Assembly: GCF_944391105.1 (NCBI RefSeq)
Contig: NZ_CALXSK010000017.1
Location: 1-64,000, forward strand
DNA: 64,000 bases
Source of the DNA: an uncultured Victivallis sp.
GTDB lineage: Bacteria; Verrucomicrobiota; Lentisphaeria; Victivallales; Victivallaceae
Reading direction: 5' to 3'
In this document: piece after piece, positions 1 to 64,000 of the stretch
How positions within the stretch are numbered: position 1 is the first letter of the stretch
Layout: every line of letters begins with the position of its first letter
Made by a program: the position numbers and the translations under genes
Notes under the pieces: model-generated
Seen by the model: only the letters and a program-made list of their open reading frames with translations
Told to the model about the DNA's origin: nothing
The model's database searches: none

Positions 1-86
1 TTTGAGGCGGAGTTTAACAAATAACAGAAAAAATATAACCAAAGAAAGGGTCAGTCTCTTGACTTTTTCATAATAGAGGAGGCAAC

Positions 87-167
87 TTGCAATCCGCCGT
101 TTCCGCATTACGTTTTCAGAAAGTCGCAAACGCTGGGAACGAAAACGGAAATCGGCGGAGGCTGTGA
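87..167 (+). CDS. Possible 26-aa leader ORF (TTG start)
   Basis: A GAGGAGG at 76-82 lies four bases before a TTG at 87, opening a 26-codon frame rich in Asn and Arg. Its TGA at 165-167 overlaps the ATG of the next gene (TGATG), an arrangement typical of translational coupling. The frame runs through the hairpin at 94-158. There is no recognisable domain. It is inferred only from the strong Shine-Dalgarno and the overlap, and could be fortuitous. Confidence 0.3.
   Translation: MQSAVSALRFQKVANAGNENGNRRRL
94..158 (+). promoter_or_regulatory. Long hairpin covering the ribosome-binding site of the first methyltransferase gene
   Basis: Bases 94-102 pair with 149-158 with one bulged T at 152, and 111-117 pair perfectly with 141-147. 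The 3' arm contains the start of the GGCGGAGG that serves as ribosome-binding site for the ATG at 167. Folding should hide that site, and a ribosome on the upstream leader ORF would open it. The effect on translation is inferred. Confidence 0.4.
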
Positions 168-1219
168 TGCTGGAACGGTATCTGGAGGATCTGGAGAGTC
201 GTCTTGAAGTTGAGGTCGAGGAGGAGCTCGAAGCCGAGTGGCAGGTGTTTCTGGAGGGGCGCTGTCCTGCTCCGTATTTCCGCCCCCGGCGCCGGAAGGC
301 GGCTCCCGCCCGGGTCGAGTGGCCGGAGATCCTCATCAATCCCGCGTTGAAGGATCCGGAACTCATGCTGTTGCGCGAACTCGCCGTCGCTTCCGGCTGC
401 ATCGCGGAGGGGAACGGCCAGATTCTGAACATCCGCTGCAACTACGGAACCACGATCCTTCCGTCGCTCTTCGGCGTCGAAATTTTCTACATGGGGGAGG
501 AGCATGATACGCTCCCGGCGTCGCATCCGCTGCCGGGCGGTGCCGAAGGGATCCGGGCGCTGCTCGACGCGGGCGTGCCGGAGCTCGATCGCGGCTGGGG
601 GGCGCGTGTGTTCGATACGGCGGCGTTTTTCCGCGAAAAACTTGCGCCTTATCCGAAGTTGAGCGAATATGTCCGGATCTATCACCCTGATCTGCAGGGG
701 CCGCTCGATCTGGCGGAGATGATCTGGGGAAGCGAAATTTTTCTTGCGTTCTACGATCAGCCCGAACTGGTCAAATCGTTTCTCGCGCTGCTGACCGAGA
801 CTTACCGGAGATTCATGCGTCGCTGGGATGCGGAGTTTCCCGCGAGGGAGGGGAGATTCTGCGCGCACTGGGGCTTCGGCTACGCCGGGCGAATTCTGCT
901 GCGGGATGACTCGGCGATGAATCTTTCCCCCGAAATGTACCGCGAGTTCGCGCTGCCGTTCGATCGGCAGCTGCTCGGGGAATTCGGCGGCGGCGTGGTG
1001 CATTTCTGCGGACGCGGCGACCACTATATCGCGGATCTGGCCACGGTTCCGGACCTCACCGGGATTCAGCTCTCGCAGCCGGAATACAACGATATGGAGA
1101 CGATTTACCGGAATACCGTCGATCGCGGAATTGCACTGCTGGCGCTCCCGCTGGAGAGCGCGGTGAAGCCTGCGCTCGCGGCGGGGCGCGATTTGCACGG
1201 ACTCGTCCATTGTTACTAG
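167..1219 (+). CDS. URO-D family corrinoid methyltransferase-like protein
   Basis: A 350-residue protein of the uroporphyrinogen decarboxylase-like superfamily, whose MtaA/MtbA/CmuA-type members move methyl groups between a corrinoid protein and a thiol or tetrahydrofolate. The zinc signature of that branch is visible as H279-x-C281 followed by C349 almost at the C terminus. The ATG at 167 is chosen over the GTG at 164 because GGAGG at 157-161 is correctly spaced for it. It is not in one operon with the genes at 2245 onward: an AraC gene lies between, tail-to-tail and overlapping by four bases. The methyl donor or acceptor cannot be read from sequence. A true heme-pathway decarboxylase is unlikely given the Zn motif and neighbours. 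Confidence 0.72.
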   Translation: MLERYLEDLESRLEVEVEEELEAEWQVFLEGRCPAPYFRPRRRKAAPARVEWPEILINPALKDPELMLLRELAVASGCIAEGNGQILNIRCNYGTTILPSLFGVEIFYMGEEHDTLPASHPLPGGAEGIRALLDAGVPELDRGWGARVFDTAAFFREKLAPYPKLSEYVRIYHPDLQGPLDLAEMIWGSEIFLAFYDQPELVKSFLALLTETYRRFMRRWDAEFPAREGRFCAHWGFGYAGRILLRDDSAMNLSPEMYREFALPFDRQLLGEFGGGVVHFCGRGDHYIADLATVPDLTGIQLSQPEYNDMETIYRNTVDRGIALLALPLESAVKPALAAGRDLHGLVHCY

Positions 1220-2142
1220 AGCAGCCGCCGGGCGGCGTGTGCGCGTCTGCGGTATTCGGCCGGAGTGCAACCGTACTGCGCGTGGAACAGATGGTAGAAC
1301 CGGCTCAGACTCTGAATATTCAGATGATACGCCAGTTCCGCGATCGATTCGTCGGAGTCGGCCAGCAGCCGGGCGGCGTAATTGATCCGCAACTCGTTGA
1401 TGAATTCGGTCGGCGTGCGTCCGAGATGCCTGCGGAAGATTTTGCAGAGATACTCCGGGGTGTAGCCGGAGAGCTGCTGCATGCGCTTGAGTCCCGGAAT
1501 AAAATTCTCCGGGCTGCGCATTTTTTCGCAGAGGTTTTCGAACCACTTCGGCGCATCGGCGACTCCGGCGGGCAGACGCGGCAGAAAGAAGTGCGTGAAA
1601 AGATCCGCGAGCAGCACCTTGAACCGGATCTTGCGCACCGCCGGAGAAACCCCCTGTGCATTCAAACTCAAAAGCTCCAGGGACAGTTCGTTCATGCGGC
1701 TCTCCGGCAGCCGGAATACGGACGGAAGAACGCTTTCGGTGTAGCCGTGCAGAAACGCGTCATCCTCAAGATAGCGGCTGATCGTCACAAAGAATTCAAG
1801 GTGAAAGGAGAGCAACAGAAGCTCACAACCGGGCGCTCCCGGCGCGGGAAGGAATCCGTGCCGGTCATTCGGCCGCACAAAGACAAGGCTGTTCGCTTCG
1901 AGCAGCTGCTTCTCTCCGTTGACGCGGTGGACGATGGTTCCCGAGAGTACGAAGATCAGCTCCCCGAACTCATGCGAGTGTTCGATCGTTCCGCCCGAGG
2001 GGAGCGAATGGTAATGCAGATTTCCGCCGCTCGGAATCGAAGACTGTTTCCGCCCCGCGTTCCAGCTGATCGCGTGATACGACACCTCCGCGCCCACGGC
2101 CGGATTGATGAAGTTGTCCAGTTCCAGAGTGATCGGTTCCAT
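1216..2142 (-). CDS. AraC family transcriptional regulator
   Basis: A 308-residue regulator with an N-terminal cupin-like sensing domain (around residues 40-110, with the histidine-containing segment IEHSHEFGELIFVLSG) and a C-terminal double helix-turn-helix ending YGCTPAEYRRR, the AraC signature. It is transcribed away from the corrinoid operon that starts at 2245 and shares a 100-base intergenic region with it, so it probably activates that operon in response to the methylated substrate or a derivative. That region contains no strong -35 box, which fits activator dependence. No clear Shine-Dalgarno precedes the ATG. Its end overlaps the end of the methyltransferase gene on the other strand. 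Confidence 0.85.
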   Translation of the reverse strand: MEPITLELDNFINPAVGAEVSYHAISWNAGRKQSSIPSGGNLHYHSLPSGGTIEHSHEFGELIFVLSGTIVHRVNGEKQLLEANSLVFVRPNDRHGFLPAPGAPGCELLLLSFHLEFFVTISRYLEDDAFLHGYTESVLPSVFRLPESRMNELSLELLSLNAQGVSPAVRKIRFKVLLADLFTHFFLPRLPAGVADAPKWFENLCEKMRSPENFIPGLKRMQQLSGYTPEYLCKIFRRHLGRTPTEFINELRINYAARLLADSDESIAELAYHLNIQSLSRFYHLFHAQYGCTPAEYRRRAHAARRLL

Positions 2143-2244
2143 GGAGATTAATATAGAGCAAAACTTGGCAAAAGAAAAGAAGATATTTCCGAAAAATCTG
2201 GTAAAATATATAGAAAAGATTAAAAGAGTCAGCGGGAGGTTGTC

Positions 2245-3258
2245 ATGTATCATGACATGAAGCGTTTTTTTCGGGAGATCCTCGAATCGCCGCGGCGGCG
2301 CGCGATTCCGATCATGACCAGCCCCGGCATCGAACTGGCCGGGGCGACGCCGGCGGAGGTGTTCCGGAGCGGAGAACTGCAGTTCCGGTGCATCGAAGCG
2401 CTGGCGGGGAGGGTTCATGCCGATGCGCTCGTGACCTTCATGGACCTCTCGGTCGAAGCCGAGGCGTTCGGTTCGCCTGTGCGCTATTCGGAGCACGAGA
2501 ATCCGACCGTCTGCGAAAGCATCGCTTCGACTGCCGAAGCAATTGAAACCCTCACGGTCCCGGAGGTCGGCGCAAAGCGGACCGCCGAGACACTGCGTTG
2601 CGCGGAACTCTGTGCCGCGAAGCTCGACCGCCCTGTTTTCGGCGGTATGATCGGGCCGTTTTCGCTGGCGGGGCGGCTTGCGGATATGACCGAGATCATG
2701 ATTCTCGCGGCAGTGGAGGAGGAGGCCGCCAAGGCGTTGCTTGAGAAAACAACCGCGTTCCTTGTCGGGTACGCCGAAGCGATCCGCGCGTCCGGAGTGA
2801 ACGGAATCATCATCGCCGAACCTGCGGCCGGGCTGCTTTCGCCGGATATGTGTCGGCAGTTTGCGGCGGATTATCTCAAGCGGATCGTCGACGCCGTTCA
2901 GGACGATGACTTTCCGGTTGTGATCCACAACTGCGGGAACGCCGCCGGTCGACAGATCAAAGAGCTGCTTTCGACCGGATGCGCCGCGCTGCATCTGGGC
3001 AATGCGGTTTCCATTCCGGAACTTCTGCCGCAGATGCCGCCTGAAGTGCCTTTGATGGGCAACATCGACCCGGTCGGTGTGCTCAAGGAGGGCTCTCCGG
3101 AAGAGGTCTACGCGAAAACTTCCGAACTGCTGCATGCGACCTCGGCGTGGCCGAATTATGTTCTCTCCTCCGGCTGTGACGTGCCGCCGGGAGTGAGCAT
3201 GGAGAATGTCTGCGCGTTTTTCCGCGCGCTCAATGATTACAATCAAACCGTCCAATGA
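2245..3258 (+). CDS. Methylcobamide methyltransferase-like protein (URO-D family, MtaA/CmuA type)
   Basis: A 337-residue URO-D superfamily protein. H228-x-C230 (VIHNCGN) and C311 (SSGCDVPPG) reproduce the H-x-C-x(~75)-C zinc site of methylcobamide:CoM/THF methyltransferases, where zinc activates the accepting thiol. GGGAGG at 2234-2239 supports the ATG. It is first in a compact operon with a corrinoid protein, a reductive activator and a DUF1638 protein, so it most likely transfers a methyl group to or from the adjacent corrinoid protein. No separate large substrate methyltransferase (MtaB, MttB or MtgB type) is present nearby, so this protein or an unlinked one must provide that step. Confidence 0.8.
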   Translation: MYHDMKRFFREILESPRRRAIPIMTSPGIELAGATPAEVFRSGELQFRCIEALAGRVHADALVTFMDLSVEAEAFGSPVRYSEHENPTVCESIASTAEAIETLTVPEVGAKRTAETLRCAELCAAKLDRPVFGGMIGPFSLAGRLADMTEIMILAAVEEEAAKALLEKTTAFLVGYAEAIRASGVNGIIIAEPAAGLLSPDMCRQFAADYLKRIVDAVQDDDFPVVIHNCGNAAGRQIKELLSTGCAALHLGNAVSIPELLPQMPPEVPLMGNIDPVGVLKEGSPEEVYAKTSELLHATSAWPNYVLSSGCDVPPGVSMENVCAFFRALNDYNQTVQ

Positions 3259-3274
3259 CAAGGAGAACCGGATC

Positions 3275-3898
3275 ATGACTGACTTTGAAGCTCTGCGCAC
3301 TGCCGTCATCAAAGGAAAACGCAACGATGTGACCGCAATTGTCCAGGAGGCGATCAACGGCGGAGAAGACATCAACGCTCTTCTCGATCAGGGGATGATT
3401 CCGGCGATGCGGGAGATCGGCGACAAGTTTTCGCGCAACGAGGCGTATGTTCCGGAACTGCTGATCGCCGCGCGGGCGATGCAGGCGGGACTTGCGCTCA
3501 TCGAGCCGATGATCGCCGCCTCCGGCCGCAAGTCGCTCGGCAAGATCGCGATCGGCACCGTGAAGGGCGACCTTCACGACATCGGCAAGAATCTTGTGGC
3601 GATCATGCTCAAGGGGGCCGGATACGACGTGATCGACCTCGGCGTGAACTGCGACATCGCAAAATACGAGGAAGGCGTCAAACAGGGTGCGACCATCGTC
3701 GGATGCAGTTCGCTGCTGACCACCACGATGCCGTACATGAAGGAGGTCGTCGCCTATTTCAAGGGAAAGGGTGTGAAAGTCATCATCGGCGGAGCTCCGG
3801 TGACCCAGGCTTATGCCGACGAAATCGGTGCCGACGGATACAGTGAGGATGCGAACGGGGCTGTCATACTTGTCGATTCTCTGCTGAAAACCGCGTGA
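3275..3898 (+). CDS. Corrinoid (B12-binding) methyl-carrier protein
   Basis: A 207-residue two-domain protein: an N-terminal helical cap (B12-binding 2, about residues 1-85) and a C-terminal Rossmann-like cobalamin domain. The base-off/His-on motif D99-x-H101-x-x-G104 is intact within GDLHDIGKN, and the later SSLLTTTM and GGAPVT segments match the rest of the fold. It should carry a methyl group on cobalt between methyltransferases. Length and layout match MtaC/MtbC/MtgC proteins. The ATG at 3275 has AGGAG nine bases upstream; an upstream in-frame alternative would run into the preceding gene. It is second in the operon. Confidence 0.9.
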   Translation: MTDFEALRTAVIKGKRNDVTAIVQEAINGGEDINALLDQGMIPAMREIGDKFSRNEAYVPELLIAARAMQAGLALIEPMIAASGRKSLGKIAIGTVKGDLHDIGKNLVAIMLKGAGYDVIDLGVNCDIAKYEEGVKQGATIVGCSSLLTTTMPYMKEVVAYFKGKGVKVIIGGAPVTQAYADEIGADGYSEDANGAVILVDSLLKTA

Positions 3899-3905
3899 GG
3901 ATGCG

Positions 3906-4007
3906 ATGGAGTTGTTGTACGGAAGGGAGCGGGTTGCCCGTCAGCTGGAGTTGCCGGTGCTTTCTGGAGACCGGGGTGGAGACAGGGAGGTATACGGATG
4001 CGTCTGA
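3906..4007 (+). CDS. Possible 33-aa ORF between corrinoid protein and activator genes
   Basis: An ATG at 3906 follows the stop of the corrinoid gene, with TGAGG five bases upstream, and opens a 33-codon frame beginning MELLYGRERVARQL that ends inside the start of the next gene (TGA 4005-4007 versus ATG 3998). It fills the only gap in an otherwise tightly packed operon. The N terminus vaguely resembles the start of methionine-synthase activation-domain proteins often found in such operons, so it could be a remnant of one; this resemblance is weak and unconfirmed. Confidence 0.25.
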   Translation: MELLYGRERVARQLELPVLSGDRGGDREVYGCV

Positions 4008-5428
4008 TTCTTCAGCCGGAAGGAGAGCGGCGAAATCTTGCAAAACTGCTCGCGGCAGCGGGTTGTCCGCTGGATTTGCGCTGCGGCGGGAACGGCACGT
4101 GCGGCCGCTGCCGGGTGAGACTCTGCTCGGGCGAGTGGGAGGTTGACGGCAAACCGGTTGCCGTACCCGTCGAAGCCAACGCCTGCCGCACCCGGCTCGT
4201 CAGCCTTCAGGGAGAGGTCGACGTTCCGGAGCGGTCGATGGCCGCAATGCGGGGGCAGATCGCGGTTTCGTGGAGCGGCCGGCCGCTGCCGGAGAGCGGC
4301 GAAACCGTCATCGCAGTCGATCTCGGGACCACGACGGTCGCTGCGGCGAAACTGCGCGGCGGCGAACTCATTCGGGAGGCGAGCTGCTTCAACTCCCAGA
4401 GCCGGTTCGGCGACAACGTCATCACCCGGATCAACCACGCGGGCTCCTCTCCGGAGGGGCTCGACGCGCTGCGTCTTGCGGCGGTGGACTCCATCAATGA
4501 ACTGCTTGACCGGCTTGACGCCTCCGACGCGGCGCGGATCGCGGTGGCGGGCAACACCGTGATGAGCTGTCTCTTTCACGGAATCGACCCGTCTCCGATC
4601 GGCGTGATGCCGTTCACGCCGCCGTGCCGGATCTTCCCGGTGCGGAGCGCGGCGGAACTTGGTTTGCATGCCGGAGAGAGCCCGGTCCTGACGGTTCCGG
4701 CGATCGCAGGATATGTCGGCGGCGACCTGACCGCCGGCTTGTTCGAGACGCCGCTGCGGTCGGGGGAACTGCTCGTCGACATCGGCACCAACTGCGAAAT
4801 CATTCTGCGTTCGGAGGAGGGGTTTTTCTGCACTGCGGCGGCGGCGGGCCCCGCTTTTGAAGGGGCGGGGATTCACTGCGGCTGCCGGGCGGTTCCCGGA
4901 GCGGTCGACCACTATTTCGGGAACGGTTCCTTTTCGATGATCGGGGAGGGGAAGGCTCCGGTCGGGCTGTGCGGTTCGGCGATGATCGATTTTCTCGCGG
5001 TTGAGCGGAAACTCGGGCATCTGAACGAGTTCGGACGCATTCAGCCTTCCGCGGATTCGTTCGAGGTCGTGCCCGGTGTTTCGATTTACGAGTGGGAGAT
5101 CGAACAGCTGCTCAAGGCGAAGGCCGCCGTCTGTGCCGGAATCCGGACGCTTTCGGATCATTGCGGAGTGCCGGTCAGGAAAATCCATCTTGCCGGAGGA
5201 TTCGCCCGCTATCTTGACTTCGGCAGCGCGGTCGGCTGCGGGCTGCTTCCGGCGGAGTGCGAACTTGAAGCGGTCGGCAACACCAGTCTCGGCGGGGCGG
5301 CGCACCTTGCGCTCGATCCCGGGACGATGGCGGAACTTGAAAGCGTGATCGATCTCCCGAAGGAGATTCCGCTGAACCTGCTGCCGGAATTCGAGGACAA
5401 CTACATTGACGGACTGCTGTTGCCATGA
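3998..5428 (+). CDS. Ferredoxin-ASKHA reductive activator of corrinoid protein (RACE-like)
   Basis: A 476-residue protein. The N terminus is a plant-type [2Fe-2S] ferredoxin with ligands C29-x5-C35-x2-C38-x24-C63. From about residue 105 an ASKHA/DUF4445 region begins with the phosphate-binding loop VAVDLGTTTV and continues through DIGTNCEI and a C-terminal HLAGGFARYLDFG segment. Proteins of this design use ATP and a low-potential electron to reduce inactive Co(II) corrinoid to Co(I). At 476 residues it is shorter than the ~600-residue RACE proteins of acetogens. GGGAGG at 3985-3990 fixes the start. Its last four bases overlap the DUF1638 gene. Confidence 0.85.
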   Translation: MRLILQPEGERRNLAKLLAAAGCPLDLRCGGNGTCGRCRVRLCSGEWEVDGKPVAVPVEANACRTRLVSLQGEVDVPERSMAAMRGQIAVSWSGRPLPESGETVIAVDLGTTTVAAAKLRGGELIREASCFNSQSRFGDNVITRINHAGSSPEGLDALRLAAVDSINELLDRLDASDAARIAVAGNTVMSCLFHGIDPSPIGVMPFTPPCRIFPVRSAAELGLHAGESPVLTVPAIAGYVGGDLTAGLFETPLRSGELLVDIGTNCEIILRSEEGFFCTAAAAGPAFEGAGIHCGCRAVPGAVDHYFGNGSFSMIGEGKAPVGLCGSAMIDFLAVERKLGHLNEFGRIQPSADSFEVVPGVSIYEWEIEQLLKAKAAVCAGIRTLSDHCGVPVRKIHLAGGFARYLDFGSAVGCGLLPAECELEAVGNTSLGGAAHLALDPGTMAELESVIDLPKEIPLNLLPEFEDNYIDGLLLP

Positions 5429-6150
5429 ATTTGAAACTGTTTTCCTGCAATGTGTTCAGGCGTGAGTTCGAGTATTTGATCCCGCATTCGGAGCAGACGA
5501 TCGACGCGGAATTTCTTGAGCTCGGCGAACACGCGCACCCGCGCGGGCTGCGCCGGAAACTCCAGGCGCGGATCGACGCCGTCAATGGTGTTGACGCCGT
5601 TCTGCTCGGTTACGGGCTCTGCGGAACCGCGACGGAGGGGGTGACGGCGCGCCATGTGCCGCTGGTTCTGCCGCGCAGTCACGACTGCTGCGGAATCTTG
5701 CTCGGGAGTCGGAAACGGTTCGAGGAACTCTTTTCGGCGATGCCGAGTTCCCCGTTCGGTTCGGTCGGTTTTGTGGAGCATGGCGACTACTACTTCTCCG
5801 ACGGCGAGATGGTTTTCGGCGACGGTTACGATGCGCTGGTCGAGCAGTACGGCGAGGAGGACGCCCGCTACATCTGGGAGACGATGCACCCGAAACTGGA
5901 CGGACAGCTTGTTCCGATTTCGTTCATCTCCTCGCCGGAAATCCCCTGCGAAGAGGCGAAGGCACGCTGCCGCGCGAAGGCGGAAGAGGAGGGGAGGGCG
6001 TTTCGGGAACTCGACGGCGATTTGCGATTGCTGCGGATGCTCGTCAACGGCGAATGGCCGGAGGAGGAGTTCCTGATTGTTCATCCCGGCGAAACGATTG
6101 CGCAGGTCGGCGACTGGGACCGGATATTGAAAACCGTTCCGCCCCGGTGA
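5425..6150 (+). CDS. DUF1638 family protein
   Basis: A 241-residue protein with the DUF1638 hallmarks LLGYGLCG near residue 58 and LPRSHDCCG near residue 80. The family is known mainly from operons with corrinoid methyltransferases in methanogens, acetogens and Lentisphaerota; its biochemical role is not established. The conserved Cys/His residues suggest a metal or cofactor site, which is inference. The start codon overlaps the activator stop (ATGA), so translation is probably coupled. It is the last gene of the 2245-6150 operon. Confidence 0.8.
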   Translation: MNLKLFSCNVFRREFEYLIPHSEQTIDAEFLELGEHAHPRGLRRKLQARIDAVNGVDAVLLGYGLCGTATEGVTARHVPLVLPRSHDCCGILLGSRKRFEELFSAMPSSPFGSVGFVEHGDYYFSDGEMVFGDGYDALVEQYGEEDARYIWETMHPKLDGQLVPISFISSPEIPCEEAKARCRAKAEEEGRAFRELDGDLRLLRMLVNGEWPEEEFLIVHPGETIAQVGDWDRILKTVPPR

Positions 6151-6219
6151 GCGTGTTCGGCATTTCGAACGAGGAGATCCGGATGACCTTTTTTTTGTAG
6201 GTTTTCCCATCGTCCCGAA

Positions 6220-6248
6220 TTGCAGTTCCGTGTTGATTCCGGTAGATT
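6220..6248 (+). promoter_or_regulatory. Sigma70-like promoter for the third URO-D paralogue
   Basis: TTGCAG at 6220-6225, a 17-base spacer and TAGATT at 6243-6248 lie in the 140-base gap before the gene at 6291. This suggests separate transcription from the upstream corrinoid operon. Confidence 0.4.
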
Positions 6249-6290
6249 CAAGTATTAAAAGAGACCATTTATTCTGAAAAGGAGTCCACC

Positions 6291-7415
6291 ATGAGTTTTG
6301 CTGCGACATCATCCGAAGCGGCGGCAAAAGTGAGAAATACCTACGCGGGAATTCCCGAAAGCGGTTTTATTCAGCGCGATTTCGGGCTCTGGATGTGCAT
6401 CGATGCCTGGCGGAGCGATGGACTGCCGGAGGGGAGCGAGGAGGAACTTTTCTCCTACGAACCCGCCGGGAAAGCCAATCTGTGGGGACTCGGCTGGACG
6501 GAAGCGGCTTTGGTCCCCGCGTTTCCGGAACGGATTCTCGAGGATCGCGGAGAAACCGAAATCGTTCAGGATCGCGCCGGGCGCGGCGTTCTCTACTTCA
6601 AGGGACGCCGCCAGGGATTCATGCCGGAATACGTATCTCATCCCGTCACCGACATGCGTTCATGGCAGGAGAACGTCAAGCCGAGAATGCAATTCGATCA
6701 GCCCGGACGCATCGCGGAACGGAAAGCCGAAGCCGCCATCGCAAAGGAGGCGTATGAACGGAACCATTCGCTGGTCTGTCAGAACATCATCGGCGGTTAC
6801 ATGTATCTGCGCAGTCTCTTCGGTCCGGAGGCGCTGCTTTACGCCTTCTACGACATGCCGGAAGTTGTTCACGACTGCATGAAAAGCTGGCTCGAACTGG
6901 CCGACGCGGTCACGGCGCTGCATCAGAAATTCGTCACGATCGAGGAGGTGTTTTTCGGCGAGGACATCTGCTACAACCACGGGCCGCTGATCTCTCCGGA
7001 GATGATCCGGGAGTTTCTTTTCCCCTACTATCAACAGCTTCTGACCAACATCCGTCGGCGTCAGCCGGAACACACCGGGCTCTACATTCAGCTCGACACC
7101 GACGGCGACGCGCAGAGCATCATCGACCTTTACGTCGAAGGGATCGGCTGTAACATCTTTTCGCCGTTCGAAGTCGCCTCCGGCTCCGACGTGGTCGCCA
7201 TCGGTCGAAAGTATCCGGAAATCGTGCTCACGGGCGGGTTCGACAAACGGATCCTGGCGGCGGGCAGGGCGGCGATCGACCGGGAAGTCGACCGCATCTT
7301 TCCGATCATGTTCAAACGCGGCGGATACTGGCCCACCTGCGATCACGGCGTCCCGGCCGAAGTGAACTGGCGCGATTACCTGCACTTCCGCAAACGCTGT
7401 CTTGAATTCGCATAA
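6291..7415 (+). CDS. URO-D family protein lacking the Zn motif
   Basis: A 374-residue URO-D-like protein with AAGGAG seven bases before the ATG. Where the two upstream paralogues have H-x-C, this one has YIQLDTDGDAQ (about residues 265-275), and no matching C-terminal cysteine is seen, so it should not bind zinc the same way. Proteins with this DTDGD segment form a separate subgroup widely found with corrinoid genes, possibly acting on the methyl donor instead of the thiol acceptor; that role is inference. It follows its own promoter, and an AraC gene lies just downstream on the opposite strand. Confidence 0.72.
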   Translation: MSFAATSSEAAAKVRNTYAGIPESGFIQRDFGLWMCIDAWRSDGLPEGSEEELFSYEPAGKANLWGLGWTEAALVPAFPERILEDRGETEIVQDRAGRGVLYFKGRRQGFMPEYVSHPVTDMRSWQENVKPRMQFDQPGRIAERKAEAAIAKEAYERNHSLVCQNIIGGYMYLRSLFGPEALLYAFYDMPEVVHDCMKSWLELADAVTALHQKFVTIEEVFFGEDICYNHGPLISPEMIREFLFPYYQQLLTNIRRRQPEHTGLYIQLDTDGDAQSIIDLYVEGIGCNIFSPFEVASGSDVVAIGRKYPEIVLTGGFDKRILAAGRAAIDREVDRIFPIMFKRGGYWPTCDHGVPAEVNWRDYLHFRKRCLEFA

Positions 7416-7444
7416 GGCAATGGTTCTGCATGCGTTCCGCACGT

Positions 7445-8329
7445 TCAGCGGGTTTCCCGCCGTTTGAAACGCTCCGCCTCCTGCTGCGAAACATGGCTGG
7501 TCAGGAAGTTCTTCCGGTAGGTCCCCGGAGAAAATCCCGTTCTCTTCTTCATGAAACGGGAAAAATAGTATTCTGAACGGAATCCGAGTTCCCGCGCCAC
7601 CTCCCGGATCGACAGCTCCGGTCTCTGCAGGAGCCCGGAAGCCCTTCGAACCAGAAAGTTGTTCAGATATTCCTTGGGCAGAACTCCGAACGCCAGCTTG
7701 AATTTTCGCGTCAAGGTGTCCGGGTGAATCGAAAGGCGTTCCGCCAGAGACTCCACCGTCATTTCCGCATTGCCGTGTTCGTGAATGAACCCCAGCAGCT
7801 GAACCAGTTCATGGCTGCGCCGCAGATCCGGGCGGTGCCGCGGCCAATGCTTCAGAAAGAAGTCGAGCAGAAGTGCCCGAACCGCGCAGGACTGATGCAG
7901 TTCGTCCTCCTCTTTCCAGATTTCATCCATCTTCTCGATCATTTCCGAAGCATCTCCGTCACAGCAGGGCTCCTGATTGCTGTAGAAATCGATTCCGGGA
8001 TGGAATTCAAACCCGACGTGAAACGTGTAGTACCGGATCCCCGGCAGCAGCAGATATTCCGCCCGGCAGCCCGTGGGAATGAAATAATACCTGCCCCGCA
8101 GCAGCGGACGGAAAAATGTCTGATTTTCCGCTCGAATGTAACTCTCCGCCCGGCCGTCGTCTTCCAGAACCAGCACCAGAATGTTGTAGGGGAAGACGCA
8201 GAGCTGGTGAAATCGCATCCTCTCCTTGCGCAGAAGATGAAGAACCACGGCATTCGCCCAGTTGTGATTCCGCAGATAAGATTTGTCGTCAATATCGGGA
8301 ATGTGCATTTTATTCCGGGAAAAATCCAT
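7445..8329 (-). CDS. AraC family transcriptional regulator
   Basis: A 294-residue regulator with an N-terminal beta-rich sensing domain and a C-terminal AraC double helix-turn-helix (about residues 185-285) ending RMKKRTGFSPGTY-like, here FMKKRTGFSPGTYR. It is divergent from the SDR remnant and glycyl radical enzyme genes starting at 8411, so it probably controls them. Two in-frame ATGs (8329 and 8308) both lack a good Shine-Dalgarno; the upstream one is given. Its 3' end converges on the URO-D gene ending at 7415. Confidence 0.85.
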   Translation of the reverse strand: MDFSRNKMHIPDIDDKSYLRNHNWANAVVLHLLRKERMRFHQLCVFPYNILVLVLEDDGRAESYIRAENQTFFRPLLRGRYYFIPTGCRAEYLLLPGIRYYTFHVGFEFHPGIDFYSNQEPCCDGDASEMIEKMDEIWKEEDELHQSCAVRALLLDFFLKHWPRHRPDLRRSHELVQLLGFIHEHGNAEMTVESLAERLSIHPDTLTRKFKLAFGVLPKEYLNNFLVRRASGLLQRPELSIREVARELGFRSEYYFSRFMKKRTGFSPGTYRKNFLTSHVSQQEAERFKRRETR

Positions 8330-8410
8330 TTTTTTATTGTTTTTTTACAGTATACTATGTAGGGAAATATACCAGTGCAATTTCAAAAAACAACGCAGCG
8401 GAGGGAGAAA

Positions 8411-8644
8411 ATGAGAAATTATCTGGATTATTCCGGGAAAAACGTCATTATCCGGACCGACTTGACCGGGGGGCAAGGCTGTTCCCTGCCGGATCATTGT
8501 CCGCATCTCATCCGGAGATATCCGCTCGGCAGGCAGGGGGAGCCGGAGGAAATCGCGGCGGCAGCCCCCTCTCCGGGGGGAGATATGAGTGCGTTCGTTA
8601 CCGGACAGGCTCTGATCGTCGACGGCGGCTTCTGCGGAAATTGA
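8411..8644 (+). pseudogene. Internally deleted short-chain dehydrogenase remnant
   Basis: This 77-codon frame starts like a classical SDR (MRNYLDYSGKNVII) and then jumps to the SDR C terminus (RYPLGRQGEPEEIAAA, then FVTGQALIVDGGFCGN). The intervening ~170 residues, including the Gly-rich nucleotide loop, the catalytic Ser and YxxxK, are absent, and the piece around residues 53-60 looks frame-scrambled. GGAGGG precedes the ATG, so a peptide could still be made, but it cannot be a dehydrogenase. It sits directly before the glycyl radical enzyme gene, suggesting that an SDR once worked in the same pathway. Confidence 0.75.
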
Positions 8645-8660
8645 AGAAGGGAATCCGAAA

Positions 8661-10898
8661 ATGTTTCACGAACAACTTGTCCATGAACTGCGCTCGTATT
8701 ACAAAACCCTGTCGTTTCAGGCGGTTCAAATCCCCTTCAATCCGTTGAAGGAGGAGATGGACCGCTTTGCGGAACGGAATCCGGGGCTCTCTCCCCTGCA
8801 GCTCAAGGCGGCGCAATACGAAATCATCGCCGAACATTTCAAGCCGGTGCTGTTCCGTCACGATCCCTTTTTCTACGAAACGGGGCTGAAGGTCGCCGAA
8901 TACAACGGACACACCCGGCTCAGTTCCGGCGGCTGGATGTTCCTGCGCAATGAACATATCATCCGGGATACTTGCCCGGAAGAGTACGCCCGTTACGCAC
9001 AGGCCAGCCGACTGGGACTTCATCTCATGTACGGATTCTTCGACTCCGACCACCACTGTTTCCCGTTTTCAAGAGTGCTGAAACTCGGTCTCTCCGGAAT
9101 CGCGGACGAACTGCAGGCCGCGAGACAAAAGAACACCAGTCCTGAACAGCAGGAGTTTTACGACGCCGCACTGCGCGGAGTCGCCGCGTTCCGGAAAACC
9201 GCGGAGAAATTCGCCGCGGCCGCCCGCGAAAAACTGGCCTCGGTGAATTCAGCCGAAGAGAGAGCGTTTCTGGAGCGGATCGCCGCAACCGCCGCCCGTA
9301 TGCCATGGATGCCGCCGCAGACGTTCTATGAAGGCCTGGCGCTCCTTCGTTTCTTCTACGAACTGTGCAGTGTTTTCGAAGGAATCGGCATGTCCGTTCT
9401 GGGAGCTCCCGACCGGATGCTGATCGATCTCTACCGGGCGGATCTGGCCGCTGGCAGACTGACCCCGGAAGAAGCGGACGACCTGCTGGAGCGTTTTCTG
9501 CTTCAAATCGACTGCAAGCTCGACCTTCGGAAAGCTCTCAACGAGCAGTTCAACCGCGGCGAACAGGGAGATACTCTGATTCTGGGCGGAGTCGATGAGA
9601 ACGGATGCGATGTGAGCAACGAACTGACCTCGCGCATCCTGCTCCTCCATCGAAAACTGGGACTGGTCTATCCTAAAATCCACTGTCGCGTCAGTGCGGC
9701 GACACCCCGGCCGTTTCTGGAGGAGGTCGCCGCCGATTTTCTCGCCGGCAGAAATACGATCTCCTTTCTCAACGACGACCTCCTGATCCCGGCGCAATGC
9801 GCCGCCGGGAAAGAGCGGCGCGACGCCGCCGGATATGTCGCAGGCGGCTGCTGGGAGGTCATCGTCGAAGGGTGTGAGCACAGCGAGGGGGCGAACTGCT
9901 ATTTCAGCCTGGGGCGCGTGATGGATTTCTCCATCCATCCGGATCCGGAAGCGGAAGCCGGAATGGGTCTGACGTTCCGGAGACTGAACCGGGAATCCTC
10001 CTTCGAAGCGGTTTACAGCCTCTGTCTGGAGAATGTAAAATCCGCCCTCGGACAGATGCTTGAAATCATCGCTCTGGCGGGAGCGAACTGGAGCAGAATC
10101 AATCCCTGCCCGTTCTTCTCAGCTGCGCTGGCCGGCTGTGCGCAGAGTGGCCGCGACTACAGTGCCGGTGGCGCCAGATACAATCCGCACGGCGTGCCTC
10201 TGACCGGTCTGGCCGTCTACGTCGATTCTCTGATGGCGATCAAACGGCTCTGCTTCGACGAAGGAGTCATCGCGCTTCCGGAGCTCCTTGAGGCGGTGCG
10301 TTCCAACTGGCGGGACCGGGAACTTCTGCGGCGCCGGGCGATGGAGTCCGCCCACCTCGGAGACGGCAGAGGAGAAGCGGCCGCCCTGGCGGCGCGGCTG
10401 CTTGATGAGCTGACCGGTTTCGTCGGCGAATTCCGGAATGAACGCGGCGGAAAGTTCCAATGCGGACTTTACAGTTATGTGGACATCGTCGAATGGGCGA
10501 AACTCACGCGGGCGACTCCGGATGGGAGGCACGACGGCGATTTTCTCTCCCAGGGGCTGACTCCTTCGAGGCTCCACCGTGACGATGTGACATCGCTGCT
10601 CCGTGATCTCGGCTCACTGCCGCTGGAAAAATTCCCCGCCAATTCCGTACTGACCCTTTCGTTGTCCAGAAACGGGCTGGATTCCACACGTTTCGCCGCG
10701 TTTCTGGAGGCCTGGCTGGCATTGAAGGCAAGCGGAATGCTCCAGTTGAACTGCGTTACCCGCGAAGAGCTCGAAGATGCCCGGATTCACCCGGAAAATC
10801 ACCGTTCTCTGCTGGTAAGACTCTACGGATATTCCGCCTATTTCACTTCACTCGATGCCGAGCGCCAGGCGGAATTCATGAGCCGCACGATCTATTGA
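8661..10898 (+). CDS. Glycyl radical enzyme, pyruvate formate-lyase family, unassigned substrate
   Basis: A 745-residue PFL-like protein. The thiyl-radical cysteine is C397 in AGGCWEV, followed two residues later by E399; the C-x-E pattern is that of glycerol/diol dehydratase, choline lyase and related eliminases, not the Cys-Cys pair of pyruvate formate-lyase. The glycyl radical site is G723 in RLYGYSAYF, 22 residues from the end. It is slightly shorter than characterised eliminases (~780-850). Its activase follows 15 bases downstream and an SDR remnant precedes it. The substrate cannot be read from sequence; a diol or sugar-derived compound would fit the family and context. It works only anaerobically. 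Confidence 0.88.
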   Translation: MFHEQLVHELRSYYKTLSFQAVQIPFNPLKEEMDRFAERNPGLSPLQLKAAQYEIIAEHFKPVLFRHDPFFYETGLKVAEYNGHTRLSSGGWMFLRNEHIIRDTCPEEYARYAQASRLGLHLMYGFFDSDHHCFPFSRVLKLGLSGIADELQAARQKNTSPEQQEFYDAALRGVAAFRKTAEKFAAAAREKLASVNSAEERAFLERIAATAARMPWMPPQTFYEGLALLRFFYELCSVFEGIGMSVLGAPDRMLIDLYRADLAAGRLTPEEADDLLERFLLQIDCKLDLRKALNEQFNRGEQGDTLILGGVDENGCDVSNELTSRILLLHRKLGLVYPKIHCRVSAATPRPFLEEVAADFLAGRNTISFLNDDLLIPAQCAAGKERRDAAGYVAGGCWEVIVEGCEHSEGANCYFSLGRVMDFSIHPDPEAEAGMGLTFRRLNRESSFEAVYSLCLENVKSALGQMLEIIALAGANWSRINPCPFFSAALAGCAQSGRDYSAGGARYNPHGVPLTGLAVYVDSLMAIKRLCFDEGVIALPELLEAVRSNWRDRELLRRRAMESAHLGDGRGEAAALAARLLDELTGFVGEFRNERGGKFQCGLYSYVDIVEWAKLTRATPDGRHDGDFLSQGLTPSRLHRDDVTSLLRDLGSLPLEKFPANSVLTLSLSRNGLDSTRFAAFLEAWLALKASGMLQLNCVTREELEDARIHPENHRSLLVRLYGYSAYFTSLDAERQAEFMSRTIY

Positions 10899-10913
10899 AC
10901 TGTTGGGAGCTCT

Positions 10914-11810
10914 ATGAACGGATTGGTTTTCGACATCGGCAAATTTGCACTGCATGACGGTCCCGGGATTCGGACAACCGTGTTTCTGAAAGGCTGCCCG
11001 CTGCGCTGCCTCTGGTGTCACAATCCGGAATCCCAGTCGCGCCGACCGGAAATTTTTTTCCGGCCGGAGCGATGCCTCGGCTGCGGGCTGTGTTTCTCCT
11101 CCTGCCCCCGGCACTGTCACCGGATGCGTGACGGAAGTCACTGGTTCGATCGGGAATCGTGCAGCGGATGCGGCAGATGCGCCGCATGCTGCCATTCCGG
11201 AGCTCTGGAGTGCGTCGGCCGATCCATGAGTGTGGAAGAGGTGATGGCCGAAGTTCTCGGGGACAAGCTTTTTTATGAGAAATCCGGAGGCGGAATCACG
11301 CTTTCCGGCGGGGAACCGCTCGCGCAAATCGAGTTCACCGCGGCCCTGCTCCGGGCCGCCGGAGCGCACGGACTGCACAAATGTCTGGAAACCAGCGGAT
11401 TCGCTCCTCCGGAAGAGGTGGTTTCTCTCGTGCCGTCGGTCGACCTCTGGCTGTGGGACGTCAAAGCCCGGCCGGAAGATCATCTGCGGCTTACCGGCGT
11501 TCCGGCCGAACCGATTCTGGAGAATCTCCGGCGGCTGGACCGGGCGGGAGGAGCCATCATTCTGCGCTGTCCTCTGATCCCCGGCGTCAACGACTGCGCC
11601 GAACATTTGACCGGAATCGGAATGCTGGCTGATTCCCTGCGAAATGTCCGGGAAATCCAGCTGGAACCCTACCACTCCCTCGGAGAAGGGAAGCGCACCC
11701 GCCTCGGCAGACCCGAGGTCGCCGGCCTGCATCCGCCTTCTCCGGCCATGCGTTCGGAGTGGCTTGCGACCGTGCAGAGCGCGACATCCCTTCCGGTTGG
11801 AATAGCCTGA
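10914..11810 (+). CDS. Glycyl radical enzyme activase (radical SAM)
   Basis: A 298-residue activating enzyme. The radical SAM cluster motif CPLRCLWC (C-x3-C-x2-C) lies near residues 28-35 after the family signature HDGPGIRTTVFLKGCP. A two-cluster ferredoxin insert follows, CLGCGLCFSSC and CSGCGRCAACC (about residues 53-100), as in activases of eliminase-type glycyl radical enzymes. ITLSGGEPL is the SAM-binding GGE motif. It abstracts a hydrogen from G723 of the enzyme encoded directly upstream. GGGAG before the ATG and the 15-base gap indicate co-transcription. Confidence 0.93.
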   Translation: MNGLVFDIGKFALHDGPGIRTTVFLKGCPLRCLWCHNPESQSRRPEIFFRPERCLGCGLCFSSCPRHCHRMRDGSHWFDRESCSGCGRCAACCHSGALECVGRSMSVEEVMAEVLGDKLFYEKSGGGITLSGGEPLAQIEFTAALLRAAGAHGLHKCLETSGFAPPEEVVSLVPSVDLWLWDVKARPEDHLRLTGVPAEPILENLRRLDRAGGAIILRCPLIPGVNDCAEHLTGIGMLADSLRNVREIQLEPYHSLGEGKRTRLGRPEVAGLHPPSPAMRSEWLATVQSATSLPVGIA

Positions 11811-11832
11811 TCCCGCAAGCGGTACGAAACGG

Positions 11833-14800
11833 TCACTCGGTCAGGATGAACTTCCGGTAGGCGCCGGGATGTTTGTTTTCGCCGATGCCGGGAGTCGGCC
11901 CCATCCAGTAGAGCCGTCCGTGACCGTCATTGTCGTTGGCGATGAAGTTCATTCCGAAAACGGTTCCCGGTTGCGGATCGATTTTCAGAACGCTCCACGG
12001 GATCGCGATGCGGTAGACGGTCTGGTTGCCGACCCGCCGGATCTCGCACTTGAGCGCCTTCCGGGCCTGTTCCTGCCTGCCGCGTTCGTAGATGTAATCG
12101 ATCTGGGCGGCGGAAGTGCCGTCGGCAGTCAGACCGAAGGTGAATTCGTAGTCGTCCCTGCCGAAACTGTACTCGTTCGGCGGGGCGTCGGCACGGCTGT
12201 CGATCGCCAGCTGGATCGAATCGGCCGCCCAGAGTCGACCGGGAACTCCCGGCGAATGAATGTCGTCGGTCACGTTGCAGTCGATGTAGAGATTTTCGGC
12301 ATCGAAGCCGACCGCACTGGCCAGAGCGAGGTCATCCTCCCCATCGTATCCATTGTTGGGGTCGTTCGGAATCAGGAACTTGCGACTGTTCAGGAACGGC
12401 AGTCCCCCCCGGTTCGGCAGGTCGGGCGAAAACGCTCCGGCTCTCCGGCGCGGGCAGGGCAGCAGGTCGGCCCGGTAGGTGTCGCGCTGCGAGCCGAGGT
12501 TGCCGGTGAGTTCCATCACGAGCGGTCGGTTGTTCAGGGATTTTGTTGATTCGAATTGAAGTTCCGTGCTCCGTCCGGGCGACAGCTTGACGACGCGTTC
12601 GGCCCCGGCAAAGGGCGCTCCCGAAAGTTTCACCGTCGCCTCAAGTTCCACTGCGCGTTCGTTCGTGAGGAGAAGAGTCACGCACCGGTCGTTCAGCAGC
12701 CTCCAGACGCAGCGGGCGGGCGGAAGATCGACCTTCGCGGCGGCGAGGAGGGCGGTAAACTGGTCGGCGCCGCTGTTTTGGGAGATCAGATAGAGCGGTT
12801 TCCCTGAAATGCGCAGCCGGGTGGCGGGGGCGGGCTCAACGGAAACCGGATTTCCGAGCATATCCCGGATTTCGAGTTCGGCCGGAGAAACCGCCAGTTC
12901 CATGTCGAACGGCGTCTCGCGGTCGGACCAGACCGCCGCCATCGGTTTCCCGTCGCCGCGGAGGAAGGTGAAGCACTGCACTTCTCCGGCCGACACGGTA
13001 CGGTGCGCCTTTGCGCCGTTCAGCTGCCGGGCGGCGGTTGCGTAGGCGGCCGCGGCGGGCAGCGGAAGCGTATTGCGCCAGAGACCGTAATAGTAGTGGT
13101 CGCGCTCGATGCAGTAATCTGCGAGAAAATACATGACATTTTCCACCTCAAGCGCCTTGCCGGTCAGCAGCAGCCGCGCGGTGTAGGCGGCGTGGCGCAT
13201 GGCTTCGACACTCATCGGATCCGCGTGAACGTCGAGCGCCCAGCCGACTTCGCCGAAGGAGATTTTCTGCTTCCCGCCGCATTCGGCGATGATTTCGCGG
13301 AGTTTGAGCACCTTGTCGCGGACTCCGTTGGCTTCCGGACCGATGTCGTTGTGATTCTCATCGATGTAACGCGCGTGAGAGTAAGGGTGAACCGGCAGAA
13401 GGTCGATGTTTTTTCCGGCCAGTTCAAGCACTCGTCGGGTGAAGGGGAATCCCGCGCTGAAGTCGACGCCCGAGACGCCGCAGGCGAGGATTTTCGCTTC
13501 GGGCCGTTCGGCGCGAATCGCCTCCGCAGCCGCGTTGACCGTCTCCGCGTAAATTTCGGCGGCCTTGACAACGTCGCCGCCGGTCTGGCGGGGATAGATC
13601 AGATCGGGTTCGTTCTCCAGTTCGATCCAGGCGGCATCGTCGCCGAAAAAGGCGGTCGACTGGCGAATGAATTCGACCGCAGCCTCTTTCCCGGTTCTGC
13701 CATGCGGCGGCGGTTCGGCAACATTCAGACAATCCTGCTGACGGAATCCCGCACGGGCCATCGCGCGCCAGTTTTCCGGGAAATCATACTTCCCGTCACG
13801 GAAAGGAGTGAACCGCCAGTTGCGGAAGTTGCGGCTGTTCGCGACGCCGAGGCGGCGCAGTGTCTCCGGATCGGTCGGCCCGAATGGGTGAATCCCGAAG
13901 AAGGGGTCGCAACGGTTTTCCGGCAGCGGCTCCACCACCGCGAACGGCAGAGCCGCCTGAGTGGTTCTGCCCTCCATTTCGGCTTTGAGCCGGATGATGC
14001 GGTAGCCGGGTTCGCGTGTCGCGGCGACCGGGAGCTGCTCCCGCAGGTTTTCTCCGGGGTTGATGGTGCGGTTTCCGGAGAGGAGCGTTGTGCGTTTCCC
14101 GATGGAGTCTTCCAGTTCCACGACGAGTTTCACGGATTGTTCGCGTCCGGTGTTGTTGCGCAGCGAGATCGTCGCCTCCAGAGGGGATTCGGAGGCCGTG
14201 AGCAGTTCCCCCGGCTCCCCGGTCCGCTCAACCCCGAGGTCGAGCGGCGAACCCGGCACATAAGGCTGCGGCGTACTGCCTTCGACCAGCTGAAATCCGT
14301 CCAGCCAGACGGTCGCGTCATCGGGCCGGAAAAAATCCAGCGAGAGACTCGTGAGGCTTTTCTGGGCGGGAAGGCGCAGATTCACGCGCTGCCACCCGGT
14401 TGAGAGTTCGACGCTGCTGCGCCCGATTTCGCGCCACTGGTGGGTACTGGCGCGCATTGTGAACACGCCCTTCCGGTCCGACTTGACACGGCAGCTCAGC
14501 ACATACTTCTTCCCCGGCTGCATCGCTTCAAAGAGGTAGCCGCTCCGGATCGGTTTGCCCGGGTCGGCGCGAAGAGAACGCTCCCCGTGAAACGACTCCT
14601 TTTCATCATACGGAAGCAAAAAAAAAGGGGTTCCGGCCTCGAAGGAGCCGTCCCCCGGCCACAGGTTGCCGCCGGGGGTGAAAACCGCCCCCGGGCGGTC
14701 GGCGGATGCCTGCGGAGTTGCTGCCGGGCGAAATTCGACCTTCATGTCGTCGACGTAAAGTTTTCCGGCGGTGTTGTTTTTGCGTTTTACATAGAAGATC

Positions 14801-15735
14801 AGACTCGTCACGCCGTCCGGAAGCTCGTCCGCAGGAATCTCAATTTTGAACTCCTTCCAGTCGAAGTCGCCGCCGGTGACTGCAAGTTCATTGACGCCGC
14901 TGCCGGGCGGATTCTGCACCCACGGACCCGGTTTCCCGTGTACGAAGGTCAGGACGTGGAGCGTTACATCCCGCTCGGGGACCCCGCCGGTTGCCTTGAG
15001 TGCAATCGCAGCGGTCACGTCGTGGCCGGGCTGATACTGAATCGACTGATAGATTCCGTTGGCGGCCGCATCGCCGGTCTGGTGCATGCAGTACGACTGG
15101 CCGCCCGTTCGGGCTTCCGCCGCATCGAAACTGCCGGGCGTGAGTTTTCCGGTCGGTTTCCACGCCTCTTTTTTGGGGGCGGCCGCTTTTTCCTCGAAGG
15201 AGTTCAGGGAAATCTCATCGATCCAGAGAGTTCCGGTTCCGTTGTTGAGCCGTTTGATATAGACAAGCAGCGAATCGGTTCCCGCCGGGAGCGCAGATAC
15301 CGGGATCGTTTTCTTGAACTCCTTCCAGTCGAATGTCCCGCCGCAGCTGACCAGATCGTTCACTCCGCTGCCCGCAGGGATGGCGACCCAGCCGAGCACC
15401 TTTCCCTTCTGCCGGGCGAGCAGCCGGATCTTCACGTCGTTATCCGGAACCCCGTCGGCCTTGAGCATCACTGTGAGCTGCATCCCTTTGCCGGGATCGG
15501 GAATGAAGTGCTGATAAAGATCGTTTTCCCGGTCGCCCGCGTTGCCCATGCGGAAAGCGTGATTGCCGCCGTAAACGACATCGTCAACCACGCTGCCGGG
15601 CCGGGCTTTCCCCGCCCAGTCGGGGTATTGCCAGGAGTTGAGTTTCTGTTCGAAGTCGCCGTTTTTCAGCAGCTCCACGCCGGAGACGGCGGCTGCGGTG
15701 AGAACGGCCAGTGCGGTCAAGTGAAGTTTTCTCAT
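11833..15735 (-). CDS. Large secreted multidomain glycoside hydrolase with carbohydrate-binding modules
   Basis: A 1300-residue exported protein. After a signal peptide (about 1-19) come two homologous beta-sandwich modules (about 20-180 and 195-340) sharing GSGVN and FDWKEFK elements, a third such module (about 355-490), a linker, and a TIM-barrel of clan GH-A type. Probable catalytic acids are E709 in ELENEPD and E829 in SFGEVGW. Residues about 1128-1300 form a CBM9-like sugar-binding domain ending WMGPTPG and YRKFILTE. The clan is visible but the exact family (GH39/GH51-like among options) is not. CTGCAGGAGA precedes the ATG. It is the last gene of the LacI-glycosidase-pilin operon. Confidence 0.8.
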   Translation of the reverse strand: MRKLHLTALAVLTAAAVSGVELLKNGDFEQKLNSWQYPDWAGKARPGSVVDDVVYGGNHAFRMGNAGDRENDLYQHFIPDPGKGMQLTVMLKADGVPDNDVKIRLLARQKGKVLGWVAIPAGSGVNDLVSCGGTFDWKEFKKTIPVSALPAGTDSLLVYIKRLNNGTGTLWIDEISLNSFEEKAAAPKKEAWKPTGKLTPGSFDAAEARTGGQSYCMHQTGDAAANGIYQSIQYQPGHDVTAAIALKATGGVPERDVTLHVLTFVHGKPGPWVQNPPGSGVNELAVTGGDFDWKEFKIEIPADELPDGVTSLIFYVKRKNNTAGKLYVDDMKVEFRPAATPQASADRPGAVFTPGGNLWPGDGSFEAGTPFFLLPYDEKESFHGERSLRADPGKPIRSGYLFEAMQPGKKYVLSCRVKSDRKGVFTMRASTHQWREIGRSSVELSTGWQRVNLRLPAQKSLTSLSLDFFRPDDATVWLDGFQLVEGSTPQPYVPGSPLDLGVERTGEPGELLTASESPLEATISLRNNTGREQSVKLVVELEDSIGKRTTLLSGNRTINPGENLREQLPVAATREPGYRIIRLKAEMEGRTTQAALPFAVVEPLPENRCDPFFGIHPFGPTDPETLRRLGVANSRNFRNWRFTPFRDGKYDFPENWRAMARAGFRQQDCLNVAEPPPHGRTGKEAAVEFIRQSTAFFGDDAAWIELENEPDLIYPRQTGGDVVKAAEIYAETVNAAAEAIRAERPEAKILACGVSGVDFSAGFPFTRRVLELAGKNIDLLPVHPYSHARYIDENHNDIGPEANGVRDKVLKLREIIAECGGKQKISFGEVGWALDVHADPMSVEAMRHAAYTARLLLTGKALEVENVMYFLADYCIERDHYYYGLWRNTLPLPAAAAYATAARQLNGAKAHRTVSAGEVQCFTFLRGDGKPMAAVWSDRETPFDMELAVSPAELEIRDMLGNPVSVEPAPATRLRISGKPLYLISQNSGADQFTALLAAAKVDLPPARCVWRLLNDRCVTLLLTNERAVELEATVKLSGAPFAGAERVVKLSPGRSTELQFESTKSLNNRPLVMELTGNLGSQRDTYRADLLPCPRRRAGAFSPDLPNRGGLPFLNSRKFLIPNDPNNGYDGEDDLALASAVGFDAENLYIDCNVTDDIHSPGVPGRLWAADSIQLAIDSRADAPPNEYSFGRDDYEFTFGLTADGTSAAQIDYIYERGRQEQARKALKCEIRRVGNQTVYRIAIPWSVLKIDPQPGTVFGMNFIANDNDGHGRLYWMGPTPGIGENKHPGAYRKFILTE

Positions 15736-15756
15736 GAATCTCTCCTGCAGAAGGGG

Positions 15757-16557
15757 TTATTTTTCGCTGGATGTGAAGAAGAAGCGCAGCGCTTCCGGTT
15801 CGAGCGACCAGATGACCTTGTTCCCGTCGAGCCGGAGCAGCTGGATTCGACTGACGTGGCCGTCAAGAAACGAGCCGTTGACGCCGTCCCGGTGGCGGAA
15901 GTCAAGTTCCCCGTACGAGGGATACCCTTCCGCACCGGTGAAGGTGTAGGCCATGTATTCCGAGGAGCCGTTGACGTTGATTCCGGCGCCGTCGACCATG
16001 GCCACGAGTATGGAGGGTTTCCGAACCCGGTCGAGTTTGACCGGCCGCTTGTAGGCTTCGCCGGGGCCGGCCGGAGAACCGTCCCAGCCGATTCCGCGGC
16101 AGTAGGTGTAGTTCGTCCGGTAGCGGCAGAACTGATTGGTCGGCAGCGAACTGCCCTCCGGGAGCGTCCGCGTCGATTTGCTGATGTAGTTCGTCGTATT
16201 CGAGGGACACTGATAAAGTTTGGGATCCTGATCCGCGGGGTTGTCCCAGCCGAACGAGAGTCCGGTCGTTCCAGTGTACGGCGCGACCTGCGCCCACCAC
16301 GGCATCCATGGGGGATTGGTCGCGGTTCCCGCCCAGGCGATCGGCATGATTCCCGCGTTGTCCATCGCATATGAGATGTAACCTGTCGCAATCTGTTTCT
16401 CCTGGCTGGTACATTGGGCGGCGCGTGCCGACTCCCGGGCCTGATTCAGCGCGGGAAGCAGCATCGCCGCCAGAATCGCGATGATCGTAATCACAACGAG
16501 CAATTCAATCAATGTAAAACGGGAGAATCTCTGCGAAAAAGCGTTGATCTGTTTCAT
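15757..16557 (-). CDS. Pseudopilin-like protein with N-terminal methylation motif and H-x-DG C terminus
   Basis: A 266-residue protein. A short charged leader is followed by [19 protein letters not shown], a class III prepilin cleavage/methylation signal and hydrophobic helix. The C-terminal part carries [15 protein letters not shown], the H-x9-DG type motif of the DUF1559-like pseudopilins that are very numerous in Planctomycetes and Lentisphaerota. It should be cleaved by a prepilin peptidase and displayed through a type II/IV-like system; no such machinery is encoded nearby. Its ATG overlaps the stop of the upstream glycosidase and it is followed closely by the large secreted glycosidase, so it may help present or export that enzyme (inference). 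Confidence 0.85.
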
Positions 16558-17504
16558 GCCGGAACTCCTTTTTCGTTGTTGTTCAAAGGAATCATTCGAT
16601 TTTCATCGATCAGAATCTCGACCGGATCGGAGATGGAGCCGCACTCCTGTATCCATCGCGTTCCGAGCAGCCAGTAACGTCCGTGGAGGCAGAGAAGCTG
16701 CGGCGCGTAGAAATAGCACTCCGGCATCGAAACGGGAATGTATCCGCTGCCGCTTCGGGTGAAGGGCGCATCCAGCGACGGGGCCGTCTGAACGAACACC
16801 CCGCCGGAGATTCCCGGTTCCGCCTCGACGACCGGAGGGTCGATCAGATCGCGATGCGTGCTGAACAGCAGAAACCATCTCGAATGAATCCGGTGAAGCT
16901 GGGGGCACTCCATCTCCTCGCAGAGCGGTTCGGTTTGAAACGGCGGAAGTGTTTCCCAGTGATGAAGATCGGAGCTGACCAGATGCGCAACCGCGCCGCG
17001 GGTTTTGATCGGGCCGTTCTTCCGTCTGGCGCAAAGAGCGAGATGGAAGAGGCCGTCGTGCCGGAACAGAAACGGATCGCGCCAGTGCAGAAACGGGCGG
17101 CTGCCGGTGATTTCATCTTCGTAATGAACCGGATCGAGCGTCGCGATCGGAGCGTCAACCGCCTTCTCCCAGTGAAAGAGATCGTCGGAGACCGCGAGCC
17201 CGATCGAACCGCATTTGATCTTCTCGCGTGTGCTGTGGGCGGTGTAGGCCATGTAGTAGCGTCCCTCGTGCTTCATTACGGATCCTGTCGCAAGTCCCGC
17301 ATCGTCGAAACTCCCCGCCGCTCCCCGCGAGAGGACCGCGCCATGGTACTCCCAGTTCACGAGGTCGGTACCGGTCAGGTGGCTGATCTCCCAGGCCGGG
17401 TCGGGATCTCCCGCCGGGGCGGTCAGGCAGAAGAGATGAATCATTCCCTTCTCATCGCAGAAGGGCCAGAGGTCCCCGATGCTCATTCCCGGCCGTGTGT
17501 ACAT
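16554..17504 (-). CDS. Five-bladed beta-propeller glycosidase-like protein (GH32/GH43 type)
   Basis: A 316-residue protein without a signal peptide. Repeated blade-like elements are visible: [54 protein letters not shown] and DLHHWETL. The WRDP and a C-terminal acidic segment (MPECYFYAP) are typical of GH32/43/68-like enzymes acting on fructosides, arabinosides or mannosides; the substrate is not deducible. AGGAG lies six bases before the ATG. The LacI gene ends 12 bases upstream and the pilin gene overlaps its end by four bases, so all belong to one operon. It probably works on oligosaccharides in the cytoplasm. Confidence 0.75.
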
Positions 17505-17514
17505 AATCGACTCC

Positions 17515-17536
17515 TGTTAGAATATTTTTTGTAACA
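17515..17536. promoter_or_regulatory. Operator-like inverted repeat B (TGTTA-N12-TAACA)
   Basis: TGTTA at 17515-17519 and TAACA at 17532-17536 are inverted around an AT-rich centre. It spans the LacI stop codon and the region just before the glycosidase start. It closely resembles the repeat at 18617-18639 upstream of lacI and so is a candidate second site for that regulator. Confidence 0.4.
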
Positions 17537-18605
17537 TTGAGGATCGGGGTTCCCGCCGCATTCTCTCTCTCGGGATCATGGTTTTCCCTGGAACAAATTC
17601 ATTCGGCGAGACGATGACGGTATTCCGGAAATATGGCTGCCCGGCCTGAAGGCCGAGTGTGAGCACGGCGTTGGCGACCAGAGTTTTCAGATCGAAGTAG
17701 ATCCTGGTCACCTCGGGTGTTCTCAGTGAGAGGATTTCCAGATTGTCGTACCCGAACACACAGAAATCCTCCGGAATCTTACAGCCGCGGCCGTGCAGAT
17801 AATCCAGCAGAAACGCGGTCACATACCCGTTGGGGCAGAAGAACAGCGTCGGCAGTTCGGCAGGGGAGCGGCCATCAAAATACCGATCCAGCACTTCCAG
17901 ACGCCGCCGATCCTCGCAGGCGCGGTTTTCGTCGTTTTCGAAGAAGAGGCGGTCGATCCGCGTTTCGGGGGAGAGCCGCAGCAGTTCTCCGGCGAAGCCG
18001 CGGAATCGTTTGCGATAGCTGCGTTCATTGATCTTGGTGAACACTCCAACATGACGATGTCCGGCTTCGAACGCCTTGCGGGCCGCGAGGACGCCTCCAC
18101 TGTAATCGTCCGGAACGATCGACGTCACATCGTTGTCTTCGCCGAGGATCGAGAGGATCTTCAGTTCGGGGAAACGACGTCGGATCTCTGCGAGCAGAGC
18201 TGCTCCCGTCCATCCGGGCAGCACGAGCGGCCCGAGGATCATCAGCGCTCCGCACTCCTCAAGTTGCTGGAAAAACTTTTCCGCGTCATCGGCGGGGTCG
18301 AGCTGCCGGGATTGAAAACCGGCGCTCTTCAGCCGCTTCAGAGCGAGATAATGGAGCCGCATGAAGCAGTTGCAGAGATTGTCATCGTAGAGTTTCAGGT
18401 CGCTGCAGAACACGGCCACGTTTTTCTCGCGGTCGGAGCGGATCGCGCGTGACCGCGTCTTGTAATCGTAGCCGAGTTCCTTGACTTTGGAAATCACTCT
18501 CCGCCGGGTTGCCGCGCTGACCGAGGGATGGCTGTTCAGCGCCCGGGTTACGGTCATTGCGCTGACATTCAGCGATTCGGCTATGGTGCGCAGCGACGGT
18601 TTCAT
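17517..18605 (-). CDS. LacI family transcriptional regulator
   Basis: A 362-residue regulator. Residues 1-50 form the LacI helix-turn-helix (LRTIAESLNVSAMTVTRALN) and hinge, followed by a periplasmic-binding-protein-like sugar domain with the late motif FCVFGYDNLEILS. It is the first gene of the leftward operon and is preceded by a well-formed promoter overlapped by an operator-like repeat, implying autoregulation. The ligand is presumably a sugar released by the downstream glycosidases. The protein ends in an AT-rich stretch that itself holds a second operator-like repeat. Confidence 0.9.
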   Translation of the reverse strand: MKPSLRTIAESLNVSAMTVTRALNSHPSVSAATRRRVISKVKELGYDYKTRSRAIRSDREKNVAVFCSDLKLYDDNLCNCFMRLHYLALKRLKSAGFQSRQLDPADDAEKFFQQLEECGALMILGPLVLPGWTGAALLAEIRRRFPELKILSILGEDNDVTSIVPDDYSGGVLAARKAFEAGHRHVGVFTKINERSYRKRFRGFAGELLRLSPETRIDRLFFENDENRACEDRRRLEVLDRYFDGRSPAELPTLFFCPNGYVTAFLLDYLHGRGCKIPEDFCVFGYDNLEILSLRTPEVTRIYFDLKTLVANAVLTLGLQAGQPYFRNTVIVSPNEFVPGKTMIPRERMRREPRSSMLQKIF

Positions 18606-18616
18606 GAAAATTCCGA

Positions 18617-18639
18617 TGTTATATTTTTATTTTGTAACA
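18617..18639. promoter_or_regulatory. Operator-like inverted repeat A (TGTTA-N13-TAACA)
   Basis: TGTTA at 18617-18621 and TAACA at 18635-18639 flank an AT-rich centre that lies on the predicted transcription start (about 18638) of the leftward promoter. Position and similarity to the site at 17515-17536 suggest repression by the LacI protein encoded downstream. Confidence 0.45.
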
Positions 18640-18644
18640 CTGAT

Positions 18645-18673
18645 ATTATACCACAAATGATCGGTTAAAGCAA
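18645..18673 (-). promoter_or_regulatory. Promoter of the leftward LacI-glycosidase operon
   Basis: On the minus strand TTGCTT (18673-18668), a 17-base spacer and a perfect TATAAT (18650-18645). Operator-like repeat A begins six bases downstream. Confidence 0.6.
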
Positions 18674-18800
18674 GAGGTGATTCAGAAAAAAACGTTTTTT
18701 TATCGCCTCCCGGAGGTTGTCGCTTCGGCTTTCCACCGGGAAACGTCGAACCATTATTGCGGCTGCGTTGGAAAAAAAACGAAAAAAACAAGTTTTGCTA

Positions 18801-18829
18801 TTGACATTGTTTCCTTTTTATATTATAAT
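18801..18829 (+). promoter_or_regulatory. Consensus sigma70 promoter of the rightward GntR operon
   Basis: TTGACA (18801-18806), a 17-base spacer and TATAAT (18824-18829) match the consensus exactly. Such a strong promoter needs repression, consistent with the regulator it drives and with the repeat at 18843-18862. Confidence 0.7.
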
Positions 18830-18842
18830 TAATAAATAAAAA

Positions 18843-18862
18843 TATAACAATAGGTATAACAA
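18843..18862 (+). promoter_or_regulatory. Direct repeat TATAACAA x2, candidate operator
   Basis: TATAACAA occurs at 18843-18850 and 18855-18862, a 12-base period, just after the predicted transcription start and ending two bases before the GntR-type ATG. It is a candidate autoregulatory site. Confidence 0.35.
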
Positions 18863-18864
18863 AT

Positions 18865-19941
18865 ATGAAAACAACGCAAGATCGCGTCATCGAAGAGCTG
18901 TTGCAGGAAATCGCTTCCGGACGGCACGGTTCGTTTGGGGCTCCTTTTCTGACAACGCGGGAACTGGCTGCGTACAAGAAGATTTCGTTAAAAACGGCGT
19001 TTGCTGTTCTGATCCGGCTGCGGGAACTCGGGGTGCTGGAAAAATCCGGCCGGCGGAATCTGCTGCACAACGCCGTTCCGGTGCAGGCATCCTCTCCGGG
19101 GAAACGGCTTTTGATCGGTCTGGTGGTCACGTCGCTGGAGAGTCCGTACTTTGCGAAGCTGGCGAAGTATGCTGAGGAGTTCGCCCACTCGATCGGCGCG
19201 GGGCTGCTCATTGCATCGAGCAACTACGATTTCTCCGTTGAGCGGGAGCGGCTGGAGATGTTCTGCCAGCAGGGGGCGGCCGGGCTTCTGATCTGCCCGT
19301 GGGCGAGCGGAGAAGAGGAGCTGTTCTACCGCACGCTGCCGGTTCCGGCCGTCATGATCGGGCGGCGACTCGAGAGACTCCGGGCGGACACGGTTCTGGT
19401 GAACAACCAGCTCGCCGCGCAGAATGTTGCGGTTCATCTGGCGGAGGAGGGGTATCGGGAGTTCGCCTACATCGGGCAGGAGGGAACTCCACACGATCCG
19501 CGTTTATCGGGGTTCCGGTTCGGTTTGATGGAGAGTGGATTCTCTCTGCCGCAGGAGAATATCATCCGGCTCCATTACGGGGATCGCGAGTCGCTGGATG
19601 CCGGAATCGTTGATCTTCTGGAGCGTCGGCATGGGCCGCTGGGATTGTTCTGTTATCACGATCTCTTCGCATCGGCGGCGGTCAGTGCATGCCTCCGGCG
19701 CGGGGTGAGGATCCCGGAGGAGCTTGGAATTGCGGGGTTTGACGATCTGCCGATTGCGGCTGAACTTTATCCGCCGCTGACCTCGGTCCGCTATCCGCTG
19801 AAGGATATGGCGCGGATCGCCTGCGAGACTCTCTTCGCCCGCATCAATCTCGGGATGGGAAAAGCCGGGGACGGCGTCTACCGCACCCTCGACACGGAGC
19901 TCATCGTCCGGGAGTCGACCCGGTATTCGGCGAAAGAGTGA
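18865..19941 (+). CDS. GntR-type winged-helix regulator with LacI-like sugar-binding domain
   Basis: A 358-residue hybrid regulator: an N-terminal GntR winged helix (about residues 1-70; LTTRELAAYKKISLKTAFAVLIRLRELGVLEKSG) fused to a periplasmic-binding-protein fold (about 80-350), with PYFAKLAKYAEEFAHSIGAGLL at its start and GIAGFDDLPIAAELYPPLTSVRYP near its end. This AraR-like design senses a sugar or sugar phosphate. It is transcribed from a consensus promoter and leads a tight operon through 25122 that encodes amino-sugar type enzymes. It is divergent from the LacI operon. Confidence 0.88.
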   Translation: MKTTQDRVIEELLQEIASGRHGSFGAPFLTTRELAAYKKISLKTAFAVLIRLRELGVLEKSGRRNLLHNAVPVQASSPGKRLLIGLVVTSLESPYFAKLAKYAEEFAHSIGAGLLIASSNYDFSVERERLEMFCQQGAAGLLICPWASGEEELFYRTLPVPAVMIGRRLERLRADTVLVNNQLAAQNVAVHLAEEGYREFAYIGQEGTPHDPRLSGFRFGLMESGFSLPQENIIRLHYGDRESLDAGIVDLLERRHGPLGLFCYHDLFASAAVSACLRRGVRIPEELGIAGFDDLPIAAELYPPLTSVRYPLKDMARIACETLFARINLGMGKAGDGVYRTLDTELIVRESTRYSAKE

Positions 19942-20001
19942 TTTTTTTTGAAAAAGCCCCATGACGGGGAATCTGAAATCGCACAGGATGGAGGTTGTTT
20001 C

Positions 20002-21054
20002 ATGGCGATTACACAGACAGCGGTCAGTTATTACGGTCTCAATTATGTGGAACACGCGGGGCGGGATTTCCGCGAGATCCGCGATCACGGGTGCAACACG
20101 GTGATTCTGGCGGTGACGGAGTTCGATTTCGACTTCTGGCGGCCGAATATTCCGGAGATCGTGGGCAAGGCGCATGAGCTCGGGCTGCGCGTTCTGCTTG
20201 ATCCGTGGGGAATCGGCAAGTATTTCGGCGGAGAACAGGTGAGCTTGTTCCTGCAGAACAATGTGGAAAACCGGCAGGTTTCGGCGCTGACGGGGGAGAA
20301 ACTGCCTTATGCATGCTTCAATACGCAGTCGTTCCGGGATTATTTTCAACGTTTCTGCCTGACACTGGCGCGCGAAGCCGGAGCGGACGGCTTCTTCTGG
20401 GATGAACCGCACTATGCGTTCCCGAAGTCCTACGCCTCCATCACCGGTGGCACCGGCGAGGACTGGACCTGTCGCTGTCCGGTCTGCCGAAGCAGGTTTC
20501 AGGAATACTACGGATATGAAATGCCGAAAATCCTGAATGATGACGTGAAAACGTTCCGGCGGCGCGAAGCGCTCTTTATTCTGGAGGAGACCTCCCGTAA
20601 AATCAAAGAGCTGAATCCGGCTCAGGAGATCACCTGCTGCGTTCATGCGACCCTGAACAGCTACTATGTGAGCGAAAACCGGGGATATGACGACTGGGAG
20701 GCGGTCGCCGCTTCCCCATGGTTCGATGTCTTTTCTACAACGATCATCTCCTGGGAGCTCCCCCGCGCGTTCTTTGAACACATCACGAAACGTACCGTCG
20801 AAACGGCGAAGAAATACGGGAAAAAATCCGAGCGGTGGCTGATGGGTTATTATAAACAGCCGGCCGATTTCCGACAGATTGGCGAGACGGTCGATCTTTA
20901 CGAGTCGTTCGGTGTCGACCGGCTTGCGGTTTGGACCTATCGCGGCGGTTACGGAACGGTTCTCGCCGCTCCGGATGCTCTGAAGCTATGGGACTCCATC
21001 GGAGAAAATTTCAAGCGGGTGCTTGTTCGTGGAAGGGAATTCAGGAGGAATTAA
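20002..21054 (+). CDS. TIM-barrel putative glycoside hydrolase-like protein, unknown family
   Basis: A 350-residue cytoplasmic protein. GGAGG at 19990-19994 supports the ATG at 20002 over upstream in-frame codons. The order of segments looks like an (alpha/beta)8 barrel: GCNTVILAVTEFDFDFW, LGLRVLLDPWG, AGADGFFWDEPHYAF, a small Cys motif CRCPVCRSRF, WFDVFSTT and VDRLAVWTYRGG. D and E in FFWDEP could be catalytic. I cannot place it in a named family. The position between a sugar-responsive regulator and SIS, Gfo/Idh and GH20 genes suggests a role in breaking down or rearranging an amino-sugar glycan. Confidence 0.65.
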   Translation: MAITQTAVSYYGLNYVEHAGRDFREIRDHGCNTVILAVTEFDFDFWRPNIPEIVGKAHELGLRVLLDPWGIGKYFGGEQVSLFLQNNVENRQVSALTGEKLPYACFNTQSFRDYFQRFCLTLAREAGADGFFWDEPHYAFPKSYASITGGTGEDWTCRCPVCRSRFQEYYGYEMPKILNDDVKTFRRREALFILEETSRKIKELNPAQEITCCVHATLNSYYVSENRGYDDWEAVAASPWFDVFSTTIISWELPRAFFEHITKRTVETAKKYGKKSERWLMGYYKQPADFRQIGETVDLYESFGVDRLAVWTYRGGYGTVLAAPDALKLWDSIGENFKRVLVRGREFRRN

Positions 21055-21055
21055 G

Positions 21056-21808
21056 ATGTTGAACGATTTCGGGTATCTGGAAACGATCGTCTCCACTTTG
21101 GAAAAGATCAGGCGGGAACAGGGGGAGAACATTCACCAGGCTGCGACGCTGATGGCCGACGCGATCCGGGATGACCGCCTTATTCACGTCTACGCCGGCG
21201 GCGGACACACCACGCTGGCGATGGGAGAGATGTTTTTCCGGGCGGGCGGACTGGCCAACATCGATCCGCTCATGGAGACGGCGCTCTCCGTGTTCAATCA
21301 GGCATTGAAATATCTTGAGCTCGAACGAACCGTGAATTTCGGCGCATCGATTGTTCGCTATTATGATCTTCAGCCGGGCGATCCGCTGATTATTTTCCAC
21401 AACATCGGAATCAATGCGGCCACCATCGATGCCGCGATGGAGGCGAAAAAACGAGGTGCGGAGATCATCGCCGTAGCGAGCTCTTTCTGGCAAAAGGAAA
21501 TGCCGGATGATCACTTCATCCGTCATCCTTCCGGGAAGAATCTCTTCGATCTGGCGGACATCTGCATCGACGATTACAATCCGGTCGGCGACGCCTCCGT
21601 TCTCGTTCCGGGATTCGACACGCCGATCGCGCCGATTTCCAACGTGGTCGATTTCACGATCGCACATCTGCTGGAGATCGAAACCGTGCGGCTCTGCGTC
21701 GAACGCGGCATTGTCCCGCCCGTCTGGAGCAGTGCGAACGCGCCCGGCGGCGACGAGAAAAACAAGGCTTATCTCGAACGTTACAAATCCAGAATCAAGA
21801 TGTTGTGA
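21056..21808 (+). CDS. SIS domain sugar isomerase-like protein (UPF0309-like)
   Basis: A 250-residue protein with one sugar-isomerase (SIS) domain. Characteristic elements are IHVYAGGGHTTLAMGEMFFRAGG near residue 45, GDPLIIFHNIGINAATIDAAMEAKKRGAEIIAV (about 108-140) and SNVVDFTIAHLLEIE near residue 195. The layout matches the UPF0309 group found in sugar-phosphate catabolic operons. It probably binds or isomerises a phosphosugar in the cytoplasm. AGGAGG precedes the ATG by seven bases, and the gap from the previous stop is one base. Confidence 0.82.
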   Translation: MLNDFGYLETIVSTLEKIRREQGENIHQAATLMADAIRDDRLIHVYAGGGHTTLAMGEMFFRAGGLANIDPLMETALSVFNQALKYLELERTVNFGASIVRYYDLQPGDPLIIFHNIGINAATIDAAMEAKKRGAEIIAVASSFWQKEMPDDHFIRHPSGKNLFDLADICIDDYNPVGDASVLVPGFDTPIAPISNVVDFTIAHLLEIETVRLCVERGIVPPVWSSANAPGGDEKNKAYLERYKSRIKML

Positions 21809-21818
21809 GGCGAATCCC

Positions 21819-22556
21819 ATGAATATCGAATCCATGAACGAAAAGCTCCAGCTCCTGCTGGAGAAGTACATGCCGGGTCGCCGGGCGGAGGTCGAAGCGG
21901 ATTCTTCAGTCGGCTGCGGCGCCGTACTCTGCCGGGATGGAAAGTGCGTCCGGCTGCTGCCCTGGCGGGTCGAGAGGCGGTTCACCGAATTGAAGGCTGT
22001 CACGGAAAATGGAACTCTCGAAGGAATTTCGACACTCCGTTTCGCCGCCATGAGCGCGGAGGTGAACTTGCGGGATCTGCTTTACCGGGAACTCGATCTG
22101 TGCGAATTTCTCGGACAATCGGAATTGCATTCCGCGTTCGCAGTCGTCTCCGGCTCCGGAATCGCGAATGTTCTGGTCAAACTCGCGGACGGCAAAAGCG
22201 CCAGTATCGAGTGTTCCGCCGCCTTGCCAGAGAATACCCCGGCGCAGGATCGGCACGAAATCATCGCCCGGCGCGGAGTCGCCAGCGACCGTGTCGTCGA
22301 CACCCAGGTGCCGCAATCTTCGATTTATTTGTTCCGGAAGGAGGGGGAACGTTGTTACACCGATGTGGATTCGGAACTCTACGGACTCGAATACCGGGAG
22401 ATCTGGATCGTCCGGGCTGCGTTTGCCGTCATCCGCCTGCCGGTGCTTGCCGCGCTCTGGAATCGGACAGATCTCCTTCTTCGCAGGAAGGTTGATGCAG
22501 TTCTCAATACCGCCGAAGTCGGCAGACCGGTGTTCTTTTCGGAGGTGCTTGCATGA
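21819..22556 (+). CDS. Hypothetical protein in amino-sugar operon
   Basis: A 245-residue soluble protein with no motif I recognise. It has a central stretch of alternating beta-type sequence (HSAFAVVSGSGIANVLVKLADGKSASIECS) and an invariant-looking RRGVASDRVVDTQVPQSSIYLF. The layout resembles the substrate-handling half of a dehydrogenase or a beta-sandwich accessory domain, but that is a guess. GAGG eight bases before the ATG and the four-base overlap with the Gfo/Idh gene downstream suggest it is translated together with, and may form a complex with, that oxidoreductase. Confidence 0.7.
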   Translation: MNIESMNEKLQLLLEKYMPGRRAEVEADSSVGCGAVLCRDGKCVRLLPWRVERRFTELKAVTENGTLEGISTLRFAAMSAEVNLRDLLYRELDLCEFLGQSELHSAFAVVSGSGIANVLVKLADGKSASIECSAALPENTPAQDRHEIIARRGVASDRVVDTQVPQSSIYLFRKEGERCYTDVDSELYGLEYREIWIVRAAFAVIRLPVLAALWNRTDLLLRRKVDAVLNTAEVGRPVFFSEVLA

Positions 22557-23653
22557 AACCCGTGAAAATTGCCATGGTTTCCCTCACGCACGGCCATACG
22601 AGAAAATATTATCAGACGCTGCGCGATAACGAGAAACTCGACTGGGTCGCCTCCTGTGCGGCGGATCGTTGTGCGAAGGAGGTGTACGACCTTTATCATA
22701 CCGGAGTTCCATGCTATCTGAGCATAGAGGAGATGTTCGAAAAACATCCCGATATCGAGGCCGTCGTTCTGGCATCCACCAACGACCGGCATCTTGAGGA
22801 AATGCGCGAGTGTGCGCGCCGGGGCGTTCATATCCTTTCCATGAAGATTCCGACATTCGATCTCTGCGAGTACGATGAGATGATCCGCCTTGTGGATGAA
22901 GCTGGAATCGTCTGCCAGATTGAGCTGGAATTGCACTACAATCCGGTGGTTCATCGCCTGAAGGAGCTGATCGCCTCCGGAACCGTCGGCCGGATTCTGT
23001 CGATGCAGGCGACGAACATCACGCTCTCGCCCGTCTGGGCATTCCCGTGGCAGGGAGTACCTGAGGCGAGTTACGGGCGGCGGGTTCCGCTCCGGGAAGG
23101 GGATGCCCGGTTCCGGGGCGGTGCGCTCTGCGACCATCCGCACATTTTCGATCTGATCCGCCACTTGACCGGGTCTGAATTCGAGAGCGTCTATTCGGTA
23201 GTCGCCCCGAATCTCCGGCCGGAGTTGGAGGTGGAGGATATGATTCTCTGCAACGGGACGATGAAGAACGGAGTGACGTTTCTTTTCGATCCCTCCTGGT
23301 CGCGTATGGAGGAGCGCCTGACGGTTCCCGCTCCTGGATGGGAGGTGTTTCCCAAACGAATGCAGGTCGATGTGACGATCATCGGCGAGGAAGGAACCAT
23401 CGTCTGCGACTGCTTCGGACCGAACGTCTACCACAACGGCGCGCCGAATGATCGCTACACGGTGCAGTATACTTATTTCGATGAATGGATCGGGCTGGTC
23501 GACGAGTTCGTCAACTGCATTCGAAACGGCGGAACTCCGGAGATCAATTTGAAGTGGCACAGAAAGACGATCGAGTGCATGAACGCATGTTATGAAAGCA
23601 TTCGCACCGGTCTGCCCGTAAAAGTCGAAGAAACAGGGAGCAGTGAAGAATGA
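22553..23653 (+). CDS. Gfo/Idh/MocA family oxidoreductase
   Basis: A 366-residue NAD(P)-dependent oxidoreductase. The N-terminal Rossmann part begins KIAMVSLTHGHTRKYYQTL and includes DIEAVVLASTNDRHLEEMRECARRG; the catalytic lysine of the family is within HILSMKIPT, replacing the more usual EKP. The C-terminal alpha/beta domain carries GGALCDHPHIFDLIRHLTG, the histidine-bearing active-site helix. Such enzymes oxidise, reduce or epimerise sugars. Both ends overlap the neighbouring genes by four bases, so translation is probably coupled from the unknown gene through to GH20. Confidence 0.87.
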   Translation: MKPVKIAMVSLTHGHTRKYYQTLRDNEKLDWVASCAADRCAKEVYDLYHTGVPCYLSIEEMFEKHPDIEAVVLASTNDRHLEEMRECARRGVHILSMKIPTFDLCEYDEMIRLVDEAGIVCQIELELHYNPVVHRLKELIASGTVGRILSMQATNITLSPVWAFPWQGVPEASYGRRVPLREGDARFRGGALCDHPHIFDLIRHLTGSEFESVYSVVAPNLRPELEVEDMILCNGTMKNGVTFLFDPSWSRMEERLTVPAPGWEVFPKRMQVDVTIIGEEGTIVCDCFGPNVYHNGAPNDRYTVQYTYFDEWIGLVDEFVNCIRNGGTPEINLKWHRKTIECMNACYESIRTGLPVKVEETGSSEE

Positions 23654-25122
23654 TTGCAATTCCGAGGGAACAGTATCTGAGGGAATCGACCATGCCGCCA
23701 GTTCAGGAGTTTCGACTTGACGCCGGGGAGTTCCGCATCACGAACGGCTCTCGATTCGTGTTGCGCGGCGCGATCGCCCCGTCCGCCGGAGAAATCGCCC
23801 GGCAGCGGATCCGCCAGTACTGGAAGTGTGAGGGGGACGTCCAGATCGTCTCCGAGCCGGCGTCACTCGGCGCCGAGGAGTATTTTGTGGAGGTCTCTCC
23901 GGAGAAAATCGAGATTCATGCCGATACTGCGGCCGCACTGCGGTATGCATTCTCCACGCTTCGGCAGCTGGCTGAGTCCGAGCGAGGGGTGATGAGGGCT
24001 GGCTGGTCACAGATTTCCTGCCTGAAGCTTCATGATTTCCCGGCGCTCGCATTCCGCGGAATCCATCTCTGCTGGTTTCCGGAGAGCTCCGAGACCGATC
24101 TGGAGAAATGGATTCGGATGGCGGCTTACTGTAAATTCAACTATGTCGTGCTCGAATCATGGGGCGTGTTTCCGTTCCGTTCTCATCCGGAGTTCGGCTG
24201 GGAGGAGAAACGCGTTCCAGTTGAGACGTTCCGACGGCTTGTCGCGCTGGGAAAAGAGCTTGGAATCCGGCTGATTCCGCAGTTCAATCTGTTCGGTCAC
24301 GCCGCGATGTCACGCTGCGGAACCGGCAAGCACGCTGTACTCGACCTGCATCCGGAGTTTGCGTCGCTCTTCGAGCCGGACGGCTGGACATGGTGTCTCG
24401 CGAATCCGGAAACCCGCCGGGTGCTGACCGAGCTTGCGCTGGAACTTTATGAGGCTTTCGATCATCCGGAGTTCTTCCATGTCGGCTGTGATGAGGCTTA
24501 CAATGCGGGCAGCTGTTCACTGTGTGCCCGATATGACTACTCGGAGCTCTTCGCCGATCATCTGCGTTTCTTCCACGATCTCTTCCGCGAACGTGGATGC
24601 CGGATTATGATGTGGCACGACATGCTGCTCGATCGCGCCGATCCGCGCTGGAACGGCTTCATCTGCTTCGGCAACCGAAGCTTGAGTGAACTTTACAAAA
24701 CGTTGCCGAAAGACATTGTGATCTGCGACTGGCAGTACAGCCCGGTTTTCTATCCGGATGGTTCGCCCCGGGAGGACTGGATTACTTCGGAATTTTTCCA
24801 GAACGCCGGTTTCGATACGCTGAGTTGCCCGTGGCTGTCGGCGGAGCTGATTTTGAGTATCGGGCGGCATGCCGCGAAGAAACATCAGTTCGGTGTGCTT
24901 CAGACCGTCTGGCACAAGGACCGCGACGGCGCGTTGGACTTCTACGGGGCGGGGAGCGCCGCCGCCTGGAATCCGGAGGCCGGTTCCAGGCCCGTGGTCA
25001 CGGTGCGGCAGGAGTGTTTCAATCGTTATGTGCGTGACATCGCGCATGATATGAATCTGATGAAGTACACCGATTTCGGGCGCCACCAGTATCAGGTGAT
25101 ACCCGAGTCACACCAGAATTGA
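23650..25122 (+). CDS. GH20-like beta-N-acetylhexosaminidase
   Basis: A 490-residue cytoplasmic protein without a signal peptide. The N-terminal part (about 15-120) is the small GH20b-like alpha/beta domain; the barrel begins at ALAFRGIHLCWFP. The GH20 catalytic pair is D281-E282 in FHVGCDEAY, where the usual HxGGDE has Cys for the second Gly. Enzymes of this family remove terminal GlcNAc or GalNAc with help from the substrate acetamido group. The ATG overlaps the upstream stop. As last gene of the operon it would hydrolyse imported host-glycan oligosaccharides. Confidence 0.82.
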   Translation: MIAIPREQYLRESTMPPVQEFRLDAGEFRITNGSRFVLRGAIAPSAGEIARQRIRQYWKCEGDVQIVSEPASLGAEEYFVEVSPEKIEIHADTAAALRYAFSTLRQLAESERGVMRAGWSQISCLKLHDFPALAFRGIHLCWFPESSETDLEKWIRMAAYCKFNYVVLESWGVFPFRSHPEFGWEEKRVPVETFRRLVALGKELGIRLIPQFNLFGHAAMSRCGTGKHAVLDLHPEFASLFEPDGWTWCLANPETRRVLTELALELYEAFDHPEFFHVGCDEAYNAGSCSLCARYDYSELFADHLRFFHDLFRERGCRIMMWHDMLLDRADPRWNGFICFGNRSLSELYKTLPKDIVICDWQYSPVFYPDGSPREDWITSEFFQNAGFDTLSCPWLSAELILSIGRHAAKKHQFGVLQTVWHKDRDGALDFYGAGSAAAWNPEAGSRPVVTVRQECFNRYVRDIAHDMNLMKYTDFGRHQYQVIPESHQN

Positions 25123-25142
25123 CGCAGCCGGCCGGGCTCCGC

Positions 25143-26102
25143 TCAGAAGAGCTCGCCCTGTTCCATCTCTGGAGCGGGGGGCGGGGCGGACTCGGCGGCG
25201 AAATCGAAGAGATCGGGCTCCTTTTCCGGTTCCTCCCTGCGGATTTCCGGCAGCTCTTTGAGCAGACTCTTGAGCTCCATTGCCTCGCAGATCGCGCGGA
25301 TCTTCGCCCAGTCCGGCGCGGAACGGCGCAGGTGCGGGGCGGGAGGATCGAACCGGGCTGGCAGCGTCTCCCGCAGCTGTATGAGCTTGCGGTTTTTTCG
25401 GATGAGTGCAAGATGCGGTTCGAGTTTTGCGCGGATTTTCGGGTCGGGGATCCGCGCGGGATCCTCGAGCCACTGTTCGGCCGCGCCGCAGCTGTTCAGG
25501 ATCGCCGCGGCGGTTTTCGGCCCGACCCCCGGAACTCCGGGGATGTTGTCGGAGTTGTCTCCGAGCAGTGCAAGGTAATCGACGATGCGGTCAGGCGAAA
25601 CGGCGAATTTCTCCCGGACTTTCTCTTCGTCGCGCAGTTCGAAGCCGTTCTTCTGCGCCGGGACAAGCATCTTTACCTCCGGCGTGACCAGCTGGGATAA
25701 ATCCTTGTCGGAACTCACGATGAGCACCGGACCGTCGGCGCTGCTTGCGAACGCGGCGATGAGGTCGTCAGCCTCATACTCCGGCTCCTCCAGAAGCGGC
25801 CAGCCGAATGCGGCGGCGAGTTCGCGGATCACGGGCATCTGGAGTTTGAGCTCTTCCGGCATCGGCGGACGGTTCGCCTTGTAGTCCGGCGCAAGTTCAA
25901 GCCGGAATTTGACTTTGCCGCAGTCGAAAAGCATGGCTCCCGCGGTGCCGGGGTACTCCTCTTCCAGTTTCAGCAGCAGACGGGCAAATACGAAGACGGC
26001 GTTGGTCGGTTCCCCCTTTGAATTCGAAAGGTGGCGAATCGCGTAATAGGCGCGGAAAATCTGACTGTATGCGTCGATGAGGATCAGCGGATGTTCGTTC
26101 AT
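25143..26102 (-). CDS. Stand-alone 5'-3' exonuclease (FEN/PolI N-domain type)
   Basis: A 319-residue homologue of the 5'-nuclease domain of DNA polymerase I. Metal-binding motifs are visible: ILIDAYSQIFRAYYA near the start, MLFDCGKVKFR, YEADDLIAAFA, VSSDKDLSQL and GDNSDNIPGVPGVGPKTA with its helix-hairpin-helix. The polymerase domain is absent and the C terminus is an acidic, Pro-rich tail. It would remove flaps or RNA primers. The ATG at 26102 has AGGGAG six bases upstream and lies below a TTGACA promoter. Its 3' end converges on the GH20 gene. Confidence 0.9.
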   Translation of the reverse strand: MNEHPLILIDAYSQIFRAYYAIRHLSNSKGEPTNAVFVFARLLLKLEEEYPGTAGAMLFDCGKVKFRLELAPDYKANRPPMPEELKLQMPVIRELAAAFGWPLLEEPEYEADDLIAAFASSADGPVLIVSSDKDLSQLVTPEVKMLVPAQKNGFELRDEEKVREKFAVSPDRIVDYLALLGDNSDNIPGVPGVGPKTAAAILNSCGAAEQWLEDPARIPDPKIRAKLEPHLALIRKNRKLIQLRETLPARFDPPAPHLRRSAPDWAKIRAICEAMELKSLLKELPEIRREEPEKEPDLFDFAAESAPPPAPEMEQGELF

Positions 26103-26123
26103 GGTTTCTCCCTGGTTTCTGTT

Positions 26124-26152
26124 AAGGTACACCGGCAACTCCCGCTTGTCAA
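26124..26152 (-). promoter_or_regulatory. Promoter of the exonuclease gene
   Basis: Minus strand TTGACA (26152-26147), a 17-base spacer and TACCTT (26129-26124), about 20 bases before the ATG. It sits directly after the terminator hairpin of the predicted small RNA. Confidence 0.55.
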
Positions 26153-26300
26153 CAAAAGAAGCGGCGCCGGGAGAAAACTTTTCGCTCCCGGCGCCGTTTG
26201 CATACAAAAAGGTTCGAGGTTTGACTTTTCAGACGCTTAGAGGAGTAATTATGAAGAGGAGAAATTGCGTATAGGAGCCTGAATTGTTCAAACCTCGAAC
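26153..26300 (-). ncRNA. Predicted small RNA with three CUCCU motifs
   Basis: A self-contained transcription unit with no ORF. A TTTGAT-N17-TATAGT promoter predicts initiation at 26300, exactly where a 13-bp perfect stem starts (26300-26288 pairs with 26224-26212). The 63-base enclosed region displays CUCCU at three positions exactly 16 bases apart (plus-strand AGGAG at 26241, 26257 and 26273), and an intrinsic terminator follows (26196-26162). CUCCU loops are the anti-Shine-Dalgarno pairing sites of several known sRNAs. The sequence matches no RNA family I recognise; 6S, SRP RNA, tmRNA and RNase P do not fit. Confidence 0.55.
26162..26196 (-). terminator. Intrinsic terminator of the predicted small RNA
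   Basis: A perfect 12-bp GC-rich stem (26162-26173 with 26185-26196) around an 11-base loop, followed on the minus strand by CTTCTTTTG. Confidence 0.65.
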
Positions 26301-26306
26301 AATATT

Positions 26307-26335
26307 ACTATATGCCGAAAAAAAGGAAAATCAAA
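26307..26335 (-). promoter_or_regulatory. Promoter of the predicted small RNA
   Basis: Minus strand TTTGAT (26335-26330), a 17-base spacer and TATAGT (26312-26307), placing the start at about 26300, the first base of the 13-bp stem. Confidence 0.55.
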
Positions 26336-26453
26336 CTTTTTCAAGCAAAATTCAGAAAAAAAACGATTTTCTGTTAAAATTCTTAGTTTTTCCGGTTTCC
26401 CGACGGGGAAAAACGTGACCGCGCGCTCTCCGGGACAAATCGTGAGTCCATCC

Positions 26454-26774
26454 TCAATCCGTGGCAAGGAGCTTCAATCCGATGATTCCGGATACGATCA
26501 GCAGGAGGCAGAGAATCCGCCACAGGCCGGTTGATTCCCCGAAGAGCGCCATCCCGACGATCACCGTTCCGACTGTTCCGATTCCGGTCCAGACCGCGTA
26601 GGCGGTTCCCAGCGGCAGACTCCGCATGGACAGCGCCAGGAATCCGAGGCTCGCAAGCATGGTTCCCACAGTGAACAAGGAGGGATAGAGCCGGGTGAAT
26701 CCATGCGAATATTTCATCCCGACCGCCCAGCAGACTTCGAAAATCCCGGCAATAAACAACCAGACCCAGTTCAT
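26454..26774 (-). CDS. Small multidrug resistance family exporter (SugE/Gdx-like)
   Basis: A 106-residue four-helix membrane protein. The conserved helix-1 glutamate lies in [18 protein letters not shown], and [25 protein letters not shown] carries the signature of the guanidinium-exporter (Gdx/SugE) subgroup. It works as a dimer exchanging protons for guanidinium or small cationic compounds. AAGGAG lies five bases upstream of the ATG. No partner SMR gene is adjacent. I looked for a guanidine riboswitch upstream and found no convincing one. Confidence 0.88.
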
Positions 26775-26881
26775 GAAACTCCTTTCCGGATCAACGCCCC
26801 CGCCCCCCTCGGCGGGAAAACCTAATATATCACGCGGCAAAAGCTTTTCAAACGAACCGGCCTGGAGTTTCGCGTCTGTTT

Positions 26882-27388
26882 TCAGATGTTCCGGCAGTCG
26901 TAGGCCCAGTGGAGCAGTGCCTGGCGCTGTTTCCGGCGGCAGTTCCAGTCTCCGGGAAGGGGACAGCTGCGCAGTTGTGCGAGATGGCGCGTCATCGCCC
27001 TCCACCGCCGGATCTGGCGTTCATCATCCGCGGAACGCCGCCCCTGGTAGTAGCGGCAGTACCATTGAAACCAGCCGCGCGGATCGTCCGGGTGTATCCA
27101 CCCTTTCGCACGCCAGACCGCCAGCGGTTGCGAGGCGTTCACTTTGAAGAGATTCAGCTCCGGGTCGTGCCGTTCCGGGCAGAGCCGCGCATGTTCAAAC
27201 CACGCATCCGGAAATTCCTGCGTGCAGTCGGTCATGTACCGTCCGCCGAATACCCCCAGCTGCAGCATCTGCGCGGGCGTCAGCTGCGGTTCGAACCCTG
27301 CGTGAAAATTTCTTCCCGGCGGTTCCGTCAGAAGGTAGGCGTAACTTTGCTGCATCCGGTCATGGACGACCACTTCGCGCGGAGTCAT
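26882..27388 (-). CDS. Conserved hypothetical protein
   Basis: A 168-residue soluble protein of unknown function. Strongly patterned segments such as [45 protein letters not shown] and [17 protein letters not shown] look highly conserved and are familiar from uncharacterised proteins in diverse bacteria and some eukaryotes. Many Trp, Tyr and Arg residues suggest a nucleic-acid or aromatic-ligand binding surface, but no catalytic motif is evident. The ATG overlaps the stop of the lipocalin gene upstream by four bases, so the two are co-translated. Confidence 0.8.
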
Positions 27389-27924
27389 CGGGCAGGATCC
27401 TGAATCGGAAACTCCAGCTTTTCGACTGCGAAGCCGAGCGATTTCGCATATTCGACAAGCTCTTTCTGCTCCTCTTCCGGCAGTTGCGGTGTCCGGGCGA
27501 GAATCCAGAGATACTCCTTCGTGGAACTTGTGACGACCGCGTACCGGTAGTCCGGCGCGAGCCGGATAATCCGGTAATCGCCGTAAAACGGGCGGAAGAA
27601 CGACACCTCCAGTTCGCCGAGATCGGAACTCCCCTTGAAACGTGCGATTCCTTCTGCCTTGCGGCGTTCGCCATCGCGTTCCCCGCTGTTGACCACTTTG
27701 ACCGTTCCATCCGGATTTGCCGTGTATTCAGCCGTAACCCGGTCCATATTCCGCTCGAAACGGTGCGGAAGCCGGGCGATTTCGTACCACACGCCCAGAT
27801 AGCGGGGCAGTTCGAATCCGCTGACCGCCGGAATCTCCGCCGTGCTTTTCCCCGAGAGGCAGCCCCCGGTGAGCAACGTGATTCCAAGCAGAACGGCGGA
27901 ACGCAGAACGGACGATGACTTCAT
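27385..27924 (-). CDS. Lipocalin family lipoprotein (Blc-like)
   Basis: A 179-residue protein with a lipoprotein-type signal ending LLTGGC (C22). The lipocalin signature LPRYLGVWYEIARLPHRFERN follows, as do the later beta-strand elements YRIIRLAPDYRYAVVTS and LWILARTPQL typical of Blc/apolipoprotein D-like outer membrane lipocalins, which bind lysophospholipids and fatty acids. The start at 27924 has GGAGGG eight bases upstream; an upstream in-frame ATG at 28002 lacks these features. It is followed by an overlapping conserved hypothetical gene. Confidence 0.9.
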   Translation of the reverse strand: MKSSSVLRSAVLLGITLLTGGCLSGKSTAEIPAVSGFELPRYLGVWYEIARLPHRFERNMDRVTAEYTANPDGTVKVVNSGERDGERRKAEGIARFKGSSDLGELEVSFFRPFYGDYRIIRLAPDYRYAVVTSSTKEYLWILARTPQLPEEEQKELVEYAKSLGFAVEKLEFPIQDPAR

Positions 27925-28135
27925 GATGATTCCCTCCTCTTTTTTACGACCGCCAGACAGAATAAATTTTAAAAAACTTTCCGTTTCAGGACGGTCTTTC
28001 ATTTCGGGCTCCCTTTATTCAATATGTCTCTTAATTTCTTTATTTCAAGGAGAAAAATTCATTTTTTTTCCGAAATTCCGGATTGAAAAGCGCGGACGCC
28101 GCAAGAAGGAATATCAGAATTTTAACAGATTAGCC

Positions 28136-28164
28136 TTGACAAAGTTGCAAAGTGCGGCTATAGT
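28136..28164 (+). promoter_or_regulatory. Promoter of AraC gene, implying a leaderless mRNA
   Basis: TTGACA (28136-28141), a 17-base spacer and TATAGT (28159-28164). The predicted start is at about 28171, which is the A of the annotated ATG. Confidence 0.6.
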
Positions 28165-28170
28165 AACGGA

Positions 28171-28968
28171 ATGATGATTTTCAACTTACAGCTGATGCGG
28201 GAAAAATTTGCCGAGGCTCTCGAGAGACCCCGGCTGGAGGTGCTTTTCATCCGTCCCGGGACGGGAGAGGGGGAGATCCCCCATCGTCAGCAGGAGCTCT
28301 GCTTCGCGTTGACCGGGTCGGGCCGGGCGATTGTTGTTCCGCCCGGATGGCGGGGACGGGAACTGCTGGAGAGAGAGCCCGGAGACGTTCATTTGTTTCT
28401 GTCCGAAAAGAACATCGTATTAGCCCATTTCGGGGAGCCCGCGGAGGATGGGGATGAAACGCCCGAACCCGATGTCTGGTATCGAACGCGCGAGGGTGCG
28501 GGGACGCTGCTGGAAGATCTGTTCCGTTCGCTGTGCCGGCTGGAGTCCGGGTCACGGGCGGCGCAGCCGCTTCTGCGCTCGATTTGCGAACTCATCGCCG
28601 AACGGCTCGAAAACGAGGTCGAGCAGCAGCTTTCCGGCGAGGAACAGCTCTGGATTCGGATTCGCGACCGGATCGGGCGCTGTTTCCGCGAGGATCTTTC
28701 CCGCGAAGCGATGGCGGAGATGCTGAGAATTCACCCGGCCAGGCTCTCCCGGCTGGTGCGGAAATTCGCCGGAACCGGGGTGTGCGACTATGTCCGGGAT
28801 CTGCGTCTCCACTGCGCCGAGGAGCTCCTGATGGCCAGGGAGGTGATTCCGATCGAGGAGATCTCCCGCCGGTGCGGATTCAATTCCGCGAGCTATTTCA
28901 TCTCGATTTTCCGGCGGAAATACGGTGTTTCCCCCGGAACCTTCCGGCGGCGTCACCTCGATCTCTGA
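28171..28968 (+). CDS. AraC family transcriptional regulator
   Basis: A 265-residue regulator with a short N-terminal cupin-like domain (RQQELCFALTGSGRAIVVPPGWRG) and a C-terminal AraC DNA-binding domain (about 165-262) ending RRKYGVSPGTFRRR. A near-consensus promoter ends only six bases before the ATG (28171) and there is no Shine-Dalgarno, so the message may be leaderless; a second ATG lies at 28174. No target gene is evident: upstream is the divergent lipocalin operon, and ilvH converges downstream. Confidence 0.85.
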   Translation: MMIFNLQLMREKFAEALERPRLEVLFIRPGTGEGEIPHRQQELCFALTGSGRAIVVPPGWRGRELLEREPGDVHLFLSEKNIVLAHFGEPAEDGDETPEPDVWYRTREGAGTLLEDLFRSLCRLESGSRAAQPLLRSICELIAERLENEVEQQLSGEEQLWIRIRDRIGRCFREDLSREAMAEMLRIHPARLSRLVRKFAGTGVCDYVRDLRLHCAEELLMAREVIPIEEISRRCGFNSASYFISIFRRKYGVSPGTFRRRHLDL

Positions 28969-28980
28969 CGGCAGGAACAC

Positions 28981-29478
28981 TCAGTTTTTCCGGCAGCGGC
29001 TGATCGCGACGCGCCCGGAACGGGCCATTTCCACGATGCCGAAGTCGCGGACCATCTCGATGAAGTTGTCGAGCCGGTCGGAGCGCCCGGCGATTTCGAC
29101 GCCGATCTCATCCCGGCTGACCGAGACGATCGTTCCGTCGAAGATCTCAATGAGCTGCAACAGCCGGGACTGTTTTTCCGGCGACTCCGTGCGGATCTTG
29201 AGCAGAGCCATTTCCCGCTCGACGAAGTGGCTGCCGGTCAGGTTCTTGACGCTGATGACGTCGATGAGTTTGCGCAGCTGCTTGTCGATCTGTTCGAGAA
29301 TGGCGGCGTCCCCGGTCGTGACGATGGTCATCTTCGAATACTTCGGGTCCTCGGTCTCGTGGACGGTCAGGCTGGAAATGTTGTAGCCGCGGCCGCTGAA
29401 GAGTCCCGCAACCCGGGCGAGAACTCCGAACTTGTTTTCGACGAGAACGGATATCGTATGTTTTTCCGGCGTTTCCAT
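28981..29478 (-). CDS. ilvH: Acetolactate synthase small (regulatory) subunit
   Basis: A 165-residue protein. The N-terminal ACT domain begins HTISVLVENKFGVLARVAGLFSGRGYNISSL, and the C-terminal half contains RLLQLIEIFDGTIVSVSRDEIGVEIAGRSDRLDNF, both diagnostic for IlvH/IlvN. It binds valine and stimulates the catalytic subunit at the first common step of branched-chain amino acid synthesis. The large subunit is not adjacent, which is unusual, so it must be encoded elsewhere. It has its own promoter and an AAGGAG nine bases before the ATG. Confidence 0.95.
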   Translation of the reverse strand: METPEKHTISVLVENKFGVLARVAGLFSGRGYNISSLTVHETEDPKYSKMTIVTTGDAAILEQIDKQLRKLIDVISVKNLTGSHFVEREMALLKIRTESPEKQSRLLQLIEIFDGTIVSVSRDEIGVEIAGRSDRLDNFIEMVRDFGIVEMARSGRVAISRCRKN

Positions 29479-29511
29479 AAACGGTTTCTCCTTGCAAGAT
29501 GTTTCTGATAT

Positions 29512-29539
29512 AACATAAGCCCGATCGCCGGTTTGTCAA
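29512..29539 (-). promoter_or_regulatory. Promoter of ilvH
   Basis: Minus strand TTGACA (29539-29534), a 16-base spacer and TATGTT (29517-29512), about 34 bases before the ATG. Confidence 0.5.
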
Positions 29540-29566
29540 CTTCCCCGCCCCGGAAAAACCCGATTA

Positions 29567-30709
29567 TCATTCCGGATCGACGATTTCCTCCAGGGCTTCG
29601 AACAGCAATATTGCGTTCCAGTCGTTCTTCTTGAGTTCCCGGAGTGCATCGATCATTTCGGCCCGGACGCGACTGTTGCAGAGAAACGCCGCGCCGCGGT
29701 CGGCACGGAATGCGCCGTTCGAGCCAAATGCGTCGAGAAGTCGGCGGCAGCAGTCCCGCGTGTCCAGGAAGTTCGAACCGATCTCCCGCCCGAGCCGCGC
29801 GAGTTCCGGATCGCGCAGTTTGCCGAACAGCCCCGAGAAAAACGCCAGCGCCGCAAAACCGCGCGACTCCGCAAGCCGCTCGAAAAAACCGTGCAGATGC
29901 GCCGCACAGCGATGGCGCTTCTCCTCCCCGGAAGAGGTGAAAAACGCATCGTCCCGCAGCAGCTCGATGCAGCGGTCGAATGCGGCCAGCCCTGAGACGC
30001 ACTCCCGGCAGTCCGATGCCACAAGCAGATTCCTCAGGTGCGAGAACTCTTCTCCGTCCGGTACGCGGGCCGGGCACTCTCCGGTGACGATCAGCAGCCG
30101 CGTCCCCTCCCTGACCCACTCTTTTCTGGTGAATTCGCTCGCATGAAAGGTGTCCGGACGGCTCTCGGGCGAGTCCCACTCCTGCGGTGCGTAGAAACCC
30201 GAAACGCTCTTCCCGTCGTCATCGCAGCCGGTGATGAGACACCAGTCGTCCCCCGCCACCCGGAAGGCCGGAACCGGCACTTCGCGCGCGAGCGATTCGG
30301 CAACTTCGCGATAAAACTCTTCCGGCGAAACCCCTTCCACAATCCGGTACTCGAAACCTGCGAACGCCATCGCACGCTCGATCGGATCATCGTCGGTCGT
30401 TTCAAGCAGAAGATCGGTCAGAAACTGCGGCCGGAATTCCGGATCCCAGTGCGTACGGCAGTTCAGCCCCGAAAGGGTCAGCAGCTCGAAGTAGACCTGC
30501 TCGTGCATCCTTCTGGCCCGGTCCGGGTTGCCGCACCGGCCGCAGTCGTCGCACAACTCTCCGGAGTGGGGGCAGAAGAGCAGCTCCTCTGCGCTTTCCG
30601 GCTGTTTTACATGGAGATAGAGCGAGCTTAAACACGAGATGAAACGAACCGTTTCCACCCCGCCCCACGGTGCTCCGACGGGCAACACCCCGCGAATGAA
30701 CTGTTTCAC
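29567..30709 (-). CDS. Hypothetical protein, cysteine-containing, unknown function
   Basis: A 380-residue soluble protein that I do not recognise. It starts with GTG (AGGAA six bases upstream). An N-terminal region carries FISCLSSLYLHV and a Cys cluster, CPHSGELCDDCGRCGNPDR (about residues 46-64). A middle region (WCLITGCDDDGKSVSGFYAP) has the look of a BtrH/peptidase-C39-like N-terminal domain with a possible active-site Cys, and the C-terminal half is helical with repeated Leu/Ala. The function is not inferable. It follows the hexapeptide acyltransferase gene by 57 bases and may share its transcript. Confidence 0.7.
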   Translation of the reverse strand: MKQFIRGVLPVGAPWGGVETVRFISCLSSLYLHVKQPESAEELLFCPHSGELCDDCGRCGNPDRARRMHEQVYFELLTLSGLNCRTHWDPEFRPQFLTDLLLETTDDDPIERAMAFAGFEYRIVEGVSPEEFYREVAESLAREVPVPAFRVAGDDWCLITGCDDDGKSVSGFYAPQEWDSPESRPDTFHASEFTRKEWVREGTRLLIVTGECPARVPDGEEFSHLRNLLVASDCRECVSGLAAFDRCIELLRDDAFFTSSGEEKRHRCAAHLHGFFERLAESRGFAALAFFSGLFGKLRDPELARLGREIGSNFLDTRDCCRRLLDAFGSNGAFRADRGAAFLCNSRVRAEMIDALRELKKNDWNAILLFEALEEIVDPE

Positions 30710-30766
30710 TTTGATTTCCTGTCTGTTTTCTGGGTCTTCCGGCGTGCAGTTCGGGCCGGATGTATG

Positions 30767-31636
30767 TTATTTCGAGTGCGAGACAACCTCGCCCGGGAGA
30801 GTCGCACTGCCAGGCGAGAGACTGCGGCCCGGATAGATCGCCGTATGAATTCCCGTGTGGACGTCCTCCCCGATGATCGCTCCGAATTTACGCCGCCCCG
30901 TATCGACGAACGCCTGATTTTCGAGCCAGCGGTGATTCCGGCCGTCATGGCGCAGATTCGAAATGATCGTTCCCGCGCCGAAATTCACGTTGTCGGAGAT
31001 GACCGAGTCGCCGGCGTAGCTCAGATGGCCGATGCTGACCTTCGTGCCGATCAGGCAATTCTTGATTTCGACCGCCTGGCCGATGTGACAGCGGTCACCG
31101 ATCGTCGTGTTTCCGCGGATGTAGCAGTTCGGCCCGATTTTGCAGTTCTCGCCGATGACGACGTTCCCCTCGATGTAGACGCCGGGGAGAATCACACTGC
31201 CGCGTCCGAGGCGGACGAACCCGTCCAGCGTCGCTCCCGCCCGGACCGTCCCCTCCAGACAATTCGCATCGAGCGCCCCGACGAGCGTTTCGTTGAGAGC
31301 CAGAAGATCCCACGGATGCCGGAGACGGATTGAACCCGGATCGATCGGGAGAATCGTCGGCGCTCCCGACGCCCCCGGAAGTGTGAGCTGCATGAGATCC
31401 GCCCCGTCGGAAGGATCGCGCACCACACAATTGCCGGTTCCGGCTGTGATGAGTTCTGCAAATTCCGGTGCCGGCAGAAAGTCCGACCGGATGGAGAGAG
31501 TCCGTCCCTCGGGAATCTCCGGAATCCGTTCGAGAATCAGATCGCGGATCAGCCGTCCCGCCACCCGGATCGAACCGACTTCACGTGTGATCGGCCACAG
31601 GCCGGGAACCTTGACTGGAATGATTTCAACAGGCAT
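30767..31636 (-). CDS. GlmU-like hexapeptide-repeat acyltransferase
   Basis: A 289-residue protein. From about residue 125 it is a left-handed beta-helix of hexapeptide repeats (VRLGRGSVILPGVYIEGNVVIGENCKIGPNCYI and onward), with a GlmU-type end in NFGAGTIISN and GEDVHTGIHTAIYPG. The N-terminal ~110 residues do not show the GlmU nucleotidyltransferase loop. It resembles the single-function or partial GlmU proteins that N-acetylate amino-sugar phosphates, possibly for nucleotide-sugar synthesis; the exact substrate is uncertain. GGAGG lies eight bases before the ATG. Confidence 0.75.
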   Translation of the reverse strand: MPVEIIPVKVPGLWPITREVGSIRVAGRLIRDLILERIPEIPEGRTLSIRSDFLPAPEFAELITAGTGNCVVRDPSDGADLMQLTLPGASGAPTILPIDPGSIRLRHPWDLLALNETLVGALDANCLEGTVRAGATLDGFVRLGRGSVILPGVYIEGNVVIGENCKIGPNCYIRGNTTIGDRCHIGQAVEIKNCLIGTKVSIGHLSYAGDSVISDNVNFGAGTIISNLRHDGRNHRWLENQAFVDTGRRKFGAIIGEDVHTGIHTAIYPGRSLSPGSATLPGEVVSHSK

Positions 31637-31740
31637 GATGAACCTCCACTGGGCTGCGATTGATGCGTTTTCATCAATATACTATCGAATGGAGCCGGAT
31701 GCAACCCCGGGAGTCCCCCGAAGGACTCATATTTGCGAAA

Positions 31741-32745
31741 TCACCACCGCCAGGCGTCGAGCGTGATGCTCCCGGAGAGTTGATTGCGCAGATCACCGTT
31801 GAGCGTTGTGAAAAATTCCAGCCCGGTCGCCGACTCCACCTGATCGACCGTCACCGCGAACTCCCGCAGGTCGCGGCTCGTGTCGGTGTTCGCCAGAATG
31901 AAGCCGATCATGGCCGGCGGTTTCGCCTTCGGCGCATACAGAACCTTGTAGTAGGCCTGCGGAACGGCGACCTTGTTGCGGCCGATGAATTTACCCGTAT
32001 TCAGGAAGATCGGACCGGTCACGACCTGGAGTTCCCCCTTGTCCGCCGCCCAGTCGCGGACTTTCGCCTCGAGTTTTCGCCAGACGCCGCGGTTGAAGCC
32101 GGGCTCCTGCGGAGACATGTTCGAAAAATAGAAACTTTCGGACATCGCTTTTTCCGACCACGCCATATCCGCGGCGGGCGCGAGGTGTCCGCGGTCGTAG
32201 CCGCTTTTTGCATAATCCTCCGCCCTGGCCGATCCGGTCGCGATGTAGGGATCGATTCGGAAGTCGTTGCCGCGTTCCGCCACTTTGCTGCCCGCCTCTG
32301 CGGCGGAGAGACGGTATGCGACCCAGAGCGGCTGTTCATACTTCTCCGAGTAGCCGAGCGCATAACCGCGCCGGTCGAGAACGGAATCGGTCATGGCCGG
32401 AACTCCGTATTTCAGGTTGTCGTAAGGGGAGTTTTGCGCCTCTTCCTCCGACCCGATCCGAATCGTCCGGTCGGAGACCATGAGCAGCCGGTCTCTGGTA
32501 AAATAGAGCCAGGCCCGCCCCTGCTGGTAGAAGGGGAGATTGTCCGCGTACTTTTCGCCGATCTGCCACACTCCCGCTCCGCTCACCCCGCACAAAAACA
32601 GCAGGAAAGCGAAAAGTTTCAGGAGCGGATGCCTCCGTCTGGAACCCGTCTTTTTCGCCGCCGTTTTTCCGGGCGCGGCCTTTTTTCTCCGTTTTGCGGC
32701 CGCGCCGGAGCGTCCCGGCGCGGATCGTTTCCCTGCCGCCATCAC
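31741..32745 (-). CDS. Membrane-anchored DNA/RNA non-specific endonuclease
   Basis: A 334-residue protein. A Lys/Arg-rich N terminus (about 1-40) is followed by one transmembrane segment (LLKLFAFLLFLCGVSGAGVW), so the catalytic part should face the periplasm. The NUC1/Serratia nuclease active-site motif appears as YDRGHLAPAAD near residue 184, with NMSPQEPGFNRGVW supplying the metal-binding Asn. Such enzymes cleave single- and double-stranded nucleic acids and may scavenge nucleotides. The gene lies nine bases downstream of the alkaline phosphatase gene, a pairing consistent with phosphate and nucleotide acquisition. Confidence 0.9.
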   Translation of the reverse strand: MMAAGKRSAPGRSGAAAKRRKKAAPGKTAAKKTGSRRRHPLLKLFAFLLFLCGVSGAGVWQIGEKYADNLPFYQQGRAWLYFTRDRLLMVSDRTIRIGSEEEAQNSPYDNLKYGVPAMTDSVLDRRGYALGYSEKYEQPLWVAYRLSAAEAGSKVAERGNDFRIDPYIATGSARAEDYAKSGYDRGHLAPAADMAWSEKAMSESFYFSNMSPQEPGFNRGVWRKLEAKVRDWAADKGELQVVTGPIFLNTGKFIGRNKVAVPQAYYKVLYAPKAKPPAMIGFILANTDTSRDLREFAVTVDQVESATGLEFFTTLNGDLRNQLSGSITLDAWRW

Positions 32746-32754
32746 AAAGACCTG

Positions 32755-34527
32755 TTACTTTGTCGTGACGGACCGGTGCAGCGGCAGATTCCACAAATCC
32801 GCCATGGCCGAGGGGATGTTGGTGTTGTCGAGAACTCCGGCAAACCGTTCCGAGCCGGGGCCGAACGCGTAGATTGGAACCGGCGCGCCGGTGTGGCTCT
32901 TCGTCGTATATTGGATGTAGGGGCGTTTCGGGTTCTGCGGATTCGGCGCACAGTAGATTCCGCCCGTCTCGTGGTCGGCGGTGACCACGACGAGCGTGTC
33001 GTGATTTTTCTGCGCGAAATCGAGCGCGGCCTTGACCGTGAAATCGACCATGAGCGGGCCGTTCACGCTGTATTCCGGATTGTTGCCGTGCCCGCCGTGA
33101 TCGGGGTAATGGCCTTCGATCATGAGGAAGAACCCCTTCGGGTTCTCGGCGAGACGGTCGATCGCTTCCGCCGAGATCTGCGAGAGCAGCTTCGTATCCT
33201 TCGCCCAGTTGCCGATGAAGCCGATGACCGGCTGTTTTTCGTCCGCCCTGCGGAACTCATCGAGGCTGCCGATGCGGATATAGCCTTTTTCCTGAAGTTC
33301 ACTGACGAGATTGCGGCCGTCCTTGCGGGTGCCTTTTTCGGATTTCGGAAGGAAAGGGCCGGCGCCGTTGCCGATCAGAATCCGGTAGCCGGTCTGAGAC
33401 TGCTGTTCGGCGATCTCCTGCACCATGCCGCGGTGCGGCACGTGGGCGGAAAATGCGGCGGGCGTCGCGCCGGTGAGCTGGTCGGTTGTGATGATGCCGA
33501 CTGCGCGTCCGGAGTCGCGCGCCTCTTCGGCGATGGAGCGGAGCGCCGTTTTCTCCGGAGTCACGCCGACGGAACCGTTGTTTGTCTTGTAGCCGCTCGA
33601 AAGCGCGGTACCGCTGGCCGCGGAGTCGGTGACGCTGTTGTTGGCGGAGGCGGTCTGCGCCATGCCGTTGACCGGGAGCTGCTCCATGACGAGCGACTGC
33701 GGTTTGCCGTGAGCGTGGAGTCCGGCGAGTTTCACCGCTCCCTGGCCCATGCCGTCCCCGATGATGAAGATGATGTTTTTCGGCGTTCCGGAGCGCGGAT
33801 GCTTCGCGAGTTCTGCCGGATCGACCGGGGCCGGCGCGGGATAATCGTTCTGCAGCGCGATGTGTTCCGGAAGCGGCTTGAGTTCCGTCGCCTCGCCGAT
33901 CGAGGCGGCTGCGATCATCCAGACGCCGTCGGCGCCGGCGTCGAAGCGGAGCGCCTTCACGGGTTTTTCCTCCAGTTGAAACTTCGATGCGTAGAGCGAA
34001 ATCTGCGAATTATTATTGTAGATGCTCCAGGCCCGAATCGCATTCGACGCCCCCCGGTTCTCCTGCCAGTCGGCCAGGTCGCGTCCGGCATGGAGGATGA
34101 ATGCGCGTTGAGATCCGTCGGCATATTCGACGGTCAGCCGTCCCGCGGGCTCCTTTTTGGGATTGAGCCAGGCTCCCGCGTGAAGCAGGTAAAGGATTTT
34201 CCCGGTCATGTCTTTTTCGAACACGATTCGAGCCTGTTTCGGCAGATAGCTCCGCTGTCCGGAGCCGGAGACGACCACACAGGATTTCCCTTTCGTCGCT
34301 TCGTCGTCGAGGATTGTGAACGGCACGCCGGCGAGCGTGACGCTGCCCGGCTTCAGAAGCCGGAGGTCATTGGACCCCTGGTCGGTCCAGCCGCCCTTGC
34401 GGTCGTCCGGCGTTTCATCCGCGAAGGCGGAATTTGCTCCGCTTTCCAGGGGGAGCGGCTTGATCTCCGCTGCTCCGAGCCCGCCGGCGATCAGCATCCC
34501 GGCAAAAAGTCCATTTAGAAAACGCAT
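32755..34527 (-). CDS. Alkaline phosphatase
   Basis: A 590-residue exported enzyme. A signal peptide (MRFLNGLFAGMLIAGGLGAAE) and a ~200-residue N-terminal beta-rich extension precede the phosphatase fold. Active-site elements are FIIGDGMGQGAVKL, the nucleophile Ser in SVTDSAASGTAL, GIITTDQLTGATPAAFSAHVPHR, MIEGHYPDHGGHGNN and VVVTADHETGG, which provide the Zn and Mg ligands. The start at 34527 has GGAGG seven bases upstream. It hydrolyses phosphomonoesters in the periplasm and is probably co-transcribed with the nuclease gene downstream. Confidence 0.92.
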   Translation of the reverse strand: MRFLNGLFAGMLIAGGLGAAEIKPLPLESGANSAFADETPDDRKGGWTDQGSNDLRLLKPGSVTLAGVPFTILDDEATKGKSCVVVSGSGQRSYLPKQARIVFEKDMTGKILYLLHAGAWLNPKKEPAGRLTVEYADGSQRAFILHAGRDLADWQENRGASNAIRAWSIYNNNSQISLYASKFQLEEKPVKALRFDAGADGVWMIAAASIGEATELKPLPEHIALQNDYPAPAPVDPAELAKHPRSGTPKNIIFIIGDGMGQGAVKLAGLHAHGKPQSLVMEQLPVNGMAQTASANNSVTDSAASGTALSSGYKTNNGSVGVTPEKTALRSIAEEARDSGRAVGIITTDQLTGATPAAFSAHVPHRGMVQEIAEQQSQTGYRILIGNGAGPFLPKSEKGTRKDGRNLVSELQEKGYIRIGSLDEFRRADEKQPVIGFIGNWAKDTKLLSQISAEAIDRLAENPKGFFLMIEGHYPDHGGHGNNPEYSVNGPLMVDFTVKAALDFAQKNHDTLVVVTADHETGGIYCAPNPQNPKRPYIQYTTKSHTGAPVPIYAFGPGSERFAGVLDNTNIPSAMADLWNLPLHRSVTTK

Positions 34528-34688
34528 AAAAAAACCTCCAGACAGATTGAATGGTTGTAATCCTGACATGCAAAAAGTATATCACCGGATTGCGGGAAAT
34601 TCCATGGACCCATGATTTTTTTTTCGTAAGTTTTCCGTTGGCGGCTCGTGAAAAAAACGGGAATCTCAGCTCAGTCGGAATTTTTTTC

Positions 34689-34719
34689 TTGAAAAAAACC
34701 TCCACTTGTGGCATATTAT
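34689..34719 (+). promoter_or_regulatory. Possible promoter of citrate synthase gene
   Basis: TTGAAA (34689-34694) and TATTAT (34714-34719) with a 19-base spacer, in the 298-base AT-rich gap between the divergent alkaline phosphatase and citrate synthase genes. The long spacer makes it a weak match. Nothing else is recognisable in the gap. Confidence 0.35.
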
Positions 34720-34825
34720 AAAGTTGTACATGGATGATATACGGTAAACCGAAAGCGGGGGGGAACGCATCCGCCGTCCGCGGGAGGTTGGAAAAGACAA
34801 ATCGAGAGCGAGAGGAGGATTCCCG

Positions 34826-37559
<2,734 letters not shown>

Positions 37560-37580
37560 GGAGGCGAAATTCGTCCATGA

Positions 37581-37617
37581 AAAACGCCCGGGAGCGTAAG
37601 GCTGTCCCGGGCGTTTT
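37581..37617. terminator. Bidirectional terminator between enolase and SDR genes
   Basis: A perfect 13-bp stem, 37581-37593 with 37605-37617, flanked by A and T runs, so it can stop transcription from both convergent genes. Confidence 0.85.
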
Positions 37618-37623
37618 TGTTTT

Positions 37624-38625
37624 TCAGCGGTTTTGGAGGAACGCGTCCATGCGTTCGTTGACGCGCCATTTGATGTCGCGTGGACAGCGGGCGATCTCCC
37701 GCTCCAGCCCGTCGTACAGTTTCGTGAGTTCCGACTGCTTCATCCCCGTCGCGTTGAGAATGGCGGAGTTGTCGATGATCCGATCGAAGAGCCGGTCGTA
37801 TTCGAGCTGCCAGCGGGCTCCGGGCCAGTAGGGGTCGGGAGAGAGAATTTTCAGGTAATCCTCCTTGTCGATCCAGATCGATTTGAGGTTGCAGATCTCC
37901 TTGTAGTAGTCCGCAATTTCGCCCCAGGTGTGGTGTTCGGCGGTGGCGACGGTGAAGGTTTCGCCGAATGCCCGGTCGTTGAAGAGAAGTCCGGCGATCA
38001 TCCGGGCGACGTCGCCGGCCCAGCTCATGGTAGCCTGAATGTTCTTCGCCTGTTCCGGCAGAACGGCGGTTTTTCCCGCGAAGGCGCGGCCGACTGTATC
38101 CGCCGCCTCCAGCGTGACGAGCTGATAACGCAGCAGCGAATAGGTGATCGCGGGACGGATGATCGTCCAGTTGCGACGCGCGCGGCTGCGCAGAATATTT
38201 TCTCCACGGGCCTTGTAGATACAGTAATCGTCTGAGTTGCGCAGCATCACGTCTTCGGAGGCGTCGATCAGACGCGGCGAGCTCTCCCGAATCGGATGTT
38301 CCTTGTTGTCATAGATCCGGTAACTCGAAAGATAGATGTAGTGCTCCGTATTGTCGAGCAGCAGCGGCAGATAGGCCACGAGTTCTCCGGTCGGATAGAT
38401 CATGAAGTCGACGATCGCGTCGTACCGGTTTGCAAGCACTCCTGCGAGGATCGCCTTGTCCTTCGCATCGGTCTTGATGACCTTCACGCCCGGACAGGGC
38501 GTCCGGGGATCGTCCAGGGAAACGGCGTCGACTTGAAATCCCATCTCCGCAAGACGTGGAACAAGATATTGCCCCATTGCACCGGTTGCTCCGAGCACGA
38601 GAACTTTTTTCCCGGATTGATTCAT
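37624..38625 (-). CDS. NAD(P)-dependent epimerase/dehydratase (extended SDR)
   Basis: A 333-residue extended short-chain dehydrogenase. The nucleotide loop is VLGATGAMGQYL, and the catalytic Y-x3-K is in SDDYCIYKARGEN near residue 137, with SSYRIYDN supplying the upstream Ser. It resembles atypical SDRs that reshape nucleotide sugars, but the product is unknown. The gene is flanked by terminators on both sides and seems to be a single-gene unit. The ATG at 38625 is preceded by AAGGAGG. Confidence 0.85.
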   Translation of the reverse strand: MNQSGKKVLVLGATGAMGQYLVPRLAEMGFQVDAVSLDDPRTPCPGVKVIKTDAKDKAILAGVLANRYDAIVDFMIYPTGELVAYLPLLLDNTEHYIYLSSYRIYDNKEHPIRESSPRLIDASEDVMLRNSDDYCIYKARGENILRSRARRNWTIIRPAITYSLLRYQLVTLEAADTVGRAFAGKTAVLPEQAKNIQATMSWAGDVARMIAGLLFNDRAFGETFTVATAEHHTWGEIADYYKEICNLKSIWIDKEDYLKILSPDPYWPGARWQLEYDRLFDRIIDNSAILNATGMKQSELTKLYDGLEREIARCPRDIKWRVNERMDAFLQNR

Positions 38626-38795
38626 GCCGCACCTCCTTTTCTGAAGCGGATTCTTTTTGCCGTACTGGTAAGAAGATATTTCCGGTGTCTATGATTTTCA
38701 ATACCCTTCTCTCTGCTTCGCTGAAAAGAATCGTGCAATTGTTGGCGCATTTTCAGAAAAACTTCTTTTTTTTTGCAACTGTGGCAAATGACGGC

Positions 38796-38821
38796 AAAAA
38801 AAGAGGGGCTTTCCGCCCCTC
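38796..38821 (-). terminator. Intrinsic terminator of the ftsH-apgM operon
   Basis: GAGGGGC (38803-38809) pairs with GCCCCTC (38815-38821) around a five-base loop; seven T residues follow on the minus strand. It lies 17 bases after the apgM stop. Confidence 0.85.
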
Positions 38822-38837
38822 CGTTCCGTACTCCATT

Positions 38838-40049
38838 TTACAGTTCGAGCAGTTTTCTGACCAGCTGATTGCCCTTCAGAAAGCCGAGCTTTCCGGTCGG
38901 CGCAAGTGTCTCGCTGAACTTTTCAACGGCGTCAGGTTCGATCTCCGGTCCGCAGATCGCGACCGGAACCGGGGTGCGCGTGTGTTTGCGCAGCTTGATC
39001 GGAACCGGATGGTCCGGCAGCACCGCGAAATTGACCGGCTTGCCTTCGAGCGCTTTGAGCACCGGCGCGACGATCTTCGAATCGAAATCGGAAATCGCCT
39101 GCATCTTGAGTTTCAGATCACCGAGGTGCGAGCACTCGTCGATCGCCTCCACATGCAGATAGACCAGATCGTGATCCTTCAGCGCGGCGAGGGCTGCGCT
39201 GACTTTTCCCGCATAGTTCGTATCGATGAAACCGGTTGCGCCCGGAACTTCGATGACGGTCATGTCCGAGCATTTGCCGATGCCTTTGATAACGTCGACT
39301 GCACTGATGATCGCGCCGCGTCTTCCCTCGTAAACCTCGCTGAATTTCGGGAGGTTCGGGCGGCGGCCCGGGCTCCACGGCCAGATGCAGTTGGCCGGCG
39401 ACGCCTTTCCCGCATTGAGTTCGTGCGATGCAAGAAACGCCGCGGCCAGCGCGCAGAGACGGTTCAGAAACTCCACCGTATAAGCCGCTTCCGGCGAGTC
39501 GTCCGCCGGGGTGAGCGGCAGCTCCGCAAGCGGGATGTCCTGCGAGGAGTCCGGCTTGAAGTAGTTGACCTTGTCGGAGAATTTCCTGCCGTGCAGCACA
39601 AGCAGATTCCGGTAGCTCACGCCGGAGTGAAACGTCACATCATCGTTGCCGAACTTCTCCTGAAGTGCCGCCATCAGTTTCGCGGCGGTTTCGTTGTCGA
39701 CGTGTCCCGCGGAGTAGTCCCGCAGCACCCCGTCCGGCGATACGTAGACGAGATTGCAGCGGAACGCCACATCGTCGTCCGCGAGCCGAATCCCCTGGCT
39801 TACTGCCTCGATCGGACCGCGTCCCGGATAGTTTTTCTCCGGATAGTAGCCGAGCACCGACATGTTCGCCACATCGGAGGAGGTCGGCAACCCCTCCGGC
39901 AGCGTCAGAAACGTTCCGGAGACTCCCCGTTTTGCGATGGAATCCATCGCCGGGGTATCGACCGCTTCGAGCGGGGTCTTGCCGCCGAGCTCCTCAAGCG
40001 GTTCGTCCGCCATGCCGTCGGCGAGAAAAATAACAGCTTTGCGATTCAT
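38838..40049 (-). CDS. apgM: Cofactor-independent phosphoglycerate mutase, archaeal type
   Basis: A 403-residue member of the alkaline phosphatase superfamily, ApgM branch. The N terminus KAVIFLADGMADEPLEELGGKTPLE, the catalytic Ser in GLPTSSDVANMSVLGY, GRGPIEA and the metal-binding LHVEAIDECSHLGD and VLPDHPVPI are diagnostic. It interconverts 3- and 2-phosphoglycerate with Mn/Mg and needs no 2,3-bisphosphoglycerate. Bacteria that lack the usual GpmA/GpmI commonly use this form. It overlaps the yggU gene by four bases and is last in a long operon that ends in a strong terminator. Confidence 0.93.
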   Translation of the reverse strand: MNRKAVIFLADGMADEPLEELGGKTPLEAVDTPAMDSIAKRGVSGTFLTLPEGLPTSSDVANMSVLGYYPEKNYPGRGPIEAVSQGIRLADDDVAFRCNLVYVSPDGVLRDYSAGHVDNETAAKLMAALQEKFGNDDVTFHSGVSYRNLLVLHGRKFSDKVNYFKPDSSQDIPLAELPLTPADDSPEAAYTVEFLNRLCALAAAFLASHELNAGKASPANCIWPWSPGRRPNLPKFSEVYEGRRGAIISAVDVIKGIGKCSDMTVIEVPGATGFIDTNYAGKVSAALAALKDHDLVYLHVEAIDECSHLGDLKLKMQAISDFDSKIVAPVLKALEGKPVNFAVLPDHPVPIKLRKHTRTPVPVAICGPEIEPDAVEKFSETLAPTGKLGFLKGNQLVRKLLEL

Positions 40050-40357
40050 TTTCCTTCCTCAGATAATAAACTCCGGAGCTCTTCCGGAGGGATTCCTGTG
40101 ATTTTGACGATCTTGCTGCGACCGGTTCGTCCGGAGACGAGTTCCACCGCGCTTTTCGACAGCCCGCATCGTTCCGCGAGCATCCGGCAGAGTTCCTGGT
40201 TGGCCTTGCCGTCGACCGGCGGTGAGGAGAGCGCGATCTTCACGGCTTCCTCTCCATAACTTCCGGAAACGCCGCTGCGCGATGCGCCGGGCTGAACCCG
40301 GCACACGAGCAGCGTTCCGTTTCCCGACGGTTTAAAGGCCTTATTCGGCAGTTCCAT
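40046..40357 (-). CDS. DUF167/YggU family protein
   Basis: A 103-residue protein. RVQPGASRSGVSG, VKIALSSPPVDGKANQEL, LAERCGLSKSAVELVSGRTGRSK and VKITGIP follow the YggU family from end to end. The function is unknown; the compact alpha/beta fold has been solved for homologues without an assigned activity. The ATG lies inside the end of ftsH (17-base overlap), and the stop overlaps the apgM start (ATGA), so all three are translated from one message. Confidence 0.88.
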   Translation of the reverse strand: MELPNKAFKPSGNGTLLVCRVQPGASRSGVSGSYGEEAVKIALSSPPVDGKANQELCRMLAERCGLSKSAVELVSGRTGRSKIVKITGIPPEELRSLLSEEGK

Positions 40358-42437
40358 CGTCTTCGGTGGGGCGCAGAGTTTGTTCCGGTCGCCCGAGCGC
40401 ATCCGGTTCCGGTTCGCGGCCGAGCAGCGCATTGATCTCTTCGATCGAAAGCGTTTCACGTTCGAGCAGCGCCTGCGCAAGTTTTTCGAGTTCGTCACGG
40501 TGGCGGGTCAAACAGTCGCGGGCTGATTCGAGCGCATTCTGCGAAAGCCGCCGGATCTCCAGGTCGATTTCGCGAGCCGTTTCCGGACTGACCCGCTCTT
40601 CCGGCTGTGCGTCGAACGGCATGTGCGGATGAGCCGGGAAGTTCCCGTATTTGATTGTCCCGAGTTTGTCGCTCATGCCGTACAGGCAGACCATCAGCCG
40701 GGCCGTATGGGTCAGCTGGTTGATGTCGCCGGAGGCTCCTGTGGTGATGTCGCCGAAGATGATCTCCTCCGCGGCGCGCCCGCCCATGGTCATTTCCATA
40801 TCGGCTTCGAGTTCAAGTTTGCTGCGCGTATAGGCGTCCTCCTTCGGCATGGAGAAGGTCGCGCCGAGGTAGGCCGTCCCGCGCGGAATGATCGTCACCT
40901 TGTGCAATGGCGTGGCGTATTTGTTGTGCAGCGCCACGAGGGCGTGCCCCGCCTCATGATAGGCCGTGAGTTTGCGTTCGCGGTCGGAGATGCGGCGGCT
41001 GCGCCGTTCCCGCCCGTAGCTGACCTTGTCGCGCGCCTCCTCCATATCGGCCTGCGTGACCGCTTCGCGGTTGTACCGGGCCGCGAGCAGTGCGGCTTCG
41101 TTGCAGAGATTCGCGAGATCCGCGCCGCTGAATCCGGGAGTGGTGCGCGCCATCACGTCGAGGTTGACCGAACTGTCCACCTTGATCTTCTTCACATGCA
41201 CGTCGAGGATCTGGCGTCGCCCGACGATGTCCGGCAGATCCATCACCACCTGCCGGTCGAACCGGCCGGGCCGCAGCAGTGCCGGATCGAGCACGTCCGG
41301 ACGGTTCGTCGCAGCCAGAACAATCACGCCGTTGCGGCTTTCGAGGCCATCCATTTCGACGAGCATCGCGTTCAGGGTCTGTTCGCGTTCGTCATGGCCG
41401 CCGCCCCAGCCGGAGAAGCGGGAACGCCCGACCGCGTCGATCTCATCGATAAAGATCAGGCAGGGCGTATTTTTGCGCGCCTGCTCGAACATGTCGCGCA
41501 CCCGGCTCGCGCCGACGCCGACGAACATTTCCACAAAATCCGAACCGCTGATCGAGAAGAACGGAACCCCCGCCTCACATGCGACCGCCTTCGCGATCAG
41601 GGTTTTGCCGGTTCCCGGTTCTCCGACGATGAGGCATCCCTTCGGAATCTGGCCGCCGACCAGCTGGAAACGGAGCGGATCCTTCAGATATTCAACGATT
41701 TCGCGGATCTCCTCCTTGGCCTCGTCGGCACCGGCGATGTCATCGAAGTGGACGTTGAGTTCATCCGGCGGAATCATGCGCGCCTTGCTGCGTCCGAAAT
41801 CCATCGCACCGCGTCCCGAGGCGCGCATCTGCCGCATCGAGAAGAAGTAGATGAATCCGATCACGATCACGAGCGGCAGCACTCCGATCAGGATGAAATT
41901 CCAGAATCCGGAGTTGTTCTGCTTGACGACGACGTTCGCTCCGCTCTGCTTGAGCAGCCGGGCGAGAGCGTCGGTGTAGACGACGCGGGTTTTATAGGTT
42001 TCGTCGGTGTTTGCGCGGAGTTCGGCTTCTCCCTCCCGCGGCGACTGCACCGGAGTGGTCGTCACCTGAACGGTTGAGGAGCCCTGGCGGCGGAATTTCC
42101 CCTCGCAGGCCATGACATTGCCGTTTTCCCAGGTCATTTCGACCGAGACGATCTGCATGGCGGCGAGCTTTTCCTCGAATTCACTCTGCGACAACTCCAC
42201 CGCCCGCGCCGGCCCGTATCCCTTGAAAAGCAGGAGGCCCGCGAGCACCAGAAACAGAATCAGCCAGACGACCGCCGCCCGGCTTGAGCGCTGCGGCGTT
42301 TTACGTTCAAAGCCGCTTCCGCGGCGCCTTTCCCCGGAAGGTCCCCGGTCGGATTTGTCGTCACCAGCCATCCGGAGAACCGTTTCGCAGGAATTCCCCG
42401 GTTGAACGGCTGCGGGACGCAAAAAAACATTCTTCAT
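40341..42437 (-). CDS. ftsH: ATP-dependent zinc metalloprotease FtsH
   Basis: A 698-residue membrane AAA+ protease. Two transmembrane helices (about 53-72 and 184-204) bracket a periplasmic domain. The ATPase has Walker A GEPGTGKT (about 272), Walker B FIDEID and the second region of homology [20 protein letters not shown]. The zinc site is HEAGH near residue 494. It degrades membrane and regulatory proteins as a hexamer. The first ATG (AGAGAG upstream) is used; an internal ATG at 42371 would shorten it by 22 residues. It is co-transcribed with yggU and apgM. Confidence 0.96.
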
Positions 42438-42553
42438 ACATTCTCTCTTGTTCCGGAAACAGGAGTCTCCTCCCGTCCTCTTCTTTCATACAGGCGATCC
42501 GTCGGACACTCCCCGCATCCGACGGATTTCGATCGATCCCCCATGGGGAGCGT

Positions 42554-43090
42554 TTACAACGTATTTGAGATGCTGATGATCAAATACACCACCACTGCGA
42601 CAATGCCGAGGGCCAGCAGAATATACACTCCGAGCATCAGCCGCTGAAGCATCACACTCTTCCGGTCGACGGTGTCGGCGAACGGATCGAGGCTGGTCAT
42701 CTTCGGAACGGTCGAGGTGTTGCTGTCGAGCTGGGAGATGTCGATCGTCACGGTGGTGCTGCCGACCTGGGACTCCGAGCCGTCGTTGCTGTCGAACAAA
42801 ACCTCGACGCCGCCGAACAGGATGATATCGGAATTTTTCAGCTCCTGCTCCGTCACCGGGATGTTGTTGACCCGCGTTCCATTGGTACTGTCATTGTCCC
42901 GGATGATATAGACGGTCTTGCCGTCTCTTGTGGTCCGGATGATGTCCGCGTGGTGGCCGCTCAGACTCGAATCCTTGATGACAATATCGTTGCCGTCACG
43001 GCGCCCCACGGACATCTGATCCTTGTTCAGCTCGAATACCTTGCCGCGAAGTTTTTCATACAGAACCGTCAATTTCGGATAATCCGCCAT
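42554..43090 (-). CDS. FHA domain membrane protein
   Basis: A 178-residue protein. An FHA domain occupies about residues 5-95, with the phosphothreonine-binding motifs MSVGRRDGNDIVI, SLSGHHADI and NDSTNGTRVNN. A Ser/Thr-rich linker (about 100-135) is followed by a single C-terminal transmembrane helix (LMLGVYILLALGIVAVVVYLIIS), so the FHA domain faces the cytoplasm. It would recognise Thr-phosphorylated partners. A PP2C-type phosphatase is encoded two genes upstream, but no Ser/Thr kinase is in the window. It has its own promoter. Confidence 0.9.
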   Translation of the reverse strand: MADYPKLTVLYEKLRGKVFELNKDQMSVGRRDGNDIVIKDSSLSGHHADIIRTTRDGKTVYIIRDNDSTNGTRVNNIPVTEQELKNSDIILFGGVEVLFDSNDGSESQVGSTTVTIDISQLDSNTSTVPKMTSLDPFADTVDRKSVMLQRLMLGVYILLALGIVAVVVYLIISISNTL

Positions 43091-43139
43091 CTTTCCGTCC
43101 GTTTCCCTGAGTTTCTGTTGTTGACATTCTTTAATCGAG

Positions 43140-43167
43140 AATATACTCTCGCCTGAAGAATTTGCAA
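43140..43167 (-). promoter_or_regulatory. Promoter of the FHA-ftsH gene group
   Basis: Minus strand TTGCAA (43167-43162), a 16-base spacer and TATATT (43145-43140), 50 bases before the FHA start codon. Confidence 0.5.
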
Positions 43168-43209
43168 CATATTTTCCAAGTTTTTTACGATAAAAATGAC
43201 CATGCGGGG

Positions 43210-44169
43210 TCAATGCGCGTAGAAGCAGCCGCAAAGCCTTTCGCTTCCATCCGGGGAAATCAGCGGCGGAGCTTCGGATCTGCATCGTTCCCGTGCCTCC
43301 GGACAGCGGGGGTGGAACGGGCAGCCCGCGGGCGGATCCAGCGGCGACGGCACATCTCCCGGCAGAACGATCCGCTTTCTCCCGTTCCGGTCGATGGTCG
43401 GTACGGCCGAGAGCAGCGCTCTGGTGTACGGGTGGAACGGCCGCCGCACAAGTTCACGCGCCGGGGCGGATTCCACCACTTTCCCGAGGTACATCACGAG
43501 GATTCGCGATGAAATGTGTTCCACCACGGCCAGATCGTGCGCGATGAAGAGAAACGCGGTCCCGGTTTCCTCCCGGATCTCTTCGAGCAGATTGATGATC
43601 GAAGCCTGCACGCTCACATCGAGCGCCGAGACCGGTTCGTCCGCGACGATGAGCGCCGGTTCCGCCGCCAGCGCCCGCGCGATGCCGATCCGCTGCCGCT
43701 GCCCGCCGGAGAATTCGTGCGGATAGCGGTCGAGCGCGTCGGCGGAGAGCCCGACCCGGTCGAGCAGTCGCTCCGCCCGCTCCCGTCGCCCGGCGCGCGT
43801 CAGCCGGAAATGCAGCGCGAGAACCTCGTCCAGCGCCGAAAACACCGTCAGACGCGGATTCAGCGACCCATAGGGATCCTGGAAGATCATCTGAAACTGC
43901 TTCCGTTCCCGGCGCAGTGCCGCCCCTTTGAGCGAACTCATATCCCGCCCGTTCAGGAGCACCTGTCCGGAAACGGGTTTTTCCAGCCGGACGAGGGCGC
44001 GGCCGAGTGTGCTTTTGCCGCATCCCGATTCCCCGACCAGCCCGACGATTTCCCCCTTGTCGATCGAGAACGTCACTCCGTCGACCGCCCGGACGAACCG
44101 CTTCGGACGGAACCAGCCGCCGCGAACCGGATAATAGACCTTCAGATTTTTGACTTCGAGCAGCGCCAT
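43210..44169 (-). CDS. Oligopeptide/dipeptide ABC transporter ATP-binding protein (OppF/DppF-like)
   Basis: A 319-residue ABC ATPase. Walker A GESGCGKST, Q-loop FQDPYGSLNPR, signature FSGGQRQRIGIARALA, Walker B LIVADEPVSALD and the switch His in FIAHDLAV are intact. The C terminus has the Cys motif CPFHPRCPEARERC characteristic of OppD/OppF proteins. It should energise peptide uptake, yet no permease, binding protein or OppD partner is nearby, so its partners must be elsewhere. It sits between PP2C phosphatase (3-base gap) and FHA genes. Confidence 0.9.
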   Translation of the reverse strand: MALLEVKNLKVYYPVRGGWFRPKRFVRAVDGVTFSIDKGEIVGLVGESGCGKSTLGRALVRLEKPVSGQVLLNGRDMSSLKGAALRRERKQFQMIFQDPYGSLNPRLTVFSALDEVLALHFRLTRAGRRERAERLLDRVGLSADALDRYPHEFSGGQRQRIGIARALAAEPALIVADEPVSALDVSVQASIINLLEEIREETGTAFLFIAHDLAVVEHISSRILVMYLGKVVESAPARELVRRPFHPYTRALLSAVPTIDRNGRKRIVLPGDVPSPLDPPAGCPFHPRCPEARERCRSEAPPLISPDGSERLCGCFYAH

Positions 44170-44172
44170 CGG

Positions 44173-44946
44173 TCAATTCTCCTCGGCCGATTCATCCGGA
44201 AAGACTGCGATTGCCGTGATGTTGTCCCGCGCTCCGGCCCGCAGCACGTCCCGCAGAATCCGGTCGACCGCTTTTCGCGGCGTGGGCGCTTCCTCCATGA
44301 TCGTCCGGAGGGTCTCCCCCGAAAGGGTTCCGGACGCACCGTCTGAACAGAGCAGGTAGCGGCTCTCCGGGCGGCGTTGCAGAACGTGCAGCTCCGGTTC
44401 CAGTTCCGCCCGCGGGCCGATTGCCCGGGCGATCAGATTCTTCATCGTCGCAAGCCCCGGCGGGAGAAAGCCGTGTTCCCGGGCGAATTCCGCCGAAAAC
44501 GAATGGTCGGTCGAGAGTTGAACGAGGCCGTCCGCCGGATGAAATTCGTACATCCGGCTGTCGCCCGCGCTGGCGAGCAGGACGGTCTCAGGGAGGAACA
44601 CCGCTGCGACAATCGTGGTGGACATCGGCCGGCGAACCTTTTCGAAGTAGTTCCGGTCGAAAATCTTGCGATTGACTTTCCGGATGGTGTTCCGCAAAAA
44701 GGCCGCGGCGGAGTCTTCGCGCAGAGATTCCGTTTTCGGAAGTTTGCGGAAGTTTTCCGCGATATCGCGGCAGCAGATCAGACTGGCCATTGCGCCGTTC
44801 GAATGTCCGCCGACTCCGTCGGCCACGATGGCCAGCGCATAATCGCGTTCCGGCGGGGCATAGCAGCAGAAATTGTCCTCATTGCGTTTTCGATGCAGCC
44901 CGAGATTGCTCTCTCCGGCCATGATGATTCCGGCGCGATTCCGCAT
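44173..44946 (-). CDS. PP2C family protein serine/threonine phosphatase
   Basis: A 257-residue cytoplasmic PPM phosphatase. Metal-binding motifs are RKRNEDNF, VADGVGGHSNGAMA, STTIVAAVF, LASAGDSRMYEF, LLCSDGASGTLS and ARDNITAIAVF. It would reverse Ser/Thr phosphorylation, plausibly of proteins read by the FHA protein encoded downstream. The start at 44946 is chosen because TGAGG lies six bases upstream and because the longer in-frame starts (45006, 45042) fall inside the predicted promoter. It is first gene of the leftward group. Confidence 0.9.
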   Translation of the reverse strand: MRNRAGIIMAGESNLGLHRKRNEDNFCCYAPPERDYALAIVADGVGGHSNGAMASLICCRDIAENFRKLPKTESLREDSAAAFLRNTIRKVNRKIFDRNYFEKVRRPMSTTIVAAVFLPETVLLASAGDSRMYEFHPADGLVQLSTDHSFSAEFAREHGFLPPGLATMKNLIARAIGPRAELEPELHVLQRRPESRYLLCSDGASGTLSGETLRTIMEEAPTPRKAVDRILRDVLRAGARDNITAIAVFPDESAEEN

Positions 44947-45013
44947 GAATTCCTCAGAAGATAGAACAAAATAACGCAGTCCCCTTGCAAAGAGAGACTT
45001 TTTCATGTCTATT

Positions 45014-45042
45014 ATAATAATGTTCCTTTGTGATCTTTTCAA
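45014..45042 (-). promoter_or_regulatory. Promoter of the PP2C operon, overlapping a palindromic -10 region
   Basis: Minus strand TTGAAA (45042-45037), a 17-base spacer and TATTAT (45019-45014). The -10 lies in the palindrome TATTATAATA (45010-45019), which also offers a TATAAT-like box on the plus strand toward the lipoprotein gene at 45064. Confidence 0.5.
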
Positions 45043-45063
45043 GTCCGAGTCGGAGAAAGTAGA

Positions 45064-45561
45064 ATGAAATCATATCTTCCTGTTTGTGTTGCGCTGCTCT
45101 TTTCCGTGCTCCTCGCCGGCTGTGCCGGTGTGGATGCGCGGCGGGAACAGCGATGGGCCGCGTTCGATCCGCTTCGCCCGGATCCGCAGTTCCGGCTGCT
45201 GCCGGACCGGCCGTTGCTGAAATTCAACCGCTCCGATGCGGCTGACCGGGACCGGTCGGAAGAGGACTCTTCGATGAGTGCGGCGCCGCTGGTCTGGAAG
45301 AGCACGGCGCTCGACTCCCGCGGTCTCCTGTGGGGCGCTTCGCGGTTCCATCCCGCCGGGTTCGAGCTGTATGTCATTGCCGGCGAAGCGTTTGATGGCC
45401 GGCTCCGGGCGCGCGCGCTGAATGAGCGGCGCGAGGAGGTCGGCCGGGCGGAGGTTTCGCTTGTCCGGAAGGCCGACGAGGCCGGCTGGGTTTCGTTCCG
45501 GTTTCCCGGGCGGTTTGCGCCGGGCGAGGTGAAGGTCATTGCTGTGGAGCTTGCGGAGTAG
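45064..45561 (+). CDS. Putative lipoprotein
   Basis: A 165-residue protein of unknown function with a lipoprotein signal ending VLLAGC (lipidated Cys20). The mature part has a Pro/Arg/Asp-rich linker (about 25-75) and then a beta-rich domain (about 80-165; FELYVIAGEAFDGRLRARALN, WVSFRFPG, VKVIAVELAE) resembling a small beta-sandwich. GGAGAAAG precedes the ATG. It opens a rightward operon with DUF486, a membrane metallopeptidase-like protein and a YdjM-like protein, each separated by 0-4 bases. Confidence 0.75.
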   Translation: MKSYLPVCVALLFSVLLAGCAGVDARREQRWAAFDPLRPDPQFRLLPDRPLLKFNRSDAADRDRSEEDSSMSAAPLVWKSTALDSRGLLWGASRFHPAGFELYVIAGEAFDGRLRARALNERREEVGRAEVSLVRKADEAGWVSFRFPGRFAPGEVKVIAVELAE

Positions 45562-45564
45562 AAT

Positions 45565-45906
45565 ATGCGTGCGGTATTGTCCACGATCGGGCTGCTGATT
45601 CTTTCGAATGTCTTCATGACGTTTGCGTGGTACGGTCACTTGAAAAATCTTTCGAACCGCGCGTGGTATGTCGCGGCGGTCGCGAGCTGGGGGGTGGCGT
45701 TTTTCGAGTACATGCTCCAGGTCCCCGCGAACCGGATCGGACACACCACGCTGACGCTCGGCCAGTTGAAGATTCTGCAGGAAGTGATTGCGCTTTCGGT
45801 TTTCGTGCCGTTTTCGGTGTTTTACATGAAAGAGTCGCTCTCCTGGAATTATCTCTATGCGGCGATCTGCATTGCGGGAGCGGTGTTCTTCATTTTCCGG
45901 GGGTAG
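45565..45906 (+). CDS. DUF486 family small membrane protein
   Basis: A 113-residue protein with four predicted transmembrane helices. NVFMTFAWYGHLKNL, ASWGVAFFEYMLQVPANRIGH, TLGQLKILQEVI and FSVFYMKESL.WNYL-type motifs identify the DUF486 (DMT-related) family, whose transport substrate is unknown. It lies three bases after the lipoprotein gene and three before the next, with GGAG upstream of the ATG. Confidence 0.88.
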   Translation: MRAVLSTIGLLILSNVFMTFAWYGHLKNLSNRAWYVAAVASWGVAFFEYMLQVPANRIGHTTLTLGQLKILQEVIALSVFVPFSVFYMKESLSWNYLYAAICIAGAVFFIFRG

Positions 45907-45909
45907 GGA

Positions 45910-46734
45910 ATGCCGGAATTTTTCGCGTCGGTTGTCCGGACGGGGGTGACGGCACTTCATCTGCTTGCGGCGGGCGTGCTGCCGCCGCTGATTGCGGGGG
46001 TGATTCTGCAATTCGTCACCGGACGGTTCCGAATCTGCTGCGCGGAAGTTTTCGGGTCGCGCCTCAGCGTATGGGCGACGGCGCCCGGGGTGATGCTGCA
46101 CGAGTTCAGTCACGCGCTTTTCTGCCTGATCTTCCGGCACCGCATCAGGGAATTTGTACTGTTTTCTCCTCAGAAAAACGGAACTCTCGGATGGGTTTCC
46201 CACGAGTGGGACCGGCGCAGTCTCTGGCAGAACATCGGTTGTTTTTTCATCGGGGTCGCTCCGCTTGTGTTCGGGGTTCTGGCGATTCTTTTTCTGACGC
46301 TGCTGCTGTTGCCGCCGCATGAGGCGCTTCCGTTTCCGGAGCTTCCGGATGGGGGGATGGCGGGGTTCCGGCTTCAGTTCCGGGCGACGTTTCTCGGGCT
46401 TTGCGGGCTCTGGGTGAAGCCGGAAATCCTTTCTGACTGGCGTTTCTGGCTCTGGCTCTATGCGATGATTGCGATCGGCTCCCAGATTACGCTCAGCCGA
46501 GCCGATCTTGCCGGTGCGAAGAGCGGTGTGCTTGTTCTGACCGGCGTGCTGATTGCGGCGGCGCTGGTGCTGGCCGTGATTCTGCCGCGCGGAGTGTCGC
46601 TCCCGGTGGCCGCCGTTCGCTGTTCCGCGGCGATCTGTGGAGTTTTGTTCTATTTGTTTTTGTTCTTCGGCGCGTTGACATTGCTGCTGATAGTCTGTCG
46701 TGCGAAGATGGTTTCCCGGAGACGTCGGGGCTGA
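45910..46734 (+). CDS. Multi-pass membrane metallopeptidase-like protein
   Basis: A 274-residue integral membrane protein with about six hydrophobic segments. H64-E65-F66-S67-H68 in MLHEFSHALF is an HExxH zinc-binding motif placed in a hydrophobic helix, as in site-2-protease (M50-like) intramembrane proteases. A second helix (QNIGCFFIGVAPLVFGV) carries NxxxxxxGxxPL, similar to the partner region of that family. A clear third ligand (LDG-type Asp) is not seen, so activity is uncertain. TGATG overlap couples it to the next gene. Confidence 0.7.
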   Translation: MPEFFASVVRTGVTALHLLAAGVLPPLIAGVILQFVTGRFRICCAEVFGSRLSVWATAPGVMLHEFSHALFCLIFRHRIREFVLFSPQKNGTLGWVSHEWDRRSLWQNIGCFFIGVAPLVFGVLAILFLTLLLLPPHEALPFPELPDGGMAGFRLQFRATFLGLCGLWVKPEILSDWRFWLWLYAMIAIGSQITLSRADLAGAKSGVLVLTGVLIAAALVLAVILPRGVSLPVAAVRCSAAICGVLFYLFLFFGALTLLLIVCRAKMVSRRRRG

Positions 46735-47348
46735 TGGCGGGATTCCGGGTTCATCTCGTGTGCGGTGGATTGTGGGGCGCCGGTGCCGGGGCGGCCGCTT
46801 TTTTGACGGGGTGGTGCACGCCCGTGCAGTCGGCCGTGCTTGGTGTGTTCGGCATGATCGGCGCGTCGCTGCCGGATATCGACGGGAAAACCTCCCGTCC
46901 CCGCCGGATGCTGCTCGGAATTCTCGGCGTGGGAGTCCCGGTTCTGCTGGTCGGGCGGTATCTGCCGCGCGGGGCGACCAACGAAATCTACTTCTGCTGG
47001 ATCACCGGGAGTTATCTGGTCATCTGTTTCGGTCTGGATTTTCTGTTGAGTCACTTCTCCCGACATCGCGGGGCGTTCCACTCGATTCCGGCGGCGATTC
47101 TGGCGGGGGAGGGGGCGTTTCTGGTGTTTGCGGGATCGACGCTTCAGGCGCGTTTTGTATTTGCGCTGGCAGTTGCGGGCGGATACCTGTCGCATCTGCT
47201 GCTCGACGAACTCTGGTCGGTGAATTTTTTCGGAATTTCGGAGAAGAAGAGCGCCGGGAGCGCCTTCACCTGGAAGACCGACTCCATCGCCGGAACCGTT
47301 CTGCTCTATCTTGCTGTAGCGCTCCTCGGCGGACTCTGTGCGCTCTGA
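46734..47348 (+). CDS. YdjM/DUF457-like membrane-bound metal-dependent hydrolase
   Basis: A 204-residue membrane protein with about five hydrophobic segments. Polar motifs characteristic of the YdjM/DUF457 family are all present: GASLPDIDGKTSRPRR near residue 44, SRHRGAFHSIPAA near residue 116 and GYLSHLLLDELW near residue 150, supplying Asp and His ligands for a metal. In Escherichia coli YdjM is membrane-bound and LexA-controlled; the substrate is unknown. It is the last well-supported gene in the 45064-47348 operon. Confidence 0.88.
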   Translation: MAGFRVHLVCGGLWGAGAGAAAFLTGWCTPVQSAVLGVFGMIGASLPDIDGKTSRPRRMLLGILGVGVPVLLVGRYLPRGATNEIYFCWITGSYLVICFGLDFLLSHFSRHRGAFHSIPAAILAGEGAFLVFAGSTLQARFVFALAVAGGYLSHLLLDELWSVNFFGISEKKSAGSAFTWKTDSIAGTVLLYLAVALLGGLCAL

Positions 47349-47372
47349 GACACATCAGACCATACTGCTCGC

Positions 47373-47624
47373 GTGAATCCGGATAGGGGAATCGTGAGCA
47401 GGATCGATGACCCCCCGGCGGCGGTGTGGCACTGCAACATGTTCGTCGGCTGGGTCGTGCTGCTCGTGAGCTTCACCGCGCTGATCCGCCCCGGCCTCGC
47501 ATTCGCTGAACGGTACTGGAGCGACCGGGAGCAATTAATCTTCCACGCGGAATTTTTCTCGCTGACCGAAGATCAACTCGCCCGGGAACTCCGCGCGGAA
47601 GTGCTGGACGCCCTGCCGAAGTAA
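47373..47624 (+). CDS. Small hypothetical membrane protein
   Basis: An 83-residue frame starting at GTG (47373) with one predicted transmembrane helix (FVGWVVLLVSFTALIRPGLAF) and a charged C-terminal tail (LTEDQLARELRAEVL). No clear Shine-Dalgarno is present. The composition is protein-like and it lies 24 bases after the YdjM-like gene in the same direction, so it may be a small partner of that operon. It could also be spurious. Confidence 0.4.
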   Translation: MNPDRGIVSRIDDPPAAVWHCNMFVGWVVLLVSFTALIRPGLAFAERYWSDREQLIFHAEFFSLTEDQLARELRAEVLDALPK

Positions 47625-47667
47625 CTTCCGCTCTCCCCCCGCAGCACTGCTGATGCTCTTCCCGCAG

Positions 47668-47698
47668 AAAAAAACGCCCCGGGAAAAATCCCCGAGGC
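47668..47698 (-). terminator. Intrinsic terminator of the tRNA-Lys pair
   Basis: Minus strand GCCTCGGG (47698-47691) pairs with CCCGGGGC (47683-47676), including one G-T pair, followed by a run of seven T residues (47674-47668). Confidence 0.8.
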
Positions 47699-47716
47699 AG
47701 TTCGCAGACAAAAAAA

Positions 47717-47792
47717 TGGTGCGCTCACGGGGACTCGAACCCAGGACCCAGTGATTAAGAGTCACTTGCTCTACCAACTGAGCTATGAGCGC
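47717..47792 (-). tRNA. tRNA-Lys(CTT), copy 2
   Basis: A 76-base cloverleaf with encoded CCA. Acceptor GCGCTCA/TGAGCGC, discriminator A, D-arm GCTC-AGTTGGTA-GAGC, anticodon stem AGTGA/TCACT around loop CTCTTAA (anticodon CTT), variable loop GGGTC and T-loop TTCGAGT. The T stem CTGGG/CCCCG has a T-C mismatch at pair 50-64. It is identical to the copy 10 bases upstream in transcription order. Confidence 0.97.
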
Positions 47793-47801
47793 ACTTAAAA
47801 A

Positions 47802-47877
47802 TGGTGCGCTCACGGGGACTCGAACCCAGGACCCAGTGATTAAGAGTCACTTGCTCTACCAACTGAGCTATGAGCGC
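47802..47877 (-). tRNA. tRNA-Lys(CTT), copy 1
   Basis: Identical to the copy at 47717-47792, giving an 85-base tandem duplication that includes the 9-base spacer. It has the same anticodon CTT, encoded CCA and T-stem mismatch, and is the promoter-proximal copy. Confidence 0.97.
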
Positions 47878-47887
47878 ATCACATCAT

Positions 47888-47918
47888 ATAATATGCGTCG
47901 CGATTCCGCTTTTTTCAA
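47888..47918 (-). promoter_or_regulatory. Promoter of the tRNA-Lys pair
   Basis: Minus strand TTGAAA (47918-47913) and TATTAT (47893-47888) with a 19-base spacer, ten bases before the first tRNA. Confidence 0.45.
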
Positions 47919-47971
47919 GTGAGAAAATGAAAAAAATGCTTTTTTTCTCGCACATCGGGAGCGGAAACGGA

Positions 47972-49618
47972 TCACGCCTTTGCCAGTTCCGCGTAGATGC
48001 GCGGACGCAGCTCAAGCAGGTACTCCGGAGCGCGCGGATAATCCGTCATGGTGAACGATTCGCTTCTTCCCTGTTTCAGAAATGCAAGTACCGCCTCCCG
48101 TCCGATTTTCCGCTCCAGCAGTTTCAGCGCCCGCAAATCCTGCAAGCCGTCGTGAAACACTTCGTTCCGGATCGAATCAAGCGGCTCCCCGTTCGGTCCG
48201 GGATAGACCAGGAACGGATCTCCCGCCGGAAACGCTCCCCCCGCATCGGTGCAGGCAAACGGATCCGTCAGCTTGCGCGAATACTGCGTGTAGTAGAAGT
48301 TGAATCCCCAGTGCAGAAAACCCGCCAGATCGTAGACGTAGGCCAGCACTCCCATAATGCGGATTCTGGCAGACGGCATCGCCATGAAACGGTTCGGCAC
48401 CAGCTGCTGCTGACTGCAGCAGTAGTAGGTCCACAGATTCTTCACCCGGCCGGAAAACGGTTCCATATGGTTGCAGCACGGAACCGGATGCGGTACGAGA
48501 CCCGCTTCGTAAAATTCGATCCTTGACAGCGCTTCGATGGTCGGAATCCCCTCCAGCAGCGGCCTGACCAGACCGACCGCACGGGAATAGCTTTCCATGT
48601 GCTCCTCCGAGGGTTCGTCGGAAACCGAAAAGAAGCAACGGTCGGCAATCCCCTTTTTCCGCAGAAACCCGATCAGCTGCGGCAGCAGCGCTTTCAGAAA
48701 TTCCGCGTAGGAAGGATCATCCGCCTTCATGTGCCAGCCGAACCGTTTTTCCTCCCGGCCGTCCGGCAGCGTACAGATGATCTTCGGCGTGAACTTCGCA
48801 CCCCACTGCGTGAAGAGGTGGCTCATTCCGAACTTTTTGAATCCGAGGCGCAGACCCATGTCGAGAAAGCGTTCGAGTTTTCCGAAATCAAACCGGTAGG
48901 TGTTTTTCTCCGGATCGAATGCGATGTCGAGCAGCTGACAGGTCGGACGTTCGCCGTTCACCTCCGTATCGAGCGGCGGCGTCCAGAGCGGCGTGTACAG
49001 GGCGTTGATCCCGTGCCGCACCGCGTTGCGGGCGAACCGTTCGACGATTTCCCAGTGCTCTTCGCTCCACATCCCGACCCGGTAAAAGGCGCTGAGCGCA
49101 TCGGAGTGGAACCACTCATACCGGATCAGCTCCTGCTCCGGAAGAGCGACAGGCTTCACCTCGACTTTGAACTCCGTCTCCCCGCAGGGAGTCCACTCCC
49201 CGTCGATCATGCGGCTGAAACGGAAACGCACCGGGTAACAACCCGGCCGGCATCCCTCCGGAACCGGAATCGTCACCCAGAGAACACGCCACTGGTTCGT
49301 CAGAACGCGGAACGTGTCGCACTCCTCCAGTTCGCCGAGCAGATCCGGATAGAGGCCCGGCACCGTCCGCAGATAATACTCATCCGGATTGTCCGCAGGG
49401 AGATGCACGGGAACCGAATCCGTCGTGCGGAGCCGGATGTTCAGGGCGCTTTCGCATGCGATCCGGAGGTAGCCGCGTTCATCGCCGTCCTCGCGCACCG
49501 CAATCTGAAACGAACAGACCTCCCCACCGGCGGTGGCGGTGGAAGAGTACTCCGGAGCCGAGAGCTCCACGGTGTCATCGAAAACTTTTTCCAGCGGACT
49601 GATGATCCTGATCTGCAT
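47972..49618 (-). CDS. GH123-like protein with DUF4091 domain
   Basis: A 548-residue cytoplasmic protein. The N-terminal ~150 residues are a beta-sandwich (GGEVCSFQIAVR onward). The barrel contains FFSVSDEPSEEH near residue 330, an adjacent Asp-Glu pair as in the substrate-assisted GH123 mechanism. The C terminus has the DUF4091 hallmarks GFLHWGFNFYYTQ, GGAFPAGDPFLVYPGPNG and GLQDLRALKLLE. Characterised GH123 enzymes release beta-GalNAc from glycosphingolipids; the substrate here is inferred by analogy. A run of G residues precedes the ATG. It seems to be monocistronic. Confidence 0.82.
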   Translation of the reverse strand: MQIRIISPLEKVFDDTVELSAPEYSSTATAGGEVCSFQIAVREDGDERGYLRIACESALNIRLRTTDSVPVHLPADNPDEYYLRTVPGLYPDLLGELEECDTFRVLTNQWRVLWVTIPVPEGCRPGCYPVRFRFSRMIDGEWTPCGETEFKVEVKPVALPEQELIRYEWFHSDALSAFYRVGMWSEEHWEIVERFARNAVRHGINALYTPLWTPPLDTEVNGERPTCQLLDIAFDPEKNTYRFDFGKLERFLDMGLRLGFKKFGMSHLFTQWGAKFTPKIICTLPDGREEKRFGWHMKADDPSYAEFLKALLPQLIGFLRKKGIADRCFFSVSDEPSEEHMESYSRAVGLVRPLLEGIPTIEALSRIEFYEAGLVPHPVPCCNHMEPFSGRVKNLWTYYCCSQQQLVPNRFMAMPSARIRIMGVLAYVYDLAGFLHWGFNFYYTQYSRKLTDPFACTDAGGAFPAGDPFLVYPGPNGEPLDSIRNEVFHDGLQDLRALKLLERKIGREAVLAFLKQGRSESFTMTDYPRAPEYLLELRPRIYAELAKA

Positions 49619-49699
49619 TGCGCGCCCCCCATGCGATGTTGCTGTTTGTACTCAATATAGCCGCGGATTGCGCTTTCGCAATGGAAAATCAACGAATCT

Positions 49700-50311
49700 C
49701 TATGGATTTTTCTGCACCTGTTCCGGATTTGCCGGTTTGTCGAGGGGTGCTTCCCGGCTGATGACGATGACCTTTTCCGGTTCGGCTTCCCGCTGCAGAT
49801 GGCGGTGGAGCGGCGAGAAGCCGCCGCCGCGCCAGATCAGCACGGCCGCCACACAGCTGAGCTGAAACGCCCCCCACACCGCCAGAATCGTCAGGAATGT
49901 GGCCGCGGTCCGCACCCAGCTCGCTCCGTAACGCCGGCTGCAGTAGAAACGAATCACCGCCCAGACCACCGCGAGCAGCCCGAGATCGAAAATCCCCAGC
50001 CCCAGCGGCGGATTGTGGTTGACGAGAAACTGCATGAGCGACGAATCCTGCGCCTGAAACAGCCAGCTCACAAGCCCGACCAGCTCCAGCGGCAGGTACG
50101 CCAGAAACAGCAGAAACCACATCGCAAACCCGGAGGGCTGGTTCGCTCCGAGTTCATACTCCTGCCGGAAACAGATCGCCATCGCAAGAAGGATGAGCAA
50201 GGCGAGCGCCCCCGCACAGAAGTCGAAGCGGCGGTTCGCTTTGCGCAGCCGTTCACGGCCGCGGCGGGAGACGGTTTCGCGGTAACGGGTTTTCTTGAGA
50301 TTCGAGCTCAT
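49700..50311 (-). CDS. Hypothetical multi-pass membrane protein
   Basis: A 203-residue protein with a basic N terminus (about 1-28) and four predicted transmembrane helices (starting near FCAGALALLILLAMAICF, WFLLFLAYLPLELVGLVSWLF, LGIFDLGLLAVVWAVIRF and AATFLTILAVWGAF), ending in a charged cytoplasmic tail. No family is recognised. AAGGAGG lies seven bases before the ATG, and only one base separates it from the corA stop, so it is co-transcribed with the CorA transporter and may be an accessory protein (inference). Confidence 0.72.
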   Translation of the reverse strand: MSSNLKKTRYRETVSRRGRERLRKANRRFDFCAGALALLILLAMAICFRQEYELGANQPSGFAMWFLLFLAYLPLELVGLVSWLFQAQDSSLMQFLVNHNPPLGLGIFDLGLLAVVWAVIRFYCSRRYGASWVRTAATFLTILAVWGAFQLSCVAAVLIWRGGGFSPLHRHLQREAEPEKVIVISREAPLDKPANPEQVQKNP

Positions 50312-50312
50312 C

Positions 50313-51263
50313 TTACCGCCTCCTTCCGTTGTCGCGCATTCCGATCTGCTTGACCAGCAGATAGGTGATGTATCCGATGATGACCATCACGAGCACGAGC
50401 GCACTGTATGCGTGCGGCCACCAGATCCCCTCGGTCATCATCGTGAATTCCGACATGCCGCCGAGTCCGGTGATGACCGTGAGCGGCATGAAAACGATGT
50501 TGATGATCGCCAGGTACTTCATGATTCCGGCAAGATTGTTGCTCACGACCGACACGCGCGCATCGGACATGCCGGTCAGAATGCCCGCGTAGATTCCGGC
50601 GAGATTGTCGCACTGCTTGTTTTCGACGGTGATGTCGTCGAGGAAATCGAGCTCCTCCTCGTTGAATCCGATCTTGTTCGCGTCGTTGCGCAGTTTGATC
50701 AGCAGCAGCTGGTTCGCGCTTGTGGCGCTTTCGTAGTAGGTCAGGCTCTTGAGCAGCGAGAACATGTTCACGAGCGACTTGTTCGTGACGGCGAATTCGA
50801 TCTTGTTCTCGATCTCGTCGGAGATGTTTCGGATGATCCGCAGATGCTGCAGAAAGTGATGGGTCGAATGGTGCAGCAGTCGCAGCAGCACCCCCTGGAT
50901 CGTGTTTCCGCGCAGCGGCATGCGTCCGTGCTCGAAGAGCGGCATCGGCTCGGCCTGGAGCACGATGATGCGGTCCTTGAAGAGGAACGCGCCGATCGAC
51001 GACACCTTGAACGCCATCGTCCGGTCCACCTGAAAGTTGCGCGGCCGTTTCAGAATGACCGCGATGTGATTGTGTTCGTATTCGACACGGGAAATCTCGT
51101 CCTCGTCGAGGGCTGAGAGCAGGGTATGTTCGTCGATTCCGCACTGGTCGACGAGATAGCGCTTTTCCTCCTCGGTCGGGGCGCTGTAAACCTGAATGAT
51201 TCCAAGCTGTCCCTCCGGGCAGCTCTGCACGCGGCCGTCGACCAGATCATAGCATCTGAACAT
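50313..51263 (-). CDS. CorA family divalent metal transporter, GGM variant
   Basis: A 316-residue CorA-type protein: a long alpha/beta cytoplasmic domain with the stalk helix (about 150-240), then two C-terminal transmembrane helices. The normally conserved GMN loop is replaced by GLGGMSEF near residue 269; this variant occurs in a CorA subgroup whose metal preference is not settled. The C terminus ends in basic residues expected near the membrane. Transcription appears to start about 295 bases upstream (TTGACA-N17-TATATT), leaving a long leader with a 32-codon ORF. Confidence 0.85.
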   Translation of the reverse strand: MFRCYDLVDGRVQSCPEGQLGIIQVYSAPTEEEKRYLVDQCGIDEHTLLSALDEDEISRVEYEHNHIAVILKRPRNFQVDRTMAFKVSSIGAFLFKDRIIVLQAEPMPLFEHGRMPLRGNTIQGVLLRLLHHSTHHFLQHLRIIRNISDEIENKIEFAVTNKSLVNMFSLLKSLTYYESATSANQLLLIKLRNDANKIGFNEEELDFLDDITVENKQCDNLAGIYAGILTGMSDARVSVVSNNLAGIMKYLAIINIVFMPLTVITGLGGMSEFTMMTEGIWWPHAYSALVLVMVIIGYITYLLVKQIGMRDNGRRR

Positions 51264-51559
51264 GGCAATTCCATCCTGTTTTTAAAAGGTTTCGACACTG
51301 CCGGAGTGGAAATCCGGCGCCGGTTTTCCGTCGAACCGTCGACAGGCGTGAAGCCGCGCGCACACTCCCGTGAAAGGGGGCTGGGCGTTTCCGGAAAGAT
51401 CAGTGGAGAGTCCCGGAAGGAAGAGCGCCCGGCACGGCCTCACGCCATCGGGGTCCGGGATCCTCGCTGATCTTGCTCTTTTTCCGTTTCTCTTTCATAA
51501 TCCTGACTGCTGTTGTGTGGAGAGGCGCACCCGTCCGACGGGCCGCCCCGCATAACCGA
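51264..51559 (-). promoter_or_regulatory. Long 5' leader of the corA-like gene
   Basis: Between the predicted start (about 51559) and the ATG (51263) lie ~295 bases without a gene of normal size. Reading the minus strand, the leader holds a 32-codon ORF (51498-51400) and, nearer the gene, short hairpins such as GTCGA-N4-TCGAC and CCGGA-N7-TCCGG. It does not match the M-box or yybP-ykoY consensus as I know them. Confidence 0.4.
51400..51498 (-). CDS. Possible 32-aa leader peptide of corA-like gene
   Basis: ATG at 51498 with AGGA four bases upstream opens a 32-codon frame beginning MKEKRKKSKISEDPGP and ending at TGA 51402-51400, about 60 bases after the predicted transcription start. The Lys/Arg-rich start is notable. 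Leader ORFs controlling Mg transporter genes are known in Enterobacteria (mgtL, corL); the parallel here is positional only. Confidence 0.3.
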   Translation of the reverse strand: MKEKRKKSKISEDPGPRWREAVPGALPSGTLH

Positions 51560-51565
51560 TGATGA

Positions 51566-51594
51566 AATATACCGCCGGAACGGCGTTTTGTCAA
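51566..51594 (-). promoter_or_regulatory. Promoter upstream of the corA-like gene
   Basis: Minus strand TTGACA (51594-51589), a 17-base spacer and TATATT (51571-51566), a near-consensus sigma70 promoter. Confidence 0.65.
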
Positions 51595-51717
51595 CCGTAT
51601 TGCTGTGGAATGATGCGGGAATCCGGCGATTCCCGCAGTCGGATATGGGACGCAACATGTTTCCCTGCCGGTGGACCGCAAAAAACACGTTGTCCCGGCC
51701 GGAGTCACACAGGATGG

Positions 51718-53061
51718 TTATTTTTTATTGCGAATCGTCGTGATTTTGATGGATTTATTTTGAATGAGTGAGACCGCCAGACTCACTTGCTGCGGCAGCA
51801 TGACTTCCCGGACGTTGGTGTCATGAAAGGCGGATGCCGCAACCAGTTTTACCGGTTTTCCCTTGAATATGCTCGGAATGACAAGTTTTCTGGCAAATCC
51901 GAAATATTTTAAAAGAATGACATGGTCTGAGAATTCACGATAGTTCCAGGAAAAAGTGGCTTTGTTCAGATAGATGTAATTATCAAAGACATTCTTTGCA
52001 AAATTCTGATTCAGATACGCATTGAATCCGCAGGACTGGATGCCTTCGCTCCCTCCGGGAGAATTCATTTCTAGAAGTACGATCTCCCCTTTTTCATCGA
52101 CCACAAAATCCCAGGCGATGTTTTTCTGTTGAGGGAGCCTTTTATGGCATTCGATGGCCGTCTCAATAACTTCTCTGGCTTTGTACAGTTTGTGTCCCTT
52201 GAATTCAAATCCGTTCGGATGCCGATGATAAACTTCTCCCTTTCCAGATGTTGCAAAATCTCCGCAGATCCCTTCCGGAGAAACTGGACAGAGAATTCCT
52301 CCGGCACCCCAGTTGTCCACTCTTTTTCCTGTAGACATGCGCCATACGGTTCCGGCCAGCTTGATTTGTCCTTCGACCGCCAGAGTGACCACCCGCAACG
52401 TGTTAACCGCATTGATTCCGATCCTGTAACTTTCATGGTTTTTCAAAATTTTTTGACAGACAAAATGAGGAGAGAGCTTTTTCACTTGATCTGAGATGAC
52501 ATCGGATTTGTCAAGATCTGTCAGGAATGCGATATTGGAACCGGAACCACTGTCCAGTGCAGGTTTTATAATCAGTTCATGTTCCTGCTGCAGCAGAGTG
52601 AGAATATACCGTACCGTCTGTTCAAACGTAAGGTGATTGAAATCCCTGTCATAATAGATTCCATAACTGCATGACGCCAGATTTTCCGGATGCTTGACGA
52701 AGGGAAACAGCAGTCGAGTGTAATTTTTGTTGCGGAAAACAGAAAATATTTCATTGTTCCAATATTGGACAAGCATATATCGATGCAGCCCGAATCCGAC
52801 CAATGATGGATCAAATACCCCGGATTGGCTGTAAAACGCGATTTGGGTCTTCGGATTGTTTTTGTAACAGAACTTGTACGGTTTCCAGAAATCTTCGATA
52901 AGCCTCAATTTTTGTGCATCGACCTTTTTCAGATTTCCTGCCACCTCCCGAACATAATAAGCGTCGCGCCGGTGGCAACTTGCCATGCGCGACTTGTTGT
53001 TCCTGCTGGTGTTTTTGACATCGATGATCCTCCGGATCGTTTTCAATAGCATGGTTTTCAC
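51718..53061 (-). CDS. Sugar-transfer-associated ATP-grasp protein with BspA-like C-terminal tail
   Basis: A 447-residue protein. The ATP-grasp core (about 60-370) shows HELIIKPALDSGSGSNIAFL, the acidic metal-binding segment NIAWDFVVDEKGEIVLLEMNSPGG, and SYRIGINAVNTLRVVTL, matching ATP-grasp enzymes found in capsule and polysaccharide loci. The last ~70 residues (LVIPSIFKGKPVKLVAASAFHD, VREVMLP) look like one BspA-type leucine-rich repeat, which is unusual here. A GTG at 53061 (AGGG eight bases upstream) is used; ATG at 53052 is an alternative. Base composition is clearly more AT-rich than its neighbours, suggesting horizontal acquisition. No polysaccharide genes are adjacent. Confidence 0.75.
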   Translation of the reverse strand: MKTMLLKTIRRIIDVKNTSRNNKSRMASCHRRDAYYVREVAGNLKKVDAQKLRLIEDFWKPYKFCYKNNPKTQIAFYSQSGVFDPSLVGFGLHRYMLVQYWNNEIFSVFRNKNYTRLLFPFVKHPENLASCSYGIYYDRDFNHLTFEQTVRYILTLLQQEHELIIKPALDSGSGSNIAFLTDLDKSDVISDQVKKLSPHFVCQKILKNHESYRIGINAVNTLRVVTLAVEGQIKLAGTVWRMSTGKRVDNWGAGGILCPVSPEGICGDFATSGKGEVYHRHPNGFEFKGHKLYKAREVIETAIECHKRLPQQKNIAWDFVVDEKGEIVLLEMNSPGGSEGIQSCGFNAYLNQNFAKNVFDNYIYLNKATFSWNYREFSDHVILLKYFGFARKLVIPSIFKGKPVKLVAASAFHDTNVREVMLPQQVSLAVSLIQNKSIKITTIRNKK

Positions 53062-53640
53062 TGTTTACGCCCTGTCAATTGTTCTATCATCGCATTGTCC
53101 GTTTGGATTTGGCCCAAATGTGCCGCAACGGTTTTTTGAAACGAAAATCAATCCAACTTGATTCGCTATGAATTCCACATTTTCCAAGCTCCTTGATTTC
53201 AATGGTGGATTCCCCAGCCGGGGAAATGTTTGTCGATTCAGGAGCGAAGAAGATTTGAAAGGCATAACCTGACAGCCTGACACATCTGAAAGGCGATGAG
53301 AACTGCAAGAAAAAGGGGAAAAAAAAGCCGAACGCTCCCGTACACTATCTCGAAGGTTCGGCCAAGAACCTGCTTCTATCATGTATGAAAGCGTCCGGCA
53401 GATTGCAGAGACACAATCTCTCCGGGTACATTTCACCTGGGATAGAAGCAAATACTGTTCAAATTTGGCCGATTTTCGAGATACTTGCTGAAATATACTG
53501 ATTGTAAATGAACCAATGTTCACATGGAACATCACGTAAAATATATCATATTTTCCCTTTTTGTCAATGGTGGAGTTGCGGATTGGTCAAGAAAGAAAAC
53601 AGGATTTCCCCGCTTGTTTTTTCGGAATACGGCGATATAG
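53062..53640. other. AT-rich gene-poor interval
   Basis: These 580 bases contain no convincing gene. A minus-strand frame at 53308-53087 (73 codons, with a protein-like stretch AGESTIEIKELGKCG and ending FKKPLRHIWAKSKRTMR) could be a gene fragment, but I recognise no family. A minus-strand promoter-like signal at 53567-53540 would give a ~470-base leader for the ATP-grasp gene. The composition matches the AT-rich ATP-grasp gene, so both may have come from elsewhere together. Confidence 0.5.
53540..53567 (-). promoter_or_regulatory. Promoter-like signal upstream of the ATP-grasp island
   Basis: Minus strand TTGACA (53567-53562), a 16-base spacer and TATATT (53545-53540). It lies 480 bases before the ATP-grasp start codon. 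Confidence 0.45.
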
Positions 53641-53667
53641 TACTTTGCAATGGGAGGACCTCTGCAA

Positions 53668-55056
53668 ATGGGAATTTCAACTGTTCTTGCCGTGATCGGC
53701 GGGGGGTCGGCCGGTTGTGCGGCGGCGCTGGCCGCGGCACGGCTCGGAGTCGACACCGTGCTGATCGAACGCGAAACTCTCCTGGGCGGCACTTCGACGA
53801 ATGCCGGTGTCAACTGCTGGGAACCGGTCGCGGGTGCCACGGGGATTCCCCGGGAACTTTACGGAGAGCTCGCCCGGATTCCCGGAGCGGCCGCCATCTA
53901 TCGCTGCAACCGCCACTTTCTGCTGCCTGAATGGAATGAGCCGCCGTTTCCCGGCGCGGAGCAGACGATCGACCCCGCCGCCTGTTATGAGGATACCTTG
54001 TGTTCCGGTTCCACGCTCGCAGACTATGCCGGGCAGCTGAAGATCCGGCGCGGAATCGTGTTCGAACCGGAGGCGTGGCACAGTTGCATGTCGCAGCTGC
54101 TGCGGAAGGCCGGATGCCGCGTGATCTGCGGTTCTCCGGCTGTCGCCGTCGACTGCGATTCCAGCCGCGTCCGTGCCGTTGAACTCCGGAATGCGGAACG
54201 GATCGAGGCCCGGATGTGGATCGATTGTTCCGGCGAGATTGCCCGGCAGGCCGGATGCCCGGTCCTTGTCGGCCGGGAGGCGCGGACCGCCTGGAATGAG
54301 CCGGATGCTCCCGATGAGCCGACGCCGCAGATGAACGCCATGAGCTGGATCTTCCGGGTCACCCCCGCTGCGGAGGAGGCGGTCGAACCGCTGCCGCCGG
54401 AGATTCCGGAAAACTGCTGGTGGCAGTCGGGTTTCCCGGTGATGGTCGCAACCAGATATCCGAATGGAGATTTGAACTGCAACATGCTCCCGACGATGGA
54501 TGGATTGGAATTCAGCCGCATGAACCCCGCGGAGGCGGCGACGGAGTGCGCAAGACGGGTGCGTTCGTACTGGCATTATCTGCAACTTGCTTATCCGGAG
54601 TTCCGGCGTTTCCGGTTCCTGCGGCTTTTTCCCCGCCCCGGCATCCGGGAGAGTTTCCGGATCGGCTGCCGATACATGCTCAACGAAAACGACATGTTGC
54701 GCGGCGTCGCTGCGGCGGAGCACCCCGACATTGTCGCCTGGAGCGATCATCCGATGGATCTGCATGGCGGGGAACGGGTCGTCCGTCTGACCGGCGTCTA
54801 CGGGATCCCTTACCGTTCACTGCTGCCGCTGGGGCCGGAGAATCTGCTTGTGGCGGGCCGGATTGCGGGTTTCTCCAGTCTCGCCGCCTCCGGCTGCCGG
54901 TTGTCGAGAACGATGATGCAGCTCGGACAGGCGGCCGGCTGCGCGGCCGCGCTCGCTCACCGGAGCGGAAAATCGTTCCCCGATCTGAAGCCAGTCGAAT
55001 TGATTGCACTGCTTGAGGCGGGGGGTGTCCGGCTGACATCCCTGCCTGGCCGATGA
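53668..55056 (+). CDS. FAD-dependent oxidoreductase (PF12831-like)
   Basis: A 462-residue flavoprotein. The N terminus VLAVIGGGSAGCAAALAAARLG is the dinucleotide-binding loop, ending in the ribose-binding E of VLIERETLLGG, followed by TSTNAGVNCW. A late GxD-like region, YGIPYRSLLPLGPENLLVAGR, and ASGCRLSRTMMQLGQAAGCAAALA complete the FAD_oxidored fold. Family members with this layout are frequent in Lentisphaerota and Planctomycetes next to sugar genes; substrates are mostly unknown. GGGAGG at 53652-53657 supports the ATG at 53668 over the ATG at 53650. Confidence 0.82.
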   Translation: MGISTVLAVIGGGSAGCAAALAAARLGVDTVLIERETLLGGTSTNAGVNCWEPVAGATGIPRELYGELARIPGAAAIYRCNRHFLLPEWNEPPFPGAEQTIDPAACYEDTLCSGSTLADYAGQLKIRRGIVFEPEAWHSCMSQLLRKAGCRVICGSPAVAVDCDSSRVRAVELRNAERIEARMWIDCSGEIARQAGCPVLVGREARTAWNEPDAPDEPTPQMNAMSWIFRVTPAAEEAVEPLPPEIPENCWWQSGFPVMVATRYPNGDLNCNMLPTMDGLEFSRMNPAEAATECARRVRSYWHYLQLAYPEFRRFRFLRLFPRPGIRESFRIGCRYMLNENDMLRGVAAAEHPDIVAWSDHPMDLHGGERVVRLTGVYGIPYRSLLPLGPENLLVAGRIAGFSSLAASGCRLSRTMMQLGQAAGCAAALAHRSGKSFPDLKPVELIALLEAGGVRLTSLPGR

Positions 55057-55084
55057 TTTCCGGGCGGATTTGCCGCATCGCGGG

Positions 55085-55113
55085 TTGCAATCTGCCGCAC
55101 GTGGTGTTACATT
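55085..55113 (+). promoter_or_regulatory. Promoter of the family-B DNA polymerase gene
   Basis: TTGCAA (55085-55090), a 17-base spacer and TACATT (55108-55113), 35 bases before the ATG, which has AGGAGGAG upstream. Confidence 0.45.
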
Positions 55114-55147
55114 CCCCGCCGTGACAGAGCAATGAGGAGGAGAAAAC

Positions 55148-57328
55148 ATGTTGCTGGAAAAACTCGTGAATTCCCGTCGTTCCGGTGTCGTCGCGGTCGA
55201 GCCGCGCGGAGACGGGGCGGTGTTCTTTTATCACGATGGCGCGGGATTCCGCGAAGAGGAGATTCCGTTTACGCCGATGGTGCTGCTCTCCGCGCCGGAG
55301 CAGCTTGAGGATTTCTCCGGTGTCGCCGCGGTCACGCCGCTCGAAGGGGATATGACCTTCCGCTTTCTCGCGAAGTTCCCGACGCTCAAGGAGTATGAAC
55401 TTGCGCTCAAGCATCTGAAGAAGCGGGGCGGAGCGTCTTATGTGTTCCGCGACCTGCCGCAGCAGATTCTGCAGCAGGAGGAGACGAGGCTCTTCGCCGG
55501 AATGGAGTTCCGGGAGCTGCGGCGGTTTCAGTTCGACCTCGAAGTTCGGACGACTCCCGGATTCGACTTCCCGAATCCGGAACGCGAGGCCGACGAGATC
55601 GTGATCATTTCGTTGTCCGACTCGACCGGCTGGGAACTTGTTCTCTCGCAGGAGAAGATGAGTGAAAAACAACTGATCGAAGCGTTCGTACGTACCGTTG
55701 CCGAACGCGATCCCGACGTGATCGAAGGACACAATATCTGCCGCTTCGACCTGCCTTACCTCGAAACCCGCGCGAAACGGCACAAAGTCAAACTCGCGCT
55801 CGGGCGGGGCGGCGCTCTGCCGAAGACGCGGTCGAGCCGTTTCTCCGTCGCGGAACGGATCGTCAACTATACCCGTTACGACATTTTCGGGCGGCACGTG
55901 GTCGACACGCTGCATCTGGCGATGATGTACGATGTTTCAAACCGGAACCTTGAATCGTACAATTTGAAGTATCTGGCCAGGCACTTCCACTTCGCTTCTG
56001 CGGAGCGCACCTACGTCGACGGTCCGGAGATTTCCGACGCGTGGGTGCACGACCGGGAACGGTTGCTCGCGTATGCGCTCGACGACGTGCGGGAGACGCG
56101 GAGCCTGGCGGCGCTGTTGAGTCCGAGCTACTTCTATCAGGCGTCGATTCTGCCGATGAAGTACCAGGATGTGATCGTTCGCGGCAGCGGAACGAGCCTC
56201 GATGCGCTCTTCGTTTCGGAGTACTTGAAGGCGAACCACTCGTTCCCGCTGCCGGAAGTGCCGCGCCGGTTCTCCGGTGCGCTGACCCGGGCGGACGAGT
56301 GCGGCATCTTCGAGAATGTCTGGCACTGTGACGTGCGGTCGCTGTATCCGTCGATTCTGCTCGCGTCCGGCTGGGCGCCGTCGCGCGATGTGCTGCGGGT
56401 GTTCCCGCGACTGCTCGGCGCACTGCGGAGTTTCCGGCTCGAAGCGAAGGATGCGATGCGCGCGGCAACCGATCCGGCGGAGCGCAACGAACTTCAGGCT
56501 CTGCAGGGGACGTTCAAGATCCTCATCAACTCCTTTTACGGCTATCTCGGGTTCTCGCAGGGGAGTTTCAACGACTTCGATCTCGCTGAACGGGTCACGG
56601 CGCGCGGCCGCGAGATCCTGACGATGATGCTCGACTTCCTGACCGGCGCGGGCGCAAACGTGATCGAGATGGATACCGACGGCATCTACTTCCAGCCGCC
56701 CCGGGATGTGACCGATCCCATCGCGTTCCAGAAGCGGATCCAGTCCGCGCTGCCGCCCGGAATCGAAGTCGAACTCGACGCCACTTACACGGCGATGTTC
56801 TCCTACAAGAGCAAGAATTATGCGCTGCTCGGGCGCGACGGAGCTGTGAGCATCACGGGGGCGGCTCTGAAGTCGCGCGGACTTGAGCCGTTTCAGCGCC
56901 GGTTCATCTCGCAGCTGATCGAGCTGCTTCTGAGGCGGGATTTCGCGGCGGTGCCGGCGATGTTCGAGGAGATGCGCGGCCGGATCGAGCGGCGCGAACT
57001 GCCGCTCGCCGATCTCGCCAAGAGCGAGAATCTGAACGATTCGCCCGAAACCTACAAGCGCAAACTCGCCGCCGGAACCGGCCGCCGCAGTGCCGCCTAC
57101 GAACTTGCGATCCGTTCCGGACGAGATTACCGGGCCGGAGATCAGGTGACCTATTATTTGACCGGGGAAAAGAAGAAAGTTTCCGTTGTCGACAATGCGA
57201 AGCTGCTCTCCGACGCCCCCGCCGACGCGCGCGATGAAAACGTCGCATACTATCTGAACAAACTTGACGAGCTGTATGCGAATTTCCGGGAGTTTCTCCC
57301 GGAGGAGAAGAGTCCGCTCGGCATCTGA
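55148..57328 (+). CDS. Family-B DNA polymerase with 3'-5' exonuclease domain
   Basis: A 726-residue chromosomal polymerase. Exonuclease motifs are visible: Exo I in FDLEVRT near residue 130, Exo II in EGHNICRFDLPYL and Exo III in YALDDVRET. Polymerase motif A is CDVRSLYPSILL (about 395), motif B KILINSFYGYLG, motif C IEMDTDGIYF (DTD near residue 510), with the KSKNYALL loop after it. All catalytic Asp residues are intact, so both activities are expected. It is slightly shorter than E. coli Pol II (783). A role in repair or replication restart is likely. It has its own promoter and a terminator. Confidence 0.93.
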   Translation: MLLEKLVNSRRSGVVAVEPRGDGAVFFYHDGAGFREEEIPFTPMVLLSAPEQLEDFSGVAAVTPLEGDMTFRFLAKFPTLKEYELALKHLKKRGGASYVFRDLPQQILQQEETRLFAGMEFRELRRFQFDLEVRTTPGFDFPNPEREADEIVIISLSDSTGWELVLSQEKMSEKQLIEAFVRTVAERDPDVIEGHNICRFDLPYLETRAKRHKVKLALGRGGALPKTRSSRFSVAERIVNYTRYDIFGRHVVDTLHLAMMYDVSNRNLESYNLKYLARHFHFASAERTYVDGPEISDAWVHDRERLLAYALDDVRETRSLAALLSPSYFYQASILPMKYQDVIVRGSGTSLDALFVSEYLKANHSFPLPEVPRRFSGALTRADECGIFENVWHCDVRSLYPSILLASGWAPSRDVLRVFPRLLGALRSFRLEAKDAMRAATDPAERNELQALQGTFKILINSFYGYLGFSQGSFNDFDLAERVTARGREILTMMLDFLTGAGANVIEMDTDGIYFQPPRDVTDPIAFQKRIQSALPPGIEVELDATYTAMFSYKSKNYALLGRDGAVSITGAALKSRGLEPFQRRFISQLIELLLRRDFAAVPAMFEEMRGRIERRELPLADLAKSENLNDSPETYKRKLAAGTGRRSAAYELAIRSGRDYRAGDQVTYYLTGEKKKVSVVDNAKLLSDAPADARDENVAYYLNKLDELYANFREFLPEEKSPLGI

Positions 57329-57345
57329 CGGGCAAAGATGAAAAA

Positions 57346-57378
57346 AACGCCGCCGGGTTTTCCTGTTCCGGCGGCGTT
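57346..57378. terminator. Bidirectional terminator between polymerase and AsmA-like genes
   Basis: AACGCCGCCGG (57346-57356) pairs perfectly with CCGGCGGCGTT (57368-57378); seven A residues precede it on the plus strand, so it serves both convergent genes, with the stronger T run on the minus side. Confidence 0.8.
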
Positions 57379-57395
57379 TCATGGCGAGGTCGTTT

Positions 57396-58334
57396 TCACT
57401 CTTTTTTGAAGAGATTGCGCAATCCCTTTTCGAGGTTCTTCCCCGCTTCCTTGAGGGAGTCGCCGGCTTCCTTGAGGGAGTCGCCGCTTCCTTTGAGGGT
57501 TTCACCGAGGTTTTTCCCCGCATCCTTGAGGGCGTCGCCGACGCCCTGGATTCCCGATTCAGAGAGCGCGGTCGAGAGGGACATGAGCACTTTTGCCGTA
57601 AACTCGTTGAGGGTTTCACCGAAGCTCTTGCCTTCCCCGAGATTCTCCAGTGTGATCGGCGGAACCGGCAGCGGTACGTCCGTGTTCAGGAGCTTCGAAG
57701 AGACCGAGAGTTCCGTCCCCTCGATCCGCACGAGACGGATGACGACCTTCTTCTTCGCGGCTTCGGATTCCTCCGGTGCACTTTCCGGCGTCTCCTTTGT
57801 CCCATCGTCGGGGGTGTCACTCTCGCCGGAGAAGGCTTCGATGTTTTTCTGAATGTCGGTCAGGTTGCTGCTGCCGTCCAGTTTCAGCTCATAGTTGGCC
57901 CGTGTTCCTTCGATCAGAACCTCCTTCACCTCGATCTTGTCCGAAAAGAGTGAACCGATGTCCACTGCGACCCGGACCCGCCCGACCTGAAACGCGTAAG
58001 GTTGCTGATATCCCTCCGGATTCGCAACCCGGAAGCCGGAGAGTTCCACCGTCCCGCCGAACGAACTTGAGAATGAATCCATTTCCACTTTCGTTCCGGT
58101 CACGGCCGAGCCGATGTTCACCACCGCCGCCTTGATGATCGCGTCACGCGCGATGATCGCAATGACCAGCAGTACGACGATCACCGCCGCTGTCCAGCCG
58201 AGAATCCGCATCCAGCGCCGCTTTTTCTTCGCCGGAGCCGGAGCCGCGGGGGCGGCGGGCTCGGCAGTCGCGCTTTCCACCGGCTTGTCCGGCGTTTCGG
58301 GAACTTTCCCCTCTTTGGATTTGTCGTCACTCAT
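57396..58334 (-). CDS. AsmA-like membrane-anchored protein with repetitive C-terminal helix
   Basis: A 312-residue protein. An N-terminal cytoplasmic Pro/Ala-rich segment (about 1-38) is followed by one transmembrane helix (ILGWTAAVIVVLLVIAIIA), then a periplasmic domain starting VVNIGSAVTGTKVEMDSFSSSFGGTVELSGFRVANPEG, typical of AsmA/DUF748-type lipid-transfer and envelope proteins. The last ~55 residues repeat DSLKEAG, DALKDAG and GKNLGETLKG units, predicting a long amphipathic helix. The function is inferred to be envelope maintenance. Its ATG overlaps the topoisomerase stop by four bases. Confidence 0.75.
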   Translation of the reverse strand: MSDDKSKEGKVPETPDKPVESATAEPAAPAAPAPAKKKRRWMRILGWTAAVIVVLLVIAIIARDAIIKAAVVNIGSAVTGTKVEMDSFSSSFGGTVELSGFRVANPEGYQQPYAFQVGRVRVAVDIGSLFSDKIEVKEVLIEGTRANYELKLDGSSNLTDIQKNIEAFSGESDTPDDGTKETPESAPEESEAAKKKVVIRLVRIEGTELSVSSKLLNTDVPLPVPPITLENLGEGKSFGETLNEFTAKVLMSLSTALSESGIQGVGDALKDAGKNLGETLKGSGDSLKEAGDSLKEAGKNLEKGLRNLFKKE

Positions 58335-60880
58335 TTTCCGGCCTCCTCGTGTTTGGGTTCATATTTGCCAGCCATTTTCACCAGAGCCGCAACCTGCCGG
58401 ACGCTCAGAATCCGGCCGGCTGCCGCCTGTTTTGCGATCGATTCATAAAACTCGCGGTCATCGTATGTGAACCGGCCGCGCTTGACCGGTTCGGCCCACT
58501 CCGTCACATGTGAGAGCTGTTCGAGCAACGGGGCAACCCGCGGATCCTGAGCGGCCGGTGCGGTGGCGGGAGCGTCACTGTTTCCGGCGGTCTCACCGGG
58601 GACGGCGGGCGCGGTTGTTCCGAGAATCGCCTCGACAAGTTCGGGATTCGTGAGTTCTCCCCGGTATTTCGCGGCCATGCGGCGCAGTGCGGCATTCTGT
58701 TTTTCCGAAAGCGCCTTGCCGTCGAGCGCCTGCCGTTTCAACGAGAGCAGGAACTTCTTGTCGTCGTAAGTGAAACGCCCTTTTTTCGTCGGCGGTTCGA
58801 AGGTGACGTTGTCGAAAGCGGCGAAGAGTCCCGCGTAGTCGATCGCCGCGGCCGCGGCCTGCGACTGCCCTCGTTTCTCCTCGCGTTCGGCATGTTCCGC
58901 GGCCGCCGCGTTGAGTGCGGACTGAAGCTGTTCCGGCAGAAGCGCGGTTTTTTCGCCGATCCGGGAGCGGTATTTCGCCGCGAGCGAAAGCAGCGCCTGA
59001 AACTGTCTGGCCGTGACTTTCCCGTCCTTCTCAAACTGCTCGCGCAGAGAGCGGTAGAATTTTCCGTCGTCGTAGGTGCGGCGCCCGACTTTCTCCGGCG
59101 CATCGAATTCGACCCCGTCAAAGAGTTTCAGCAGCGCTCCTGTCTCCTCGGCGGGCGGCGCGTCGCAGTGTTTCGCCTCCTCGAGCCACGGGGCGAACTT
59201 CGCGTAGAATTCGGTCATCATATCGGTCCAGCGGACTTTGCCCTCTTCGATTTCGTCGAGTTCCTGCTCCATCTTCGCTGTGAAGCCGACGTCGAAGAGT
59301 TCGGGCAGCCGTTCGACGAGGAAGTCGTTCACGTTGAACCCGAGCTGGGTCGGCACGAGCTTGCCCTGTTCGCGGGTCACATAGGAGCGGTCCTGAATCG
59401 TGCGCAGAATCGTCGCGTAAGTCGAGGGGCGGCCGATGCCGTTCTCCTCAAGCTCCTTGATGAGCGCTGCCTCGCTGTAGCGCGGCGGCGGCTCGGTGAA
59501 CTTCTGCTCGGTGTTGAGATCGCGGATCGAGAGGGGGTCTCCGACTTTGAGGCTGCCGAGGACCTCGGCTTCGCGGCTCTCGTCCCGGCTCTTCTTCGAC
59601 TCCTCGTAGACCTTGCCGAAACCCGCGAACACCGGCACCGTCGCCGTTGCGCGGAAGAGATAGCTGTGCGAATCCTTTCCTCCGATTTCGACGTCGACCG
59701 TGGTCAGGTTCTGCAGCGCGGGAGCCATCTGGCTCGCGACGAACCGCCGCCAGATCAGCGTGTAGAGCTTCAGCTGCTGCGGATCGAGGAACGGCGCCAT
59801 CGCTTCCGGCGTGCGGCGCACGTCGGTCGGCCGGATCGCTTCGTGCGCCTCCTGCGCGGAACTCTTGTTGCGGAAGAAGTTGGGTTTTTCCGGCAGATAT
59901 TTTTCGCCGTAACTCTCGCGGATGAAGTTCCGTGCCGCCTCCTGCGCTTCGCGGGCGATCGTGACCGAGTCGGTACGCATGTAGGTGATCAGACCGACCG
60001 ACCCGCCTTCTCCGATGTCGATGCCCTCATAGAGCTGTTGCGCATAACGCATGGTATTGGTCGCACTGTAGTGGAGCACGGTGTTCGCGGTCTGCTGCAA
60101 GGTGCTCGTGGTGAACGGCGGCGGGGCGTTGCGTCTGCGCTCGGCCGTGGTGAGCTGCCCGACGGCAGGAGCGGCGCCGCCTTTCACTGCGGCAATCAGC
60201 GCCTCGGCTTCGGGACCCGTGGCGACCCGGAAATCCTTCCCGTCGATCTTGAAGAGTCTGGCCGTGAATTCGCGTCCGTCCTCCGTCCGGAAAACGAGCG
60301 AGAAGATCCAGTACTCCTCTGGCTGGAATGCGTTGATCGCGCGTTCACGTTCAACAACGAGCCGCAGCGCGACGGACTGTACGCGCCCCGCGCTCGATCC
60401 CTTTTCGATGCGCGACCAGAGCAGCGGGCTGACCTGATAACCGACGATGCGGTCGAGTACGCGGCGCGCCTGCTGCGCGTCGACGAGGTTCAAATTGATC
60501 TTTCCCTTTTCACTGAGCGCTTTTTCGATGGCGCTGCGGGTGATTTCGTGGAATGAGACGCGATAGAACGGGCTTTTCGTGCTTTTTTCGAGCACCTCGG
60601 CCAGATGCCAGGCGATCGCCTCTCCCTCGCGGTCGGGGTCGGGTGCGAGATAGATTTCGTCGGCCTTTCTGGCCGCGGCGCGCAACTCCTTGACCACGGA
60701 TTTGCTCCGGGCGGTATCGACGTATTGCGGGGCGAAGTTGTGCGCGATGTCCACGCCGAGTTCGCGTTCGGGCAAATCGCGGATGTGCCCCATCGAGGCG
60801 ATGATGGTATAATCTTTGCCGAGCATTTTGCCGATGGTGCGCGCCTTGGTCGGCGACTCGACGATCAACAGTTTTGACAT
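58331..60880 (-). CDS. topA: DNA topoisomerase I with a three-repeat C-terminal extension
   Basis: An 849-residue type IA topoisomerase. The toprim domain shows LLIVESPTKARTI and DPDREGEAIAW; the catalytic tyrosine is in LITYMRTDSVTI near residue 300; GIGRPSTYATI is conserved too. Instead of the usual Cys4 zinc ribbons the last ~270 residues hold three related ~100-residue-spaced repeats centred on RTYDDGKFY (about 600), FTYDDKKFL (about 702) and FTYDDREFY (about 805), each followed by a helix ending AAKY or AGKY. It relaxes negative supercoils. ATG 60880 is chosen by homology; AGGAG is 12 bases away. Confidence 0.95.
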   Translation of the reverse strand: MSKLLIVESPTKARTIGKMLGKDYTIIASMGHIRDLPERELGVDIAHNFAPQYVDTARSKSVVKELRAAARKADEIYLAPDPDREGEAIAWHLAEVLEKSTKSPFYRVSFHEITRSAIEKALSEKGKINLNLVDAQQARRVLDRIVGYQVSPLLWSRIEKGSSAGRVQSVALRLVVERERAINAFQPEEYWIFSLVFRTEDGREFTARLFKIDGKDFRVATGPEAEALIAAVKGGAAPAVGQLTTAERRRNAPPPFTTSTLQQTANTVLHYSATNTMRYAQQLYEGIDIGEGGSVGLITYMRTDSVTIAREAQEAARNFIRESYGEKYLPEKPNFFRNKSSAQEAHEAIRPTDVRRTPEAMAPFLDPQQLKLYTLIWRRFVASQMAPALQNLTTVDVEIGGKDSHSYLFRATATVPVFAGFGKVYEESKKSRDESREAEVLGSLKVGDPLSIRDLNTEQKFTEPPPRYSEAALIKELEENGIGRPSTYATILRTIQDRSYVTREQGKLVPTQLGFNVNDFLVERLPELFDVGFTAKMEQELDEIEEGKVRWTDMMTEFYAKFAPWLEEAKHCDAPPAEETGALLKLFDGVEFDAPEKVGRRTYDDGKFYRSLREQFEKDGKVTARQFQALLSLAAKYRSRIGEKTALLPEQLQSALNAAAAEHAEREEKRGQSQAAAAAIDYAGLFAAFDNVTFEPPTKKGRFTYDDKKFLLSLKRQALDGKALSEKQNAALRRMAAKYRGELTNPELVEAILGTTAPAVPGETAGNSDAPATAPAAQDPRVAPLLEQLSHVTEWAEPVKRGRFTYDDREFYESIAKQAAAGRILSVRQVAALVKMAGKYEPKHEEAGK

Positions 60881-60924
60881 GATATCGGTGATCTCCTGAA
60901 AACGTCTGAATTCCGTGAATTCCT

Positions 60925-60952
60925 CATGCGCACATGCGCACATGCGCACATG
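60925..60952. repeat. 8-bp tandem repeat CATGCGCA x3.5
   Basis: CATGCGCA is repeated exactly at 60925, 60933 and 60941, followed by CATG, within the 5' leader of topA and the divergent region toward gnd. The unit contains the palindromes CATG and TGCGCA. Its copy number could change by slippage. Confidence 0.85.
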
Positions 60953-60960
60953 TATATAGT

Positions 60961-60990
60961 ACAATATTCCCGCGAATGCACGCTTGTCAA
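60961..60990 (-). promoter_or_regulatory. Promoter of topA
   Basis: Minus strand TTGACA (60990-60985), an 18-base spacer and TATTGT (60966-60961). The transcript would begin just before the 8-bp repeat array. Confidence 0.5.
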
Positions 60991-61089
60991 GTTTTCCGGG
61001 AAAAAAATGACGGGGAAACCGTGAATCGGGTTGGAAATTTCGGACGGGATGGTGCATATTACAACAAATCATCAGGAAGAGGAGACGCA

Positions 61090-62502
61090 ATGAAAGATCT
61101 TTACGAATTCGGAGTCGCCGGGTTGGCCGTCATGGGCGGCAACCTCGCGCGAAATCTGGCGAATCACGGATTCCGCGTCGCGGTCTGGAACCGTGGGTGG
61201 GAGAAAACCGAAGCGCTGCTTGCGCGCGCCCCGGAAGCCGGTTTCGGCGCTTTCCGGACGCCGGAGGAGTTTGTCGGCGCGCTTGCGCGGCCGCGCAAGA
61301 TCATTCTGATGGTGCAGGCGGGCGCGGCGGTCGACGCGTGCATCGCCGGATTTCTGCCGTATCTCGAACCGGGCGACATCGTCATGGATGGCGGCAACAG
61401 CCATTACCCGGATACGGTCCGGCGCTGCCGTGAGCTTGCGGAGAAGGGGATCCGGTTTCTCGGAGTCGGCATCTCCGGCGGGGAGGAGGGGGCGCTGAAC
61501 GGCCCCTCGATCATGCCCGGCGGAGATGAGAGCGCCTGGCCGGAAGTCGCCCCGTGTCTTCAGACCATCGCCGCACACGTCGACGGAGTTCCCTGCTGCG
61601 ACTGGATCGGGCCGGAGGGGGCCGGGCACTACGTGAAGATGGTTCACAACGGCATCGAATATGCCGACATGGAGCTCATCGCGGAGGCTTACGCGTTTCT
61701 GCGCGACGGGCTGAAGCTCGACAACGAGGCGATGGGCCGCATCTTCGAACGGTGGAACGCGGGGGCGCTCGCCGGGTATCTGATGGAGATCACGGCGAAA
61801 ATTTTCCGGAAGGCCGATCCGGAGGGAACGGGTCTGCTGCTCGACCGCATCCTCGATGCGCCCGGACAGAAGGGCACCGGGCGCTGGACCGGGGTGGCGG
61901 CGCTCGAAACCGGAACCCCGGCCGCGGCGATCGCCGATGCGGTGTTTCAGCGATTTCTGAATGCCGATGTGGAGTTCCGGCGTCGCGGCGGGGAGCTGCT
62001 TCCGGCGGGAACGGTCGCCGCGCCGGTCGATGTGGAGTCGGCGGTGGCGGATCTTGAAAGAGCGCTCTACGCCGCGAAGATCTGCGTCTACGCGCAGGGG
62101 TTCGCCCTGTTGAAGGCGGCGGAAAAGGAGTTTCGCTGGCCGCTGAACTACGGCGGAATCGCGCTGCTGTGGCGTGGCGGCTGCATCATCCGCGCGCGTT
62201 TCCTGAACGACATCAACGCGGCTTACCGGAGGAATCCGGCGCTGGAGAACCTGCTTTTCGACGAATTTTTCCGTGATGAGCTTGCTGCGAATCTGCCGGG
62301 ATTCCGGCGCTGCACTGCGGCGGGAGCGCTGGCGGGCGTGCCGATGCCGGCGGTGGCGGGAGCGCTCGCCTATTACGACAGCTGCCGGGCGCAGCGGTCG
62401 TCGGGCAACCTGATTCAGGCACAGCGGGACTTTTTCGGAGCGCATCGGTTTGAGCGGGTGGACCGCCCGCGCGGCGAGACGTTCCATGCTGAGTGGATGT
62501 GA
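61090..62502 (+). CDS. gnd: 6-phosphogluconate dehydrogenase
   Basis: A 470-residue enzyme, the usual size for the dimeric long form. The NADP loop is GVAGLAVMGGNLARNLA, followed by WNRGWEKTEAL. The substrate and catalytic segments are MDGGNSHYPDTVRR, GVGISGGEEGALNGPSIMPGG, the catalytic Lys in GHYVKMVHNGIEYADMELI, and a C-terminal FGAHRFERVDRPRGETFHAEW. It oxidises and decarboxylates 6-phosphogluconate to ribulose 5-phosphate in the pentose phosphate pathway. AGGAG lies upstream of the ATG. No zwf or pgl gene is adjacent. Confidence 0.96.
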   Translation: MKDLYEFGVAGLAVMGGNLARNLANHGFRVAVWNRGWEKTEALLARAPEAGFGAFRTPEEFVGALARPRKIILMVQAGAAVDACIAGFLPYLEPGDIVMDGGNSHYPDTVRRCRELAEKGIRFLGVGISGGEEGALNGPSIMPGGDESAWPEVAPCLQTIAAHVDGVPCCDWIGPEGAGHYVKMVHNGIEYADMELIAEAYAFLRDGLKLDNEAMGRIFERWNAGALAGYLMEITAKIFRKADPEGTGLLLDRILDAPGQKGTGRWTGVAALETGTPAAAIADAVFQRFLNADVEFRRRGGELLPAGTVAAPVDVESAVADLERALYAAKICVYAQGFALLKAAEKEFRWPLNYGGIALLWRGGCIIRARFLNDINAAYRRNPALENLLFDEFFRDELAANLPGFRRCTAAGALAGVPMPAVAGALAYYDSCRAQRSSGNLIQAQRDFFGAHRFERVDRPRGETFHAEWM

Positions 62503-62525
62503 CAACAGTCAATGAGAGGATTTCA

Positions 62526-63308
62526 ATGAGACGGATTCAGTCAGGTTGGTTGAGACGATTCGGTTGTTCGGTTTTTGCGGTACTTTGCGCGGTCGGCTTT
62601 GCCGGTTGCAGTTCTTTGCCGGAAGAGGAGCTTTATCCGGTCGACATTTCGCTTGAGACGATCGAGACGAACATGCAGAAAGCGCTCGACCCGAGCGGGC
62701 GGTACGCGAAGGCGAAGAGTTATTTTCAGCGCCAGACCTCGGTGACGGAGAACTGGCTTGAGGAGAATGTCGGAGAGAGTATCACGGATGTCTGGTTCCT
62801 CGCGCCCGACAAGCTCAAGATGGTGACCCGGGTTGACAACCGCCCGCAGAGCGGCGTTTTCATCGACGGAGAACGGGGATGGCTGTACAACTATGTGGAT
62901 GAGCGGGAAAGTGAACTCAGCGAAGAGCGGATGAAGCTGGTCAAGACTCTGATTCTCATTGCAAATCCCGGCAGCAGTCTTTCGAAGGTGTTCGATCATA
63001 TTTCGATTTCCGGATGCGTCATGGAGGAGGAGGACTACTACCGGCTCAGCTGCCGCGTGAACGATGCCGACGAGAGTGCTCCTGCGCTGAACATCTACAT
63101 CGACAAGGATGACTTTCTCATCAAGGTTTACCGGATCGGGGACTCCATGTCGAAGATCGTCCGCTACGGCATGCATGAAGGCGTGCGGATTCCCGTGGAG
63201 ATCCAGACGGTGAAGGGGGGCGACACGACACGCGTCCATGTCGTCGACTACCAGCTCGATGTGCCGATTTCGGAATCGGAATTCAAACCGCCGTACATCT
63301 ACCGCTGA
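62526..63308 (+). CDS. Putative outer-membrane lipoprotein, LolA/LolB-like fold suspected
   Basis: A 260-residue lipoprotein. The signal ends VGFAGC with the lipidated Cys28. The mature protein has YFQRQTSVTENWLEENVGESITDVWFLAPDKLKMVTRVDN and alternating strands (GVFIDGERGWLYNYV, YRLSCRVNDAD, LNIYIDKDDFLIKVYRI), reminiscent of the half-barrel of LolA/LolB or RseB-type proteins that bind lipid chains; the assignment is tentative. The ATG at 62526 has AGAGG upstream and lies 23 bases after gnd. A strong terminator follows. Confidence 0.65.
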   Translation: MRRIQSGWLRRFGCSVFAVLCAVGFAGCSSLPEEELYPVDISLETIETNMQKALDPSGRYAKAKSYFQRQTSVTENWLEENVGESITDVWFLAPDKLKMVTRVDNRPQSGVFIDGERGWLYNYVDERESELSEERMKLVKTLILIANPGSSLSKVFDHISISGCVMEEEDYYRLSCRVNDADESAPALNIYIDKDDFLIKVYRIGDSMSKIVRYGMHEGVRIPVEIQTVKGGDTTRVHVVDYQLDVPISESEFKPPYIYR

Positions 63309-63335
63309 AGACGGCCGGTTGTGAGATAAAACGCT

Positions 63336-63380
63336 GACCCGGAAGAGGGATTCCCCCCGCTTCCGGGTCTCTGGTTTTTT
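63336..63380 (+). terminator. Intrinsic terminator after the lipoprotein gene
   Basis: GACCCGGAAG (63336-63345) pairs with CTTCCGGGTC (63360-63369) around a 14-base loop, followed by a T run at 63375-63380. Confidence 0.75.
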
Positions 63381-63388
63381 ACATGAAT

Positions 63389-64000
63389 TTAATATACCGC
63401 GGTCGAAACAGAAGCGTGGTCGATAAAAGCATATTGAATCGTATTGGATTTTTTCAGTGCGGATAAATTTGACAGCTGTGCGTTTCCGGCAACAAACCCG
63501 ATTCCGGCCTTGCCGTTGTGCAGGCAATTTGCGCCGTATGATGATTTCCCCGACGGTTCGAAGTTGTAATAATTTTGCCCTTTGGGGGCATATGTAATGG
63601 TCGTTCCATCCAGAACCAGCGGAGTGTTGGACGGATTCTTCATCATTTTTACATGGAAATAGGAATCGTTCCAGGCTCCAACTCCTCCTGTTGACGACAT
63701 CATGAAGTTTTCTCCAAGCATTGCCACGCGTTCGTCTCCGCTGTAATTTTTCCACGGATAAGCATAAGTCATTGTTGCATCCGCGATGGCAGGGTTTGCG
63801 CTCGGACAGAAGAACACCTTGTGCGGGAGATAAGCGCTTCCCACCTCCAGAGTTGTCGGGGCGGGGTCCGAGTATTTGGTGAAACGAGTACCGGTGAGGG
63901 CATATGACATCCTCATGCTGATTGCGTTGTGAATGCTCAGAATCATGCCGTCGTTGTCGGTCTCATACTGATTGGCTGCCAGCGTGATTTGCTTCAGCTG
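63389..64000 (-). CDS. Pseudopilin-like protein, C-terminal part (cut by window edge)
   Basis: The reading frame is open to base 64000, giving 203 residues without the N terminus. It begins QLKQITLAANQYETDNDGM, the segment that normally follows the pilin hydrophobic helix (NLKQI...Y..DN.G), and ends with NCLHNGKAGIGFVAGNAQLSNLS, the modified H-x-DG region. It is therefore a DUF1559-like pseudopilin similar in plan to the one at 15757-16557. The apparent ATG at 63946 is internal. The tail YAFIDHASVSTAVY ends just before the shared terminator region. Confidence 0.8.
   Translation of the reverse strand, partial: QLKQITLAANQYETDNDGMILSIHNAISMRMSYALTGTRFTKYSDPAPTTLEVGSAYLPHKVFFCPSANPAIADATMTYAYPWKNYSGDERVAMLGENFMMSSTGGVGAWNDSYFHVKMMKNPSNTPLVLDGTTITYAPKGQNYYNFEPSGKSSYGANCLHNGKAGIGFVAGNAQLSNLSALKKSNTIQYAFIDHASVSTAVY

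Follow-up and report, generated by a model that had tools for sequence, protein, structure and literature searches.

A small-RNA gene of the Victivallaceae with two conserved CUCCUC motifs in the loop of a covarying hairpin

The window, i.e. the whole stretch of 64,000 nucleotides from an uncultured Victivallis sp. that was analysed here, carries on its minus strand a real, free-standing small-RNA gene with its own promoter and terminator, as judged from computed features from which we infer transcription. In this RNA it is the pairing that is conserved in the stem and the sequence in the loop, since every stem pair varies while the columns of two CUCCU-containing motifs in the loop are 96-100% conserved among 51 homologues.

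Direct reading of the minus strand finds all elements described for the small-RNA gene (Table 1). An earlier note on this DNA had proposed a promoter of the form TTTGAT-N17-TATAGT, which is indeed present (26335-26307, minus strand), and a transcript start coinciding with a perfect 13-bp stem; the start expected from the position of the -10 box, at around 26300, is the first base of that stem. A -10-like hexamer with at least four of six matches precedes the 5' stem in 50 of the 51 homologues. The closing stem (26300-26288/26224-26212) encloses 63 nt, and the three CUCCU motifs that the note had reported in this region are present in the source sequence, starting at 26277, 26261 and 26245 and thus spaced by exactly 16 bases. 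Also in agreement with the note, no ATG-initiated open reading frame (ORF) was found within the small RNA by sequence reading. A covariance-model search of the window matches the RNA at 26196-26303 (E 7e-24). The plus strand of the locus folds too, as an inverted repeat would, but it lacks a U-run after the stem and its mini-ORF, an ATG preceded by a Shine-Dalgarno (SD) sequence, is unconserved among the homologues; hence we take the minus strand as the RNA strand.

Table 1. Features of the small-RNA locus and their coordinates in the window.
Feature	Coordinates	Strand	Basis or remark
-35 box TTTGAT	26330..26335	-	sequence; position kept among homologues
-10 box TATAGT	26307..26312	-	17-nt spacer to the -35 box
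Predicted small RNA, ~95 nt	26206..26300	-	ends predicted from the -10 box (5') and the U-run (3')
Closing stem, 5' arm, 13 bp perfect	26288..26300	-	fold and covariation
Inner stem, 5' arm UUCAGGC	26277..26283	-	fold and covariation
First CUCCU	26273..26277	-	in 11/51 homologues, hence unconserved
Unpaired loop, 42 nt	26235..26276	-	near-invariant across much of the Victivallaceae
Motif A UUCUCCUCUUCA	26252..26263	-	contains the second CUCCU, 26261-26257
Motif B ACUCCUC	26240..26246	-	contains the third CUCCU, 26245-26241
Inner stem, 3' arm	26228..26234	-	fold and covariation
Closing stem, 3' arm	26212..26224	-	fold and covariation; with the U-run, probable intrinsic terminator
U-run	26206..26210	-	immediately 3' of the closing stem
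12-bp GGCGCC hairpin with CUUCUUUU tail	26162..26196	-	arms 26196-26185 / 26173-26162; possible secondary terminator or insulator; closest relatives only
5'-3' exonuclease gene	25143..26102	-	Pfam PF02739 and PF01367; outside the RNA

The 151-nt region folds with -55.2 kcal/mol compared to -31.0 +/- 3.6 kcal/mol for shuffled sequences (z -6.75), and none of 200 shuffles reaches its folding stability. The minimum-energy fold consists of a 7-bp inner stem inside the 13-bp closing stem and then the open 42-nt loop. In the alignment of the 51 homologues, which was fitted to the covariance model and thus leans toward structure, double changes are found in all 18 modelled helix pairs (closing stem 10/10, inner stem 8/8), with 231 double-change cells observed versus 71 +/- 8 shuffled and a covariation score of 0.746 versus 0.295 in shuffles. 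In the same alignment 90% of the cells are paired, a fraction that drops to about 51% once the partners are shifted by one column. The first MAFFT alignment, which was not fitted to the model, shows compensatory change in 12 of 15 pairs.

A U-rich tract follows directly after the closing stem in nearly all homologues, and termination most likely takes place at the closing stem and its U-run, the large loop notwithstanding. The RNA would thus be about 95 nt long and not 147 nt. The earlier note had placed termination at the 12-bp GGCGCC hairpin farther downstream. While this hairpin exists, it is probably not the terminator, since the covarying closing stem precedes a U-run family-wide. The hairpin or a comparable one is seen in three close relatives only (the source genome G000, G002 and G004) and is absent from the other homologues. 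As the U-run of the source genome is only five long, read-through to the second hairpin may occur there.

The three-motif periodic design that the note had read from the source sequence does not extend to the family. All three CUCCU are present in 11 of the 51 homologues and the strict 16+16 spacing in 10, the first CUCCU being missing from the loop in the other 40; the triple CUCCU at strict 16-base spacing is a local trait, found in the majority of Victivallis species and a handful of others. What is conserved, along with the stem, is the pair formed by UUCUCCUCUUCA and ACUCCUC, 12-17 bases apart (CUCCU spacing of 16 in 39/51; 12, 13, 15 or 17 in the rest). The CUCCU is intact in 50/51 homologues in motif A and likewise in motif B, with mean unpaired probabilities of 0.96 and 0.89, respectively. 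CUCCUC is the complement of the strong SD sequence GAGGAG and is similar to the anti-SD tail of the Victivallis vadensis 16S rRNA, GGATCACCTCCTTTCT, in which the usual GGATCACCTCC is present. In G021, contig C17 holds two copies of the RNA (at 198 and 5762, some 5.5 kb from each other), and each of them has lost four bases between its motifs.

Short open frames are present in the core in the source genome (minus frame TTG..SYTQFLLFIITPLSV; plus frame MKRRNCV), so that a small peptide was considered as the conserved product. This reading is ruled out for practical purposes by frame-breaking indels: one-base insertions and motif spacings of 12, 13, 15, 16 and 17 disrupt any frame, and the plus-strand ATG is missing in several members.

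The loop is by far more strongly conserved than brief pairing with an SD would require, with 24 nt identical across many genera and with an invariant UUCA and ACGCAA block, neither of which is SD-complementary. The main rival to repression by SD pairing is accordingly that the loop docks a conserved RNA-binding protein, as a sponge or assembly RNA, with the CUCCUC motifs as recognition sites; two near-identical motifs whose spacing is tolerant within 12-17 bases resemble paired protein sites. Yet no candidate protein emerged and the motif is exactly SD-complementary, and we consider protein docking unlikely on balance. A sponge for CsrA (Csr/Rsm) in particular is excluded, as GGA is missing from the loop.

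When 60 relatives were searched at the DNA level, homologues turned up genus-wide and in much of the family; beyond the genus it is frequently the loop alone that aligns, mostly with 90-100% identity. A covariance model built from 24 aligned homologues was run on 137 genomes of the order and detects the RNA in 49, with E values down to 2e-25, and these 49 carriers represent 12 genera of a single family, the Victivallaceae. The homologue set comprises 51 copies: most genomes carry a single copy, and two genomes carry two full copies in the covariance-model search. The earlier expectation of a small-RNA gene whose stem and CUCCU motifs recur in relatives is thereby borne out, except for the strict motif spacing. 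A second covariance model run on 198 genomes of the class yielded no further confident matches, and two marginal ones (E ~0.009). The pattern TTCTCCTCTTCAN{2,9}ACTCCTC is present in 38 of the 388 genomes searched in the phylum, all of them Victivallaceae and with one match per genome among the matches listed; the reversed control pattern gives 0 matches in the 388 genomes. The carriers include the human-gut species V. vadensis DSM 14823 (G007; contig NZ_QEKH01000002.1, 38112-38219, minus strand), and no viral copies of the exact 24-base core were found. A degenerate, copy-like sequence, CCUCUUCAUAAUUACUgCCUCU, lies in G030 (L028, 1459-1570, minus strand) without a good stem and is possibly a decayed small RNA. 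Within the window, a weak covariance-model match at 47660-47750 overlaps a tRNA and was dismissed as chance; two adjacent tRNA genes on the minus strand, at 47720-47792 and 47805-47877, score equally and are probably duplicates.

Downstream of the RNA in the window lies a stand-alone 5'-3' exonuclease gene, with the PF02739 and PF01367 domains and no polymerase domain; upstream, a small multidrug resistance (SMR) transporter gene is found at 26454-26774 (minus strand). In 39 of the 51 copies the exonuclease gene follows downstream of the RNA in the same orientation, in 37 cases within 260 nt, an arrangement that would suit a 5' leader or attenuator in which the hairpin and U-run stop transcription before the exonuclease gene under some condition. 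A cis leader would always be found directly upstream of the gene it regulates, but the exonuclease gene is absent from the examined flank in 12/51 copies, several of which have a convergent gene next to them, where some of the unlinked loci are short contigs and a few are possibly misjudged. Moreover, an alternative antiterminator fold is not apparent, and in the source genome and two close relatives a further hairpin lies between the RNA and the gene. Attenuation thus appears highly improbable, and the data agree better with a free-standing RNA that has mostly kept its position by descent. The convergent or unrelated downstream genes and the two genomes with two full copies favour a trans-acting RNA.

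That the RNA would match no known family, as the earlier note had surmised, agrees with the Rfam scans: no family reached the gathering score for the source RNA and eight relatives, 6S RNA, Spot 42 and tmRNA among the models included, and a relaxed scan gave chance matches only. The main functional parallel is offered by LhrC1-5 of Listeria monocytogenes, which carry several redundant CU-rich, SD-complementary motifs and bind the ribosome-binding site; at lapB, the SD is bound through three such sites and regulation has no need of Hfq (PMC4132741). The Victivallaceae RNA is alike in being a small RNA with redundant CU-rich SD-complementary motifs, its pairing being a prediction. It differs in its architecture, since the three CUCCC motifs of LhrC, an RNA with five gene copies, are distributed among two loops and a linker, whereas the Victivallaceae RNA shows two CUCCUC in one large loop, usually has one copy and stems from an unrelated phylum; the Rfam covariance models of the LhrC family do not match it. 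The RsaE/RoxS-type UCCC small RNAs of Firmicutes also block SDs with a C-rich single-stranded motif; sequence and fold of the Victivallaceae RNA differ from theirs, in line with the negative Rfam scan. Spot 42 of enterobacteria adjoins polA and thus presents the parallel of a small-RNA gene beside a 5'-3' exonuclease or polA-type gene. However, Spot 42 uses Hfq, and the Victivallaceae RNA matches it neither in sequence nor in structure; Hfq was undetected in nine Victivallis genomes by a search that was positive in five control genomes. The CcsR or 'cuckoo' RNAs of Alphaproteobacteria share with the Victivallaceae RNA a conserved unpaired anti-SD-like C/U motif. They share a transcript with a DUF1127 gene, and RNase E processes them from a precursor (PMC10253847), whereas the Victivallaceae RNA would be transcribed singly from a promoter of its own, with the 5'-3' exonuclease and the SMR transporter and not DUF1127 as neighbours.

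Reasoning mainly by analogy with LhrC, we favour with somewhat better than even confidence, as the likeliest mechanism, an Hfq-independent trans-acting RNA whose CUCCUC motifs pair with SD sequences to repress translation. The RNA shares two features of the trans-acting anti-SD class: first, a promoter, a terminator and an independence of the downstream gene, all as computed, and second, an unpaired, conserved SD-complementary motif. In the scheme that we infer, from transcription and the exact ends to SD pairing and the repressive outcome, sigma-70-type transcription would begin at about 26300 and one long two-part hairpin would form from the 13-bp closing stem and the 7-bp inner stem. The closing stem and U-run would terminate transcription, and the 42-nt apical loop would stay open and display the two CUCCUC motifs. 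These would pair in trans with purine-rich SDs of the targets (GAGGAG, AGGAGAA) and thereby block binding of the 30S subunit without Hfq. The earlier note had proposed an anti-SD repressor or titrator: anti-SD repression indeed appears to be the most natural mechanism, although the periodic three-motif basis given for it fails.

In 864 kb of the source genome, GGAG lies upstream of 323 of 618 predicted starts, and within these 618 start regions the sites that complement the loop are most frequent immediately 5' of the start codon. The in silico pairing with start regions that the note had set in advance as a check singled out no targets: mean loop complementarity of the 618 start regions is 16.37 versus 15.96 (sd 0.48) for dinucleotide-shuffled loops, i.e. 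there is no excess, in a test that is weak because the starts follow a simple SD-favouring rule and the 864 kb are about a quarter of the genome. Nor is there an excess of conserved complementarity when orthologous start regions are compared (93 of G002 and 37 of G007), as 18% of the shuffles do equally well. The lack of excess also counts in favour of protein docking.

The strongest single site is the prmC ribosome-binding site, where 17 nt are complementary to the loop with one mismatch (GAAGAGGAGAAACTGCG at -19 to -3; L112:13244-13260, G000:C7). As a conserved target prmC was rejected, the site being gone in the other genus members with a readable start region. Antisense action on prepilin-type starts (MKRRNFTLIE..) was discarded as a general rule, as outside the small-RNA locus the source genome contains no site with fewer than three mismatches to AGGAGTAATTATGAARAGR. 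The idea had come from a prepilin-type gene of G037 (L032, ~1500), a relative from another family in which the small RNA is absent; the SD-ATG region of this gene complements a stretch of the loop core almost perfectly. GAAGAGGAGAAATTGCG is enriched in the genus relative to its reversed control, which probably reflects common codons (EEEKL) in coding regions, and this enrichment was given no weight. Pairing with 16S rRNA, for which the whole 3.1-kb locus was used, or with tmRNA was no better than that of shuffles.

The absence of an outstanding single target, the peak of complementary sites at SD positions and the resemblance of the motifs to the 16S anti-SD tail would also be expected of a global SD titrator, which would imitate the anti-SD and damp translation initiation at large instead of acting on chosen mRNAs. 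We regard this as very unlikely, since a single gene copy in most genomes would need to match mRNA abundance and the loop conservation outside CUCCUC would be left unexplained. A further reading, which we rate as quite unlikely, is that the dual-site anti-SD RNA acts throughout the family as a master regulator of translation without Hfq, either bridging or co-sequestering a pair of mRNAs (or a pair of sites in a single mRNA) through its two CUCCUC motifs or mimicking the 16S anti-SD tail. If it were true, it would represent a mode of RNA control undescribed in Lentisphaerota.

Few members of the Lentisphaerota are cultured, and in the non-subscription literature we found no described small regulatory RNA for this phylum or for Victivallis. 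In our view the Victivallaceae RNA represents a new RNA family whose functional kind is already known and whose layout, a single hairpin with a double motif, is unusual: one hairpin would serve as its own terminator and at the same time display a large, near-invariant loop with two anti-SD motifs. It has very strong comparative support and occurs in a culturable type strain from the human gut. The Victivallaceae RNA could readily be proposed as a new Rfam family and would provide a direct test of RNA-based regulation in bacteria without detectable Hfq.
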